From Alphaproteobacteria bacterium (GTDB lineage: Bacteria; Pseudomonadota; Alphaproteobacteria; Reyranellales; Reyranellaceae), in the NCBI GenBank assembly GCA_016870115.1, contig VGCH01000017.1, positions 1-58,963 on the forward strand: a DNA stretch of 58,963 nt, in the 5' to 3' direction. Below are positions 1 through 58,963 of this stretch, piece after piece. The position numbers and the translations under genes are program-made. Below the pieces are notes generated by a model that saw only the letters and a program-made list of their open reading frames with translations, ran no database searches and had not been told where the DNA came from. How positions within the stretch are numbered: position 1 is the first letter of the stretch; every line of letters starts with the position of its first letter.

Positions 1-219
1 GATCGGATAGTTCGCGAGGAACGCCATCAGCATGCAGCCGACGGCGGCCGCCAGACAGGTAGCCGCAAAGGCCGCTTCGAACGGCATCTTCGCGGCCCCA
101 AGAATGTCGGGATTGACGAACACGATGTAGGCCATCGTGAGAAAGGTCGTGATCCCGGCGACGAACTCGGTGCGAACCGTCGTGCCGTTCTCCTGGAGTT
201 TGAAAACCTGTTCGAGCAT
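1..219 (-). CDS. AzgA-type (NCS2) purine permease, N-terminal fragment
   Basis: Partial gene running off the left edge; only the first 73 codons are in the window. The translation starts [18 protein letters not shown] and continues into the hydrophobic motif [14 protein letters not shown], the hallmark of the AzgA/GhxP/AdeP branch of nucleobase permeases, which import adenine, guanine or hypoxanthine with protons across the inner membrane. The chosen ATG (CAT at 217-219) is the only start that keeps this conserved N-terminus. No strong ribosome-binding site precedes it. The gene is divergent from proS, sharing a 172-bp spacer. Which purine it carries cannot be told from the fragment. Confidence 0.85.
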
Positions 220-312
220 CGCTGTTCCCCCTGGGCGCCCGTGCAAGGCGGACGTTCCCGGCGGGCAGTCTGGGGGATTGTCCTGTGCAAAACCAGACCG
301 CCGAGTGTGGAT

Positions 313-341
313 TTGCCTTCGCGGGGGGCGTTCCCTACAGT
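313..341 (+). promoter_or_regulatory. Candidate sigma-70 promoter of proS
   Basis: TTGCCT (313-318), a 17-bp spacer and TACAGT (336-341) lie about 50 bp ahead of the proS start. Match and spacing suit a housekeeping promoter, but the call rests on inspection alone. Confidence 0.35.
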
Positions 342-391
342 CCGCCGCCACGCGGCCTCAGGGGCCGCAGATAGCCGGAGAATCGCCTGCG

Positions 392-1708
392 ATGCGGATG
401 AGCCAGTACTTCCTGCCGACGCTCAAGGAGATGCCGTCGGAGGCGCAGATCGTGTCGCATCGGCTCATGTTGCGGGCGGGCCTGGTGCGACAGACCAGTG
501 CCGGAATCTACGCCTGGCTGCCGTTCGGTCTCAGGGTGTTGCGCAACATCGAGCGGATTGTGCGCGAGGAGCAGGACGCGTCCGGCGCGCAGGAGGTTCT
601 GATGCCGACGATCCAGTCGGCGGAGCTCTGGCGTGAGAGCGGGCGCTATGACGCCTACGGCCCCGAGATGCTGCGCATCCGCGATCGGCACGATCGCGAC
701 ATGCTCTATGGGCCGACCAACGAGGAGATGATCACCACGCTCTTCCGTGACGCCGTGAAGAGCTACCGCGATCTGCCGCGCAACCTCTATCACATCCAGT
801 GGAAGTTCCGGGACGAGGTGCGGCCTCGCTTCGGCGTGATGCGCGGCCGCGAGTTCCTGATGAAAGACAACTATTCCTTCGACCTCGACAAGGCGGGCGC
901 GATCCGCTCGTACAACAGGATGTTCGTCTCCTATCTGCGCACTTTCGCGCGAATGGGGCTGCGCGCCATTCCGATGCGCGCCGACACCGGTCCGATCGGC
1001 GGGGATCTCAGCCACGAGTTCATCATCCTGGCGGAGACCGGCGAGAGCGCCGTGTTCTGCCACAAGGGGCTGGTTGATCGCGACATTCTCGGCCGCAAGA
1101 TCGACTACGACGGCGACCTGCAGCCGATCGTGGATGAGTGGACATCGCTCTACGCCGCAACCGACGAAAAACACGATGGCGGGCGCTTTGAGGCCGAGGT
1201 GCCCGCTGGCGAGCGGCTGTTGGCGCGCGGCATCGAGGTCGGCCACATCTTCTACTTCGGCACCAAGTACTCCAAGCCGATGAACGCGGTCGTGGCCGGT
1301 CCCAACGGCGATCAGGTCACGGTCGAGATGGGCTCTTATGGCATCGGCGTCTCGCGGCTCGTGGGAGCGATCATCGAGGCGAGTCACGACGGTGCCGGCA
1401 TCGTGTGGCCTGAGTCGGTCGCGCCGTTCAAGGTGGGCTTGCTCAATCTCAAGCCCGATGATGCCGCCGTCAGCGCTGCCTGCGCGACGCTGTATGGCGC
1501 CCTCGGCAAGGCCGGCATCGATTGTCTGCTCGATGACCGCGACCTGAGGCCCGGTGCCAAGTTCGCCGACATGGATCTTGTCGGACTGCCCTGGCAAGTG
1601 ATCGTCGGTCCCAAGGGCCTGGCGGCAGGCAAGGTCGAGGTCAAGAACCGCCGCACGGGCGCGCGCGAGGAAGTGCCGCTCGACGGGGTCGTCGCGCGGT
1701 TGGGCTGA
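392..1708 (+). CDS. proS: Prolyl-tRNA synthetase (short alphaproteobacterial type)
   Basis: Class II aminoacyl-tRNA synthetase that charges tRNA-Pro in the cytoplasm. About 438 aa: a catalytic domain with class II motif 1 (about residues 38-72), TNEE near 108, motif 2 ([18 protein letters not shown], about 137-155) and motif 3 ([10 protein letters not shown], near 313), then an anticodon-binding domain from about 345. Motif 2 runs on to motif 3 without the roughly 180-residue editing insertion of the E. coli enzyme, which is the usual short form in Alphaproteobacteria, so Ala-tRNA-Pro clearing must be done in trans. The reading frame is open upstream, but homology begins at MRMSQYF; ATG at 392 or 398 are both possible. 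First gene of a proS-lol-dnaE series. Confidence 0.95.
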
Positions 1709-1715
1709 CCGCCGC

Positions 1716-3032
1716 ATGGTCTTCTCGCCTGTCGAGCGCCTGCTGGCGTTCCGCTATCTGCGGGCCCGCCGCGCCGAGGGGCTGATTTCCGTCATTGCAG
1801 GGTTCTCGCTGGTGGGGATCGCGCTGGGCGTCGGCACGCTGATTGTCGTGATGGCCGTGATGAACGGTTTTCGCGTCGAGATGCTGCGCCAGATGTCGGC
1901 GGTGGGGGGCCAGCTCGGCATCCAGGCCGGGCGCGAGGGGCTGGATGTCACCGGGGATCTGGTGAGCCGGATCGGGGCGGTACCCGGCGTGGCCGCGGTC
2001 GCGCCGGTCGTCGAGGGACAGATCATGTTGGTCGCGGGCGACCGCGTGCGCGGCGCGCTTCTGCGCGGCATGCGCCCTGACGACCTGCGCAGCCGTGATC
2101 CGCTGGCTGCGGCCACCACCGCCGATCCAGCCACCCGCGAGCGTCACCGCGCGCTCTGCCTCGACGACGAAGGCGCCGATGCAGCGGATTGGGGGTCGCT
2201 GAGGCCATTCGGCGAGGGGCTGACGCTGGCGGTCGGGCGCCGCATGGCCGACCTGTTGCGACTCAAGGTCGGCGACACCGTGCAGCTCGTGACGCCGCTC
2301 CCCGTGGCGACACCGCTCGGCGTGATGCCGCGCACGGCGACGGCGCGGATCGTCGCGTTCTTCTGCGCCGGCATGTACGACTACGATGCCAACTTTCTCT
2401 ACGCGCCGCTCTCCGATGTGCAGCGGCTGCTCGACATGCAGGGGCGCGCCACGCTGGTCGAGGTGTTCGTGCGCGACGGCGCCGATGCCGTGACGGTACG
2501 ACGCGCTGTCGAGCGAGCCGCCGGGCCAGGGAACTGGGTGTTCGACTGGTTTCAGGCCAATGTCGGTTTCTTCCAGGCCGTGCAGGCACAGAGCAACGTC
2601 ATGTTCCTGGTGCTTACACTCATCGTCGTAGTGGCCGCCTTCAACATCGTCTCCAGCCTCGTGATGCTGGTGCGCACCAAGACCGCCGACATCGCCATCC
2701 TGCGCACCATGGGCGCCAGCCGGGGCGCGGTGCTGCGGGTGTTTCTGCTCGATGGGCTCGCGATCGGCGGCGCCGGCGTGCTGTTGGGAGTGGCGCTGGG
2801 CCTGGCCTTTGCCCGCAACATCGAAGCGATTCGGCAATGGCTTCAGCGCTTCTTCGACATCGTTCTGTTTGATCAGACCCTGTATCTGCTGGCGGAGATG
2901 CCATCGCGCATCGGCGCGGGCGAAGTCGCCTTCATCGCCGCCATGGCGCTCGCCTTCGCGCTGCTGGCCTCGGTGTGGCCGGCGCTGGTCGCCGCGCGCC
3001 TTGATCCGGTCGAGGGACTGCGCCGTGAGTAG
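1716..3032 (+). CDS. lolC: Lipoprotein-releasing ABC transporter permease, LolC/LolE family (first copy)
   Basis: Inner-membrane subunit of the Lol exporter that extracts outer-membrane lipoproteins and hands them to LolA. 438 aa with the family architecture: N-terminal helix with the ALGVGTLIVVMAVMNGF signature (about residues 36-50), a large periplasmic domain, then three C-terminal helices with ILRTMGAS and a DPVEGLR tail. It starts 7 bp after proS and overlaps the next gene by 8 bp, so it is translated in one unit with a second paralogous permease and the LolD ATPase. The symbol is given by position; LolC and LolE roles cannot be separated by eye. Confidence 0.88.
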   Translation: MVFSPVERLLAFRYLRARRAEGLISVIAGFSLVGIALGVGTLIVVMAVMNGFRVEMLRQMSAVGGQLGIQAGREGLDVTGDLVSRIGAVPGVAAVAPVVEGQIMLVAGDRVRGALLRGMRPDDLRSRDPLAAATTADPATRERHRALCLDDEGADAADWGSLRPFGEGLTLAVGRRMADLLRLKVGDTVQLVTPLPVATPLGVMPRTATARIVAFFCAGMYDYDANFLYAPLSDVQRLLDMQGRATLVEVFVRDGADAVTVRRAVERAAGPGNWVFDWFQANVGFFQAVQAQSNVMFLVLTLIVVVAAFNIVSSLVMLVRTKTADIAILRTMGASRGAVLRVFLLDGLAIGGAGVLLGVALGLAFARNIEAIRQWLQRFFDIVLFDQTLYLLAEMPSRIGAGEVAFIAAMALAFALLASVWPALVAARLDPVEGLRRE

Positions 3033-4263
3033 CGCCGCCACCGTCGAACGCTGGCTCGCCTGGCGCTATCTGGCGACACGGCAGCGCGAAGGCTTTATTT
3101 CCTTCATCGCAGTGTTCTCGCTGTTCGGTGTGGCGTTGGGCGTCGCGACGCTGATCGTGGTGCTGTCGGTTATGGGCGGCTTTCGTGAGCAGCTCGTTGG
3201 GCGCCTGGTGGGCATGAACGGGCACATCGTCCTGACGGCGCAGGAGGGAACACTGCGGGTCACGCCCGAGCTGCTGGCGGGTCTGGCTGCACGCCCTGAG
3301 ATCCGCGCCGTCCGGGTGACGCTGGAGCGTCAGGCGCTGGTGCAGGCCGGGGGGCAGACCCGCGCGGTCTCCCTGCGCGGCGTGCGCAACGAGGACATTG
3401 CCAGTCGCGGCATTGTCGCGACCAACATCGTGGCAGGCGATGCCGCTCCCTTCGCCACCCGCGGCGGCGCGGTGATCGGAGATCGGCTTCGCATGTCGCT
3501 GGGTCTGCGCTTTGGGCGGCCGCTCACCGTCGTCACTCACCGAGTGAATCCATCAGGGAGCGTGGCGCCGCGCTATGTCGACTACGAGGTGTTGGCGAGC
3601 TTCCATACCCGCCGCTGGGAGTTCGACTCGGCGGTGGTCTTCGTGCCGCTGGATTTGCTCCAGGAGGACCTCGATCTGCCGGCCGACGCGGCGAGTTCGA
3701 TCGACATCGATGTTCTGGACCCATCACGCGCCCCCGAACTGGCCGGCCTACTGCGGGACGCGACCGGCTTGCGCGCGGCGTCGTGGCAGGCACTCAATGC
3801 CCGCTTCGTTTGGGCACTCAAGGTCGAACGCGCGATGATGTTCATCATCCTCAGCCTGATCGTGCTGGTCGCGGCACTGAACGTGGTCGCGAGTTTCACC
3901 ATGCTGGTGCGGGTGAAGCGCGGCAGTGTCGCGATCCTGCGGACCATGGGCGCCGCGCGCGCGACGGTGGTTCGCGCCTTCTTTCTTGCCGCCGCGGGGA
4001 TTGGCACGTTGGGCACGATCGCCGGGGCCGCGTTGGGACTCTCGATCTGCGCAGCGCTCCCGGCATTGGGCCGCTGGTTGTCGTCGGGCGCGGTGCGGTC
4101 GTCACCTGAGCTCGACTTCGTGGCGACCCTGCCGACTCGGGTGAGTGCTACCGAGGTGGGGTTGGTGCTGGGTGTGTCACTTCTGCTGTCGCTGGCGGCG
4201 GCGGCCTATCCGGCATGGCGGGCGGCCGGGATCGCGCCCGCGGAGGCGTTGCGCGATGGTTGA
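3025..4263 (+). CDS. lolE: Lipoprotein-releasing ABC transporter permease, LolC/LolE family (second copy)
   Basis: 412 aa from a GTG at 3025 that overlaps the end of the first permease by 8 bp. It repeats the same design: [20 protein letters not shown], then [19 protein letters not shown], a periplasmic domain and C-terminal helices with [10 protein letters not shown] and PAEALRDG. It is clearly paralogous to the preceding gene. Alphaproteobacterial lol loci as I know them often carry a single LolC/E-type permease, presumably used as a homodimer; here the tandem pair suggests an E. coli-like LolC-LolE heterodimer with LolD. Assigning this copy as LolE is inference from order only. Confidence 0.85.
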
Positions 4264-4936
4264 CGCGGTTCCCTTGGCACTGCGTGGCGTCACCCGGTCC
4301 TTCGTGCAAGGCGACCGGAGCCTCGATGTGCTGCGCGGGGTCGATCTTGAGCTGAGGGCGGGCGAGGCGGTGGCTCTGGTGGGGCCCTCGGGCAGCGGCA
4401 AGTCGACCCTCCTGCATGTGGCCGGTCTGCTGGAGCGCCCGGACGCTGGCGATGTTCTTGTCGAGGGCCGCTCGGCGAGCAGTTCGGGCGACGCGGAACG
4501 AACCCTGCTGCGTCGACGGCACTTCGGGTTCGTCTACCAGTATCACCATCTGCTGCCCGAGTTCTCGGCACTCGAGAATGTCATGCTGCCCCAGATGCTG
4601 AACGGGCTCTCCCGCAAGGATGCAATGGATCGCGCGCGCGCTCTGCTCGGCATGGTAGGGCTCACGCCCCGTGCCGATCATCGCCCGGGCCGGATGTCCG
4701 GTGGCGAGCAGCAACGCGTTGCGATCGTGCGAGCGGTCGCCAATGCGCCGCGCGTCCTGCTGGCCGACGAACCGACGGGGAACCTCGACACGGGTACCGC
4801 GGACACCGTCTTCCGCCAGCTCCTGACGCTTGTTCGAGAGACGGGCATGGCGGCCCTGATCGCTACGCACAATCCGGAGCTCGCGGCCCGGATGGACCGG
4901 ACCGTCAGCCTGCGCGAGGGCGTGCTCTCGGGCTGA
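4256..4936 (+). CDS. lolD: Lipoprotein-releasing ABC transporter ATP-binding protein LolD
   Basis: 226-aa ABC ATPase of the MacB/LolD class that powers lipoprotein release on the cytoplasmic face. Walker [10 protein letters not shown] near residue 43, Q-loop in [12 protein letters not shown], signature [11 protein letters not shown] near 146, Walker [12 protein letters not shown] near 168 and the H-loop ATHNPE are all intact. The [16 protein letters not shown] stretch is typical of LolD. The ATG overlaps the upstream permease stop by 8 bp, giving translational coupling of all three Lol subunits. Confidence 0.95.
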
Positions 4937-4967
4937 CAGTCCACAGCGCGTCGCGGGATGATGGCTG

Positions 4968-7900
4968 ATGCCATCCGCCGACTTCATCCATCTCAAGGTC
5001 CGCTCGGCCTATTCGTTGACCGAGGGCGCCATCCGGCCGGACAAGGTCGTCGCTCTCGCTTCGGGCGCCGGGATGCCGGCTGTCGCCGTCACGGATCGCA
5101 ACAACCTTTTCGGCGCGCTGGAGTTTGCGCAGTACACGGCGAAGGGCGGAGTCCAACCGATCATCGGCTGCGATCTCGGCATCCGTCGCGAGGAGGAAGG
5201 GGGACTTGCGACGGGCCAGCGGATGCCCTCGGCAGATTGGCTCACTCTGCTGGCACAAACCGAAGCGGGCTATCTGAACCTGATGCGCCTCGTCTCGCGG
5301 GCACATCTCGAACACAAGACCGGGGCGCTGGCGGCGCTGCCGTTGGCTGAACTGGAAGGGCAGACCGAGGGCTTGATCGCGCTCAGCGGCGGACCCGCGG
5401 GCGCGCTGGGCCGCTTGCTCGCGGCGGGGCAGGGGCCGGCCGCGGACCATGCGCTGGAGAAGCTTCTCCGACTGTTCGATGGCCGACTCTATGTCGAGCT
5501 GCAGCGCCATGGCCTCGACGTCGAGACCCGCATTGAAGAGCCGTTGATCAACCTCGCGATGAAGCGGGGGCTGCCGCTGGTGGCGACCAATGACGCGCAT
5601 TTCCCGACGCGCAAGATGTATGAGGCGCACGATGTGCTGATCTGCATCGCCGAGGGCGCCCACGTCGACGATCCGAACCGTCGCCGACTGACCGAGGAGC
5701 ACTACTTCAAGTCCGCGCCCGAAATGTGCGAGGCTTTCGCCGACCTGCCCGAGGCCTGCGCCAATACTTTGGCGATCGCGCGGCGCTGCGCCTACATGCC
5801 GGAGCCGCGCAAGCCGATCCTGCCGCGCTACAGCAAGCTGGAGGGCCGCAGCGAGAAGGACGCTCTGGCTGAGATGGCGGGTGCCGGTCTGGACGCGCTG
5901 GGGGCAGCCGGTCGACTCTCGCCGGAGATCGATCAGGCGCGCTATCGCGAGCGGCTGGACTACGAGCTCGCGATGATCGAGCGCATGGGGTTCTCCGGCT
6001 ACTTCCTGATCGTCGCCGACTTCATTCAATGGGCCAAGGCGCACGACATTCCGGTGGGCCCGGGACGCGGCTCCGGTGCGGGCTCGCTGGTGGCTTGGTC
6101 GCTCAAGATCACCGACCTCGATCCGCTGCGCTGGGGCCTTCTGTTCGAGCGCTTCCTCAATCCCGAGCGCGTGTCGATGCCGGACTTCGACGTCGACTTC
6201 TGTCAGGACAAGCGCGACCGGGTGATACGCTATGTCCGCGACGAATACGGCCACGACCGTGTCGCCGCCATCATTACCTTCGGCAAGTTGCAGGCGCGGG
6301 CCGTGCTGCGCGATGTCGGGCGGGTGCTTGGCATGCCCTATCCGCAGGTCGACCGCATCTGCAAGCTGGTGCCCAACAATCCGGCCAAACCGGTGACGCT
6401 CGCCGAGGCGATGCAGAGCGAGCAACTGTTGAAGGAACAGTACGACGCCGATGAGGAGGTGCGCCGGCTGATCGACCTCGCAGTCCAACTCGAGGGGCTT
6501 TATCGCAACGCCTCGACCCACGCCGCGGGCGTGGTGATCGGCGACCGACCGCTCGCGGATCTGGTGCCGTTGTTCCGCGACACCGACGACCAAGAGTCGT
6601 TGCCCGCGACCCAGTTCAACATGAAATGGGTCGAGACCGCAGGGCTGGTGAAGTTCGACTTTCTGGGTCTCAAGACACTCACCGTCATTGCCAAGGCGTG
6701 CGATCTGATCGGCGGAGGCCAGGTCGAGATCGACAAGATCCCGCTCGACGATCCGGCAACTTTTCGGATGCTTGCCAAGGGCGATGCCTACGGCGTCTTC
6801 CAGATGGAAGGCAGCGGCATGCGCGACATCCTCGGCAAGCTGAAGCCGAACCGCTTCGAAGACCTGATCGCGCTGGTGGCGCTCTATCGCCCTGGACCGA
6901 TGGATGACATCCCGACCTACATCAGCGTGAAGAACGGCCAGGAGAAACCCGACTATCTGCATCCGACGCTCGAACCGATCCTGAAGGAGACCTATGGCGT
7001 CATGGTCTATCAGGAGCAGGTGATGCAGATCGCCCAAGTGCTGTCGGGCTATTCGCTGGGCGGTGCGGATCTCCTGCGCCGCGCGATGGGCAAGAAGATC
7101 CAGTCGGAGATGGACGCGCAGCGCGCCACCTTCACCGCGGGCGCCGCGAAGAACGGGGTCGAAGGCGCGCGCGCGTCGATGATCTTCGACAAGGTCGCGA
7201 AGTTCGCGGGCTACGGCTTCAACAAGTGCCACTCCGCGCCCTATGCGCTCGTCGCCTACCAGACGGCCTGGCTCAAGGCGAACCACCCGGTCGAGTTCTT
7301 CGCCGCGTCCATGACGCTAGATATGGGCAACACCGACAAGCTCGGGAACTTCCGCCGCGAACTTGAGCGGCTGGCGATCCCGCTGCTGCCCCCCGACGTC
7401 AACCGCTCGATGGCCGAGTTCGCCGTCGAGGCGGATGTCTCGGGCAAGCCGGGCGTTCGCTACGCGCTAGCTGCCGTGAAGGGTGTGGGGCGAGAAGCGA
7501 TGGAGCGGCTCGTCGAGGAGCGGACGCGGGGTGGTCCGTTCAAGACGCTCTTCGACTTCGCCGAGCGGCTCGACCCTCGGGTCGTGAACAAACGATTGCT
7601 GGAAAGCCTGGTGAGGGCCGGCGCGTTCGATTCGCTGAACGCCAATCGCGCGCAGACGTTCGCGGCCATCGAGGCGCTGATCCGGCACGCGCAGTCCGTG
7701 CAGGACGCCAAGTCGAGCTCGCAGGACAGCCTGTTCGGCGACGATACCGCGCAGCGCCGACCGACGCTTGGCAAGACGCCGGACTGGGCACCGATGGAGC
7801 GACTGCAGGGTGAGTTCCAGGCGATCGGCTTCTATATGTCGTCGCATCCACTGGCGAGTTACGAGCAGAGCCTCAAGCGGCTTGGCGTCTCGCGCGCCGC

Positions 7901-8414
7901 CGACCTGCAAGCGATGCTGGCGCGCGGAACGCCAGGCCGGATCCGGATCGCCGGCACGGTGATCGACCGGCAGGAGCGGACCTCCGCGAAGGGCAATCGC
8001 TTCGCCTTCGTCCAGTGTTCCGACCAGAGCGGGAGTTTCGAGCTCACGGTGTTCAGCGAGTTGCTCGGCGCCAAGCGCAACCTCCTGGAGGCCGGACAGG
8101 CCATTCTCGCCGGCGTCGACGGCCGGCTCGACGGCGAGCAGGTGAGACTGACAGCCCAAACGATCGAACCTTTGGAGACTGCGGTTGCCAATGCCGCCGC
8201 CGGTCTTCGCATCGTCATCACGGATCCGGGCGCGCTTGCGGCACTGGAGAAGGCACTCAAGGGCAAGCAGGGCCGGGGGCGGGTCACATTGGTCGTGGCG
8301 CTGCCCGACCAGACGGAGGCCGAGGTGACGTTGCCCGGGGCCTATGCGATCGGCGGGGGCTTGCGCGAGTCCGTGGGTCGCCTGCCGGGGATCTCCCAGG
8401 TGGAAGAGGTGTGA
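4968..8414 (+). CDS. dnaE: DNA polymerase III alpha subunit
   Basis: Replicative polymerase of 1148 aa, DnaE1 type. Order of domains: PHP (about 1-270), palm and thumb with GPGRGSGAGSLVAW near 362 and catalytic aspartates in PDFDVDF near 405-407, fingers, helix-hairpin-helix, and a C-terminal OB fold around residues 980-1050 (RIRIAGTVIDRQ...FVQCSDQSG). The PHP domain is degenerate: where metal-binding PHP domains have HxH, this has HLKVRS, and TDH is TDR, so it cannot proofread and must rely on an epsilon subunit. Starts 31 bp after lolD; the stop codon overlaps the next gene. Conserved lol-dnaE neighbourhood. Confidence 0.97.
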   Translation: MPSADFIHLKVRSAYSLTEGAIRPDKVVALASGAGMPAVAVTDRNNLFGALEFAQYTAKGGVQPIIGCDLGIRREEEGGLATGQRMPSADWLTLLAQTEAGYLNLMRLVSRAHLEHKTGALAALPLAELEGQTEGLIALSGGPAGALGRLLAAGQGPAADHALEKLLRLFDGRLYVELQRHGLDVETRIEEPLINLAMKRGLPLVATNDAHFPTRKMYEAHDVLICIAEGAHVDDPNRRRLTEEHYFKSAPEMCEAFADLPEACANTLAIARRCAYMPEPRKPILPRYSKLEGRSEKDALAEMAGAGLDALGAAGRLSPEIDQARYRERLDYELAMIERMGFSGYFLIVADFIQWAKAHDIPVGPGRGSGAGSLVAWSLKITDLDPLRWGLLFERFLNPERVSMPDFDVDFCQDKRDRVIRYVRDEYGHDRVAAIITFGKLQARAVLRDVGRVLGMPYPQVDRICKLVPNNPAKPVTLAEAMQSEQLLKEQYDADEEVRRLIDLAVQLEGLYRNASTHAAGVVIGDRPLADLVPLFRDTDDQESLPATQFNMKWVETAGLVKFDFLGLKTLTVIAKACDLIGGGQVEIDKIPLDDPATFRMLAKGDAYGVFQMEGSGMRDILGKLKPNRFEDLIALVALYRPGPMDDIPTYISVKNGQEKPDYLHPTLEPILKETYGVMVYQEQVMQIAQVLSGYSLGGADLLRRAMGKKIQSEMDAQRATFTAGAAKNGVEGARASMIFDKVAKFAGYGFNKCHSAPYALVAYQTAWLKANHPVEFFAASMTLDMGNTDKLGNFRRELERLAIPLLPPDVNRSMAEFAVEADVSGKPGVRYALAAVKGVGREAMERLVEERTRGGPFKTLFDFAERLDPRVVNKRLLESLVRAGAFDSLNANRAQTFAAIEALIRHAQSVQDAKSSSQDSLFGDDTAQRRPTLGKTPDWAPMERLQGEFQAIGFYMSSHPLASYEQSLKRLGVSRAADLQAMLARGTPGRIRIAGTVIDRQERTSAKGNRFAFVQCSDQSGSFELTVFSELLGAKRNLLEAGQAILAGVDGRLDGEQVRLTAQTIEPLETAVANAAAGLRIVITDPGALAALEKALKGKQGRGRVTLVVALPDQTEAEVTLPGAYAIGGGLRESVGRLPGISQVEEV

Positions 8415-9448
8415 CCGGCGCGCGCGACCTGTTCGGCGTCGCGGCGGCGGCTCGGCCGTCGCCACGCGCAAGGGCAGGTGATGTCGCTCCTGCCACGGAG
8501 TCGCCGCTGTGGTCGGCGCGGCCCTTGCCGGGCGAAATCAGCCTAGGCACCTCATCCTGGAGTTTCCCGGGTTGGCGGGGCCTCTTGTGGGACCGCGCCT
8601 ATCCGGCGACGGCGCTCAGCCGCAGCGGGCTTGCGGCATACGCGACCTGTCCGTTGCTGCGCACGGTTAGTCTCGACCGGACGTTCTATGCGCCGCTCTC
8701 GACGGCCGAGTACATTCGGCACGCCGAGCAAGTACCGGCAGGCTTCACGTTCCTGGTGAAGGCTCCGGCGGCGGTCTGCGATGCGGTTCTGCGCGACGAG
8801 GGCGGCCGCGCGCGCGTGCCGAATCCGCACTTTCTCGACCCGGCGATCGCCGCGCGAGAATTGGTGGTGCCCTGTATCGAGGGGCTCGGCGCCAAGGCAG
8901 GCCCGATCGTCTTCCAGGTTTCGCCGCTGCCTGCTGAGGTACTGGACGATGTGCCGTTGCTTGCGGATCGGTTCGCGGCCTTCTTCGCCGCACTACCGGC
9001 CGAGGTCGGTGGCAGCCGGCCGGTCTATGCGCTTGAGGTGCGCGACGCGACCCTGCTGACACCCCGCATCATGAAGATGCTGGCGGCGGCGGGTGTTCGG
9101 CTCTGCCTCGGACTGCATGACCGCATGCCGGAGGCGGAGCGACAGATCGTGGCCCTGCGCGCGCTCGACGGGGCGGGCGCCGACGGACCCTATCGCGCGA
9201 CCGGACCCGTGATCGTCCGCTGGAACCTGCATCGGGGGTTCCGCTACCAGGCGGCCAAGAACCGCTATGAGCCTTTCGACCGGCTGGTGGATGAGGATCC
9301 CACCACCCGCGATGTGCTGGCGCGGCTGGCGGTGGAAACGTTCAGGTCGGGGCAGAGGATCTGGATCACGGCCAACAACAAGGCCGAGGGCAGCGCGCCC
9401 TGGACCCTCGTGAGATTGGCGGAAGCGATCCACCGGGCCGGCCTCTAA
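8411..9448 (+). CDS. DUF72 (YecE-like) family protein
   Basis: 345 aa starting at a GTG that overlaps the dnaE stop as GTGA. A low-complexity N-terminal extension of about 40 residues precedes the DUF72 domain, recognised from GTSSWSFPGWRGLLW, the early LDRTFYAPLSTAEYIRHA stretch, FLVKAP, and the late FRYQAAKNRYEPFDRL and ITANNKAEGSAP motifs. DUF72 proteins have a TIM-barrel-like fold; their role is unknown, with proposals involving Fe-S or nucleic acid chemistry. Close coupling to dnaE is suggestive but may only reflect genome packing. Confidence 0.85.
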   Translation: MTGARDLFGVAAAARPSPRARAGDVAPATESPLWSARPLPGEISLGTSSWSFPGWRGLLWDRAYPATALSRSGLAAYATCPLLRTVSLDRTFYAPLSTAEYIRHAEQVPAGFTFLVKAPAAVCDAVLRDEGGRARVPNPHFLDPAIAARELVVPCIEGLGAKAGPIVFQVSPLPAEVLDDVPLLADRFAAFFAALPAEVGGSRPVYALEVRDATLLTPRIMKMLAAAGVRLCLGLHDRMPEAERQIVALRALDGAGADGPYRATGPVIVRWNLHRGFRYQAAKNRYEPFDRLVDEDPTTRDVLARLAVETFRSGQRIWITANNKAEGSAPWTLVRLAEAIHRAGL

Positions 9449-9527
9449 CCCCTTGATTTTCCACTAACTTGCAAAGCGGGGCCGAAGCCGCTAAAACCCC
9501 GCCACTTCGCACGCGGGTTTGCGGTCA

Positions 9528-9598
9528 TCGGGGAGACATCCCGACGCCCGCTCCGGTGTCCCCGAGAGGGGACGACGCCCGCGGAGGACCAACCGGAG
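9528..9598 (+). promoter_or_regulatory. Structured rpsB leader (candidate S2 autoregulatory element)
   Basis: The 165-bp spacer before rpsB holds several base-paired elements. A first hairpin pairs TCGGG (9528-9532) with CCCGA (9540-9544). A second is a perfect six-pair stem GTCCCC (9558-9563) / GGGGAC (9568-9573) closed by a GAGA (GNRA) tetraloop. CTCCGG (9551-9556) can pair with CCGGAG (9593-9598), enclosing the tetraloop hairpin and ending right beside the GAGGAG ribosome-binding site. None of these is followed by a T-run, so they are not terminators. Ribosomal protein S2 is known to control rpsB-tsf in other bacteria; that this leader is its target is inference. Confidence 0.45.
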
Positions 9599-9613
9599 AA
9601 GAGGAGAGACGGC

Positions 9614-10399
9614 ATGACCATGCCGACGTTCACGATGCGCCAGCTACTGGAAGCCGGCGTCCATTTCGGCCACCACACCCGCCGCTGGAACCCCAAGATG
9701 AAGTCGTACCTGTTCGGGGTGCGCAACGGGGTTCACATCATCGACCTCACCAAGTCGGTGCCGCTCCTGGAGCAGGCGCTTCTGGCGGTTCGCCAGGTCG
9801 TGTCCAACGGCGGCCGCGTGCTGTTCGTTGGCACCAAGCCGGCCGCCGCCGAGCGCGTGGCCGACGCCGCGCGCCGCTGCGGCCAGTACTACGTCAACCA
9901 CCGCTGGCTGGGTGGCATGATCACCAACTGGCAGACCATCTCGGCCTCGATCAAGCGCCTGCGGGAGCTCGACGAGCGGCTGAAGGGCGATGTCGTTGGC
10001 ATCACGAAGAAAGAGCAGCTCGACCTGACGCGTGAGCGCGACAAGCTCGAGCGTTCGCTGGGCGGCATCAAGGAGATGGGTGGCACGCCGGACATGCTGT
10101 TCATCATCGACACCAACAAGGAAGCGATCGCGGTGCAGGAAGCGCGCAAGCGCGGCATCCCGATCATCGCGGTGGTCGACAGCAACTCCGATCCGGACGG
10201 CATCGACTTCCCGATCCCGGGCAACGATGACGCGATCCGCGCTGTGTCGCTCTACTGCGAACTGATCTCGGGGGCGGTGCTCGACGGCATCCGCGCGGAG
10301 ATCCACGCGTCGGGCGGCGATGTCGGCGCGATGGCCGAACAGCCGGCCGAGGATTTGCCGGGTGAGGCCGCGCAGGCTGAGGCCGCACCGGCCGCCTGA
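9614..10399 (+). CDS. rpsB: 30S ribosomal protein S2
   Basis: 261-aa small-subunit protein. The N-terminus [22 protein letters not shown] is the uS2 signature and [20 protein letters not shown] is the second conserved motif. A strong GAGGAG site lies about 8 bp upstream of the ATG. The last 25 residues are an acidic, Ala-rich tail ([16 protein letters not shown]...) longer than in E. coli, common in this class. It heads the conserved rpsB-tsf-pyrH-frr translation cluster and has a structured leader and a hairpin after the stop. Confidence 0.97.
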
Positions 10400-10427
10400 T
10401 CCCGGCGATCCGGGAACGACCCTTCGG

Positions 10428-10455
10428 GGGCCGGTCCGCGCGACCGGCCCTTCTC
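10428..10455 (+). terminator. Strong hairpin between rpsB and tsf (attenuator-like)
   Basis: A nine-pair GC stem, GGGCCGGTC (10428-10436) and GACCGGCCC (10442-10450), with a five-base CGCGC loop, followed by TTCTC. It lies 29 bp after rpsB and 26 bp before tsf. The T-tract is weak, so it may act as a partial terminator or a 3'-end stabiliser that lowers tsf relative to rpsB. Confidence 0.5.
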
Positions 10456-10475
10456 GCACGTCCAAGGAGCACGAC

Positions 10476-11405
10476 ATGGCCGAGATCACCGCCGCTTTGG
10501 TGAAGGAACTGCGCGAGAAGACCGGCGCAGGCATGATGGATTGCAAGAAGGCGCTGGGCGAAACCGCCGGCGATCTTGAGCAGGCCGTCGACTGGTTGCG
10601 CAAGAAGGGGCTTTCGGCCGCCGCCAAGAAGGCCGGTCGCGTCGCGGCCGAGGGCCTGGTGGGCGTCACCGCCTCTGGCACCCAAGGCGCGGTGGTCGAG
10701 ATCAACGCGGAGACCGACTTCGTCGGCCGAAACGACAAGTTCCAGGGCTTTGTGGGGGCGGTCGCGAAGATCGCGCTGGGCAATGCCGGCGACACCGCGC
10801 GCATTTCCGCCGCCGCCTATCCCGGTACCGGCCGGACGGTGCAGGAAGAGCTCACGCAGCTGATCGCAACGATCGGCGAGAACATGTCGTTCCGACGCGC
10901 CGCCGCCCTCTCGGTGTCGGATGGCGTGGTCGCGAGCTACATGCACAACGCGGTGGCGCCCGACCTGGGCAAGATCGGCGTACTCGTGGCGCTCGAGTCG
11001 ACCGGCGACAAGGCGAAGCTCGGCGCGCTGGCCAAGCAACTCGCGATGCACGTAGCCGCGGCCAATCCGCTCTCGATCAACGCAGACGGTGTGGACAAGA
11101 CGCTGGTCGAGCGCGAGCGGGCGGTATTGGCTGACCGCGCGGCCCAGTCTGGTAAGTCGCCTGACATCGTCGCCAAGATGGTCGAGGGGGGCCTGCGCAA
11201 GTTCTTCCAGGACGTGGTGATGCCCGAGCAGGTCTTCGTGATCGACGGCAAGACCCGCGTTTCGAAGGTGCTTGAGGACGCGGCCAAGCAGGTCGGCGCA
11301 CCGGTCCGGCTCGCGGGCTTCCTGCGCTTCGCGCTCGGCGAAGGTATTGAGAAGAAGTCCGAGGACTTCGCCGCCGAGGTCGCAGCCCAGCTGAAGAAGG
11401 ACTGA
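10476..11405 (+). CDS. tsf: Translation elongation factor Ts
   Basis: 309-aa nucleotide-exchange factor for EF-Tu. N-terminal UBA-like domain ([20 protein letters not shown], residues 8-27) followed by the core with the conserved NAETDFV contact motif near residue 82 that disrupts the EF-Tu magnesium site. Ends in the normal C-terminal module. AAGGAG lies 9 bp before the chosen ATG; homology begins exactly there, so longer in-frame starts overlapping rpsB are rejected. Second gene of the rpsB operon. Confidence 0.97.
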
Positions 11406-11409
11406 CCGC

Positions 11410-11425
11410 AGGGCGAAGCCGCCCT
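11410..11425 (+). other. Small hairpin downstream of tsf
   Basis: AGGGCG (11410-11415), loop AAGC, CGCCCT (11420-11425): a perfect six-pair stem 4 bp after the tsf stop. There is no T-run, so it may stabilise the tsf 3' end rather than terminate. The remaining 75 bp to pyrH hold only the GAGG ribosome-binding site. Confidence 0.35.
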
Positions 11426-11500
11426 CGAAACCGCGTGGTTACCCCCCGCCGGCTGGTGTAGGTAAAGGGCGCTCCGTTAGTGCAGGCCCCGAGGCGATCG

Positions 11501-12226
11501 ATGCCGTCCGCTCCCCGTTACCGCCGCGTTCTGCTGAAGCTCTCCGGCGAGGGGCTGATGGGGGGCCGCGAGTACGGCCTCGACCCGGCCATGGTCCAGG
11601 CCGTGGCCCAGGAGGTGAAGACCGTTCATGACATGGGCGTTCAGGTCTGCCTGGTGATCGGCGGCGGCAACATCTTCCGCGGTGTCTCCGCCGCGGCTTC
11701 GGGCATGGACCGCGCGAGCGGCGACTACATGGGCATGCTCGCCACGGTGATCAACTCGCTTGCCATGCAGAGCGCGCTGGAGCGGCAGGGGCTGCAGACG
11801 CGGGTGCAGTCGGCCATCCCGATGACCACGGTGTGCGAGCCCTACATCCGGCGGCGGGCGGCGCGCCACATGGAGAAGGGCCGCGTCGTGATCTTCGCCG
11901 CCGGCACGGGCAATCCGTTTTTCACGACCGACACCGCGGCAGCGCTGCGCGCCGCCGAGATGGAGGTCGACGCGCTCCTCAAGGGCACGCAGGTCGATGG
12001 TGTCTATTCGGCCGATCCGCGCAAGGACAAGACCGCCCGGCGCTTCGATAGCCTGAGCTACATGGATGTGCTGTCGCGCGACCTGCAGGTGATGGACGCC
12101 TCGGCGATTTCGCTTGCCCGCGAGAACGGCATCCCGATCATCGTGTTCGACATCCACCGCGAGGGCGCGTTTGCGGCCGCGATGCGCGGCGAGGGCCCCT
12201 TCACGATCATCAAGGACGGAGACTGA
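11501..12226 (+). CDS. pyrH: Uridylate kinase (UMP kinase)
   Basis: 241-aa hexameric kinase of the amino-acid-kinase fold that phosphorylates UMP to UDP, the entry to UTP and CTP pools. Motifs: [14 protein letters not shown] near residue 7, IGGGNIFRG near 56, [17 protein letters not shown] near 138, [11 protein letters not shown] near 168. ATG at 11501 is chosen because GAGG at 11491-11494 is well placed and the product matches the usual length; an upstream in-frame GTG at 11480 would add seven residues. Confidence 0.96.
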
Positions 12227-12228
12227 GC

Positions 12229-12783
12229 ATGAGCGCGGATCCGAAGGAGCTGGAACGCCGCATGGCCGGGGGCATCGACGCCTTCAAGAAGGACCTGGGG
12301 GGCCTGCGCACCGGCCGCGCCTCGGTCAATCTTCTGGAACCGGTCGTGGTCGAAGCCTATGGCCAACGGTTGCCGCTGAATCAGGTTGGGACAGTGAGCG
12401 CGCCCGAGCCGCGCCTGCTCAGCGTCAGCGTTTGGGACAAGGGCCTTGTCGCCGCGACCGCGAAGGCGATCCGCGACGCCGGCCTTGGCCTCAATCCGGC
12501 GCCGGACGGCCAATTGGTCCGCATTCCGATTCCCGAATTGACGGCCGAGCGGCGGGCCGAGCTCTCGAAGGTCGCCCACAAGTACGCCGAGCAGGCGCGG
12601 GTGGCGATCCGTAACGTGCGGCGCGATGGCATGGAAGCGCTGAAGAAGGCGGAGAAGGACGGCAAGATCGCCCAAGATGAGCATCGCCGCCGTGGCGAGG
12701 AGGTCCAGAAGCTGACCGATCGCTTCATCAAGACGGTGGACGACACGCTGGCCACCAAGGAAAAAGAGATCAAGACCGTCTGA
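12229..12783 (+). CDS. frr: Ribosome recycling factor
   Basis: 184-aa factor that works with EF-G to split post-termination ribosomes. The three-helix-bundle motifs are present: LRTGRAS near residue 26, PLNQVG near 47, the ...DKGLVAATAKAI helix, and the KxAEQARVAIRNVRRDG segment near 120. It starts 2 bp after pyrH and its stop codon overlaps the uppS start by one base. pyrH-frr-uppS is a near-universal arrangement. Confidence 0.97.
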   Translation: MSADPKELERRMAGGIDAFKKDLGGLRTGRASVNLLEPVVVEAYGQRLPLNQVGTVSAPEPRLLSVSVWDKGLVAATAKAIRDAGLGLNPAPDGQLVRIPIPELTAERRAELSKVAHKYAEQARVAIRNVRRDGMEALKKAEKDGKIAQDEHRRRGEEVQKLTDRFIKTVDDTLATKEKEIKTV

Positions 12784-13523
12784 TGTCGATCGCGCCTCTC
12801 CCTGCCGGTCCCGACGGCGAAGCGGGCGGGCCCCGTCACGTCGCCATCATCATGGACGGCAACGGCCGATGGGCGAAGGCGCGCGGCCTGCCACGCAGTG
12901 CCGGCCACCGCCGTGGCGCCGATGCGGTAAAGCGCGTGGTAAAGGGCGCAGGCGAGCTGGGCGTTCCGTGCCTCACGCTCTTTGCCTTTTCGACCGAGAA
13001 CTGGCAGCGCCCCGCCGACGAAGTGCGCGACCTGATGGGTCTGCTGCGGCACTATCTTCGGAGCGAGATCGAGGAGTTGCGCAAGAACGGTGCCAGGCTT
13101 CGGGTGGTCGGATCTCGCGAGGGACTTGCGGCTGACATCGTGGAGGATATCGCGAGAGCCGAGCAGTCGACGCGAGGCAATACACGCATCGATGTCAACA
13201 TCGCGCTGAATTATGGCTCACGCGACGAGATCCTGCGTGCGACACGGCGACTCGCCGAGCAGGTCAAGCATGGCGAGATCGCGCCCGAAGCGATCGACGA
13301 GCGCGTGTTCGAGCGCGAACTTCAGACGGCAGGCCTTCCCGATCCGGACCTGTTGATCCGGACCAGCGGCGAGCAGCGCATCAGCAATTTCATGCTCTGG
13401 CAGTGCGCCTACGCTGAGCTGGTCTTCGTCGACACGCTCTGGCCCGACTTCGGCAAGGAACATTTGGAACGGGCGATCGGCGAGTTTCGCCGCCGCGAGC
13501 GGCGCTATGGCGGCGTCGGCTGA
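12783..13523 (+). CDS. uppS: Undecaprenyl diphosphate synthase (cis-prenyltransferase)
   Basis: 246-aa enzyme condensing eight isopentenyl units onto farnesyl diphosphate to give the C55 lipid carrier for peptidoglycan and other surface polymers. Catalytic HVAIIMDGNGRWAK (about residues 19-32), AGHRRG, FAFSTENW and DLLIRTSGEQRISNFMLWQ motifs are all present. The insert around LNYGSRDEI is normal. Start overlaps frr by one base and the gene runs 17 bp into cdsA. Confidence 0.96.
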   Translation: MSIAPLPAGPDGEAGGPRHVAIIMDGNGRWAKARGLPRSAGHRRGADAVKRVVKGAGELGVPCLTLFAFSTENWQRPADEVRDLMGLLRHYLRSEIEELRKNGARLRVVGSREGLAADIVEDIARAEQSTRGNTRIDVNIALNYGSRDEILRATRRLAEQVKHGEIAPEAIDERVFERELQTAGLPDPDLLIRTSGEQRISNFMLWQCAYAELVFVDTLWPDFGKEHLERAIGEFRRRERRYGGVG

Positions 13524-14196
13524 CCGCCCATTGGGAAACCCGCGCTTTGTCGGGCTCTTGAAACGTACGGCCTCGGCCGTCGTGCTGGGGCCGATCGCCG
13601 TCGGCGCGTTCTGGTTCGGCTTCCCGTGGATCGACCTGCTGGTTGCCATCGCGGCGCCCTTCGCCCTGGCCGAGTGCTGGCGCCTCACGCGCGGCCGTCC
13701 AGCCGCACGGACGGTCGGCCTGATCTATGTTGCCGCCGCGATGGTCGGGTTGCTGTGGCTGCGTCATCAGCCCGCATATGGCCGTGAAACCGTCTTGTGG
13801 CTGCTGCTTTGCGTGATCGCCACCGACATCGGCGGCTACTTCGTCGGCAGTTGGATCGGCGGTGCGCGGCTTGCTCCCCGTATCAGTCCCGGCAAGACTT
13901 GGTCTGGCTTGTTCGGCGCGATGGCGGCCGCGGGGCTGGCGAGTGCGGCGGTCGCGCTCTGGCTGGAGGCCGGCGATCCCGTGGCACTGGCATTGCTCGG
14001 CGCCCTGTTCGCCGCAGTCGGACAAGCGGGAGACCTTCTGGAGTCGCACGCGAAACGGCGCGCGGGGGTCAAGGACAGCGGCCGCCTCATTCCGGGTCAC
14101 GGCGGCATTCTCGACCGCATCGACGGCTTGGTCGCGGTTGTGGTGGCGGCGTGCGCGATTCGCCTGCTCGCCGATCCGGGCTGGCCTTGGTCGTGA
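13507..14196 (+). CDS. cdsA: Phosphatidate cytidylyltransferase
   Basis: Integral membrane enzyme making CDP-diacylglycerol from phosphatidate and CTP, the precursor of PE, PG and cardiolipin. The diagnostic C-terminal signature is intact in [21 protein letters not shown] followed by ILDRID (about residues 180-207). At 229 aa it is shorter than the 265-285 aa usual for CdsA, with about six predicted membrane spans; the shortening is at the N-terminal side. ATG at 13507 overlaps uppS by 17 bp; no earlier start fits the family. Confidence 0.93.
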
Positions 14197-15377
14197 GCAC
14201 CCGGCTTGCGCCCGCGCCCGGTCGGCCGCGGCCGGTGACCGTGTTGGGTTCGACGGGGTCCGTCGGTCGCAGCACGATCGATCTCATTCAGCGTTCTCCC
14301 GAACTGTTTCCCGTTGAGGCGCTGGTCGCGCGCCGGTCCGTGGAGATGCTCGCCGATCAGGCGCGACGAGTGCGGGCGCGTCTTGCCGTCGTCGAGGACG
14401 AGGGCTGCTATGCCGCGCTGAAGGACGCGTTGGCGGGCAGCGGTGTGGAAGTAGCCGCTGGTCGTGCCGCCGCCATCGAGGCGGCTGAACGGCCCGCCGA
14501 ATGGGTGATGGCCGCCATCGTCGGTATGGCCGGCCTCGCGTCCACGCTGGCGGCCGCGCGACGCGGCGCGATCGTGGCATTGGCCAACAAGGAGGCGCTG
14601 GTTTGCGCCGGCCATCTGCTGCTCGATGCCGTAAGACGCAGCGGGGGCGTGCTGTTGCCGGTCGATTCGGAGCACAACGCGATTTTCCAGGTGCTGGATG
14701 CGACACAACCCGACGCTGTGGAGCGTCTGGTCCTGACGGCGTCCGGCGGGCCTTTCCGCGAACGGTCGCTGGCCGAGATGGCATCGGCCACGCCGGAGCA
14801 GGCGATCGCTCACCCGAACTGGCGGATGGGCGCGAAGATCTCGGTCGATTCCGCGACGCTGATGAACAAGGGGCTCGAGTTGATCGAGGCCCGGCTGTTG
14901 TTCGACGTGACGGCCGAGCGGATCGAGATCGTGATCCATCCGCAATCCGTCATCCACTCCATGGTCGAGTACCGCGACGGCTCGGTGCTGGCCCAACTCG
15001 GCTCGCCGGACATGCGCATCCCGATCGCTCACGCGCTGGGCTGGCCGCGGCGCCTCGCGACCCCGGCTGCGCGGCTCGACTTCGCGGCGCTGGCGTCGCT
15101 GACCTTTGAACGACCGGACGGCGACCGCTTTCCCGCCCTTGCACTGTGCCGCGCCGCGCTTGGTGCGGGGGGGGCGGCGCCCTTGGTCCTGAACGCCGCC
15201 AATGAGGTGGCGGTCGCGGCCTTCCTCGAACGGCGGATCGGGTTTCTCGATATCGTTCGGATCGGCGAATCCGTCGTGTCGACGATGGCCGGCGAAGCCG
15301 CGCCTGGGGACGTCGGCGAATTAGCTGCACTCGACGGCAGGGCGCGCCAGCGGGCCAATTCAGCTTGTCAGAAGTGA
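14193..15377 (+). CDS. dxr: 1-deoxy-D-xylulose 5-phosphate reductoisomerase
   Basis: 394-aa NADPH enzyme of the MEP pathway, converting DXP to MEP, so isoprenoids for UppS are made by the non-mevalonate route. Rossmann motif [17 protein letters not shown] near residue 15, [12 protein letters not shown] near 130, metal and substrate residues in [12 protein letters not shown] near 157, and [14 protein letters not shown] near 219. The GTG at 14193 overlaps the cdsA stop as GTGA, which suits translational coupling, and gives the usual length. Confidence 0.96.
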
Positions 15378-15417
15378 TCGCTAACCGATTGAGCTGAATA
15401 GATTTTTGTGGTCTACT
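15358..15417 (+). promoter_or_regulatory. Inverted repeat and possible promoter between dxr and rseP
   Basis: ATTCAGCT (15358-15365) and AGCTGAAT (15392-15399) form a perfect eight-base inverted repeat spanning the dxr stop, followed shortly by a TTTTT run. In the same place TTGAGC (15389-15394), a 17-bp spacer and TCTACT (15412-15417) resemble a sigma-70 promoter ending just before the rseP ATG. The loop is 26 bases, long for a terminator. Either reading is tentative. Confidence 0.3.
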
Positions 15418-15423
15418 GCCACC

Positions 15424-16803
15424 ATGCAAGGGCTCATCAGCGTCTTCACCAACTACCTCCCGTACTTTTTGCTGGTCCTGACGCTTCTGGTGTTCGTCCA
15501 CGAGTATGGCCACTACTGGGTTGGGCGGCGTTTCGGCATCCATGCCGAGGTTTTTTCGATCGGTTTCGGGCCGGAGCTGTTCGGTTGGACCGATCGGAAC
15601 GGCACACGCTGGAAGTTCTCGGCGGTGCCGCTGGGCGGGTACGTCAAGTTCCTGGGCGACGCGGACGCGAGCAGCGGCACGGCGACCGGTGAGGAGCTCT
15701 CGGCGGCCGACCGCAAACGTGCGTTCTTTGCCCAGCCGGTCCATGCGCGAGCGGCCGTCGTGTTCGGGGGGCCGGCCGCGAACCTCCTGTTCGCGGTGTT
15801 GCTGCTAGCTGGGGTCTATCTCGTGGCGGGCGAGCCCTATTCGCCGTCCACGGTCGCGGTCCAGCCGGATGGGCCTGCGGCGAGGGCTGGCTTGCGCACC
15901 GGCGACGAGATCGTGACCTTGCACGGCAAGCGCGTCGAGCGCTTCGAGGATATTCACGACGCGCAATTCCTCTACCTCGCCCGCCCGATGGCGGTGGAGT
16001 ACCGTCGCGGCAACCAGCTCCTGCGCTCCGAGATCGTGCCGCAGTTTTGCGAGCGTGTGGATCGGCACAAGAACACGATTCGCTACGGCGACATGGGGCT
16101 GGAGCAGCTGGTCCGTCCGGTGGTCGGTGGGTTCACGGCGAACAGCCCTGCGGAGGCCGCCGGCCTCAAGGTCGGCGATCTTCTGATCGCGATCGACGGC
16201 AAGCGGGTCGACCACTTCTCGCGAATTCCCGAGCTGATCGGGGATCGCGCCGGCCAGCAAGTGGTTGTCTCCTACGACCGCGACGGGCGGCGCCACGAGG
16301 CCACCGTGGTGCCGGAGCAGGACCGGGTCTTGGATTGCAATGGTGCCGAGCGCATGGTTGGCCGGCTTCGCATCCGTCCTGCGAGCGTGACGGAATTCCG
16401 CGACCACGGCGTGTTCGGCGCGCTTGGAGCCGGCGTGAAATCGGTCGTCGGCATGACCGGAACCTTCTTTACCTCGATGGGCCAGATTCTTGTGGCCAGC
16501 CGTCCGGTGGACGAGCTTGGCGGGCCGATCCGTATTGCCAAGGCAGCGGGCGAGGCCTCGTTCATCGGCTGGGTAGGGATCCTCAATCTGATGATCGCAC
16601 TTTCGGTCGTGCTCGGGGTGTTCAACCTCCTGCCCGTGCCGATGCTCGATGGCGGCCACCTCGCGATGTACGCGATCGAGGCGCTTCGCGGCAAACCGCT
16701 CAGCCTGCGCATGCAGGAGTACGGATTGCGGCTGGGGTTCGCGCTGGTGATCGGGATGACGCTGCTGGCAACCTTCAACGACATCAAGCTTTTGCTGAAG
16801 TGA
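15424..16803 (+). CDS. rseP: Site-2 intramembrane zinc metalloprotease RseP
   Basis: 459-aa inner-membrane protease of the M50B family that cleaves anti-sigma factors and remnant signal peptides within the membrane. Zinc motif HEYGH at residues 26-30, third ligand region LLPVPMLDGGH near 409, FGGPAANLLFA near 117, and two PDZ modules (PDGPAARAGLRTGDEI and NSPAEAAGLKVGDLLIAIDG) between the membrane halves. The upstream GTG would add six residues; ATG at 15424 begins the natural first helix. No clear ribosome-binding site. It sits in the conserved dxr-rseP-bamA envelope cluster. Confidence 0.95.
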   Translation: MQGLISVFTNYLPYFLLVLTLLVFVHEYGHYWVGRRFGIHAEVFSIGFGPELFGWTDRNGTRWKFSAVPLGGYVKFLGDADASSGTATGEELSAADRKRAFFAQPVHARAAVVFGGPAANLLFAVLLLAGVYLVAGEPYSPSTVAVQPDGPAARAGLRTGDEIVTLHGKRVERFEDIHDAQFLYLARPMAVEYRRGNQLLRSEIVPQFCERVDRHKNTIRYGDMGLEQLVRPVVGGFTANSPAEAAGLKVGDLLIAIDGKRVDHFSRIPELIGDRAGQQVVVSYDRDGRRHEATVVPEQDRVLDCNGAERMVGRLRIRPASVTEFRDHGVFGALGAGVKSVVGMTGTFFTSMGQILVASRPVDELGGPIRIAKAAGEASFIGWVGILNLMIALSVVLGVFNLLPVPMLDGGHLAMYAIEALRGKPLSLRMQEYGLRLGFALVIGMTLLATFNDIKLLLK

Positions 16804-16918
16804 GCCGCCGGGCTGGCTCAGAATCGGGGACAAAAGGGGTGGCTAAGCCCCTGGTCGCAGTCTATGAAGTCTCGATTGGGGCGGGGGCGTCGGCGGGTTG
16901 GAAGGCCGGAGTGTGTAG

Positions 16919-19201
16919 GTGACGTATCGCTTTCCTGCATTGCTGTTGGCGGTGACGATCGGGTTCGGTGGCCCGGTCGGCGCTCAGCCGCGCCAAGCGC
17001 CCGCGGGCGGCACCATCCAGGCCGTGCAGATTCAAGGCAATGTGCGCGCAGAGGTCGATACCGTCCGTTCGTACCTGCAGCTCCGCGAGGGGCAGGCTTA
17101 CGATCCGGCGGCGGCCGATCGGTCGCTGAAGGCGCTTTTCGGAACTGGCCTCTTTTCCGACGTGACCATTGAGCTGCAGGGCTCGACCCTTGTGGTTCGC
17201 CTGACGGAGAACCCGATCATCAATCGGGTGGCCTTCGAGGGCAACAGCAAGATCAAGGACGAGACGCTGCAGGCCGAGGTCCAGTCCAAGGCCCGACAGG
17301 TCTTCACACGCGCCCGCGTCCAGTCCGACGTGGAGCGCCTGCTCACGGTCTATCGCCGCGGCGGCCGCTACAACGCCACGATCGAACCCAAGATCATCCG
17401 GCTCGAGCAGGGGCGCGTCGATCTCGTGTTCGAGATCGAGGAGGGCGACGTCACCGGGATCAAGCGCATCACGTTCATTGGCAATGAGGCCTACAGCGAC
17501 GGGTCGCTCCGCTCGCGCATCCGAACCTCGGAGAGCGCGTGGTACCGGTTTCTGAGTTCCGACGACCGGTTCGATCCCGACCGGCTCAACCTCGACCGCG
17601 AACTCCTGCGGAAGTTCTATCTCTCGGAAGGCTACGCCGATTTCCGCGTCGTCTCGGCGGTGGCGGAGCTGTCGCCCGATCGCGACGGCTTCTTCGTTAC
17701 GTTCACGATTTCCGAAGGCGAGCGATACAAGTTCGGGAAGATCGACGTCACAACTCGCTTTGAGGGCCTGGACACCGACACGGTGAGGAGCCTGGTATCG
17801 ACCTCCAGCGGCGACTGGTACGACGCCGACGAGGTCGAGAAGTCCGTGACCGCGCTTGCCGAAGCGGTGGGCTCGCTAGGGTACGCCTTTGTCGATGTTC
17901 GCCCGGTCATCCGCCGCAACAAGGATACGCTGACCGTCGATGTCACCTTCGACATCCAGGAAGGCCCGCGCGTCTACGTCGAGCGCATCAACATCTCGGG
18001 CAACTCCCGTACCCTGGACAAGGTGATCCGTCGCGAGTTCCGTCTCGCCGAAGGCGATGCCTTCAGCACTGCCAAGGTCCGCCGCAGTCAGCAGCGCCTG
18101 CGCAGTCTCGGCTTCTTCGAGAAGGTCGATGTGTCCACGGCCGCAGGCTCGACGCCGGACAAGACCAACATCGAGGTGCAAGTCGTCGAGCAGAGCACCG
18201 GCGAGATCTCTTTTGGCGCGGGGTTCTCGACCAGTGCCGGCATCCTGGGTGACGTCTCGATCCGCGAACGCAACCTGTTGGGCAAGGGGCAGGACCTACG
18301 CCTTGGCGTGTCCATCGGCACGCTCAGCACGCAAATCGACCTGTCCTTCACCGAACCCTATATGTGGGATCGCTCGGTGAGCGGCGGTTTCGACATCTTC
18401 CGGACGTCCAACGATCGCCAGAGCGTCGCGTCGTACAGCGACAAGTCGCTTGGTTTCGGCCTGCGCGCCGGGTATGCGCTCAGCGAGCACGTACGCCAGA
18501 CTTGGCGCTATACGCTGCGCGAGTCCGAGATCTTCAACGTCCAGCCGTTTGCCTCGCCGCTGATCCAACGCGAGTCGGGCACGTCGCTGGTGTCGGAGGT
18601 CTCGGTCGTCACTGCCTGGGATACGCGCGACACGAGGCTGAACACGACCAAAGGCCACCTGTTGCGCGGCACGGTTGCCTTTGCCGGGCTGGGTGGTACC
18701 GAGAACTATGTGCGCACGAGCGTGGAAGGCGTGATCTATCAGCAGCTCAGCGAAGACTTCGTGGCGTCAATCGGCGGCACGACGGGACTCATCGTCAGTC
18801 CGAGCGGGCAGCGCATCCGACTCGGTAACCGGTACTTCGTGGGCGGCGACAATCTCCGCGGTTTCCGTGTGGCAGGCATCGGACCCCGCGACTCCAACAC
18901 GACGGACTCGCTTGGCGGCAAGCAATTCTATACCGCCACGGCCGAGCTCAGTTTCCCGCTCGGATTGCCGCGTGAGTTGGGCATGCTCGGCAAGGCGTTC
19001 CTCGATGCCGGATCGCTCTGGAGTCCAGAAGATGTTTCGGCATCAGTTCTGGACATTTCCAGCACGCGCGTCGCCGCTGGATTGGGAGTTTCGTGGGTGT
19101 CGCCGTTCGGTCCGATCCGCGTCGACTACGCCATCCCGATCCAGAAGGAAGCGTTCGACAAGACCGAGAATTTCCGCTTCAGCTTTGGCGCGCGGTTCTG
19201 A
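16919..19201 (+). CDS. bamA: Outer-membrane protein assembly factor BamA
   Basis: 760-aa Omp85 protein that inserts beta-barrel proteins in the outer membrane. N-terminal signal peptide ([16 protein letters not shown]...GA, cut after about residue 22), five POTRA domains (about 30-350; e.g. [42 protein letters not shown]), then a 16-strand barrel with the RGF lid motif ([15 protein letters not shown] near 645) and a terminal FRFSFGARF beta-signal ending in Phe. GTG at 16919 is forced by a stop codon just upstream; GGAG lies 7 bp before it. In related genomes lpxD follows; here the next gene, 16 bp on, is fabZ. Confidence 0.97.
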
Positions 19202-19217
19202 GACGGGGGACCAGGAC

Positions 19218-19694
19218 ATGAATGCGGTCACCGAGCAGAGCAGCGCCGCCGCGCTCAACGCGGTCGACATCAAGGGCATCCTGCGGATGTTGCCGCATCG
19301 CTATCCCATGCTGATGGTCGACCGCATCGTCGACATCCAGCTCGATCGTTCGGCGATCGGCATCAAGAATGTCAGCATCAACGAGCCGTTCTTCCAAGGC
19401 CATTTTCCCGCCGAACCCGTGATGCCGGGTGTGCTGATCGTCGAGGCGTTGGCGCAGACCGCGGGGGTCCTGGTCGTTTCGACCTTCGGGTCGGACTCCG
19501 AGGGCAAGCTTGTCTACTTCATGTCGATCGATGACGTGCGCTTTCGCCGGCCGGTAACTCCGGGCGATCGCATGGAGCTGCATGTCACCAAGGTGCAGAG
19601 CCGCGGCAACGTCTGGAAGTTCGCGGGCAAGGCCCTGGTTGACGGCAAGGTCGCAGCCGAAGCGACTTTCGCCGCCATGATTCGCGACCGATGA
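19218..19694 (+). CDS. fabZ: 3-hydroxyacyl-[ACP] dehydratase FabZ
   Basis: 158-aa hot-dog-fold dehydratase of type II fatty acid synthesis, removing water from beta-hydroxyacyl-ACP. The N-terminal [13 protein letters not shown] motif and the active-site stretch [20 protein letters not shown] carry the catalytic His (about residue 62) and Glu (about 76). ATG at 19218 follows a purine-rich GGGGGACCAGGAC. It is joined to bamA by 16 bp and overlapped by gloA. FabZ normally sits among lpxD and lpxA because it competes with lipid A synthesis for 3-hydroxyacyl-ACP; here it has kept its place while those partners are absent. Confidence 0.96.
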
Positions 19695-19705
19695 GGGAGG
19701 CCGCG

Positions 19706-20116
19706 ATGGACGGCGTCGACAACTTCCGCATGCTCCACACGATGATCCGGGTCCACGACCTGGAGAAGTCGCTCGCCTTCTACACCGGCCTGATGGGTAT
19801 GAAGCTCCTGCGCCGACGTGAGGTGCCGGAGGGCAAGTACACGCTTGCGTTCGTCGGGTACGGCGATGAGTCCTCGCAAGCGGTGATCGAACTCACCTAC
19901 AACTGGGGCAACGCGCCGTATGAGCTCGGCAACGGGTTCGGCCATCTCGCGATCGGCGCGCCTGACGTCTACGGGCTCTGCGATCGGCTGGCCAAGGGCG
20001 GCGCCAAAATCACCCGCGCTCCGGGCCCCGTGAAGTTCGGCACGACGGTCATCGCCTTCGTCGAAGACCCGGACGGCTACAAGATCGAGTTGATCGAGCG
20101 CAAGCCCGTCGCTTGA
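19706..20116 (+). CDS. gloA: Lactoylglutathione lyase (glyoxalase I)
   Basis: 136-aa metalloenzyme isomerising the methylglyoxal-glutathione hemithioacetal to S-lactoylglutathione. It is highly similar to E. coli GloA along its length: [44 protein letters not shown], and [16 protein letters not shown]-like ending. The four metal ligands (His in HTMIRV, Glu in VIELT, His in GHLAIG, Glu in KIELIE) are present. ATG at 19706 has GGGAGG 5 bp upstream; an earlier in-frame ATG at 19691 overlaps the fabZ stop and is possible. It occupies the place where lpxA is expected. Confidence 0.95.
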
Positions 20117-20129
20117 AGACGCCGGCGGG

Positions 20130-20333
20130 TCAGTAGAGCCGCCACTCCAACATCGCCAGGATTGCGAAAACGAGCGCGAGGGCCAGCACGCCCACGCGGA
20201 TCGCGGTGCCCGGCGCCCTGTCGTTGTCGTTGGCAGGACGGCCGAGGCGAACCACGCGCGGCCGCGTACGCGGCCGGTAGGCCACGGCCCACGCGGTCGC
20301 GCCGTGCCGGCGCCCGGAAGATCCTGCGGCCAT
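20130..20333 (-). CDS. Small single-pass membrane protein with a basic N-terminus
   Basis: 67 aa. A highly basic N-terminal half (RPRTRPRVVRLGRPANDND) is followed by one hydrophobic helix, RVGVLALALVFAILAMLEW, near the C-terminus. The ANDND motif ahead of a single helix is common in short alphaproteobacterial proteins of unknown role. It begins 16 bp after the gltA stop on the same strand, so it is probably co-transcribed, and is convergent with gloA. Composition and codon use look like a real gene, but no function can be given. Confidence 0.6.
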   Translation of the reverse strand: MAAGSSGRRHGATAWAVAYRPRTRPRVVRLGRPANDNDRAPGTAIRVGVLALALVFAILAMLEWRLY

Positions 20334-20349
20334 GTTCCCCGTCTCCTGT

Positions 20350-21651
20350 TCAGGCCCGGAGATGCATGGGCTTGAAGTCGCGGGCGGTGGCGCCCGTGTA
20401 CATCTGCCGCGGCCGGCCGATCTTCTGGTCGGGGTCCTCGATCATCTCGTTCCATTGCGAGATCCAGCCCACGGTCCGCGCCACGGCGAACAGGACGGTG
20501 AACATCGACGTCGGGATGCCGAGCGCCCGGAAGATGATGCCGGAATAGAAATCGACGTTGGGATAGAGCTTCTTGCTGATGAAGTACTCGTCCTTCAGCG
20601 CGATCTCCTCCATCTCCATGGCGAGTTCGAGCAGCGGATCGGAGTGCACGCCCAGCGCCGTCAGGACCTCGTGGCAGGTCCGGCGCATCACCTTGGCGCG
20701 CGGATCGAAGTTCTTGTAGACGCGATGGCCGAAGCCCATCAGCCGGGTGTGGTCGTTCTTGTCCTTCACGCGGGACAAGAAGGTCGAGATGTTCTTCTTG
20801 TCGCCGATCTCAACCAGCATGTTCAGCACGGCCTCGTTGGCGCCGCCGTGGCTGGGGCCCCAGAGCGAGGCGATGCCGGCGGCGATGCAGGCGAACGGGT
20901 TGGCACCCGAGGAGCCGGCGAGCCGGACGGTCGAGGTCGAGGCATTCTGCTCGTGGTCGGCATGGAGCATCAGGATGCGGTCCATGGCGCGCTCGAACAC
21001 GGGATTGATCTCGTACTCGGCCGCGGGAACCGAGAACATCATGCGGAGGAAGTTGGCGGCGTAGCTGAGATCGTTGCGCGGATACACGAACGGCTGGCCG
21101 ATCGAATACTTGTAGGCCATCGCCGCAATGGTCGGCATCTTGGCGACCAACCGGTACGACGCGACCATGCGCTGGTGCGGATCGTTGATGTCGAGCGAGT
21201 CGTGATAGAAGGCCGAGAGCGCGCCCACCACGCCGCAGCACACCGCCATGGGATGCGCATCGCGGCGGAACCCGCGATAGAACGTGCTGATCTGCTCGTG
21301 CACCATCGTGTGCATGGTGATGTCGTTCACGAACTTGGCCTTCTGCGCCTTGTTCGGTAGCTCGCCCTTCATCAGGAGATAGGCGACCTCCATGAAGTCG
21401 CTCTGCTCGGCAAGATCGGCGATGTCGTAGCCGCGATGCAGCAGGATGCCCTGTTCGCCGTCGATGTAGGTGATTTTGGACTGGCAGGAACCGGTCGAGG
21501 TGAAGCCGGGATCGTAGGTGAACATGCCCGACTCGCCGTAGAGCTTGCGGACATCGACCAGACGGGGCCCCGTGGCACCGTGCATGATCGGCAACTGGTA
21601 GGTCTTGCCGGTCTCGTTGTCGGTGAGGGTCGCGGTCAGGTTCGCCTTCAT
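20350..21651 (-). CDS. gltA: Citrate synthase (type II)
   Basis: 433-aa enzyme of the TCA cycle joining oxaloacetate and acetyl-CoA; the length and N-terminal [18 protein letters not shown] domain mark the hexameric, NADH-sensitive Gram-negative type. Substrate and catalytic motifs: [45 protein letters not shown] with the catalytic His, [15 protein letters not shown] with the second catalytic His, [15 protein letters not shown], and the Asp in NVDFYSGII. The open frame extends upstream but homology begins at MKANLTAT. Its neighbour upstream in this strand is an EamA gene, not lpxB as in many relatives. Confidence 0.97.
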
Positions 21652-21742
21652 TTGCGGCTCTTTCGGCTCGAATGTGTCGGGGTTTCCGGAGCGCCGGACG
21701 GCGGCCGAAAACGGGTCGCGCAACCTAACAAGCCCCTTCCGG

Positions 21743-21758
21743 CGGCGCAATTGCGCCG
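21743..21758 (-). terminator. Palindrome after the EamA gene (possible terminator)
   Basis: CGGCGCAATTGCGCCG, a perfect 16-bp palindrome, sits 8 bp past the EamA stop and about 90 bp ahead of gltA on the minus strand, followed by GGAAGGGGCTTGTT. It could end the gltX-EamA transcript, though the T-tract is short. Confidence 0.35.
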
Positions 21759-21766
21759 GCGGCCCC

Positions 21767-22660
21767 CTATCCGGTCGCGGCCCGCCGCGCGAAAAGCCGG
21801 CCATCGACCAACGCCAGCCCAAGCCCGATCAGTGCCAGGCCGCCAAAGTGATGTGCCTCGAGGCGCTCGCCCAGGAACACCGCGCCCAGCGCGATCGCGC
21901 TGGCTGGAATGAGAAACGTCACCAACAGAAGGTTCGTGACGCCAGCCGCCGCGAGGATCCGGAAGTACAGCACGTACGCGAGCGCCGTGGACAGAAGCGC
22001 GAGACCAAGGATTGCCATCCAGGTAGCGGGTGACGGCATTTCCAGCCGCCACGGCGTCTCCGTGATCAGGGCAAGCGGCAGTAGCCACACGGTGGCGGCC
22101 ACCAGTTGGCCTGCGGCGGCGACGGGCGGGGCGATGCCCATGCGGGCGAAGCGCCGGCCATAGACCCCGGCAAAGGCGTAGGACACGCAGGCCGCGATAC
22201 AGGCGAGCTGGCCCAGTACGCTCACCCCGAGGGCGCCGAGCTTCTCGTGGCCAACCAGGACGACCACGCCGGCGAGGCCGGCCGCGAGGCCCGCCAACTT
22301 CCAACGACCGATCTTTTCATCGTCAGTGGCAAAATGGGCGACGAGCAGCGTGAAGAGCGGCGTGGTCGCGTTCAGGATGGCACCAAGACCGGAAGGGATA
22401 TGTTGCAGGCCCCAGAAGATCAGCGCGAACGGGATCGCACCGTTCAAGAGCCCCATCACCAGAAACGCGCGCCAGGGCAGGGCAGGCAGGATAGTCCGGG
22501 TGATCGCGAGCGCGCTCCCCAGCGCCGCCGCCGCGATGGCGACGCGCAGGACGGCGATGGTGAAGGGTGGCAGCTCGGCGAGCGCTGCCTTCGAAAAGAA
22601 GAACGAGCCGCCCCACAGGACGGAGAGGGCGAGGAGCATCGCCCAGACGCGCGCTGACAT
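21767..22660 (-). CDS. EamA-family (DMT superfamily) transporter
   Basis: 297-aa inner-membrane protein with ten predicted helices in two EamA repeats. First repeat: [18 protein letters not shown], then [18 protein letters not shown]; second: [15 protein letters not shown], then [18 protein letters not shown] and [17 protein letters not shown]. These proteins export amino acids, nucleosides or other small metabolites; the substrate cannot be read from sequence. It starts 33 bp after gltX and is probably read with it. Confidence 0.88.
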
Positions 22661-22693
22661 GACGGAACTTCTGCCCGAGCCAGGGGGCGCGAT

Positions 22694-24097
22694 CTATCCG
22701 CTGGCGGCCCGCAATCTCGCGAGCGACAGATCGGGCCCCAGGATCGCCAGCACCTCGAAGATACCGGGCGACACGGTCGAGCCGGTGAGCGCCACGCGCA
22801 GCGGCTGGGCGACCTGCCCGAGCTTGGTGCCGGCGGCCTCGGCGAAGGCGCGGACGGCGGCGTCGAGCGACGCTTCGGTCCAGTCGGTGCGCTTGCCGTC
22901 GAGGGCGGTTGCGAGGCCGCCCAGCAGCGTGCGCGCCTCGGGCGTGAGAAGCGCGCGCGCTTTGTCATCGACCGGGGCGACCGCGGCTGTCGCGTAGAAG
23001 GCGAGGCTCGAGGCCAGCTCCACCAGTGTGCGCGACCGAGCCTTGACCCCGGCGAGGCCCGCCGCCACGCGCGCCCGGGCGTCGTCGGCGAGTGGCGCGC
23101 CGAGGTTCTTCTCCAGCATCGGCAGAACCTGCGGCAGGAGCTCGGCGTCCTGCGTCTCGCGCAGATAGTGCGCGTTGAGGTTCGTCAGCTTGGCGATGTC
23201 GAATCGCGCGGCCGAGCGCCCGACGCCATCGAGATCGAACCACTCGATCGCCTTGGCGGTCGGAATGATCTCGTCGTCGCCGTGCCCCCAGCCCAGCCGC
23301 AGGAGGTAGTTGCGCAGTGCCTCCGGCAGCAGGCCCATGTCGCGATAGGCATCGACGCCGAGCGCCCCGTGCCGCTTCGAGAGCTTGGCACCATCGGCCC
23401 CATGGATCAGCGGGATATGGGCGTAGACCGGCTCGGCCCAGCCCATCGCGCGCACGATCTGCAGCTGGCGAAAGGCGTTGTTCAGATGGTCATCGCCGCG
23501 AATGACATGGGTGACACCCATGTCGTGATCGTCGACCACCACAGCCAGCATGTAGGTCGGCGTGCCATCGGCGCGCAGCAGCACCATGTCATCGAGCTGC
23601 GCATTGTCGACGCCAACGGCGCCCTGCACGCGATCGACGATTTCGGTCCGCCCCTCGCGCGGCGCGCGAAGCCTGATCACCGGCGCCACGCCAGCCGGTG
23701 CCTCGGAGGGGTCGCGGTCGCGCCAGCGGCCGTCATAGCGAATCGGTTGGTGCGCGGCGCGCTGCGCCTCGCGCATCGCGTCAAGCTCGGCGGGCGAGGC
23801 ATAACAGCGATACGCCTGGCCCTGTCGCAGCATCTCATGCGCGACCTCGGCGTGCCGGGCGGCACGGCTGAACTGGTAGACGACGTCGCCGTCCCACTGG
23901 AGGCCAAGCCACGACAGGCCATCGAGGATCGCGGCGATCGCCTCATCGGTCGAGCGGGCGCGATCGGTATCCTCGATGCGCAGCAGGAACTTGCCGCCGT
24001 GGTGGCGCGTGAAGAGCCAGTTGAACAGCGCGGTACGCGCGCCGCCGATATGCAGGAAGCCAGTCGGCGAGGGGGCGAAGCGGGTAACGACGGTCAT
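22694..24097 (-). CDS. gltX: Glutamyl-tRNA synthetase
   Basis: 467-aa class I synthetase charging tRNA-Glu. Class I HIGH equivalent HIGG in [21 protein letters not shown] (near residue 17) and KMSKS equivalent KLSKRHG (near 245) are present; the C-terminal part is the anticodon-binding domain. [13 protein letters not shown] is the natural start; an upstream in-frame ATG would add an unsupported 12 residues. Many Alphaproteobacteria carry two GltX copies, one also charging tRNA-Gln for the GatCAB route; which type this is was not determined. Divergent from comEC. Confidence 0.95.
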
Positions 24098-24201
24098 GGA
24101 AATCACGCGGACAAGGTGCGGCTTCGGCCGCATTTCGGCCCGAAAATCGCGCCGTACCTAGGGGAGGGTACCGGGACTGTCAAACCGGGCACGGAGGGGG
24201 C

Positions 24202-26331
24202 GTGGCGGCGGTACGCGTCTGGCTGTTCGACACGCTTCAGGGCGAACGCGGGCGCTGGATGCTCTGGCTTCCCGTCGCGATGGGGCTCGGCATCGCGGTC
24301 TATTTCGAACTGCCGGTCGAGCCGTCGATCTGGTGGGGCGTGGCCGTCGCGGGCGTGGCCGCGTTGGTCGCGCTCCTGGCGCCGGCGGGCTCGCTCGCGC
24401 GCGCGCTGCTGATCGGTGCCGCGGCCGCTGGCACAGGCCTCGGCCTTGTCACCTGGCGTACCGCCGAGCTTGCCGCCCCCGTGCTCACGCGCCCGCTGTT
24501 CGGCGTCAATGTCGAGGGACGCATCGCCGATATCCAGCGCCTGCCGACGGGAAAGCGCGTGGTGCTGGAAGCGGTGCGTCTCAAGGGCGCCAATGTGCCC
24601 AACCTCGAAGCGACCCCGCATCGGCTGCGCGTGACGCTGTCCAAGGGCGCGCCGCCGATAGGGATTGGCGATCGCATCCTCGTGCTGGCCAACCTCTCGC
24701 TGCCGGCCGGTCCGGCGGCACCGGGAGCCTTCGACTTCCAGCGCGTCGCCTGGTTCCAGCAGCTGGGCGCGGTGGGATACGCGACCCAGCCGGCCGCGGT
24801 CATTGCCAAGGGTCAACCGAGCGGGTTGGTGCGCACGCTCGACCAGCTCCGTGCGGAAGTCGTGGAGCGGATCCTGCGCGCGGTCCCGGGCGAGGCCGGC
24901 GGCGTGGTCGCAGCGCTTCTCGCGGGAGAGCAGAGCGCCATCGAGAAGGAGCTGGCGCAGGCCATGCGCGACTCGGGGCTCGCGCACATTCTTTCGATCT
25001 CGGGGCTGCACATCGTGTTCGTGGTCGGGCTGGTGATGGCGCTGGTGCGCTATGGCCTCGCACTGGTTCCGTTTGTCGGTCTGCGGGTCAACGCCAAGAA
25101 GATCGGCGCGGTGATCGCCGTCGTGGTCGCGCTGTTCTACACCGCGCTCGCCGGCGCGCCGGTGCCCGCGCAGCGCGCCTGCGCGATGGCCGGTTTCGCG
25201 CTCCTGGCAGTGCTGCTCGATCGCACCGCGCTCTCGTTGCGGCTGGTGGCCTGGGCCGCGATCCTGGTCCTCGCCATCGCCCCGGAATCGCTCACTGGTG
25301 CCTCGTTCCAGATGTCGTTCACCGCGGTCATCGCGCTGATCGCGGCGTGGGAGGTGACACGAGGCTGGCGCCGACGGCTCGCCGCGGAAGGCGAGGCTGT
25401 GCGCTTCCCCTGGTTGCGTCGCATGGCGCTCGGCTTCGGGGCGAGCCTTGCCACCACGCTGATCGCGTTGGTCGCCACCGGTCTGTTCGCTGCCTACCAT
25501 TTCAATCGCGTCTCTCTGCTCGGAGTGGTGGCCAACCTTCTGGGCGTGCCACTCACCGGGTTCTGGATCATGCCCTGGGGCCTCGCGGCCATGCTGCTGA
25601 TGCCGCTGGGCCTCGAAGCCTGGGCGCTGGTGCCCATGGGCTGGGGCGTGGACGGCCTCAACGCCATCGCCCGCGCCGTTGCCGCCTGGCCCGAGGCCGC
25701 AGCTCTCGTGCCGTCGATGCCCGGGATCAGCCTTTGGCTGCTGACCCTCGGTGGCCTCTGGGTCTGCCTCTGGCGCAAACCCTGGCGCCTCGCCGGCCTG
25801 CCGATCGTCCTGGCCGGCGCCCTCTTGGGACCGGGTCCCGCTCCCGACCTGCTCATGAGCGAGGACGGGCGGGTGCTCGGCCTCAAGGATGCACGCGGCG
25901 AGGTTCACATCGCCTCGGCGCGCACCGATCGTTTCATCTCCGACGCCTGGGCCCGCCGGGTGGGGCAGGAGGGTGCCAAGCGCTGGAACGCGTCGGCCGA
26001 ACAACGCCAGGACGGGCTGGGCTGCGCGTCGGGCCTCTGCACCTGGCGCAAGGGGCCCTGGACGGTGGCGCTGGTCTCAGACCCCGGCCGGCTGACCGAA
26101 GCCTGCCGCTCCGCCGACGTCGTGCTCGCCACCCTCGACGCCCAGCGGATCTGCCGGGGGCCCAAACTTGTTCTGGACCGACGCGATGCCTGGCGAGAGG
26201 GGGCCCAGGCGGTCTGGCTCACCGAACAGGGGCTGGTGCGGCGGACCGCCAATGCTCACCGGGGCGACCGACCATGGGTCCCGAATAGCCCCTCCCGGGC
26301 CGCGCTGCCGATCCGGCCCCCCGGCGTGTAG
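24202..26331 (+). CDS. comEC: ComEC/Rec2-family competence protein
   Basis: 709-aa membrane protein of the DNA-uptake channel family. A DUF4131-like N-terminal region with an OB-like segment (about residues 30-210) is followed by the Competence domain: LLAGEQSAIEKELAQAMRDSG, then HILSISGLHIVFVVGLV near 264-280, then AGAPVPAQRACAM and about eight helices. The C-terminal 150 residues are only weakly like a metallo-beta-lactamase module and lack its HxHxDH motif, as in many alphaproteobacterial forms. GTG at 24202 is preceded by GGAGGGGG. In this class the gene lies next to gltX and lexA whether or not the strain is competent, so function here is uncertain. Confidence 0.9.
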   Translation: MAAVRVWLFDTLQGERGRWMLWLPVAMGLGIAVYFELPVEPSIWWGVAVAGVAALVALLAPAGSLARALLIGAAAAGTGLGLVTWRTAELAAPVLTRPLFGVNVEGRIADIQRLPTGKRVVLEAVRLKGANVPNLEATPHRLRVTLSKGAPPIGIGDRILVLANLSLPAGPAAPGAFDFQRVAWFQQLGAVGYATQPAAVIAKGQPSGLVRTLDQLRAEVVERILRAVPGEAGGVVAALLAGEQSAIEKELAQAMRDSGLAHILSISGLHIVFVVGLVMALVRYGLALVPFVGLRVNAKKIGAVIAVVVALFYTALAGAPVPAQRACAMAGFALLAVLLDRTALSLRLVAWAAILVLAIAPESLTGASFQMSFTAVIALIAAWEVTRGWRRRLAAEGEAVRFPWLRRMALGFGASLATTLIALVATGLFAAYHFNRVSLLGVVANLLGVPLTGFWIMPWGLAAMLLMPLGLEAWALVPMGWGVDGLNAIARAVAAWPEAAALVPSMPGISLWLLTLGGLWVCLWRKPWRLAGLPIVLAGALLGPGPAPDLLMSEDGRVLGLKDARGEVHIASARTDRFISDAWARRVGQEGAKRWNASAEQRQDGLGCASGLCTWRKGPWTVALVSDPGRLTEACRSADVVLATLDAQRICRGPKLVLDRRDAWREGAQAVWLTEQGLVRRTANAHRGDRPWVPNSPSRAALPIRPPGV

Positions 26332-26486
26332 CGCACGGTCGAACCGGCAAAAATCGACACTCGTTCCAGGTTCGCTTTTTCTCTTTGAGGAGGCTTTCAA
26401 CCATCAGAAAGAAAACGATATTCCAGTCATCGGATGCAGGGTGGCGTGTTGCCTGATTCGCGCCACCACAGGATTTCAACACTTCG
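26332..26486. other. AT-richer convergent spacer between comEC and lexA
   Basis: 155 bp between two convergent genes, clearly less GC-rich than its surroundings from about 26345. CGAACC (26340-26345) and GGTTCG (26369-26374) could pair over a long loop and are followed at once by CTTTTTCTCTTT, which may serve as a terminator for comEC. GGTGGCG and CGCCACC near 26440-26470 form a second inverted repeat without a T-run. No convincing gene was seen. Confidence 0.35.
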
Positions 26487-27236
26487 TCAGTTGTAGCGCC
26501 GGTAGAGGCCGGCCAGCCGACCCTGAATCTTGACCCGGTCGGGTCCGAAGATGCGGGTCTCGTAGGCCTGGTTGGCGGGTTCCAGCGCGATCGAGGACGC
26601 CCCGCGCTTGCGCAGGCGCTTCAGCGTCGCCTCGGTGTCGTCGATCAGCGCCACAACGATGTCACCGCTCTCGGCCGTATCGGAGGAGCGGATAATGACC
26701 ACGTCGCCGTCCTGGATACCGGCCTCGACCATCGAATCGCCCTGGACCTCCAGACAGTAGTGCGCGCCGGGCCCCAGCAGGGCGACTGGCACGTCCACCG
26801 TCGTCGAGTTGTCGCGCAACGCCTCGATGGGGGTGCCGGCGGCGATCCGCCCATAGAGCGGGAGCGCGAGCGCCTGGGCTTCATTGGCGGCCTGAATGGC
26901 GCCGGCCAGCGGCACACGCTCACCCCGGATGACCTGAGGAACGAACCCCTCGCGCGCCTCGGCGAAAGCCCGGCGGCTCTCCGGCAGGAGCGGCGTCACG
27001 TTGGCGGCCGGCAGGGCGGCCGCATCGGGCAGTTTCAGGACCTGGAGAGCGCGCGCCCGATGAGCGAGGCGCCGGATGAACCCGCGCTCCTCAAGCCCCG
27101 TGATCAGCCGATGGATGCCCGACTTCGACTTCAGCCGCAGCGCCTCCTTCATCTCGTCGAACGACGGCGAAACACCTGCATCGTTCAGCCGTTTGTTGAT
27201 GAACATCAGCAGTTCGTATTGCTTGCGGGTCAGCAC
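26487..27236 (-). CDS. lexA: SOS repressor LexA
   Basis: 249-aa self-cleaving repressor of the DNA-damage regulon. Winged-helix N-terminus ([20 protein letters not shown], recognition segment [20 protein letters not shown]) and S24 peptidase C-terminus. Cleavage site A133-G134 (IAAGTP), nucleophile S168 in GDSM and general base K206 in TLKRL are intact. The linker (about 75-125) is longer than in E. coli, usual in this class. The GTG at 27236 is chosen because GGGGAG lies 6 bp upstream and it yields the canonical M-LTRKQ start; an earlier GTG at 27260 lacks both. It is autoregulated through the operator cluster upstream. Confidence 0.96.
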
Positions 27237-27283
27237 CGTCTTCTCCCCGGACAGCTTCACCAGATTTGGGACCGCCTAAGCGA

Positions 27284-27309
27284 GTTCCACCCTTGTTCTA
27301 GTTTAGTTC
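27284..27309 (-). promoter_or_regulatory. LexA operator array: three half-sites in phase
   Basis: GTTC at 27284-27287, 27295-27298 and 27306-27309 are each separated by exactly 7 bp, making two overlapping copies of the alphaproteobacterial SOS box GTTC-N7-GTTC. They cover the lexA promoter, so repressor binding would block its own transcription. Confidence 0.8.
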
Positions 27310-27323
27310 AGGGAGAACGTCAA
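27295..27323 (-). promoter_or_regulatory. lexA promoter
   Basis: Read on the minus strand: TTGACG (27323-27318), a 17-bp spacer, TAGAAC (27300-27295). Position, match and spacing suit a sigma-70 promoter about 60 bp ahead of the GTG start. The -10 box coincides with the middle LexA half-site. Confidence 0.65.
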
Positions 27324-27601
27324 GTTTTGCACAGTTAAGCGGGGTCGCTCAGTCAGGCTTTCGCCCGCGCGAAGTGGACTGTCTTGAAGGGCCCATGCGC
27401 CGGGGCGGTGTGGAACCGTGCCGAGGTCAACTGCCACTACCCGCCGTGAGGCATCAACACGCCTCGGTGAGATCCGGTATGCACCGCCGCAAGTCTGCGC
27501 CGTCGTATGGGGCTCCGGTCCGAAGGCAATGGTCTTCAGTGCTCAGGGAGGGTGATACATGGTGCGGGCCTCTTTCCGACTCCTCAGTCAGGTGGACAAA
27601 G
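27324..27601. other. Spacer between the lexA promoter and the GNAT gene; no gene seen
   Basis: About 280 bp. The GNAT frame is open through most of it, but the translation (Arg/Gly-rich, no family match) looks like chance. Another frame at about 27341-27431 reads a short Trp- and Cys-containing peptide with no start codon. No hairpin followed by a T-run was found. Confidence 0.4.
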
Positions 27602-28036
27602 ATGCGCCCCGAATTGCCCGAATTGTCGCTCGATGACGTTGCCAAGTCCGACGAGGATCCGTTCGCCGCGCTGAATGCGATCCTCAATTCGCACAACGCG
27701 GGTCATGTCGGCCCTGCCGCCCACGTGCCGCTCTGGATTTTTGCCCGTGATCCCTCGGGCAAGGTGCAGGGCGGGTTGAGAGGTCAGACCTATTGGTCCT
27801 GGGGGACAGTGGACGTGCTGGCTGTCGCGCCGGCCTATCGCGGCCAGGGAATAGGGGCGCGGCTGCTCGCCAAGGCCGAGGCGATTGCGCGCTCTCGCGG
27901 CTGCGTCGGCATTCGTCTCGACACGACGAGTTTCCAGGCGCCGGACTTCTACCGTCGGCAGGGCTACACGGAGTTCGGCCGCATCGAAGACTATCCGCCG
28001 GGGCATACGCGGATCTGGTTCATGAAGCGCTTCTGA
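27602..28036 (+). CDS. GNAT-family N-acetyltransferase
   Basis: 144 aa. The acetyl-CoA-binding motif A is clear in VDVLAVAPAYRGQGIGARLLAKAEAIARSRG-type sequence (about residues 63-93), followed by LDTTSFQAPDFYRRQGYTEFGRI typical of the C-terminal half. The N-terminal part PLWIFARDPSGKVQGGLRGQ fits the family's first strands. Start chosen at ATG 27602, where recognisable protein begins; the open frame upstream is unsupported. Substrate unknown. It lies beside, but is not obviously controlled by, the lexA operator. Confidence 0.85.
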   Translation: MRPELPELSLDDVAKSDEDPFAALNAILNSHNAGHVGPAAHVPLWIFARDPSGKVQGGLRGQTYWSWGTVDVLAVAPAYRGQGIGARLLAKAEAIARSRGCVGIRLDTTSFQAPDFYRRQGYTEFGRIEDYPPGHTRIWFMKRF

Positions 28037-28132
28037 GTCCGGCGCTGTCGGACCCGCCGCTACTGCGTGTGTGACGCCGGCGTTGACGCTAGCCAGGAAC
28101 CGGGTAACGGTCGGGGCTCACGGAGGAGCGGT

Positions 28133-28519
28133 ATGTCACTCAACTACATCATGGTGGGCTCGAACGATATCGCCCGCTCGCGCAAGTTCTATGACGCGGT
28201 TTTCGCGCACCTGAAGGCGCCGGTCGTCTTTCGGGTTGAGAACGCCGCCATCTGCTACGCGATGCCCGACGGCGGGCGGGTCTGGATCTCCCGCCCCTAC
28301 AATCGTGAACCCGCCGTGCCGGGAAATGGGTCGATGCCGGGCTTCCTCTGCGCGAGCGAAGCCGCGGTGAATGCCGCGCATGCGGCCGGGCTGAAGAACG
28401 GGGGAACCAGCGAGGGCGACCCCGGCCCGCGACCGCTCTACGGCCCCGAATTCTATGGCGCGTATCTGCGCGATCCCGATGGCAACAAGATGAGCGTGTT
28501 CTTCAATCGACCGAAGTAA
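28133..28519 (+). CDS. VOC-family (glyoxalase-like) protein
   Basis: 128 aa single vicinal-oxygen-chelate domain. It opens MSLNYIMVGSNDIARSRKFYDAVF and closes YGAYLRDPDGNKMSVFFN, the usual beta-alpha-beta-beta-beta repeats; the final metal-ligand position is not a clear Glu, so it may not bind metal like a true glyoxalase. GGAGGAG precedes the ATG by 6 bp; an upstream GTG frame extension is rejected. Substrate unknown; neighbours give no clue. Confidence 0.85.
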   Translation: MSLNYIMVGSNDIARSRKFYDAVFAHLKAPVVFRVENAAICYAMPDGGRVWISRPYNREPAVPGNGSMPGFLCASEAAVNAAHAAGLKNGGTSEGDPGPRPLYGPEFYGAYLRDPDGNKMSVFFNRPK

Positions 28520-28743
28520 GGCCAGCCCTCGGTCCCAAGAACCCGATCATCCTCGCGCCGCGTGTAGGCTCCGTCAGCCACTTGGGTTGATGGCGGCAGG
28601 CGGGCCCCCACGCTCTGCACCGCGCGCGGTCGGCGGTCAGAATTCGCGTTGCTTTGGTGGTTCCCGCCGAACCCGCCTCGCGCTAGGCTCGCCTCACAGG
28701 GACCGCACCAGAAGGTCCCGCGACCAACGCCCGGGAGGCCCTA

Positions 28744-29724
28744 GTGAACACGACACGTCGCCATCTCATTGCCGGAACTGCCGGCCTTCTCGCAGCACCC
28801 GCGCTCGCGGGCCGCGCGTCCGCGCAGGCGTTTCCCGCGAAGCCGATCCGCATCGTCGTGCCCTATCCGGCAGGCGGGCAGACCGACGGCATCGCGCGCT
28901 CGTTCGGCGACTTCGTCTCGCGCAAGCTGGGGCAGTCCGTCGTGATCGAAAACAAGGGCGGTGCCGGCGGCACGATCGGCGTCACCGAGGTCAAGCGCGC
29001 GGCGCCCGACGGCTATACGGTGCTCTGCACCATCTCCTCGTCCCTGATCCAGAACCGCGTGACCGTGAAGGATCTGCCCTACGATCCGGAGAAGGACTTC
29101 ACGTACCTCGCCATGACCTACAGCACCGGCGGGCCGGTGGTCGTGGCCGAGAAGACCAAGGCCACAACGCTCGCCGAGTTCGTCGCCTACGCGAAGAAAG
29201 TCGACAAGGTGAATTGGGGCGCCTACGGGCCCGGCTCCACGCCGCACGTCCTGATCGAGACGATGGCCAAGCAGTACGGCTTCAAGGTCGAGATCGTGCA
29301 GTACCGCGGCGAGGCCGCGATGTGGGCCGATGTGACCTCGCAGCAGCTCGATGGCGGCTCGGGCAGCCCGCAAGGCGGCGCGCCGGTCATCGCGTCGGGC
29401 AAGGGCAAGATCATCGCTGTGGTCGGCGATCGGCTGCCGGCCTGGCCCGATGTGAAGACCATGGGCGAGCAGGGCGCGGTCGGCGGCTTCTACGACACAA
29501 GGGCGTTCGCCGCTTTCGCGGTGCCGTCCGCCACACCGCCCGATGTGGCGAAGAAGCTGGCCGATGCACTTTTCGAGGCCGGAGGCGATCCGAAGGTCCA
29601 GGCGCTGATGGCCAATTACCAGATCAAGGGCCCGCTCAACGCCGCGCAGAGCGCGGAGCGCTTCAAGCGCGACACGGTCGTCATGCTGCAGGTCCTGAAG
29701 GATATCGGGCTGAAGCCGGAGTGA
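28744..29724 (+). CDS. Bug/TctC-type tripartite tricarboxylate transporter binding protein, Tat-exported
   Basis: 326-aa periplasmic solute-binding protein. The N-terminus MNTTRRHLIAGTAGLLAAPALAGRASAQ is a twin-arginine signal. The mature part shows Bug-family landmarks: IRIVVPYPAGGQTDGIAR, VVIENKGGAGGTIG, DGYTVL, LPYDPEKDFTYLA and VPSATPPDVAKKLA near the end. Bug proteins bind carboxylates such as citrate or nicotinate. GTG at 28744 has GGGAGG upstream. No TctA or TctB membrane subunit is nearby, so it is an orphan and may serve a transporter elsewhere or act as a sensor. The 224 bp before it hold no other recognisable feature. Confidence 0.88.
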   Translation: MNTTRRHLIAGTAGLLAAPALAGRASAQAFPAKPIRIVVPYPAGGQTDGIARSFGDFVSRKLGQSVVIENKGGAGGTIGVTEVKRAAPDGYTVLCTISSSLIQNRVTVKDLPYDPEKDFTYLAMTYSTGGPVVVAEKTKATTLAEFVAYAKKVDKVNWGAYGPGSTPHVLIETMAKQYGFKVEIVQYRGEAAMWADVTSQQLDGGSGSPQGGAPVIASGKGKIIAVVGDRLPAWPDVKTMGEQGAVGGFYDTRAFAAFAVPSATPPDVAKKLADALFEAGGDPKVQALMANYQIKGPLNAAQSAERFKRDTVVMLQVLKDIGLKPE

Positions 29725-29737
29725 GGGCTGGCGCGCC

Positions 29738-30949
29738 TTACGTCAGTCGCGCCACGCGCACGATGTCTCCCGCCTTGCGGGCGGGATCGTGCGCGGGCCT
29801 GACCAGCAGCGCATTCGAGGCGGCCAGCACGGAGAGCATCGAACTGTCCTGCACCTTGTGCGGGGTCACCATCGCGCGACCGCTGGAATCCCGCCCGAGC
29901 GTGGCGCGGACATAGTCTTCGCGATTGTCGTTCGCCCTCAGATCGACGGCGAGCGTTGCCGGTTCGGTCGAGAGCGGCGTCGGTTCCAGCCCGGCGCGCT
30001 TTTCGATGGCGGGCTTCAGGAACAGGAGCGCGCAGATCATGGTCGAGACCGGATTGCCCGGGAGTCCGAGCGCGCGCCGCTCGCCTGCGGTCGCGAACAT
30101 CAGCGGTTTGCCGGGCCGCATGGCGATGCGCCAGAAATCGAGGCTGTAGCCCTCATCCCCGAGGCAAGCCTGCACCAGATCGTGGTCACCGACCGAGGCG
30201 CCGCCCAGGGTCACGAGCATGTCGAAGCTGGCGGCGCCCCGGATCGCCGCGCGGATGGTGTCGCGATCATCGGGCGCGAGCGGGAGCAGGGTCGCGGCGC
30301 CGCCCCAGCTCTCGATCGCTGCCGCGAGCGCCACACCTGAGGAAGCGACGATGCGGTTGCGGTCGACCAGCTCGCCCGGCAGCACCAGCTCGTTGCCGGT
30401 CGCGAGAACGGCGATGCGCGGTCTGGCGTGGACATCGAGCCAGGGAATGTTCATCGCCGCCAACAGCGCGAGATCGTTGGGCGAGAGGCGGCGGCCAACC
30501 GGGATCGGCGTTGCACCAAGATCGAAGTCGAGCCCGGCGCGGCGGATGTGGCGACCGGCGGTCGGCGCTTCCTTGACGGTCACCACGTTGCCATCCCGCG
30601 TGGTGTCCTCCTGGATCACGATCGCGTCGGCGCCTTGGGGCAGGGGACCGCCGGTGAAGATGCGGACAGCCTCGCCCGGCTTGAGCGCGTGGTCGTAGCT
30701 GCCCCCGGCCGGCGCCTCGCCCACGACGGTGAGACGCGCGGGCACGGTCGCGGCATCGGTGGCCTTGAGGGCGTAACCGTCCATGGCCGACAGATCGGCG
30801 GGTGGCGAGCGGAGCCGCGCGGCCGGCGCGCGCGCGAGCACGCGCCGATGGGCGTCGGCGAGCGGCACGGTTTCGACCGGTCCGGTCTCGATTGTCGCGA
30901 CAATCCGTCTGAAGGCGTCGTCGACCGGCAGGAGCGGCGGCAGGGTCAT
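29738..30949 (-). CDS. moeA: Molybdopterin molybdenumtransferase MoeA
   Basis: 403-aa enzyme inserting molybdate into adenylated molybdopterin. Domains: N-terminal MoeA region with SAMDGYALKA near residue 55, the MoCF domain with LATGNELVLPG, VTLGGASVGDHDLV and LGLPGNPVSTMICALLFL (about 170-320), and a C-terminal beta-barrel. The catalytic GGxSxGDxD loop is intact. ATG at 30949 begins the homologous region; an upstream GTG adds six residues. Last gene of trpD-trpC-moaC-moeA, an order shared with other Alphaproteobacteria, 67 bp after moaC. Confidence 0.95.
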   Translation of the reverse strand: MTLPPLLPVDDAFRRIVATIETGPVETVPLADAHRRVLARAPAARLRSPPADLSAMDGYALKATDAATVPARLTVVGEAPAGGSYDHALKPGEAVRIFTGGPLPQGADAIVIQEDTTRDGNVVTVKEAPTAGRHIRRAGLDFDLGATPIPVGRRLSPNDLALLAAMNIPWLDVHARPRIAVLATGNELVLPGELVDRNRIVASSGVALAAAIESWGGAATLLPLAPDDRDTIRAAIRGAASFDMLVTLGGASVGDHDLVQACLGDEGYSLDFWRIAMRPGKPLMFATAGERRALGLPGNPVSTMICALLFLKPAIEKRAGLEPTPLSTEPATLAVDLRANDNREDYVRATLGRDSSGRAMVTPHKVQDSSMLSVLAASNALLVRPAHDPARKAGDIVRVARLT

Positions 30950-31016
30950 GCGCGTGCGCGCCGCCACGAGAAGTTCCGCGCCGCGTTCGGGATGACATTC
31001 ATGGCGGTGCGAGCCC

Positions 31017-31493
31017 TCACGGCGCGGCCCAGGTCCCGGACTTGCCGCCGGATTTGTGAACCAGCCGAACCTCGGAGATCACCATGCCACGATCGACGGC
31101 CTTCACCATGTCGTAGACGGTGAGGGCGGCGACACTGGCGGCGGTCAGGGCCTCCATCTCGACGCCGGTGCGGCCCGAGAGCTTGCAGGTCGCCTCGATC
31201 TCGACGGCATGTGCGGCCTCGTTGGCGCCGAGGCGCACGTCGACCGATGTCAGGGCTAGCGGATGGCAGAGTGGGATCAGGTCGGAAGTGCGCTTCGCTG
31301 CCATGATGCCGGCGAGCTGCGCGGTCTGGAAAACGTCGCCCTTGGCGGCGCGGCGATCGAGGATCAGGCGCAACGTGGCCGGGGCCATGGTCACGGTCGC
31401 ACGGGCGACCGCGACGCGCTCGGTCTCCGGCTTGCCGCCGACATCGACCATGCGGGCGTTGCCGCGCTCGTCGAAGTGGGTGAGATCGCTCAT
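31017..31493 (-). CDS. moaC: Cyclic pyranopterin monophosphate synthase MoaC
   Basis: 158-aa enzyme completing cPMP, the first stable molybdenum-cofactor intermediate. Family landmarks: [18 protein letters not shown] near the start, [15 protein letters not shown] near 66, [20 protein letters not shown] near 112, and [14 protein letters not shown]-type ending with KSGGKSG. Active-site Lys and His are present. It overlaps trpC by 4 bp (ATGA), so it is translationally coupled to tryptophan synthesis genes. Confidence 0.96.
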
Positions 31494-32290
31494 GCCGCCT
31501 CGCGCACGAGGATCGCGCGCACCGCCGCCGCGACATCGGCCTGGCGCATGAAGCTCTCGCCGATCAGGAAAGTTCGGGCGCCGACGCGGGCCATGCGCGC
31601 GAGATCGGCCGGGCTGCCGAGCCCGCTCTCGGCGACCAGCAGCCGGTCGGCCGGCACGCGCGGCGCCAGCCGCTCGGTGATCGCGAGGTCGACCTGGAGC
31701 GTCTTGAGATTGCGATTGTTGACGCCCACCAGATCGCCCGGGAAGGCCAGCGCGCGGTCCAGTTCGGCCTCGTCGTGGACCTCGACCAGCACGTCCATGC
31801 CGAGCCCGCGCGCCAGCGTCGCGAGCTCGCGGGCGAGAGAGTCATGGAGGCAGGCCATGATCAGCAGGATGCAGTCGGCACCGAGCGCGCGTGCCTCGAC
31901 CACCTGATAGGGATCGACCGTAAAGTCCTTGCGCAACGCGGGCAGGGTGCAGGCGGCGCGGGCCGCGACGAGGAACGAATCGTCGCCCTGGAAGTAGGGC
32001 ACGTCGGTCAGCACGGAGAGGCAGGTGGCGCCACCGGCGGCATAGGCGCGCGCGAGGGCCGGTGGATCGAAGTCGGCGCGGATCAGGCCCTTGCTGGGCG
32101 AGGCCTTCTTGATTTCGGCGATGAGGCCGTAGCGGCCCGCTTCGTGGGCGGCGCGGAGCGCGCGCGCGAAGCCGCGCGGCGGGCTTGCGGCGGGGACTCG
32201 CGCCTCCAGCGTGGCAAGCGGCGTCCGCTCCTTGCAGGTGGCGATGTGGCGCCGTTTGTCGGCGACGATGCGATCGAGCGCGTCGCTCAT
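31490..32290 (-). CDS. trpC: Indole-3-glycerol phosphate synthase
   Basis: 266-aa TIM barrel that closes the indole ring from CdRP. Catalytic and binding motifs: [16 protein letters not shown] (catalytic Lys, near residue 57-72), [21 protein letters not shown] (second Lys), [10 protein letters not shown] near 183 and [11 protein letters not shown] near 213. No PRAI (TrpF) fusion. It overlaps trpD by 4 bp upstream and moaC by 4 bp downstream. Confidence 0.97.
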
Positions 32291-33312
32291 GCGCAGATCC
32301 TCTTGAGGGTCTCCAGCGCCTTGGCCGCCGCACCGGAGTCGATGGCACTTGCGGCCATCGCCGCGCCGTCGCCGATCGAGCCTGCCTTGCCCGCGACCAT
32401 CAGACCGGCCGCGGCATTCAGGATCACGATGTCGCGGAAGGCGCCGGGCTTGCCGGCCAGCACGTCGTTGATGGCTGCCGCATTGTGGGCCGCGTCGCCG
32501 CCCTTGAGATCGGCGAGCCGCGCCCGCGGGAGCTTGGCGTCCTCGGGCGCAATCTCGATCTCGGTGACCTGGCCGTTCTCGAGCGAGGCCGCCCAGGTCG
32601 GTGAGGTGGTGCTGATCTCGTCCATGCCGTCCTTCCCGTGAACGACAAGCGCGCGTTCGAGACCGAGTTGGCCGAGCGCCTCGGCGACCGGGCGGACCCA
32701 GCGCCGGTCGAACACGCCGACCAGCTGGCGGCTCACCAGCGCGGGGTTCGACATCGGTCCCAACAGATTGAAGATCGTGCGGGTGGGGGCGAGCTCGACC
32801 CGCGGACCCGCCACGTTGCGCATCGCGCTGTGGTGACGCGGCGCCATCAGGAAACAGACGTTCGCTTCGGCGAGCGCGCGCTCCAGCGTCGGGATCGGCA
32901 GGTCGAGACCAATGCCCAGCGCCGCCAGAACATCGGCCGCGCCCGACTTCGAGGTAAAGGCGCGGTTGCCGTGCTTGGCGACCGGAACGCCCGCACCCGC
33001 CACGACCAGCGCGGCGCAGGTCGAGACGTTGTAGGTGCCGTGATGGTCGCCACCGGTGCCGACGATGTCGATCGCGCCGGGAGGGGCCTGGACGCGCTGG
33101 ACTTTGGCCCGGAGCACTCGGGCGCCGCCCGCCAGTTCGCCGGCGGTCTCGCCCCGCACCCGCAGCCCCATCAGGAAGGCGCCCATCTGGGCGGGAGTGG
33201 CGTTGCCCGAAGTCATGATGTCGAAGGCCCGCTCGGCCTCGTCGATGCCGAGCGGCTGGCCGGTGCCGACCTTGGCGAGCAGCCGCCGGAAATCCTCGAT
33301 GTCGCCGCTCAC
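32287..33312 (-). CDS. trpD: Anthranilate phosphoribosyltransferase
   Basis: 341-aa enzyme transferring phosphoribose from PRPP to anthranilate. PRPP loop [14 protein letters not shown] (about residues 84-97), [17 protein letters not shown] near 112, anthranilate-binding region ending in [25 protein letters not shown], and VHGKDGMDE near 223 with the metal-binding acidic pair. All key residues are intact. First gene of its unit: trpG, which in relatives lies just upstream, is separated by a small divergent gene and 400 bp. Confidence 0.97.
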
Positions 33313-33375
33313 CGGCCCAACCCCGTGTCGATATGGTCCTTGCCCGCGCGTCGACGGGCGGCGAAGCTATAGCAC

Positions 33376-33576
33376 ATGAGCAACGCCCCGATTCTCAAGG
33401 TGACCGGCATGGTTTGCCAGGGCTGCGTCACCGCCGTGACCCGCGCCGCGACCGGCATGGGCGTCCCCCCACTCTCGGTCGATCTGACGAGCGGCGAGAT
33501 GCGCTTGCCGGAAGGCGCCAACCTCGCCGCCGTGAAGCGTGCCGTCGAGCGTGCCGGGTTCGGCGTGGCGGAGTAG
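33376..33576 (+). CDS. Heavy-metal-associated (HMA) domain protein, CopZ-like
   Basis: 66-aa stand-alone metal-binding module. [10 protein letters not shown] carries the MxCxxC motif in the right place after the first strand ([11 protein letters not shown]), and the ending [13 protein letters not shown] is the usual last helix and strand. Such proteins ferry copper or a similar soft metal to P-type ATPases. It is divergent from trpD, 63 bp away, and convergent with trpG. No metal ATPase or regulator is in the window. Ribosome-binding site is weak. Confidence 0.8.
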
Positions 33577-33687
33577 GCCGCCGCGCGCGCTATAGGATGC
33601 CTGGGACGGTTCCTATCTTCATTCCTGAAGGTAGTCTAACCAATTGAGATATTGAAACATTACAAGCATCGCTGTTTGCTGTTTCAA

Positions 33688-33706
33688 CGCCGCCGCGGTG
33701 GCGGCG
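33688..33706 (-). terminator. Hairpin at the trpG 3' end
   Basis: CGCCGCC (33688-33694) and GGCGGCG (33700-33706) make a seven-pair GC stem with a five-base loop, 13 bp past the trpG stop, between trpG and the convergent HMA gene. Only a short TTG follows on the minus strand, so efficiency is doubtful. The rest of the spacer (about 33611-33685) is AT-rich and holds no gene. Confidence 0.4.
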
Positions 33707-33719
33707 TCGAGCGCCCGGG

Positions 33720-34319
33720 TCAGGCGGCGCGCTTCTGCTGGCTCGGGTGATCGCCGGCGATCTTCAGGAAGTTTTCCAGGATCTTGTGGCCGTGTTCCGA
33801 GGCGATGCTCTCGGGGTGAAACTGCACCCCGTGGATGGGCAGCGTCTTGTGGCGAAGCCCCATCACTATGTCGCCGGTTCGGGCGACGATCTCCAGGGCG
33901 TCCGGCATCGTCTCGCGGCGCACGATCAGCGAGTGGTAGCGCGTGGCCTGTAGCGGCGAGGGCACGCTCTCGAAAACCCCGGCGTCGGTGTGGGTGACGG
34001 GCGACAGCTTGCCGTGCATGGGCACGGGGGCCCGAATGACCTCGCCGCCGAAGGCCTGCCCGATCGCCTGATGCCCAAGACACACGCCGAACAACGGCAC
34101 TTGCTCGCGCGCCGCGGCGGCGATCAGGTCGAGACAGATGCCGGCCTCGTTGGGCGTGCAGGGGCCTGGCGACAGCACGATCCCGGCCGGCTTCAGCGCC
34201 AGCGCGTCGGCGACCGAGATCTTGTCGTTGCGATAGACGGTGCAGCGCCCCCCGACGTCGCTCAGATAGTGGACGAGGTTGAAGGTGAAGCTGTCGTAGT
34301 TGTCGATGAGCAGAAGCAT
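33720..34319 (-). CDS. trpG: Anthranilate synthase glutamine amidotransferase subunit
   Basis: 199-aa class I glutaminase supplying ammonia to TrpE (and perhaps to PabB if shared). [19 protein letters not shown] start, oxyanion loop [11 protein letters not shown] near 50-60, nucleophile C80 in FGVCLGHQ, and the His-Glu pair in VQFHPES near 168. It starts one base after the stop of an unrelated Asp-box gene, as the last member of a tight six-gene accessory operon, not next to trpE (16 kb away) or trpD (divided from it by an HMA gene). Confidence 0.96.
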
Positions 34320-34320
34320 G

Positions 34321-35298
34321 TCAGGCGGGTAACCACATCACGGCACGAATGTCACTCAGTTCCCGCTTGAGCTTGGTCCAGCTTGAACCGCCATCGGTCG
34401 AGCGGAAAAGCTGACCGAGATTGGTAGCGGCGAACAGCAGCTTCGGGTCCGCGGCGTTGCCGGCCATGGTCCAGACGGTGCTGTTGGTGGGCTGCGGGAT
34501 CTGGATTTCGGTGAAGGTCTTGCCGCCGTCGCGGCTGCGATGCAGGCGGCCCCAGGAGCCGGGTGGCCCATCGCCGTTGGTGACGAACAGGTCGTCCGCC
34601 GGTGCACCCGGCGGGGCGAACACAGTGCGGGTATAGGGCGAGGGCGAGTCGAGTTTCACTGGCGTCCAGCTCTCGCCTTTGTCGGTGCTGCGGTGCAGGC
34701 CCATGTTGGTGGTGGCGAAGACCGTCCCGCCGTCGATGCCGGTCGGCAGGATGCCGTGAATGTCCTCGCTCAACAGGCCCTTGCCCACCTTGCGCCAGCT
34801 GTCGCCGCCGTCGGTCGACCGCCAGACACCGTCGATCTCCACGCCGGCATAGATCGTCCGCTTGTCGGCCGGATCGAAGGCGATCTGGGTGACGCGCGGA
34901 TGGCGCACATAGATGCAGTTCTGCGCGATGCCGGTGTAGAGCCGCGTCCAGGTGACGCCGCGATCGGTCGAGCGCCAGAGGTCGCAGGGCTTCTGCGTGC
35001 CCGCCAGCATCAGGTTGGCGTCATGTGGCGACTGGCGCAGCGTGTAGATCGTCATGCTGTCGAGGGCCGACGGCAGGTGCGTCCAGGTCTTCTTCGATTC
35101 CCGCCACAGGAACAGGCCGCGGTCGGTGCCGGCATAGACCTCGTCAGGATGATCGGGGTGCGCCGACAGGGTCCAGGCGCGGCACTCGCCCTCGAGGCCG
35201 CTCTCGGCGTAGGGCCGGTCCCAGTTTTCGCCCTTGTCGCGGCTGAACCAGATCGACTGCGAAGCAGTGGCGACGTGCAGGCGGGTAGCTCCCGACAT
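34321..35298 (-). CDS. Asp-box (BNR-like) beta-propeller protein
   Basis: 325 aa, apparently cytoplasmic (no signal peptide). Six Asp-box motifs are spaced along it: [40 protein letters not shown] and STDGGSSW, each at a turn of a predicted six- or seven-bladed propeller. Related proteins are annotated as sialidase-like or photosystem-assembly (YCF48-like) propellers; enzymatic residues of sialidases (Arg triad) are not evident, so a scaffold or binding role is more likely. GGAGG lies 5 bp before the ATG. One base separates its stop from trpG. Confidence 0.8.
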
Positions 35299-35328
35299 GC
35301 GAACCTCCAAGGATAATCATATCGAAGC

Positions 35329-36009
35329 TCAGCCCAGCCGGGCGCCGCCGTCAATCGGCGCGGTGCAGGCGGTGAGGTAGCCGTTGGTGAGGAAATGCAA
35401 GGCTGCCTGGGCGATGTCGGCGGGTGTGCCGACACGACCCACCGGCAACGCCTTGGCGCGCGCTGCGAACATCGCCTCGCGCTCGGCGGCGGGCAGCGAG
35501 TCGTAGGCGTCGGTGCGCACCAGGCCGGGGCAGAGCGCGTTGACGCGGATCGGCGCCAGTTCCTTGGCGAGCTGCAGGACGGCGCCCTCGACAGCGGCGT
35601 TGAGCGCCCCCAGCCCGACATGGCCCGGGATGACGCGCTGGCTGGCCGCGCCCGACGTCAGCAGGATCGAGCCGTCGCGTGCCATTCTCGGCACCGCCTG
35701 GCGCACGGCCTCCAGAACGCCGAAGAACTTCACGGCGAACGCCTGATGCAGCGCGGCGAAATCCAGCGTGGCAAGCGGGGTGATCGTGGCGACGCCGCGC
35801 GGGGAGTGGGCGGTGCTGACGAGATGATCGATGTGCGCGAGCCCTGCGAAAAACCGCCGGATCGAGTCCGGCGCGGCGAGGTCGAGGCCCGAGCGGGAAC
35901 TGCCGACCGTGACCTTCGCGCCGGCGTCCCGGGCGGCCGATGCGATGGCGGCGCCGACGCCGCTCGCGCCGCCGATCACCACGACATGCTTGCCGGCGAG
36001 CGGGCTCAT
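35329..36009 (-). CDS. SDR-fold protein lacking the catalytic Tyr and Lys
   Basis: 226 aa with the Rossmann start VVVIGGASGVGAAIASAARDAGA and a classical SDR end (RVNALCPGLVRTDAYDSL, then IDGGARLG). At the active-site position, where SDR enzymes have YxxxK, it reads GHVGLGALNAAVEGAV with neither Tyr nor Lys; the catalytic Ser-like LLTSGAAS strand remains. It probably still binds NAD(P) but a standard hydride-transfer mechanism is unlikely. It overlaps the upstream GNAT gene by 4 bp. A second such protein lies three genes upstream in the same operon. Confidence 0.8.
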   Translation of the reverse strand: MSPLAGKHVVVIGGASGVGAAIASAARDAGAKVTVGSSRSGLDLAAPDSIRRFFAGLAHIDHLVSTAHSPRGVATITPLATLDFAALHQAFAVKFFGVLEAVRQAVPRMARDGSILLTSGAASQRVIPGHVGLGALNAAVEGAVLQLAKELAPIRVNALCPGLVRTDAYDSLPAAEREAMFAARAKALPVGRVGTPADIAQAALHFLTNGYLTACTAPIDGGARLG

Positions 36010-36299
36010 CGCACGAGCATGTCGGCGAAAGCGGGGTCGCGCATCGCCACCCGCGCGAAGAAGCTGCAGCGCGGCTGGACCTTGAGCCCGCGGGCGCGAA
36101 AGCCATCGAGCGCGCCCAGCACCAGCGCGCGGCCGACGCCTTGCCCCTCGAAGGCCGGCGGAACCTCGGTATGCGGCACGATCGCGATATCGCCGGCCAA
36201 CCGATAGTCGACGAACGCGGTGCCCCCCTCGAGGGCGAGTTCGAAGCGCGAGCGGGCGGGCACGTCGACGACGGCGGCGCGGAGCGTGGCGGCATCCAT
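36006..36299 (-). CDS. Small YjdJ-type GNAT acetyltransferase
   Basis: 97-aa compact N-acetyltransferase-like fold: FELALEGGTAFVDYRLAGDI, then HTEVPPAFEGQGVGRALVLGALDGFRARG containing the acetyl-CoA pyrophosphate loop, then QPRCSFFARVAMRDPAFADML, the ending typical of this short GNAT subfamily. Substrates are unknown in general. One base separates it from the upstream quinone-reductase gene and it overlaps the downstream SDR by 4 bp. Confidence 0.85.
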   Translation of the reverse strand: MDAATLRAAVVDVPARSRFELALEGGTAFVDYRLAGDIAIVPHTEVPPAFEGQGVGRALVLGALDGFRARGLKVQPRCSFFARVAMRDPAFADMLVR

Positions 36300-36300
36300 G

Positions 36301-36885
36301 TCAGAAGACCTCGCGCACGAGATCGCGGATCTGGCGCTTGTAGCCCTCGACCATCTCGGCGGTGGCGCGGCTGCCGAGGGGCGCGAAATGCAGATGCCGG
36401 ATCATCTCGAGGCCGCAGAACTCCATGGTGCCGACGTCCTGCGCGATGCGCATGGCGTGCTCCTTGCCGCTATCGGTCCAGTGCTGCTGCAGCGAGCCCG
36501 AGCTCGTGATGAGAACGGCCTTGCGGCCCGCGATCTTGCCGATCGGGCCATTGGGGCTGTAGCCGTAGGCGAACCCGAGCGCCATCACGCGATCGACCCA
36601 GCCCTTCAGGATCGCCGGCCGGTCGATCCACCAGATCGGATGGACGAAGGTGAGAACATCGCACCACAGAACGTGATCCTGCTCGACCTTCACGTCGGCC
36701 GCGACGGCTCCGGTCATGTTCCCGCGCAGATCGTCGGCCGAGGCGACCGGATTGAAGTTCATGGCGTAGAGGTCACGCAGCACGACCTCGTGACCGCGCG
36801 CGCGCAGTTCCTCGATGTAGAGCGCGCAAGCGTCGCGCGTGAAGCACGTCTCCTTGGGATTGGCGAGGACGACCAGATGTTTCAC
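36301..36885 (-). CDS. Flavodoxin-fold NAD(P)H:quinone oxidoreductase-like protein
   Basis: 194 aa of the NQO1/KefF-type family. KHLVVLANPKETCFTRD gives the FMN/FAD phosphate loop region, VLTFVHPIWWIDRPAILKGWVDRV near residues 75-98 is the family hallmark for the isoalloxazine site, and GKIAGRKAVLITSSGS follows. Probably a two-electron reductase of quinones or similar acceptors. GTG at 36885 has GGAG 9 bp upstream; the frame is open further but that part is antiparallel shadow of the next gene. Member of the accessory operon ending in trpG. Confidence 0.85.
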   Translation of the reverse strand: MKHLVVLANPKETCFTRDACALYIEELRARGHEVVLRDLYAMNFNPVASADDLRGNMTGAVAADVKVEQDHVLWCDVLTFVHPIWWIDRPAILKGWVDRVMALGFAYGYSPNGPIGKIAGRKAVLITSSGSLQQHWTDSGKEHAMRIAQDVGTMEFCGLEMIRHLHFAPLGSRATAEMVEGYKRQIRDLVREVF

Positions 36886-36904
36886 GACGCAAGCTCCGCG
36901 ATTG

Positions 36905-37639
36905 TCACGAGACGAGGAAGCCGCCGTCGATATCGACGACGGCGCCGGTGAGGGCGCTCGCGCGCAGGACGAAGAGATAGGCCTCCGCCACGTCGGCCGC
37001 GCTGGCGACCTCGCCGGTCGGCAACTGCCGGCGCACCTCCGCGAAAAAAGCCTCGCGGCGTTCCGGCGGCAGGTGATCGTAGGTGGCGGTCGAGGTGAGG
37101 CCGGGTGAGACGACGTTGACGCGACGCGGTGCGACTTCGCGAGCGAGTTGCTTGGCCATGGCCTCGAGAGCGGCATTGTTGGCGGCGATGACAGTATGGC
37201 GCGGCATGATCTTGCGGCTGGCGACGCCCGAAGTGAAGGTAATGGTCCCACGCGCGGAGAGATGCGGCAGCGCGGCCCGCGCGGCGCGATACTGCGTCCA
37301 GAACTTGCCGGCCATGAAGCGCTCTGCGTTGGCCATGGGCATGTCGGCCATCGACGCCGAGACGCCAAGCAGCGACGACGAGGTGGCGGCTGTCGTCACC
37401 AGATCGTCAAACGGGCCGATGGCCGTGAACAGCCGCGCCGCCGATGCCTCGTCGGAGACGTCGCCCGCTTCGGCGCGCACCTTTGCCCCCAGGCGCTGGC
37501 GTGTTGTCTCCAGACGTGCCGCATCGCGGCCGACGATAGTGACGACGGCGCCGACGTCCCGCAGAGCGAGGGCGACGGCCTCGCCGATCCCCGAGCCGCC
37601 CCCCACGATGACGACGCGCCGGCCCCTAAGGTCGCTCAT
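36905..37639 (-). CDS. SDR-fold protein lacking the catalytic Tyr and Lys (second copy)
   Basis: 244 aa. Rossmann motif VVIVGGGSGIGEAVALALRDVGA, and the late PRRVNVVSPGLTSTATYDHLPPE and VVDIDGGFLVS segments are classical SDR. The catalytic stretch reads HTVIAANNAALEAMAKQL, with no YxxxK. The same loss, with the same A-x-N-A-A spacing, occurs in the SDR three genes downstream, so the two are likely paralogues of one non-canonical subfamily. First gene of the operon that ends in trpG; divergent from the EamA gene by 48 bp. Confidence 0.8.
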   Translation of the reverse strand: MSDLRGRRVVIVGGGSGIGEAVALALRDVGAVVTIVGRDAARLETTRQRLGAKVRAEAGDVSDEASAARLFTAIGPFDDLVTTAATSSSLLGVSASMADMPMANAERFMAGKFWTQYRAARAALPHLSARGTITFTSGVASRKIMPRHTVIAANNAALEAMAKQLAREVAPRRVNVVSPGLTSTATYDHLPPERREAFFAEVRRQLPTGEVASAADVAEAYLFVLRASALTGAVVDIDGGFLVS

Positions 37640-37687
37640 GCACGAAATCCCTGTGCGCGGGCGTCATCGCGCTGTAACTTTTCTGCA

Positions 37688-38569
37688 ATGGTCGTTGAAC
37701 CCGTCATCGTCGCCTTGCTTCTGCTCGCGGCGCTGTTCCACGCTACCTGGAACGCCATACTGAAGTCCGAGGGCGGCGACCGTCTAGCGACTTTCGGCGT
37801 CATCATGGCGATGGGCGTACCGATGGGCGCGGTCCTGCTGCCGTTTCTGCCGCCGATCCAACCGGAAGCCTGGAAGTACCTCGCGACCTCGGTGACGATC
37901 CATCTCGCCTACTACTATTGCCTGCTCAAGGCCTACAGCTACGGCGATCTCAGCCATACGTATCCGATCGCACGCGGGCTGGGGCCGCTTCTGGTGGCGC
38001 TGGTGTCGGGCCGGTTCTTGGGGGAGGAACTGCGCGTTCAGGACATCGTCGGTGTGCTGCTGCTCTCGGGCGGACTGATCGCGCTGGCGCTGCCGCAGCG
38101 CGGTGCCGTCCAGAGCGGCCAACGCTTCGGCCTCGCCACCTTGTTCGCAGTCCTGACCGGCCTCACGATCGCGGGCTATCTGGTGGCCGACGGGCTTGGC
38201 GTCCGCGCCGCCGGTCCCGACTTCGCGCACCGCCTGTCCTACATCGCGTGGCTGAACGTGATCGAAGGGCCGTGGCTTCTGGTCCTCGCCTTCGCGCGCC
38301 GGCCACAAGCGACCTGGACCTATGTGCGCACCCGCTGGCCGCGCGCGGCGGGCGGTGGTGCCATCGCCCACACCGGCTACGGCATCGCGATCTACGCCAT
38401 GGCGCTCGGCCCGCTCGCCCATATCGCGGCGTTGCGCGAGACCTCGGTGCTGTTCGGCGCGCTGCTCGGCACGCTGGTTCTGGGCGAGGCCTTCGGCAGG
38501 CGGCGGATCGCGGCGGCGGCAGTGATCGTCGCAGGGCTGGTGCTGATGAACGGGCCCAGGCTTTACTGA
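37688..38569 (+). CDS. EamA-family (DMT superfamily) transporter
   Basis: 293-aa membrane protein with about ten helices and two EamA halves. LAALFHATWNAILKSEGG opens it, HLAYYYCLLKAYSYGDLSHTYPIARG marks the first repeat and HTGYGIAIYAMALGPLAHIAALRETSVLF the second, which is typical of the phosphonate-utilisation-associated or YdcZ-like EamA group. Substrate unknown. The open frame upstream is antisense shadow; ATG at 37688 begins the hydrophobic N-terminus. No clear ribosome-binding site. Confidence 0.85.
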   Translation: MVVEPVIVALLLLAALFHATWNAILKSEGGDRLATFGVIMAMGVPMGAVLLPFLPPIQPEAWKYLATSVTIHLAYYYCLLKAYSYGDLSHTYPIARGLGPLLVALVSGRFLGEELRVQDIVGVLLLSGGLIALALPQRGAVQSGQRFGLATLFAVLTGLTIAGYLVADGLGVRAAGPDFAHRLSYIAWLNVIEGPWLLVLAFARRPQATWTYVRTRWPRAAGGGAIAHTGYGIAIYAMALGPLAHIAALRETSVLFGALLGTLVLGEAFGRRRIAAAAVIVAGLVLMNGPRLY

Positions 38570-38624
38570 GCGTCCCGACCGCGTCGCCCGCGGTTGAGAA
38601 CGTTCGTGGACTGAAGGGACGTCG

Positions 38625-41297
38625 ATGTCGACCCGCAATCTCGACAAGCTGCTGCGCCCAAAGTCGGTCGTGGCCATCGGTGCGAGCGCGCGCGCGGGCT
38701 CGGTAGGGGCCGCGGTCACCGCCAACTTGCTGGGCGGCGGCTTCGCGGGCGAGATCCATCTTGTGAATGCCAGAGGCGGCGAGATCGCCGCACGGCGGGT
38801 GCATCGCAGACTCTCCGGTCTGCCGACGCCGGCGGATCTCGCCGTCATCATGACGCCGCCCGCCACCGTGCCCGACCTGATCCAGGAACTGGGCGCGATG
38901 GGCACGCGCGCCGCCGTGATCATCACTGCGGGTCCGGGAACAGGGGCCGACGCGACCGAGTTGAACCGGCGCTGGCGGCAGGACATCCTGGATCAGGCGC
39001 GGCCGCACCTGCTGCGCGTCGTTGGCCCCAATTGCATCGGCTTCGCGGCACCCCGCATCGGCCTCAACGCCGGGTTCGGCCCGCCGGGGGTGAAGCCCGG
39101 GCCGATCGCGGCGATCGCCCAATCCGGCGCGGTACTGGCGGCGCTGGCGGACTGGGGGGCGGCGCAGGGCGTCGGCTTCTCCACCATGGTGTCGATGGGC
39201 GACATGGCCGACGTGGATTTTGGCGATGTCTTGGACGCGCTGGCACGCGACACCGAAACGCGCGCAGTGCTGATGTACGTCGAGGCCATCACGCAAGCCC
39301 GCAAGTTCATGTCCGCAGCGCGCGGGATCGCGCGTTTGAAACCGGTGATCGTACTCAAGGCGGGCCGCCACGCCGCGGCCGCGACCGCCGCGATCTCCCA
39401 CACCGGCTCGATGGCAGGATCGGCTGCCGTCTATGACGCCGCGTTTGCGCGCGCGGGCCTCGTGCGTGTGGCCGGGCTGGGCGAGCTGTTCGATGCCGCC
39501 GAGACTCTGGGCTATGGATTGCGCCCGCGAACCGAGCGTCTGGCCATCCTGACCAACGGCGGCGGCGTGGGCATCGTGGCGACCGATCTGTTGCTGGACC
39601 AGGGCGGTGAAATGGCGGCCGTGGCGCCGGCCACCATCGCCCGCCTCGACGCGACGCTGCCGCGAGCCTGGTCGCGCGGCAATCCGGTGGACATCGTGGG
39701 CGACGCCGATCCCGCGCGCTACGTCGCCGCGCTCGCGGCCCTCGCCGAAGACAAAGAGGTGGGCGCGGTGCTCGCGATGAATGTGCCGACAGCGCTTACG
39801 CCGCCTCTCGATGTTGCGCGCGCGATCGCCGAGAGCGCAGCGTCCAGAGCTGTGCCCGTCCTGGGGTGTTGGATCGGCGGGCCGTCGGCCGCGGCGGGCC
39901 GCGACGCACTGCATCGCGCGGGCATTCCGGCATTCGACACGCCCTTGCGCGCGGTGCGCGGGTTCAGCCATGTCGTTCAGTATCGTCGCGGCCAGCGCGC
40001 GCTGATGCGCACACCGCCGTCCATCCCCGAGCGACCGCGCGACATCGAGCGAGTCCGGGCGATCGTTCGCGCGGCGGCCGAGGAGGGTCGGCGGCTGCTA
40101 ACTGAGCCGGAAGCCAAGGCGGTGCTGGCGGCCTACGGCATCGCGACGGTGCCGACCGAAACGGCGCGCGATCCCGAGGAGGCCGGCGTGATCGCGGCAC
40201 GTCTTGGTGGGCCCGTTGCGCTCAAGATTCTGTCGCGCGACATCGCCCACAAGAGCGACGTCGGTGGCGTGGCGCTCGATCTCCTGGGTGAGAGGGCAGT
40301 GCGCGAGGCGGCGCGCGCGATGGCGGACAAGGCACGCCGGCTGGCCCCGACCGCCCGCCTCGACGGGTTCGTCGTGCAGCCGATGGTGAAGCGGGCAGAC
40401 GCCGTCGAACTGATCCTCGGCGCGGCCGAGGATCCGGTGTTCGGCCCCGTGGTGATGGTTGGCCATGGTGGCGTCGCCGCCGAGGTGATCGACGACAAGG
40501 CGCTGGCCCTGCCGCCGCTCGATCCGGTCCTGGCCGAAGAGGCGCTGTCACGCACGCGGGTCGAGCGCCTCTTGCGCGGCTATCGCGGTCGAGCGCCGGC
40601 AGATCGCGCGGCGGTAGGCGAGGTGCTGGTGCGGCTCTCCGATCTGATCGCGGAGACCGATGAGATCGCCGAGCTCGACATCAATCCGTTGCTGGTCGAC
40701 GCCGCCGGCGTGATCGCCCTCGACGCGCGCATCGTACTGGGTGCCGCGATTCGCGGGGAGAGGGCGGCGCGCTTCGCGATCCGCCCCTATCCGATTGAGC
40801 TCGTGCAGGAGATCGACCATCGCGGCCGCAAGCTTGCAGTGCGTCCGATCCGGCCTGAGGACGAGCCGCTGCTGCAAGAGTTCGGCCGGCGACTGTCGCC
40901 GGAGGACATCAGGCTTCGCTTCTTTGGGCCGCTGCGCGAACTCAGCCACGAAATGGCCGCCCGCCTCACGCAGATCGACTTCGATCGCGAGATGGCGTTC
41001 CTGCTGTTCGACGGTGCGGAGCTTCTCGGCATCGTTCGGCTGGCGGCGGATCCCGGTTTCGAGCAGGCCGAGTTCGCGTTGATCGTGGCATCGGATCGTC
41101 AGCGTCATGGATACGGCGCGCTGCTGCTCCGTCATGCAGTCGACTACGCGCGAGCGCGCAGCATCAAGCGCGTGATCGGTCATGTTCTGCGCGAGAACGA
41201 TCGCATGTTGCACCTTGCCGAACGCGTCGGGTTTGTGCGCGTCTCGACGCAGAGCGGCGGCGATGTACGCGTTGAAATCGCGACGGGGGCTGCGTAA
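38625..41297 (+). CDS. Pat/PatZ-like ADP-forming acyl-CoA synthetase fused to GNAT acetyltransferase
   Basis: 890 aa. Domains: CoA-binding Rossmann (1-130, VVAIGASARAGSVG), succinyl-CoA-ligase-like region with SHTGSMAGS, ATP-grasp (about 480-710: LTEPEAKAVLAAYGIATVP, GGPVALKILSRDIAHKSDVGG, ELDINPLLVD), and a C-terminal GNAT (about 730-885: VRPIRPEDEPLL, RQRHGYGALLLRHAVDYAR). This is the layout of protein lysine acetyltransferase Pat. The phosphorylatable His is kept (H259 in ISHTG), unlike the inactive synthetase half reported for some enterobacterial Pat, so acyl-CoA synthetase activity remains possible. It may set acetylation of CoA-ligases or of the acyl-CoA enzymes nearby. Confidence 0.88.
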   Translation: MSTRNLDKLLRPKSVVAIGASARAGSVGAAVTANLLGGGFAGEIHLVNARGGEIAARRVHRRLSGLPTPADLAVIMTPPATVPDLIQELGAMGTRAAVIITAGPGTGADATELNRRWRQDILDQARPHLLRVVGPNCIGFAAPRIGLNAGFGPPGVKPGPIAAIAQSGAVLAALADWGAAQGVGFSTMVSMGDMADVDFGDVLDALARDTETRAVLMYVEAITQARKFMSAARGIARLKPVIVLKAGRHAAAATAAISHTGSMAGSAAVYDAAFARAGLVRVAGLGELFDAAETLGYGLRPRTERLAILTNGGGVGIVATDLLLDQGGEMAAVAPATIARLDATLPRAWSRGNPVDIVGDADPARYVAALAALAEDKEVGAVLAMNVPTALTPPLDVARAIAESAASRAVPVLGCWIGGPSAAAGRDALHRAGIPAFDTPLRAVRGFSHVVQYRRGQRALMRTPPSIPERPRDIERVRAIVRAAAEEGRRLLTEPEAKAVLAAYGIATVPTETARDPEEAGVIAARLGGPVALKILSRDIAHKSDVGGVALDLLGERAVREAARAMADKARRLAPTARLDGFVVQPMVKRADAVELILGAAEDPVFGPVVMVGHGGVAAEVIDDKALALPPLDPVLAEEALSRTRVERLLRGYRGRAPADRAAVGEVLVRLSDLIAETDEIAELDINPLLVDAAGVIALDARIVLGAAIRGERAARFAIRPYPIELVQEIDHRGRKLAVRPIRPEDEPLLQEFGRRLSPEDIRLRFFGPLRELSHEMAARLTQIDFDREMAFLLFDGAELLGIVRLAADPGFEQAEFALIVASDRQRHGYGALLLRHAVDYARARSIKRVIGHVLRENDRMLHLAERVGFVRVSTQSGGDVRVEIATGAA

Positions 41298-41305
41298 CGA
41301 TTGTT

Positions 41306-41334
41306 TTGACCGCGCGACCGAATAGACCGACAAT
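41306..41334 (+). promoter_or_regulatory. Candidate promoter of the deacetylase-GGT unit
   Basis: TTGACC (41306-41311), 17-bp spacer, GACAAT (41329-41334), about 38 bp ahead of the deacetylase ATG in an unusually AT-rich 75-bp spacer. Good -35 and spacing, moderate -10. Confidence 0.4.
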
Positions 41335-41372
41335 AACCGCGTACTTACAATAGGTTACACTCGGCATCTCAG

Positions 41373-42539
41373 ATGGCAGTTAAGAAGAACAGAAGCAGGA
41401 AGTCGAACAGAAGGAGTCCGAAGCCGCCCCGCGTTGCCGCGACCCGGCTCGCGGCGCTGCGCATGATGGTTGCGGCGACGCTGCAACGACACCGCAAGCT
41501 CACGATCGCGCTCGGTGTCATTGCGCTCTTCGGGGCTGGCGCGCTGGGAGGACACTGGCTCGCCGCGCGATTGGATGCGATCGACACCGAGCGATCCGCG
41601 CGCGATGTCCTGGAGGAGATGAAGCGTGAGCGCGCGGCCGCGCCGGAGTCGCGAGAGCCCGCAAGACCCGCAGAGCCGACACCGCGCTATGCCCGCATCG
41701 ACGATCTGCCCGATCTGCCGAAGTACACCGAGGTGGAGCCGGGCAAGCCGCGACAGCCGGTCGTGGAGCGTGCGCGACCCGTTCCGGCACCACAGGTCGC
41801 GGCGGCGGCCTCGTCGGACCGGACCTGGCGTCGCAACGCGGTCGCTTTACGCGATCTCCACAGCAGACCTCTGGTCACGATCGTGATCGACGATGTCGGC
41901 CTCGATCGAGCGCGCTCGAAGCGGGCCTGGGAACTGCCGGGACCGCTCACGCTTGCGTTCCTGCCCTATGCGAAGGATCTGCGGGAGCAGACCCGCGCGG
42001 CGCGGGCGCGTGGCCATGAGCTGATGGTGCATCTGCCCATGGAGCCGTCGGGCCGGAACGACCCAGGCCCCAACGCGCTCCTGACCAGCCTCGCCGACAG
42101 CGAGATCCGGGCCCGCACCGCGGCGGCGCTGGACAGTTTCGAAGGCCACGTCGGTTTCAACAACCACATGGGCAGCCGCTTCACGGCATTCCGACCCGGT
42201 ATGGACACGACGCTACGGCAGGCGCAGGCGCGCGGCTTGATGTTCCTCGATTCGCGCACGACGCCGCAGAGCGTGGGCGAGGCGGCGGCGCGCGATCTCG
42301 GTGTGCCGGCGCTGGTTCGGCATGTCTTTCTCGATGACGAGGATTCGCTCGAGGCGGTTCGCCGGCAGTTGCGGCTGGTCGAACGGCTGGCGCGCGAGCA
42401 GGGTTTCGTAGTGGCCATCGGCCATCCGCACGAGGCGACGTTGCAGGCTTTGGCCGAGTGGTTGCCGATGGCGGCGCATCGCGGCCTGACGCTCGCCCCC
42501 GCCACGGCCGCCTTGCGCAAGCGATACGGCTGGGATTGA
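41373..42539 (+). CDS. Divergent polysaccharide deacetylase (YibQ-type), membrane anchored
   Basis: 388 aa. A very basic N-terminus (KKNRSRKSNRRSPKP), one membrane helix (about residues 45-63, LTIALGVIALFGAGALGG), a Pro-rich linker to about 150, then the periplasmic NodB-like domain of the divergent family: LVTIVIDDVGLDRARS near 170, LTLAFLPYA, HELMVHLPMEP near 215, VGFNNHMGSRFT near 253, and LFLDSRTTPQS-like and AIGHPHEATLQAL near the end. Such proteins are tied to cell-wall or division functions, but their substrate is not settled. 28 bp before a gamma-glutamyltransferase gene. Confidence 0.88.
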   Translation: MAVKKNRSRKSNRRSPKPPRVAATRLAALRMMVAATLQRHRKLTIALGVIALFGAGALGGHWLAARLDAIDTERSARDVLEEMKRERAAAPESREPARPAEPTPRYARIDDLPDLPKYTEVEPGKPRQPVVERARPVPAPQVAAAASSDRTWRRNAVALRDLHSRPLVTIVIDDVGLDRARSKRAWELPGPLTLAFLPYAKDLREQTRAARARGHELMVHLPMEPSGRNDPGPNALLTSLADSEIRARTAAALDSFEGHVGFNNHMGSRFTAFRPGMDTTLRQAQARGLMFLDSRTTPQSVGEAAARDLGVPALVRHVFLDDEDSLEAVRRQLRLVERLAREQGFVVAIGHPHEATLQALAEWLPMAAHRGLTLAPATAALRKRYGWD

Positions 42540-42567
42540 GTTCCGGAACCCATCGACGGAGGAGCGG

Positions 42568-44187
42568 ATGAAGCGCAAGGCGCGGGGCACCATCGTGGCG
42601 GCGCAGCCGGAGGCGGCGGAGGCGGGCGCCGATGTGCTGCGCGAGGGCGGCAACGCTGTCGATGCCGGCATTGCCTGCGCGCTGGTGGCGGGCGTCGTCG
42701 ACCCCCTGATGTGCGGCATCGCGGGCTTCGGCAGTTGCGGACTCTACCTGCCGGGCAAGGGCTTCCACGGCTATATCGACGCGCACGCCCCGGCGCCGCT
42801 CGCGGCGCGGCCCGACATGTGGGCCAATCTGATCGAGGGCGAGGCGCGCGACGGCTACGGGTTCGTTTTGCGCGGCCGGGTGAATGACATCGGCTATCGC
42901 TCGATCTGCGCGCCGGCGAACCTGCGCATGTACTTCGAGGCCCATGCCGAACACGGCAGCCTGCCATGGTCGCGCATCGTGGAGCCGGCGATCCATTGGG
43001 CCGAGCAGGGATGGACGGTCCGCCCCCACGTCGCCTTCTGGTGGTCAGATGACGGCGACTTCGGTCGCGCGCCCAATCACGCGCGGCTGAGCCACACCGC
43101 CCCGGCCAAGGCGCTCTATTGCCGCCCCGACGGCACGCCAAAACGTGTCGGCGACGAGGTGGTCAATCGCGACTACGCCCAGGTCCTTCGCACGATCGCG
43201 CGCGGCGGCGCCGACGCCTTCTATACGGGCGAGATCGGGCGGGCGATGGCCGAGGATCTGGCGCGCAACGACGCGCTGTTGAGCGCTGCCGACCTGGCGG
43301 CGTGGCGCACGGTTCGCACCGAGCCCCTGCGTGGCACCTATCGCGGCTTCGAGGTGACGACGAATCAGCCGCCCGGCGGCGGTGTGATGTTGCTGGAGAT
43401 GCTGAACATTCTGGAGAAGTTCGATCTCGGCGCACTGGAGCATGGGGGAGCGGAGCATCTGCGCATCGTCTGCGAAGCAATGAAGATCGCGACCGCCGAC
43501 AAGGACGCCCATGTCGGTGATCCGCGCTTCATCGACGTTCCGCTGGCCCGTCTGATTTCCAAGGAGTACGCCGCGCGACACGCGGCCGACATCGCGGCAG
43601 GTCGCAAGGCGAGCGTCTCGCGCTTCAACAGCGGCGCAGTGTCCAAGGACACCACCCACGTTTCGGCGATCGACGGCGATGGCAACTGCCTCACCATGAC
43701 CCATTCGCTCGGCATGCCGTCCGGCGTCGTCACGCCGGGGCTGGGCTTTATGTACAACGGCTGTATGGGCGTGTTCGATCCGCGGCCCGGACGAGCGGGC
43801 TCGATCGCGGCCGGCAAGGCGCGGTTCAGTTCGGTCGTGCCGTCGATCCTCTTCCGGGAGGGGCGGCCCGAGATCGTGATCGGCGCGCCGGGGGCGACGC
43901 AGATCGCAATGGGCGTCCTGCACGTGATCCTGAATGCTATCGATTTCGGCATGAGCATGGACGAGGCCGTGGGCGCACCGCGCTTCTCGGCGACCTCGGA
44001 CATGATCGACGTCTCCAATCGCGTTTCCTGGAGAACCGAACGCGCGCTTGGCGAGATGGGCTATGAGGTGGCGCGGAGCCCCTACGGTTTCGGCTTTGCG
44101 GCGGTTCACGCGCTTCGCGTGCTGGGCGATGGCCGGATCGACGGTGCCGCCGACCCCGGCCACGACGGGGTGGCGATTGCGGTATAG
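42568..44187 (+). CDS. ggt: Gamma-glutamyltransferase family protein, no signal peptide
   Basis: 539-aa Ntn-hydrolase of the GGT family, made as a proenzyme and self-cleaved. The nucleophile is T362 in KDTTHVSAIDGDGN; GGNAVDAGIACAL (near 28), NQPPGGGVMLLEMLNIL and GFMYNGCMGVFDPRPG are typical, and the C-terminal PRFSATSDMIDV segment is present. Unlike most bacterial GGTs it has no signal peptide (MKRKARGTIVAAQPEA), which suggests a cytoplasmic enzyme, perhaps an acylase or a glutathione-conjugate hydrolase. ATG preceded by GGAGGAG. Confidence 0.88.
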   Translation: MKRKARGTIVAAQPEAAEAGADVLREGGNAVDAGIACALVAGVVDPLMCGIAGFGSCGLYLPGKGFHGYIDAHAPAPLAARPDMWANLIEGEARDGYGFVLRGRVNDIGYRSICAPANLRMYFEAHAEHGSLPWSRIVEPAIHWAEQGWTVRPHVAFWWSDDGDFGRAPNHARLSHTAPAKALYCRPDGTPKRVGDEVVNRDYAQVLRTIARGGADAFYTGEIGRAMAEDLARNDALLSAADLAAWRTVRTEPLRGTYRGFEVTTNQPPGGGVMLLEMLNILEKFDLGALEHGGAEHLRIVCEAMKIATADKDAHVGDPRFIDVPLARLISKEYAARHAADIAAGRKASVSRFNSGAVSKDTTHVSAIDGDGNCLTMTHSLGMPSGVVTPGLGFMYNGCMGVFDPRPGRAGSIAAGKARFSSVVPSILFREGRPEIVIGAPGATQIAMGVLHVILNAIDFGMSMDEAVGAPRFSATSDMIDVSNRVSWRTERALGEMGYEVARSPYGFGFAAVHALRVLGDGRIDGAADPGHDGVAIAV

Positions 44188-44209
44188 CGAGGACGGCGCA
44201 AATCCGCCG

Positions 44210-44240
44210 TTGACCCCGCACCGGCGGGACGCGGTACACT
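44210..44240 (+). promoter_or_regulatory. Possible promoter of the acyl-CoA dehydrogenase pair
   Basis: TTGACC (44210-44215) and TACACT (44235-44240) with a 19-bp spacer, 22 bp before the ATG. Each box is good, the spacing is long; tentative. Confidence 0.3.
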
Positions 44241-44262
44241 TGGCGCCAACGAGGAGAACGCA

Positions 44263-45474
44263 ATGGACCTGACATTCGGCGCCCAAGAGCTTGCCTTCCA
44301 GCAGGAGGTGCGCGGCTGGCTGAAGGAAAATCTGACGCCGGAGCTCGTCGGCGAGCTGAAAGTTTCCCGCAACGCCTACCTTCCGCGCGAGCGTCTGCTC
44401 GACTGGCAGAAGCGGCTGGCGAAGAAGGGCTGGCTCTGCACCGGCTGGCCAAAGGAGTTCGGGGGGCCTGGGTTCACGACGACCCAGAAGTACATCTTCG
44501 AGATGGAGATGGCTCGCGCGGGCGCGCCGACGACGTCGCCGTTTGGCCCCAAGATGTGCGCTCCCGTCATCATGAAGTACGGGTCGGCGGAGCAGAAGGC
44601 GCGCCACCTGCCGCCGATGCTCAATTCGGACCTGATCTGGTGCCAGGGCTATTCCGAGCCGGGCTCGGGTTCCGATCTCGCAAGCCTGCGGACCAAAGCC
44701 GAACTCAAGGGCGACCACTACGTCGTGAACGGGCAGAAGACCTGGACGACGCTGGCGCAGACCGCCGACTGGATTTTCTGTCTGGTGCGCACTTCCAGCG
44801 CGGGCAAGCCGCAGGAAGGCATCTCGTTTTTGCTGATTGATATGAAGACCCCGGGCATTTCCGTCGAGCCGATCGTCACGGCCGACGGCAACCGCTCGGG
44901 CATGCAGGAAGTGAACTCGGTCTTCTTCACCGACGTGAAGGTGCCGGTCGAGAACCGCGTGGGTGAGGAGAACCAGGGCTGGACCTACGCCAAGTACCTG
45001 CTGGAGTTTGAGCGCGGCGGAAATCCTTACAGCCCGCGCCTGCGCGCGAGCTACGAGCGTCTGATGCGGCTCGCCAAGGGTATGCCGGACGGAGAGGAGT
45101 CGATCACTGACGATGCGAGCTGGCGCGAGAAACTCGCGCGGATGGATATCGAGATTTCCGGCCTCGAGATGTTCGAGCAGGAATTCTACTCGCGTCTCGC
45201 GTCGGGTCAGAACCCGGGACCACTCTCGTCCATGATCAAGCTGCGCGGCACCGAGGTGATGCAGCAGGTCCAGGAGTACGCGGTCGAGGCGGCGGGCTAC
45301 TACAGCCAGCCGTTCCCCGAGAAGCGGGTGTGGAACGCCAACGTCGAGCCGATCGGGCCCGAGGGCGCCGATGTGCTCGCGCCGCGCTACTTCAATGGCC
45401 GCAAGATGACGATCTACGGCGGCTCGTCGGAAGTGCAGCGCGGCATCATGGCCAAGGTGATGCTGGGCCTTTAG
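44263..45474 (+). CDS. Acyl-CoA dehydrogenase (first of a tandem pair)
   Basis: 403-aa FAD enzyme of the ACAD family, oxidising acyl-CoA to enoyl-CoA and passing electrons to ETF. N-terminal helical domain with WPKEFGGPGFTTTQKYIFEMEMARA, the central strand domain signature WCQGYSEPGSGSDLASLRTKA (near 127-147), VNGQKTWTT, and the C-terminal YGGSSEVQRGIMAKVMLGL. The C-terminal position of the MCAD-type catalytic Glu is Gly (YGG), as in several FadE-like groups where the base lies elsewhere. GAGGAG precedes the ATG. Substrate unknown. 15 bp before a close paralogue. Confidence 0.92.
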   Translation: MDLTFGAQELAFQQEVRGWLKENLTPELVGELKVSRNAYLPRERLLDWQKRLAKKGWLCTGWPKEFGGPGFTTTQKYIFEMEMARAGAPTTSPFGPKMCAPVIMKYGSAEQKARHLPPMLNSDLIWCQGYSEPGSGSDLASLRTKAELKGDHYVVNGQKTWTTLAQTADWIFCLVRTSSAGKPQEGISFLLIDMKTPGISVEPIVTADGNRSGMQEVNSVFFTDVKVPVENRVGEENQGWTYAKYLLEFERGGNPYSPRLRASYERLMRLAKGMPDGEESITDDASWREKLARMDIEISGLEMFEQEFYSRLASGQNPGPLSSMIKLRGTEVMQQVQEYAVEAAGYYSQPFPEKRVWNANVEPIGPEGADVLAPRYFNGRKMTIYGGSSEVQRGIMAKVMLGL

Positions 45475-45489
45475 CGCGGGAACGGACCG

Positions 45490-46704
45490 ATGGATCTCGC
45501 CTTCAACGCCGAGGAACTCGCTTTCCAGAGGGAAGTACGGGACTGGATTTCCGCCAATATGCCGGTGGAGGTGGCGGAGGAGAGCCGTCGCAGCCGCTCG
45601 AGCCACGTTTCGCGCGAGCGTCTGATCCAGTGGCAGAGAAAGCTAGCGGAGAAGGGCTGGCTCTGTCCCAACTGGCCGAAGGAGCATGGCGGTACGGGAT
45701 GGAACTCGACGCAGAAGTTCATCTTCGAGATGGAGATGGCGCGGGCGGACTCGCCCTACCTCTCCTCGTTCAGTCTGAAGATGGTGGCGCCGGTGCTGAT
45801 GAAGTTCGGCAGCGACGCGCAGAAGAAGCGGTTCCTGCCCCGAATCGCGGCGGCCGAGGAGCTGTGGTGTCAGGGGTACTCCGAACCGGGCTCAGGATCG
45901 GACCTCGCGAGCCTGCGCACGCGGGCGGTGCGCGACGGCGATCACTATGTGGTGAATGGCCAGAAGATCTGGACGACCAACGCGCATTGGGCCGACTGGA
46001 TGTTCTGTCTCGTGCGGACCTCGACCGAGGGCAAGCCGCAGGAAGGCATCTCGTTCCTGCTGATCGACATGAAGTCGCCCGGCATCAAGGTCGATCCGAT
46101 CTATCTCGCTGACGGAACCCGAACGCCGATGCGGCACGAGGTAAACCAAGTGTTCTTCACCGACGTGCGCGTGCCGGTGGCCAATCGCGTGGGCGAGGAG
46201 AACAAAGGCTGGACCTACGCCAAGTACCTGCTGGAGTTCGAGCGCGGCGGCCAGGCGCACGGCCCGCGGCTCCGCAAGGCATTCCGGCACCTGCAGCTCC
46301 TCGCGCAAAGTCAGTTCGGCGATGGCGTGCCGCTCGCCCAGGACCGCGACTGGCGCCTGAAGGTTGCGGCGCTCGAGATGGAGCTGGACGCGGTCGAGAT
46401 GAACGAGCTGATGTTCTATTCCAGCCTCAAGAGCGGCGATTCGCCCGGCCTGATGGCGTCGGTGGTGAAAATGCGCGGCACCGAGGTCGGCCAGAAGATC
46501 ACCGAGCTCGCTGTCGAGGCGGTGGCCTGGTACGGCGTGCCGTTCACCGAACTGCGCAACTACGACAGCAACGTCGTGCCGGTGGGTGGCGCCTATGTCG
46601 ACGACGTGACGCCGCGTTACGTCAACAACCGCAAGACCACGATCTTCGGCGGATCGTCGGAAGTGCAGCGCAACATCATGGCCAAGGCGATGCTGGGTCT
46701 CTGA
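45490..46704 (+). CDS. Acyl-CoA dehydrogenase (second of a tandem pair)
   Basis: 404 aa, parallel to the preceding gene over its whole length: WPKEHGGTGWNSTQKFIFEMEMARA, WCQGYSEPGSGSDLASLRTRA, VNGQKIWTT, RVGEENKGWTYAKYLLEFERGG and YGGSSEVQRNIMAKAMLGL variants. Long shared blocks show a tandem duplication followed by divergence, most visible in the C-terminal helices (residues 260-330). In several bacterial pathways such pairs form a heteromeric dehydrogenase, as for steroid side chains; that is a possibility here, not shown. Convergent with the GSP-synthase-like gene 12 bp away. Confidence 0.92.
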   Translation: MDLAFNAEELAFQREVRDWISANMPVEVAEESRRSRSSHVSRERLIQWQRKLAEKGWLCPNWPKEHGGTGWNSTQKFIFEMEMARADSPYLSSFSLKMVAPVLMKFGSDAQKKRFLPRIAAAEELWCQGYSEPGSGSDLASLRTRAVRDGDHYVVNGQKIWTTNAHWADWMFCLVRTSTEGKPQEGISFLLIDMKSPGIKVDPIYLADGTRTPMRHEVNQVFFTDVRVPVANRVGEENKGWTYAKYLLEFERGGQAHGPRLRKAFRHLQLLAQSQFGDGVPLAQDRDWRLKVAALEMELDAVEMNELMFYSSLKSGDSPGLMASVVKMRGTEVGQKITELAVEAVAWYGVPFTELRNYDSNVVPVGGAYVDDVTPRYVNNRKTTIFGGSSEVQRNIMAKAMLGL

Positions 46705-46716
46705 CGCTCTGCGGCG

Positions 46717-47847
46717 TCACTCAAACCAGTGTGGCACGAACCGGCTGGTGTTGCGGGTGATGCGGCGGTCGTCCTCGCGCATGCCGATGCCGGCGGCCTC
46801 GCCTGCGATCACCCACGATCCAACCAGCGCGTGGTTGCCGTCGAACACCGGCAGCGGACAGTAGCTCTGCCAGACATAGCCCTCGCCCGAATAGGTGCCG
46901 CCTGCCGTGTCGAAGAGGCCGGGGCCGGAGATGGTGACGTTCTGGCCTTCGCGACCGAACACCGGCTTTTTCACGCGCGCCGGACCCAGCGCCTCCCGCT
47001 CCTCGCCAAAGGCGGGCAAGAGATTCGGATGGTCGGGAAAACCGTCCCACAACAGCGCCAGCAGGAGCTTGTTGGACAGGATCATCTTCCAAGCGGGCTC
47101 GATGAACGCCGTGGTGTCGGTGAGCACGTGCCGGCCGAACTCTTCGCGCGCCATCCACTCCCAGGGATAGAGCTTGCCCATCACCTGGATTGGCCGGTCG
47201 TCGGGATCCATGAAGCGACGGCCGTTCCAGCCGACCTCAGGCACGGCCATCGGCCGCGTGCCTAGTCCGGCCTGGATCGCGGTGTCTCGCAGATACTCCG
47301 AGGTCGCGAGATCTTCGGGATGATCCTCGAAGCGCGCGAAGTGGATCGTCGACTCCGGCGGCAGTTTGGCCGCAATGCCGCGCCAACCTTCGATCAGCCG
47401 CTCGTGAATGGAGTTGAACTGGTCGGCGTCCGGCCGCACGTCCTTCAGCCAGTACCACTGCACGACGGCGGCCTCGTAGAGCGAGGTTGGCGTGTCGGCG
47501 TTGTACTCCAGAAGCTTGGGCGGCGAGCGGCCGTCATAGACAAAGTCGAACCGTCCGACGAGGGAGGGGTCCTGGCGCCGCCAAACCCGCTCGATGTAGT
47601 CGCCCCATTCCTCGGGGATGTGCATCGACTTCCAGAGCCGGTTGGAGACGATGTGCTCGACGGCCTTGAGGCAGAGGGACTGCAGTTCCTGCGTCGCCGC
47701 CTCCAGCTCGTCGATCTGCGCCGCGTCGAAGACGTAGGCAGCCTGTTCGGTCCAGTAGAGTTTGCCGTCGAGCGTATGGAAATCGAAGCCGATTTCCTCG
47801 AGCTTGGCCTGCCAGCCGGGGCGCGGATTGACGGCGACGCGGCGCAT
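46717..47847 (-). CDS. Glutathionylspermidine synthase family protein (YjfC/YgiC-like)
   Basis: 376-aa ATP-grasp protein with only the synthetase module of the glutathionylspermidine synthase family (no amidase domain). Landmarks: WTEQAAYVFDAAQIDELEAAT, GRFDFVYDGRSPPKLLEYNADTPTS-type nucleotide and substrate stretch (about 98-122), KLYPWEWMAREEFG, and KKPVFGREGQNVTI near 290, which carries ATP-binding residues. True GspS activity has been doubted for the short YgiC/YjfC forms; the acceptor may be another peptide or amine. It is the last of a DUF350, DUF1190-like, synthetase trio, the same set as E. coli yjfL-yjfM-yjfC. Confidence 0.9.
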   Translation of the reverse strand: MRRVAVNPRPGWQAKLEEIGFDFHTLDGKLYWTEQAAYVFDAAQIDELEAATQELQSLCLKAVEHIVSNRLWKSMHIPEEWGDYIERVWRRQDPSLVGRFDFVYDGRSPPKLLEYNADTPTSLYEAAVVQWYWLKDVRPDADQFNSIHERLIEGWRGIAAKLPPESTIHFARFEDHPEDLATSEYLRDTAIQAGLGTRPMAVPEVGWNGRRFMDPDDRPIQVMGKLYPWEWMAREEFGRHVLTDTTAFIEPAWKMILSNKLLLALLWDGFPDHPNLLPAFGEEREALGPARVKKPVFGREGQNVTISGPGLFDTAGGTYSGEGYVWQSYCPLPVFDGNHALVGSWVIAGEAAGIGMREDDRRITRNTSRFVPHWFE

Positions 47848-47850
47848 CGC

Positions 47851-48246
47851 TCAGCTGGAGACGGCGCCGCCGCCCGACGAGGAGTGGCTCTGTGCTGTCG
47901 AGCCGAAGCCGCCGCGCTGCGTGGTCGTTGTGCCGCTGGGCGGTGGCGCGTCGACGCGGCCCGGTGAGGTTGTCGGGCTGGTGGAGGTCCCGGTGCGGCC
48001 GGTGAGCGCCGATCCAGGCGGTTCCGGAACGGGCGCCGCGATCGGCCCGCGATAGAACGGATTTCCGAAGAAAAGGAGATGCGGCATCCCGCCGACGGTG
48101 CTGCCAACGGTCGGGGCGCAGGAATAGAGCAGCGCCGCGCCCGCGACGCCCATGATCGCGAGCTTCACGCCGGTGGACATGCGGCGCGCCGGCGGCTGGA
48201 CCGGAGCGGGCGGGACCTGGGCGGACGACGACGGATCGTAGGTCAT
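47851..48246 (-). CDS. Membrane-anchored Ser/Gly-rich protein with a DUF1190-like tail (YjfM/YgiB-like)
   Basis: 131 aa. Pro-rich N-terminus, one membrane or lipoprotein-like segment GVKLAIMGVAGAALLYSC (about 26-43), then a low-complexity region ending QRGGFGSTAQSHSSSGGGAVSS. That ending resembles the C-terminal RGGFG(S/T) tail of DUF1190 proteins YgiB and YjfM, which sit beside the same synthetase in Enterobacteria. Most of the DUF1190 body is missing, so it is a short functional analogue or a reduced member. 3 bp before the synthetase gene. Confidence 0.65.
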   Translation of the reverse strand: MTYDPSSSAQVPPAPVQPPARRMSTGVKLAIMGVAGAALLYSCAPTVGSTVGGMPHLLFFGNPFYRGPIAAPVPEPPGSALTGRTGTSTSPTTSPGRVDAPPPSGTTTTQRGGFGSTAQSHSSSGGGAVSS

Positions 48247-48257
48247 GGCGCGCTCCC

Positions 48258-48668
48258 TCAGGCGGTGAGACAGGCGGCGTTGATCAGGCCGAAACCCAGC
48301 GCCAGGCCGCCGGCGGCCGTGCCGGCGGCGGTTTCGCCATACTCGATCTGGCGGCGCAGATCCGGGAGCAGCAGGCGGGTCGCCAGGTGGACGGCGATCT
48401 GAACGACAAGCGCCACGCCGGCCCAGAGCGTGACGTCGACCAGGCTATGGGACTGCCGGATGGTATTGGCGAGCGGCAGGCAGAAGCCCAGCAGGGCACC
48501 GGCGAAGGCCAGTGCGGCGGCAGGATTACCCGCGCGGATCAGCGTGATCTCCTTCCACGGCGTCACCAGCGAGTAGATCCAGAGAAACAGGATCACGAGC
48601 GCGAATCCTGCGATCAGATAACGCAGGAAGTTAGGGAACGCCGAGGCGAGCCACTGCAGTTCGGGCAT
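48258..48668 (-). CDS. DUF350 membrane protein (YjfL-like)
   Basis: 136 aa with four predicted helices: LRYLIAGFALVILFLWIYSLVTPW, AALAFAGALLGFCLPLANTI, LVDVTLWAGVALVVQIAVHLA, and TAAGGLALGFGLINAACLTA. The first-helix WIYSLVTPWKEITLIRAGNPAAAL motif is diagnostic of DUF350. Function is unknown, but the family repeatedly neighbours glutathionylspermidine-synthase-like genes. 11 bp upstream of the DUF1190-like gene in one operon. Confidence 0.85.
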   Translation of the reverse strand: MPELQWLASAFPNFLRYLIAGFALVILFLWIYSLVTPWKEITLIRAGNPAAALAFAGALLGFCLPLANTIRQSHSLVDVTLWAGVALVVQIAVHLATRLLLPDLRRQIEYGETAAGTAAGGLALGFGLINAACLTA

Positions 48669-48686
48669 GGACGCAGTGTCCGCCGC

Positions 48687-49454
48687 TCAACCGTGCATGG
48701 TCAAGCCGCCCGATACGCTGATCGTCTGGCCGGTGATGAAGGCGGCGTCGTCGCTGGCAAGGAAGCACACGGCGCCCGGGATATCCTCGGGCTGGCCGAC
48801 GCGCTTCATCGGGATGGCGCCGACCAACGCGGCCCGCACCTTCTGGCCACGCTCGTCGTCGCCGGCGACGGCGGCCAGCAGCGGCGTGTCGGTCGGACCG
48901 GGGCAAACGCAATTCAGCGTGATGCCCGAGCGGGCAACTTCGCGGGCGACGGTCTTGGTGAAGGCGATCAGGCCGCCCTTGCAGGCGGAGTAAACAGCCT
49001 CCTGCGTGGAGCCGACACGACCGGCGTCGGAGGCGATGGTGACGATCCGCCCGCGTCGGCGCTGGACCATGCCTTTCAGGACGCCATGCGTGACGTTGAG
49101 CGCCCCCTTGAGGTTGATGCCGATCAACCGGTCCCAGAGCTCGGGTTCGGTGTCGACGAAGTTCTGGAACTTGTCCCAACCGGCGTTGTTCACCAGTACG
49201 TCGGTGGGCCCCAGTGCCGCCTCGCAGCGGGCCAGTGCCGCCTGGACCCCGCCATGGTCGGCGATGTCCACCGCCTCGGCATGCGCGCGACCGCCGGCTG
49301 CGGCGATCTCCGCCGCGACGCGCCGCGCGCTCTCGCCATTGAGATCGAACACGCCCACTGCCGCGCCGTAGCCCGCGAAGCGCAGGCAGATCGCGCGCCC
49401 GATCGCCCCGCCGCCGCCGGTGACGATGACCGCTTTGCCGTCCAGTCCGCGCAT
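48687..49454 (-). CDS. SDR dehydrogenase similar to 2-hydroxycyclohexanecarboxyl-CoA dehydrogenase (BadH)
   Basis: 255-aa classical SDR. MRGLDGKAVIVTGGGGAIGRA, VLVNNAGWDKF, IASDAGRVGS, the active-site YSACK (about residues 156-160), CPGPTDTPLLA and ITGQTISVSGGLTMHG give a close match to BadH, which oxidises 2-hydroxycyclohexanecarboxyl-CoA in alicyclic acid and benzoate catabolism; related enzymes act on other 3-hydroxyacyl-CoAs. It sits 10 bp after a crotonase gene, matching a beta-oxidation-like pair, with acyl-CoA dehydrogenases on the other strand 2 kb away. True substrate is open. Confidence 0.88.
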   Translation of the reverse strand: MRGLDGKAVIVTGGGGAIGRAICLRFAGYGAAVGVFDLNGESARRVAAEIAAAGGRAHAEAVDIADHGGVQAALARCEAALGPTDVLVNNAGWDKFQNFVDTEPELWDRLIGINLKGALNVTHGVLKGMVQRRRGRIVTIASDAGRVGSTQEAVYSACKGGLIAFTKTVAREVARSGITLNCVCPGPTDTPLLAAVAGDDERGQKVRAALVGAIPMKRVGQPEDIPGAVCFLASDDAAFITGQTISVSGGLTMHG

Positions 49455-49464
49455 CGGAGCCTCT

Positions 49465-50277
49465 TCAGATCGGTGAATAGGGATCGAAGCGCGGCTTGCG
49501 CTTCTCGAGATGGGAGGCGAGACCTTCCTTCACTTCGGGTCCGACGAAGCCCAGCATCTCGAGTGCGAGCGACGCATCGAAGCTCGGCCCCATCGCGCGC
49601 AGCCAGTTGTTGAGCGCGTACTTGGTGAAGCGGATTGAGGTCTGCGCGCCCTCGGCCAGCTTGGTCGCGACCTCGAGCCCCTTGGCCTCGAGCTGATCGT
49701 CCTCGACGCAGAGCGAGACGAGCCCGATACGCTCGGCTTCCTCACCATCCACCGCCTCGCAGAGCAGCAGATAGTACTTCGCCTTGGCCATGCCGCAGAG
49801 CAGCGGCCATACGATCACCGCATGATCGCCCGCCGTGACACCCAGTCGGGTGTGGCCATCGATGATGCGCGCTTTCTTCGACGCGATCGACACGTCGGCG
49901 AGGATGCCTGCGACCAGACCCGCGCCGACTGCCGGGCCGCGCATGGTGCTGACGATCGGCTTGGAGCAGTTGATGACGTTGTAGACAATGTCGCGCGCTT
50001 CTTTCCATGTCCGCAGCAGCGCGTTGTAGTCCTTCATGTTCTTTTCGATGATGTCGAAATCGCCGCCGGCCGAGAACACCTTGCCGCCAGCGCCCTGCAG
50101 GATCACCGAGTTGATGGTGTCGTCGCCGTCGATGTCGCGCCACACATCGACCAGCTCGCGATGCATGATGGCGTCGGTCGCGTTGTACTTGTCCGGCCGG
50201 TTCATGGTGACGCGCAGCACCTTGGGGTGCGGGCGGTCGAACACCAGCCGCTGATATCGTTTCTGCCACTCCGACAT
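49465..50277 (-). CDS. Enoyl-CoA hydratase/isomerase family protein
   Basis: 270-aa crotonase-fold enzyme. Family landmarks: [20 protein letters not shown] near residue 25, [14 protein letters not shown] near 63 (first oxyanion-hole strand), [21 protein letters not shown] near 111, and [19 protein letters not shown] near 142, where the usual Gly-rich loop carries Asp and His in the GVxAGD subgroup. A hydration or isomerisation step of an acyl-CoA pathway is likely. ATG at 50277 has GGGAG 7 bp upstream; the frame is open to 50328 without support. 47 bp after trpE. Confidence 0.9.
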
Positions 50278-50324
50278 GCATTTTCTCCCTTGCCCCGCGA
50301 GACTACGCGGCGCGGTAGGAAGGC

Positions 50325-51857
50325 TCAACGTCGGGCGTTACCGGCGTTCCACTGGCGGGAACTGGCGAAACGCACCGCCTCGTCGGCGGCTCGTACCAGC
50401 GCGCGGGCCTTGAGCACGCTCTCCTGGTACTCGGCCTCCAGGTCGGAGTCGGCGACCACACCGACGCCCGCCTGGACGTGCAGGGTGCCGTTCTTCACCA
50501 GGCCGGTGCGCAGCAGAATGCAGGTGTCCATCGTGCCGTTGGCGGCGAAGTAACCGGCGCAACCGGCATAGATGCCGCGGCGCTCGCTCTCGACCTCGTC
50601 GATGATCTGCATGGCGCGGACCTTCGGCGCGCCGGAGAGCGTGCCGGCAGGAAACCCGGCCTTCAGCGCGTCGATCGCGTCCAGACCATCCTCCAGCGTG
50701 CCCTCGACGTGGCTGCTGATGTGCTGGAGGTGGCTGTACTTCTCGATGGTGAATTGCTCGACCACGCGCACGCTGCCGAGCTTGGAGACCCGGCCGACAT
50801 CGTTGCGGGCGAGATCGAGCAGCATCAGGTGCTCGGCGTGTTCCTTGGGATCGGCCAAGAGCTTGTCGGCGAGCTCCTTGTCCTCTTCCGGCGTGGCGCC
50901 GCGCCGGATGGTGCCGGCGAGCGGGCGGATCGTGACGGTATTGTCGCGCAGACGGACCAGGATTTCCGGGCTCGAACCCACGATCGTGAAGTCGCCATAG
51001 TCGAAGAAGATCAGGAACGGCGAAGGATTGATCCGGCGCAGCGCGCGGTAGAGCGAGAGCGGCGGTAGCTTGAACGGCAACGAGAAGCGCTGCGACGGCA
51101 CGATCTGGAAGGCATCGCCCGCGCGGATGTACTCCTTGCAGGTCTCGACCATGCGCTTGAACGCATCGGGCGTCATGTTCGCCTGCGGTTCCGGCAGCGC
51201 GTCCAGCGCGTCGTCGGCATCCCGACGGAAGGGGAGCGAGCGTTCGAAATCGGCAACCGAATCGGCCAGCCTCTCCAACGCCGCATCGTAGGCGGCCCGC
51301 GCGCCGGCGTCGGCCGACGGCCACACCGGCGTCACCAGCGTGACGTTGTCTTCCAGCCGGTCGAAAATGCAGACGATGGTCGGGCGCACCATGATCGCAT
51401 CGGGAATGCCGATCGGATCCGGATTGGTATCGGGAATGTCTTCCATGTCCCGGACCATGTCGTAACCCAGGAAGCCGAACAGGCCGGATGCCATGGGCGG
51501 CAGGCTGGGCGGCATGTCGAGGCGGCTCTCGGCGAGCAGCGCGCGCAGCGTATCGAGCGGGCGTCCCTCGATCGGCTGGAACGAGTGGGCGTCGCTGCGG
51601 GCGCGGCGGTTGATCTCGGCCTGGCCCTTGCGGCAGCGCCAGATCAGGTCGGGCTTGAACCCGATGATGGAATAGCGGCCGCGGACACTGCCGCCCTCGA
51701 CCGACTCCAGCAGGAACGAATTGGCGCGACCGTCAGCCAACTTCAGGTAGGCCGACACCGGCGTTTCTAGGTCCGCGACCAGCTTGGTCCAGACAAGCTG
51801 CGGGTGGCCGGCGGCGTAGGTGCGCGCGAAGGCGTCGAACTCGGGCAGGACGCTCAT
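50325..51857 (-). CDS. trpE: Anthranilate synthase component I
   Basis: 510-aa chorismate-using enzyme that makes anthranilate with ammonia from TrpG. The tryptophan-feedback motif LLES (near residues 49-52) is intact in FLLESVEGG. Chorismate-binding domain landmarks: [36 protein letters not shown]-type stretch near 270-295, [60 protein letters not shown]. It overlaps ppiD by 4 bp, as is common in Alphaproteobacteria, but is not followed by trpG. Confidence 0.97.
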
Positions 51858-53797
51858 CGCTCTTGCGGCGCCTGCTGCGGACGGAAGGCGGCGGCAAAGA
51901 CGGCCTGATCGATCGTCACACCGTAGCGCTGGCGCCAGGATTGCAGCATCTGCCCGACCAGATCGTTGGCGAACTGCGAATCGAGCTGGCGCCCGAAGGC
52001 CTGCATCGCCTCGGCCTCCCGGGTCAGGTCGGCGGCCTGGACTTCCTTCACCCGAACGAGAACCGTGCCCTCGGAGGCGCGCACCGAGGTCGCGCGGGCG
52101 GGGGCCAGCGCAAACAACTCGCGGACGGCGCCGCCGGTCAGGTAGTTGCCGACATCGTTTTCGTTGCGGGCGACCGCGCGCGTGGTCCGCATTTCCAGGC
52201 CGAAGCTTCGGGCCTCGGCGGAGAACTCGCCGCCGCCATTCACGCGATCAAGCGCGGCCTTCACGCGCTTGTCGACTTCGGCACGGCGCTCGCTCGCCTG
52301 CCACGCCTCAACGACCCGGGCCTCGATTTCGCTCAGCGCCGGCACGCGCGCCGGCACGATCCGGTCGGTGCGCACGGCGAGGAACTCGCCTTGCGGCGTG
52401 TCGAGCACCGCGCTCTCCATGCTTTCGCGGGTGGCGAAGGCAGCCTCCACCAGCGCCGCCGCGGCGGCACCCACCACGACCTGCCGGCCCTCGGCATCGG
52501 CGCCGCGCGCGTCGACGCCGTCGACCCGGTGAAGTTTCAGTTTCAGGTCCTCGGCAGCAGCGGCGATCGATTGCGTCTTGCCGAGGGTGCGTTCGAAGTC
52601 GGTGACGAGCCGGATCAGCAGGTCCGGCGCCGCCTGCTGCTTGATGTCCTCGATGATCCGGGCGCGGGCCTCGTCGAGCGGGATTGTGTTGCCCGCTTCG
52701 ATCTTGACGACACGCAGCACGTGCCAGCCGAGCGGCGTCCGCACCGGCTCGGAAACCGTGCCGGCGGCGAGGTCGAAGACCGTGTCCGCGAGGGCGCCGG
52801 GCGGCAGGTCCTTCTTCTCGACCGTACCCAGCGAGATCACGCCGTCGGCGTTGCCCAGCGCCTCTTTCGCGGCATCCTCCAGCGACTTGCCGCCACGAAC
52901 CGCCGCGACGACGGCCTTGGCCTTGTCCTCGGTATCGAGCAGGACCTGATCCGCCTCGCGCTTCTCGGGCGTGGCGAACTCCGCGGCGCGGGCGTCATAC
53001 TCCTGCCTGATCTGCTCGGTGGTGGGCTCGATCTGGCCGATCACGTCCTGCACCGTCAGCAGGACGTAGGAGAAAGCCCGGTACTCGGGAATCTCGAACC
53101 GCGCCTTGTTCGCCTCGAAATAGGTGCTGAGCTGCTCAGCCGTCGGCTTGCCGATCTCGGTCACGATCGCGTCGGGGACATAGATCGTCTCGGCGACACG
53201 CCGCTCGGCGTTCAACTTGAACAGGGTCTCGCGCAGGCCGGCGGGGGCGAGGCCGTCGGTCCGGATCACGCCGGCGAGTTGGGAGGCGGCAATCTCGCGC
53301 CGAAGGTCGGCGACATATTGCGCCTCGCTCAGCCGAACGTTCTGCAGGCGGGCGCGGTAGACATTGGCGTCGAACTGGCCGCCGATTCCGAAAAAGGTGG
53401 GATTGAGCGCGATGGCCGCGCGGACCTGCTCGTCACTTACTGACAGCCCGAGATCGCGGATCGCCTGGTCGATCAGGGCGCGTTGGATCGCGTCCTCAAG
53501 CGCGCGGAAATGTAGGCCGAAGCGGATGGCTTGCTCGGCATCCGGCCTCGGGCCTCCCTGGCGCTGGGCGGCCTCAAGCTGCCGGTTGAAGCGGTCACGA
53601 ACCTCCTCGACGCTGACACTGGTGCCCCCGACCCAGCCATAGAGCGGGATGCGCGTGCCCCCGACATGCGCGACCTCGACGGCGCCGCGGCCCATCCGCA
53701 GCATGTCGCCCACGCCCCAGAAGGCGAAGCTGACGATCAGCATGCCGAACAGCACGACAAGGACGGTGACTCGGACGAGTTTACTGACGGATGACAC
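51854..53797 (-). CDS. ppiD: PpiD-type periplasmic peptidyl-prolyl isomerase (SurA-like)
   Basis: 647-aa inner-membrane-anchored chaperone for secreted and outer-membrane proteins. One N-terminal helix (about residues 6-30, [21 protein letters not shown]), a SurA_N-like chaperone region, a parvulin domain around 240-340 ([31 protein letters not shown], then [12 protein letters not shown]), and a long C-terminal domain. The GTG at 53797 yields the canonical cytoplasmic stub; longer frames upstream overlap the divergent tpiA spacer. No strong ribosome-binding site. trpE follows with a 4-bp overlap. Confidence 0.9.
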
Positions 53798-53952
53798 GGG
53801 ATCGCAGACCGGAATCAGGGGGAGGGCGCTCTGCCTACCATCGGCCCTCTGGGCAGGCAACCGGCAGCAGGTCACCCCGCCGGCCGACACCCATGTCTGG
53901 TTCCAAGCGCCGGCGAATTGCCGTACAGAGCCGCCCGAACGGGAGACTACCG

Positions 53953-54717
53953 ATGGCATCGACGCGTCGCCCCCTGATCGCGGGCAACTGGAAAATGAAC
54001 GGCACTCTGGCCGACGGCGTCGCGCTCGCCCGGGCGATCGACGCAGGCGCGCGAACGGCCGGCTGGACGGATCGCGAGTTGCTCGTCTGCCCACCGGCGA
54101 CACACGTTGCCGCCGTTGCCGAAGCGCTAAAGGGGGGACCCGTCCACGCGGGAGGCCAGGATTGCCACGCCAAGGCGAGCGGCGCGCACACCGGCGACAT
54201 CGCGGCCGAAATGCTGGCTGCGGTCGGTGCCCGCTTCGTGATTGTCGGCCACTCCGAGCGGCGCACCGATCATGGCGAAACCGACGCCGTCGTACGGGCC
54301 AAGGCAGAGGCGGCCTGGCGGGCCGGCCTGATCGCCGTGATCTGCATCGGCGAGACGCTCGCGGAGCGCGACGCCGGTCGGACCCTCGAGGTGCTGAGCC
54401 GCCAGATCACCGGTTCTGTGCCGGGCGCGGCGACGGCGGCCAACAGCGTCCTTGCCTATGAGCCGGTGTGGGCGATCGGAACCGGCAAGACCCCGACCGT
54501 GGCCGAAGTAGCGGCCGCCCACGCCCATATCCGCAAGGCCCTGGCCGCGCAGATGGCGGAGGCCGCCGGGGTCCGGCTGCTCTATGGCGGCTCGGTCAAG
54601 GCGTCCAACGCCGCCGAACTGCTGGCCGTCGCGGATGTCGACGGCGCGCTGGTCGGCGGTGCCAGCCTGAACGCCGCGGAGTTTTTGGCTATCGCCAAGG
54701 CCGCCCAAAGCGGGTAG
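53953..54717 (+). CDS. tpiA: Triosephosphate isomerase
   Basis: 254-aa TIM barrel interconverting DHAP and glyceraldehyde 3-phosphate. Catalytic K14 in GNWKMNG, H100 in VGHSERR and E170 in [15 protein letters not shown] are present, plus the phosphate loops [10 protein letters not shown] and [14 protein letters not shown] at 53953 gives the standard N-terminus; the open frame upstream is spacer. Divergent from ppiD by 155 bp, so the spacer probably carries two promoters. First of tpiA-secG-pyrG. Confidence 0.97.
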
Positions 54718-54750
54718 AAGCCCGCCCGTCGCGAGAAAGCCCAAAGAACC

Positions 54751-56816
<2,066 letters not shown>

Positions 56817-56880
56817 GCGCGGGGACGAAGCGGTGGCTCGCGTCGTATTTCCGTCACCTTCCTCGTTTCATATCTGGGTC

Positions 56881-57654
56881 ATGGCGCTTCGCCGTCTGCT
56901 ACTCTCAGTCCTCTTCGCGGTCGTCGCCGGCGCGCCGTTCGCCGCACCCGCACAGTCGCCGTTCGCCTCGCCGCACGGCAATGTCGAGCGCCGCGATCCG
57001 CTCTTCCTGCGCTACGCCGAGATGTATGACCGCTACTTCGAGCAGACCGAGACGATGGTGGCCGCCAACAAGGCGATCGCCATTCCGATGCCGAGACAGT
57101 GCGCGTTCATCTACGCAGACGAGTACGCGCGCAACCAGGTGAGCGAGCGCGAGGTTCAGGAACTGGCGCTCGGCAGGTGTCAGCGCCGACTGCAGGAGTT
57201 GGGTCCGATCGGCGAGAACTACGGCTTCGAGTGTCGCTGCCAACTGGTCGTTAGCAATGACCGTTATCTGGTCCCGAGGAGCTCCTTGCCCGATGAAGCC
57301 TATGGACCCGCCAGCATTTTCTTCCGCGACGACCGCGGCGGCATGGCGAGGCTGAATGGCTACGCACGCTACGGCGCGCTGATCGGGCGGAATCGCTCCG
57401 TGACATTCACGGTAAACAATCCGCGCAGCGAACAGGCCTGCGACGGCACGTTGACCACAGGTGGTGGCGCGAGCGGCGAGTTTTCGCTGTCGTGCTTCGG
57501 CGGTCGCCTCGCCGCGCGAGGCACGTTCCAGAGCAAGACGGGCCAGCCCAACGATCACATCGTGGCGCGCGGGCAGACCCAGCGAAACCTGCCAGTGGTG
57601 CTGGTGATCGGTCTGCCGTCACAGCTCGCGGCGGGCCACTATGGCGGCATCTGA
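56881..57654 (+). CDS. Secreted protein of unknown function
   Basis: 257 aa with a clear Sec signal peptide (MALRRLLLSVLFAVVAGAPFAAPAQS, cut after about residue 24). The mature part has a Cys-containing helical stretch (YADEYARNQVSEREVQELAL...RCQRRL), then Cys residues in FECRCQL and a beta-rich C-terminal domain with ACDGTLTTGGGASGEFSLSCFGG, a Gly-rich strand pattern seen in bacterial surface or TPR-associated modules. No family can be named. ATG at 56881 begins the signal; the frame upstream overlaps pyrG and is rejected. Coupled to the next exported protein. Confidence 0.7.
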   Translation: MALRRLLLSVLFAVVAGAPFAAPAQSPFASPHGNVERRDPLFLRYAEMYDRYFEQTETMVAANKAIAIPMPRQCAFIYADEYARNQVSEREVQELALGRCQRRLQELGPIGENYGFECRCQLVVSNDRYLVPRSSLPDEAYGPASIFFRDDRGGMARLNGYARYGALIGRNRSVTFTVNNPRSEQACDGTLTTGGGASGEFSLSCFGGRLAARGTFQSKTGQPNDHIVARGQTQRNLPVVLVIGLPSQLAAGHYGGI

Positions 57655-57655
57655 T

Positions 57656-58567
57656 ATGCGTGCCCTTGCTGTGACGGCGCTGCTGGTCGTGATCGCGGGT
57701 CAAGCGGCCGCGCAATCCGCCGGCGACATGGAACGCTGCTTCCGCGATCCGCGTGCCTGCGCGGGCGGCGGGGCCGCGCCAGCTCCCGCGCCGCCGCCAG
57801 GCACCGGAGGCGTCGCAGCCGCGCCAGCCGCGCGCGCGCCGGATCACACGAGCGTATTGCAAGCACCGGAGGCCGAGCGTCGCAAGCTGCAGGAGTCGTT
57901 GAAGGCTCTCGACAAGTACGCGGGCCCCATCGACGGCAATCTGCAATCCGACGCGTCGACCAAGGGCATCGCGGACTGGCAGAAAGGGAAGGGGTTGCCG
58001 CCCACAGGCAAGCTCACGCCCGAAGAGGCCCGCGCCCTCAACGCAGACGCCGCGAATGCGCCGATCAAGCGCATCGAACCGGCGCCCGCACCCGCACCCG
58101 CGCCTGCTGTCAGTACGGCCGCCGCAAACCTGGACGCGCTGAAGGCCGCTGAAGCCAAACGCGCGGAGCGACGCAAGGTGGCCGAGCCCAAGGCGCAGGC
58201 GGCGCTCGATCTCTTGTTGGCGGACATGAAGAAGTACGCGGCTTCAGGCGGCGCCGATGGGCCGTTGGCTGGCGAGTTCAAGGATCTCAAGGCGCTCTAC
58301 GCGGCAACGGGACTGGGTCGGAGTTCAACTCTGCGCGTCTCCGGCACGACCGAGGATTACGGCGCGTCGAAGTCGGGTGTCGCCCACGTGGTTGAACTGC
58401 GCCTCGCGGCCGACCCTGACGCGAAGAAACCGGCGTATTGCGTTGTTCTGGCATGGAATTCGGCCGCCGCGGCAGGGCGCAAAGACGGCGCCGCCGTGCC
58501 GTGCGGCGACGTCGCCGGACTAGAAACCTGGAAGACATCGCAGGGCCTGCGCAGCGATTGGCGGTGA
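57656..58567 (+). CDS. Exported protein with a peptidoglycan-binding-like repeat
   Basis: 303 aa. Signal peptide MRALAVTALLVVIAGQAAAQ, a Pro/Ala-rich linker, then a short peptidoglycan-binding-like module around residues 76-120 (GPIDGNLQSDASTKGIADWQ, LPPTGKLTPEEARAL), an Ala/Lys-rich coiled region, and a C-terminal domain ending GDVAGLETWKTSQGL. It starts one base after the TGA of the preceding gene (an alternative ATG at 57641 overlaps it), so the two are probably made together. Periplasmic wall binding is plausible; activity unknown. Confidence 0.7.
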   Translation: MRALAVTALLVVIAGQAAAQSAGDMERCFRDPRACAGGGAAPAPAPPPGTGGVAAAPAARAPDHTSVLQAPEAERRKLQESLKALDKYAGPIDGNLQSDASTKGIADWQKGKGLPPTGKLTPEEARALNADAANAPIKRIEPAPAPAPAPAVSTAAANLDALKAAEAKRAERRKVAEPKAQAALDLLLADMKKYAASGGADGPLAGEFKDLKALYAATGLGRSSTLRVSGTTEDYGASKSGVAHVVELRLAADPDAKKPAYCVVLAWNSAAAAGRKDGAAVPCGDVAGLETWKTSQGLRSDWR

Positions 58568-58613
58568 GGAAAGTTTGTAAGGTTCATTGCGAAGTCCCCG
58601 GGAAGGGCATTGC

Positions 58614-58645
58614 AGAGAAGGCCCGAATTAGAGAAGGCCCGAATT
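58614..58645. repeat. Perfect 16-bp tandem direct repeat
   Basis: AGAGAAGGCCCGAATT occurs at 58614-58629 and again immediately at 58630-58645. Only two copies; origin unknown, perhaps a slippage duplication. Confidence 0.8.
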
Positions 58646-58903
58646 GGAGTATGGAAGCCCCATAGGGGTTATTGATTGTGGAGCATCGTCCAAGGGGTTG
58701 GGCGACGCGACCTAAAGTGAATTTTTACTTTTCGGGCAGGATTCCGCCCGGGTCGCATCAGCATCACAGTCAGACGAACACGTGTCGTTTAGCGGGTGCC
58801 GTGCGTTCCACGGCCGGGAAGGGATAAAATGACCAATGATCGGCCCCCATCGAGTGGTCCAGATGGAATGCTAGTTCAGAGTTGGCCGTTGCGCTAGTTG
58901 GAG

Positions 58904-58944
58904 CGTGGCCGGCGAAGCCGATCGGCGTAGCGCAGCCGGCCATG
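58904..58944. repeat. Inverted repeat near the right edge
   Basis: TGGCCGGC (58906-58913) pairs with GCCGGCCA (58935-58942), extendable by two pairs to 58904 and 58944, and encloses a second palindrome GCCGATCGGC (58917-58926). It may be a terminator-like or REP-like element; the window ends before its context is clear. Confidence 0.5.
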
Positions 58945-58963
58945 CGGCGAATGCAGGCACGAA

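Follow-up and report, generated by a model that had tools for sequence, protein, structure and literature searches.

A short C-terminal tail encoded beside YgiC/YjfC-type ATP-grasp ligases across bacterial phyla: a candidate tag for polyamine ligation

The three genes described here lie on the minus strand of a 58,963-nucleotide stretch of alphaproteobacterial DNA (the window). They encode a DUF350 (YjfL-type) inner-membrane protein of 136 aa (48258..48668), a small anchored protein of 131 aa (47851..48246) that is the predicted substrate of the system, and a YgiC/YjfC-type ATP-grasp enzyme of 376 aa (46717..47847), predicted to be a peptide-polyamine ligase. The preliminary description had reported three open reading frames at 46717-48668, and their positions and strand were confirmed. 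The genes are tightly packed, with 11 nt between the DUF350 gene and the small protein gene and 3 nt between the latter and the ligase gene. Their order is identical to that of yjfL-yjfM-yjfC in Escherichia coli K-12, which bears out the proposal that this is the trio found in Enterobacteria. Metabolic genes precede the trio on the same strand (48687-51857), namely a short-chain dehydrogenase recognized by Pfam and, by reading only, enoyl-CoA-hydratase-like and anthranilate-synthase-component-I-like genes. Given the shared strand and gaps of ≤ 18 nt, the trio may be cotranscribed with them. A sigma-70 promoter scan found no promoter.

The ligase matches Pfam GSP_synth (PF03738, E = 1.2e-143) over residues 12-374 of 376, with no other family at E ≤ 1. 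It was expected to be a synthetase-only enzyme, and Pfam indeed detects no amidase domain in it. The nearest relatives in the PDB are YgiC (7uk8, E = 2.1e-95) and YjfC (7uk6, E = 1.2e-91), followed at a greater distance by trypanothione synthetase (8e-30) and the bifunctional glutathionylspermidine enzyme Gss (1.4e-22); identity to E. coli YgiC is 43%. Residues R99, D101, E114, N116, T119, T121, K260, K294 and R299 align with R316, D318, E330, N332, S335, S337, K498, K533 and R538 of E. coli Gss, which we take to be catalytic, Mg-binding or substrate-binding, and all nine are ≥ 95% conserved among 91 ligase ORFs. By this alignment, the window enzyme retains the ATP-grasp catalytic residues. 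The two enzymes differ in that Gss carries a fused amidase domain, and in that T-P-T, Glu300 and KLYPW in the window ligase correspond to S-A-S, Cys and KTWAW in Gss. Residues particular to the YgiC type are W32, E34, W131, D142-Q143 and KLYPW. RefSeq names YgiC and YjfC peptide--spermidine ligases, the underlying paper being Pederick 2023. They are termed peptidylpolyamine synthetases in one passage of the literature, and YgiC is described as having no Gss activity in a passage citing Sui 2012. Peptide-spermidine ligation by the window enzyme is predicted from family membership.

The DUF350 protein matches PF03994 over residues 7-134 (E = 2.9e-37). AlphaFold2 predicts four long helices with a mean pLDDT of 96.2, and the model has no match in the PDB at E ≤ 0.001. 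The same genome carries a second DUF350 gene (C14:73250-73627), away from its only GSP_synth match.

The small protein was said to keep only the RGGFGST tail of DUF1190, and this is correct. Its Pfam match is confined to positions 114-158 of the 159-position DUF1190 profile and is marginal (22.1 bits, the cut-off being 22); a six-frame search of the genome scored it at 20.8 bits, under the cut-off. In profile-profile alignment (hhalign) of the small-protein family with canonical DUF1190, the tail alone aligns, over 21 columns. An alignment of eight canonical DUF1190 members has four invariant Cys columns, whereas only one Cys occurs in the window protein, which is without the Cys-containing N-terminal and central part. 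By sequence, it is therefore best described as a tail-only relative rather than a full DUF1190 member. AlphaFold2 predicts one long helix, at residues 25-42 (48121..48174), which would serve as membrane anchor; the remainder is modeled with low confidence as disordered except for a four-residue helix. Cys43, immediately after the anchor, is invariant in six family members, and its LYSC context may be a lipobox. A second short motif, FYRGP (residues 64-68), occurs between anchor and linker. It is seen as well in the tail proteins of two comparison sets, A3 and A5, with YYGPxY as the A3 consensus. The C-terminal region consists of the RGGFG motif (residues 111-115, 47902..47916), proposed to be a docking element, and a spacer plus end, STAQSHSSSGGGAVSS (residues 116-131, 47854..47901), the free carboxylate of which is the proposed acceptor.

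To ask how regularly such tails accompany ligases, 80 loci were selected by ligase sequence alone, using 11 ligases against genome contigs and two ligase peptide patterns. A tail gene was defined as a same-strand ORF that ends ≤ 3 kb upstream of the ligase and whose last 60 residues include [GS]GFG. Of these loci, which are the best-matching of at least 590 ligase relatives, 76 have a tail gene upstream. Its end lies ≤ 35 nt from the start of the ligase profile in 73 cases, and the other distances are 94, 110 and 676 nt. Among 1295 opposite-strand ORFs of ≥ 100 aa in these loci, only 6 have such an ending, and one of these is the genuine tail gene of locus L129. Given these frequencies, the pairing exceeds chance. 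The four misses comprise L129, where an RGGFG protein is encoded on the other strand, L134 (Mucilaginibacter), which has an EGFG variant, and L089 and L103, where no tail was found at the locus. As assigned from record titles, the loci span about a dozen phylum-level groups, and eleven of twelve include tails: Pseudomonadota, former Deltaproteobacteria, Acidobacteriota, Verrucomicrobiota, Planctomycetota, Actinomycetota, Nitrospirota and four others with single loci. The twelfth, Bacteroidota, is represented by L134. No tail was found beside distant or bifunctional GspS-type enzymes (zero of six loci, E. coli gss among them).

Closer to the window, the small protein is present in 36 of 75 genomes of the window's family. 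Tail and ligase are side by side in all 30 family loci fetched, the window's included, which were found via the small protein with its tail and are not independent of it; the exact RGGFG occurs in 29, and the remaining locus (L025) has [GS]GFG. Among 31 ligase loci (L034-L064), 30 from the window's class (again including the window and G052) plus the E. coli yjfC locus, a tail occurs in 28. The exceptions are E. coli YjfM with RGGYG, L060 with NAGFG and L049, for which a wider stretch (L159) contains a divergently encoded RGGFG protein. In six further YgiC-type loci of the class (L150-L155), a tail occurs in four; L151 has RGGLG, and no tail was found at L154, the locus of a second ligase copy. 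A tail not conserved in homologues was one of two outcomes by which the preliminary description would have been refuted, and both the 30 family loci and the 80 ligase-chosen loci show the tail to be conserved. Two tandem tail proteins precede a single ligase at L113:3163-3966 and L136:2697-3991, an arrangement that would be expected if the tail were a tag.

The other such outcome, a lack of co-occurrence across genomes, was likewise not seen, as tail and ligase accompany each other. DUF350 was seen in 60 of the 80 ligase-chosen loci, a lower bound given the limited stretches fetched, and in none of the eight fetched Acidobacteriota stretches (L079, L095, L096, L097, L103, L106, L107 and L122), seven of which have a tail. 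On this basis, the core unit is probably the tail protein plus ligase. The conserved trio is better viewed as a conserved pair to which DUF350 appears to be an optional addition.

A profile of the tail alone was run on 240 genomes of the window's class. At E ≤ 0.01, 17 of 21 matches are directly beside a ligase. One of the others is in G266, on a 3511-base contig that ends 175 bases past the tail gene and has DUF350 upstream. The remaining three, located elsewhere, are in frames of 30, 38 and 817 residues and we take them to be chance matches. Of the 21 matches with E of 0.01-0.1, three are near a ligase, two of them adjoining it and the third being the divergently encoded L159 gene; the other 18 are elsewhere. 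The profile is insensitive, missing true tails in G052 and G071, and absence by profile means little. The idea of a wider set of tail proteins in every genome was dropped, as at E ≤ 0.05 only 16 of 26 genomes have matches, any ligase-side genes counted in, and just two of them have two.

The proteins that carry the tails are diverse and mostly unrecognized by Pfam. Only 17 of 77, the window's included, match DUF1190 at E ≤ 0.01, and of ten tail proteins from diverse loci, none reaches any Pfam cut-off. The idea that the bodies are unrelated was dropped, as 71 of 76 fall into a single chained cluster at E < 1e-3; we think this is partly due to low complexity and the shared anchor.

The 76 tails from the ligase-chosen loci allow the anatomy of the region to be described, with the caveat that the selection rule itself requires GFG. 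The residue directly before [GS]GFG is R in 67 of 76, position -2 is S in 34 and position -3 is V or I in 47. For 64 of 76 tails, 7-13 residues separate [GS]GFG from the C-terminus, the mode being 10 (27 tails). The last residue is S in 39 tails, G in 27, E in five, T in two, and A, L or M in one each. Among 74 distinct tails, the entropy at C-terminal positions -1, -2 and -4 is below that in all 2000 within-tail shuffles, and that at -3, -5 and -6 is not; relatedness among the sequences was left in for the shuffles as well as for the counts. With the RGGFG core and positions -1, -2 and -4 constrained and most of the intervening residues free, the tail seems to have two constrained parts, RGGFG and the extreme end, joined by a loose spacer. 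The region had been characterized as a Ser/Gly-rich tail; its conservation holds up, and what is conserved is RGGFG and the last residues rather than the Ser/Gly-rich stretch.

Acidic residues are scarce in the tails, with D and E together contributing 10 of 1131 tail residues versus 552 of 6804 body residues. Only eight of 76 tails have any D or E, and two have lysine. The window tail has neither D nor E from RGGFG to its end. Thus, in most tails, the alpha-carboxylate would be the sole target for an amide ligase. Five Acidobacteriota tails end in Glu, and thus carry a side-chain carboxylate.

We propose that the small protein is a dedicated substrate of the ligase, with RGGFG docking on the enzyme and the C-terminal carboxylate receiving a polyamine before the protein is exported, a reading that we consider somewhat better than an even bet. 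The R-[GS]-G-F-G of the tail would bind the ligase, and the flexible spacer, mostly 7-13 residues, would let the terminal carboxylate reach the ATP-grasp active site. In glutathionylspermidine synthetase, this is where the glycine at the end of glutathione is activated. The ligase would activate the tail carboxylate and form an amide with a polyamine, which would place a positively charged amine on the terminus of a membrane-anchored envelope protein. The protein would be exported after ligation, with its tail facing outward, and DUF350 may act as an optional membrane partner. The role of the tail as acceptor, the C-terminal attachment, the choice of amine and the order of ligation before export are all elements that we infer. 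C-terminal amidation is proposed because the terminus is the only carboxylate in most tails and is the same group that Gss uses. The mixed last residue, most frequently S rather than uniformly Gly, argues against the proposal, as do the side-chain carboxylates of the tails ending in Glu, the absence of a tail at L089, L103 and L154 and the tail-profile matches located elsewhere. Topology does so too. Anchored tail proteins look N-in/C-out, based on a basic N-terminus before the helix and, in relatives, cysteines after it. With this topology, a cytosolic ATP-dependent ligase would have to act before export, which may be possible for proteins of 100-200 residues. The suggestion that the ATP-grasp enzyme has the tail as its substrate gains indirect support: the narrow distance to the C-terminus, the constrained last residues, the few acidic residues and the absence of the tail beside the six GspS-type enzymes are all consistent with it.

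The identity of the amine is less clear. In the window genome, rated 100% complete, a search for AdoMet decarboxylase gave no match. Two spermidine-synthase matches, one exceeding the cut-off, are in frames 747 and 1001 aa long. There are also two matches to the N-terminal domain of ornithine/arginine/diaminopimelate decarboxylases, one of which also matches NspC below the cut-off. Given no AdoMet decarboxylase match and the long frames of the spermidine-synthase matches, it is doubtful that the amine used in this genome is spermidine itself; homospermidine fits, as a guess. Genes like E. coli SpeE occur in five of the 80 ligase loci, where a query with E. coli SpeD found no match. A divergent AdoMet decarboxylase (~ 50 bits) is encoded directly beside the ligase at G177:C1:41873-42217 and G282:C2:141751-142095. 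With such neighbors in only two of 240 genomes, the enzyme was rejected as a regular operon member.

These uncertainties bear on a variant of the scheme, in which the amide forms elsewhere than on the terminal carboxylate, or in which some other amine takes the place of the polyamine, an amino acid or an aminopropyl compound for instance. The window genome's want of an AdoMet decarboxylase match and the two genomes with a divergent one beside the ligase would both fit such chemistry, but YgiC and YjfC are named spermidine ligases and a D or E is available in only eight of 76 tails, and we regard the variant as highly improbable. A different possibility is that the tail binds another partner, such as DUF350, PspA-type proteins or itself, with the ligase merely sharing a stress operon. 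Genes for PspA, DUF2491 and DUF350 do occur in such operons, as in E. coli yjfI-yjfC and in the part of the literature consulted (PMC11237479). We nevertheless consider this improbable, as the tail accompanies the ligase in Acidobacteriota stretches in which no DUF350 was found, and as most of the tail-profile matches at E ≤ 0.01 (17 of 21) adjoin ligases.

Harder to set aside, if still rather unlikely in our estimation, is that the tail is a docking peptide only, bringing the ligase to the membrane, where the polyamine would be joined to some other peptide or small acid. GspS itself acts on a small peptide, and a constant motif core with a variable spacer would fit docking. There are also no tail-ligase fusions: in 164 ligase ORFs, a set with some fragments and overlapping loci, neither the N- nor the C-terminal extensions contain the motif. 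However, docking alone needs neither a constrained C-terminus nor a narrow distance to it, and leaves unexplained why the tail has so few acidic residues. Modification of the tail itself remains the reading that we prefer. Modification of the graspetide type was also considered. In graspetide-type RiPPs, side chains of Asp or Glu in the core serve as the acyl groups, and this class was rejected for lack of such residues, both in the window tail and in most others.

Comparison with known systems places the window locus among established gene associations. E. coli YjfL-YjfM-YjfC resembles it in gene order and in the three families, and YjfM ends in a related tail (SRGGYG...GHWGG). YjfM differs from the window small protein in having the Cys-containing part, and the E. 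coli operon includes yjfI, yjfJ and yjfK, whereas no such genes adjoin the window trio among the neighbors read. At the E. coli tolC locus, YgiB has an RGGFG tail and is encoded directly upstream of YgiC, as in the window. Unlike the window protein, YgiB is longer and contains cysteines, and unlike at the window, no DUF350 gene is named in the 7-kb stretch. Gss shares its ATP-grasp domain and catalytic residues with the window ligase, but the E. coli gss locus is without a tail. Operons with PspA, an ATP-grasp ligase, DUF350 and DUF1190 were described by Ravi et al. 2024, who consider DUF1190 a metal-chelating lipoprotein (PMC11237479). The gene association is like that of the window, and the section on these operons (section 19) makes no mention of the tail. 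In Pfam, DUF1190 is still without an assigned function. In the open-access literature searched, we found no link between tail and ligase, though earlier mention elsewhere is possible, and the literature consulted names no natural substrate of YgiC or YjfC.

The trio is thus already known, and its tail-only partner is a variant; the pairing of tag and ligase is the part worth testing. As the tag would mark substrates by sequence, what YgiC and YjfC act on becomes testable. More broadly, the tails may signal a widespread modification, in which envelope proteins with a two-part C-terminal tag, R-[GS]-G-F-G followed after a spacer by an end of small residues, are capped on the terminal carboxylate with a polyamine by a dedicated ATP-grasp ligase from the adjoining gene. 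The rest of the substrate would be free to change or to shrink, as in the window, with the tag fixed across phyla. We judge the chances for and against this general form to be evenly balanced. Such a modification would be easily overlooked, given so short a tag on differing bodies, few of which match DUF1190. It would, if real, be common to about a dozen bacterial groups.
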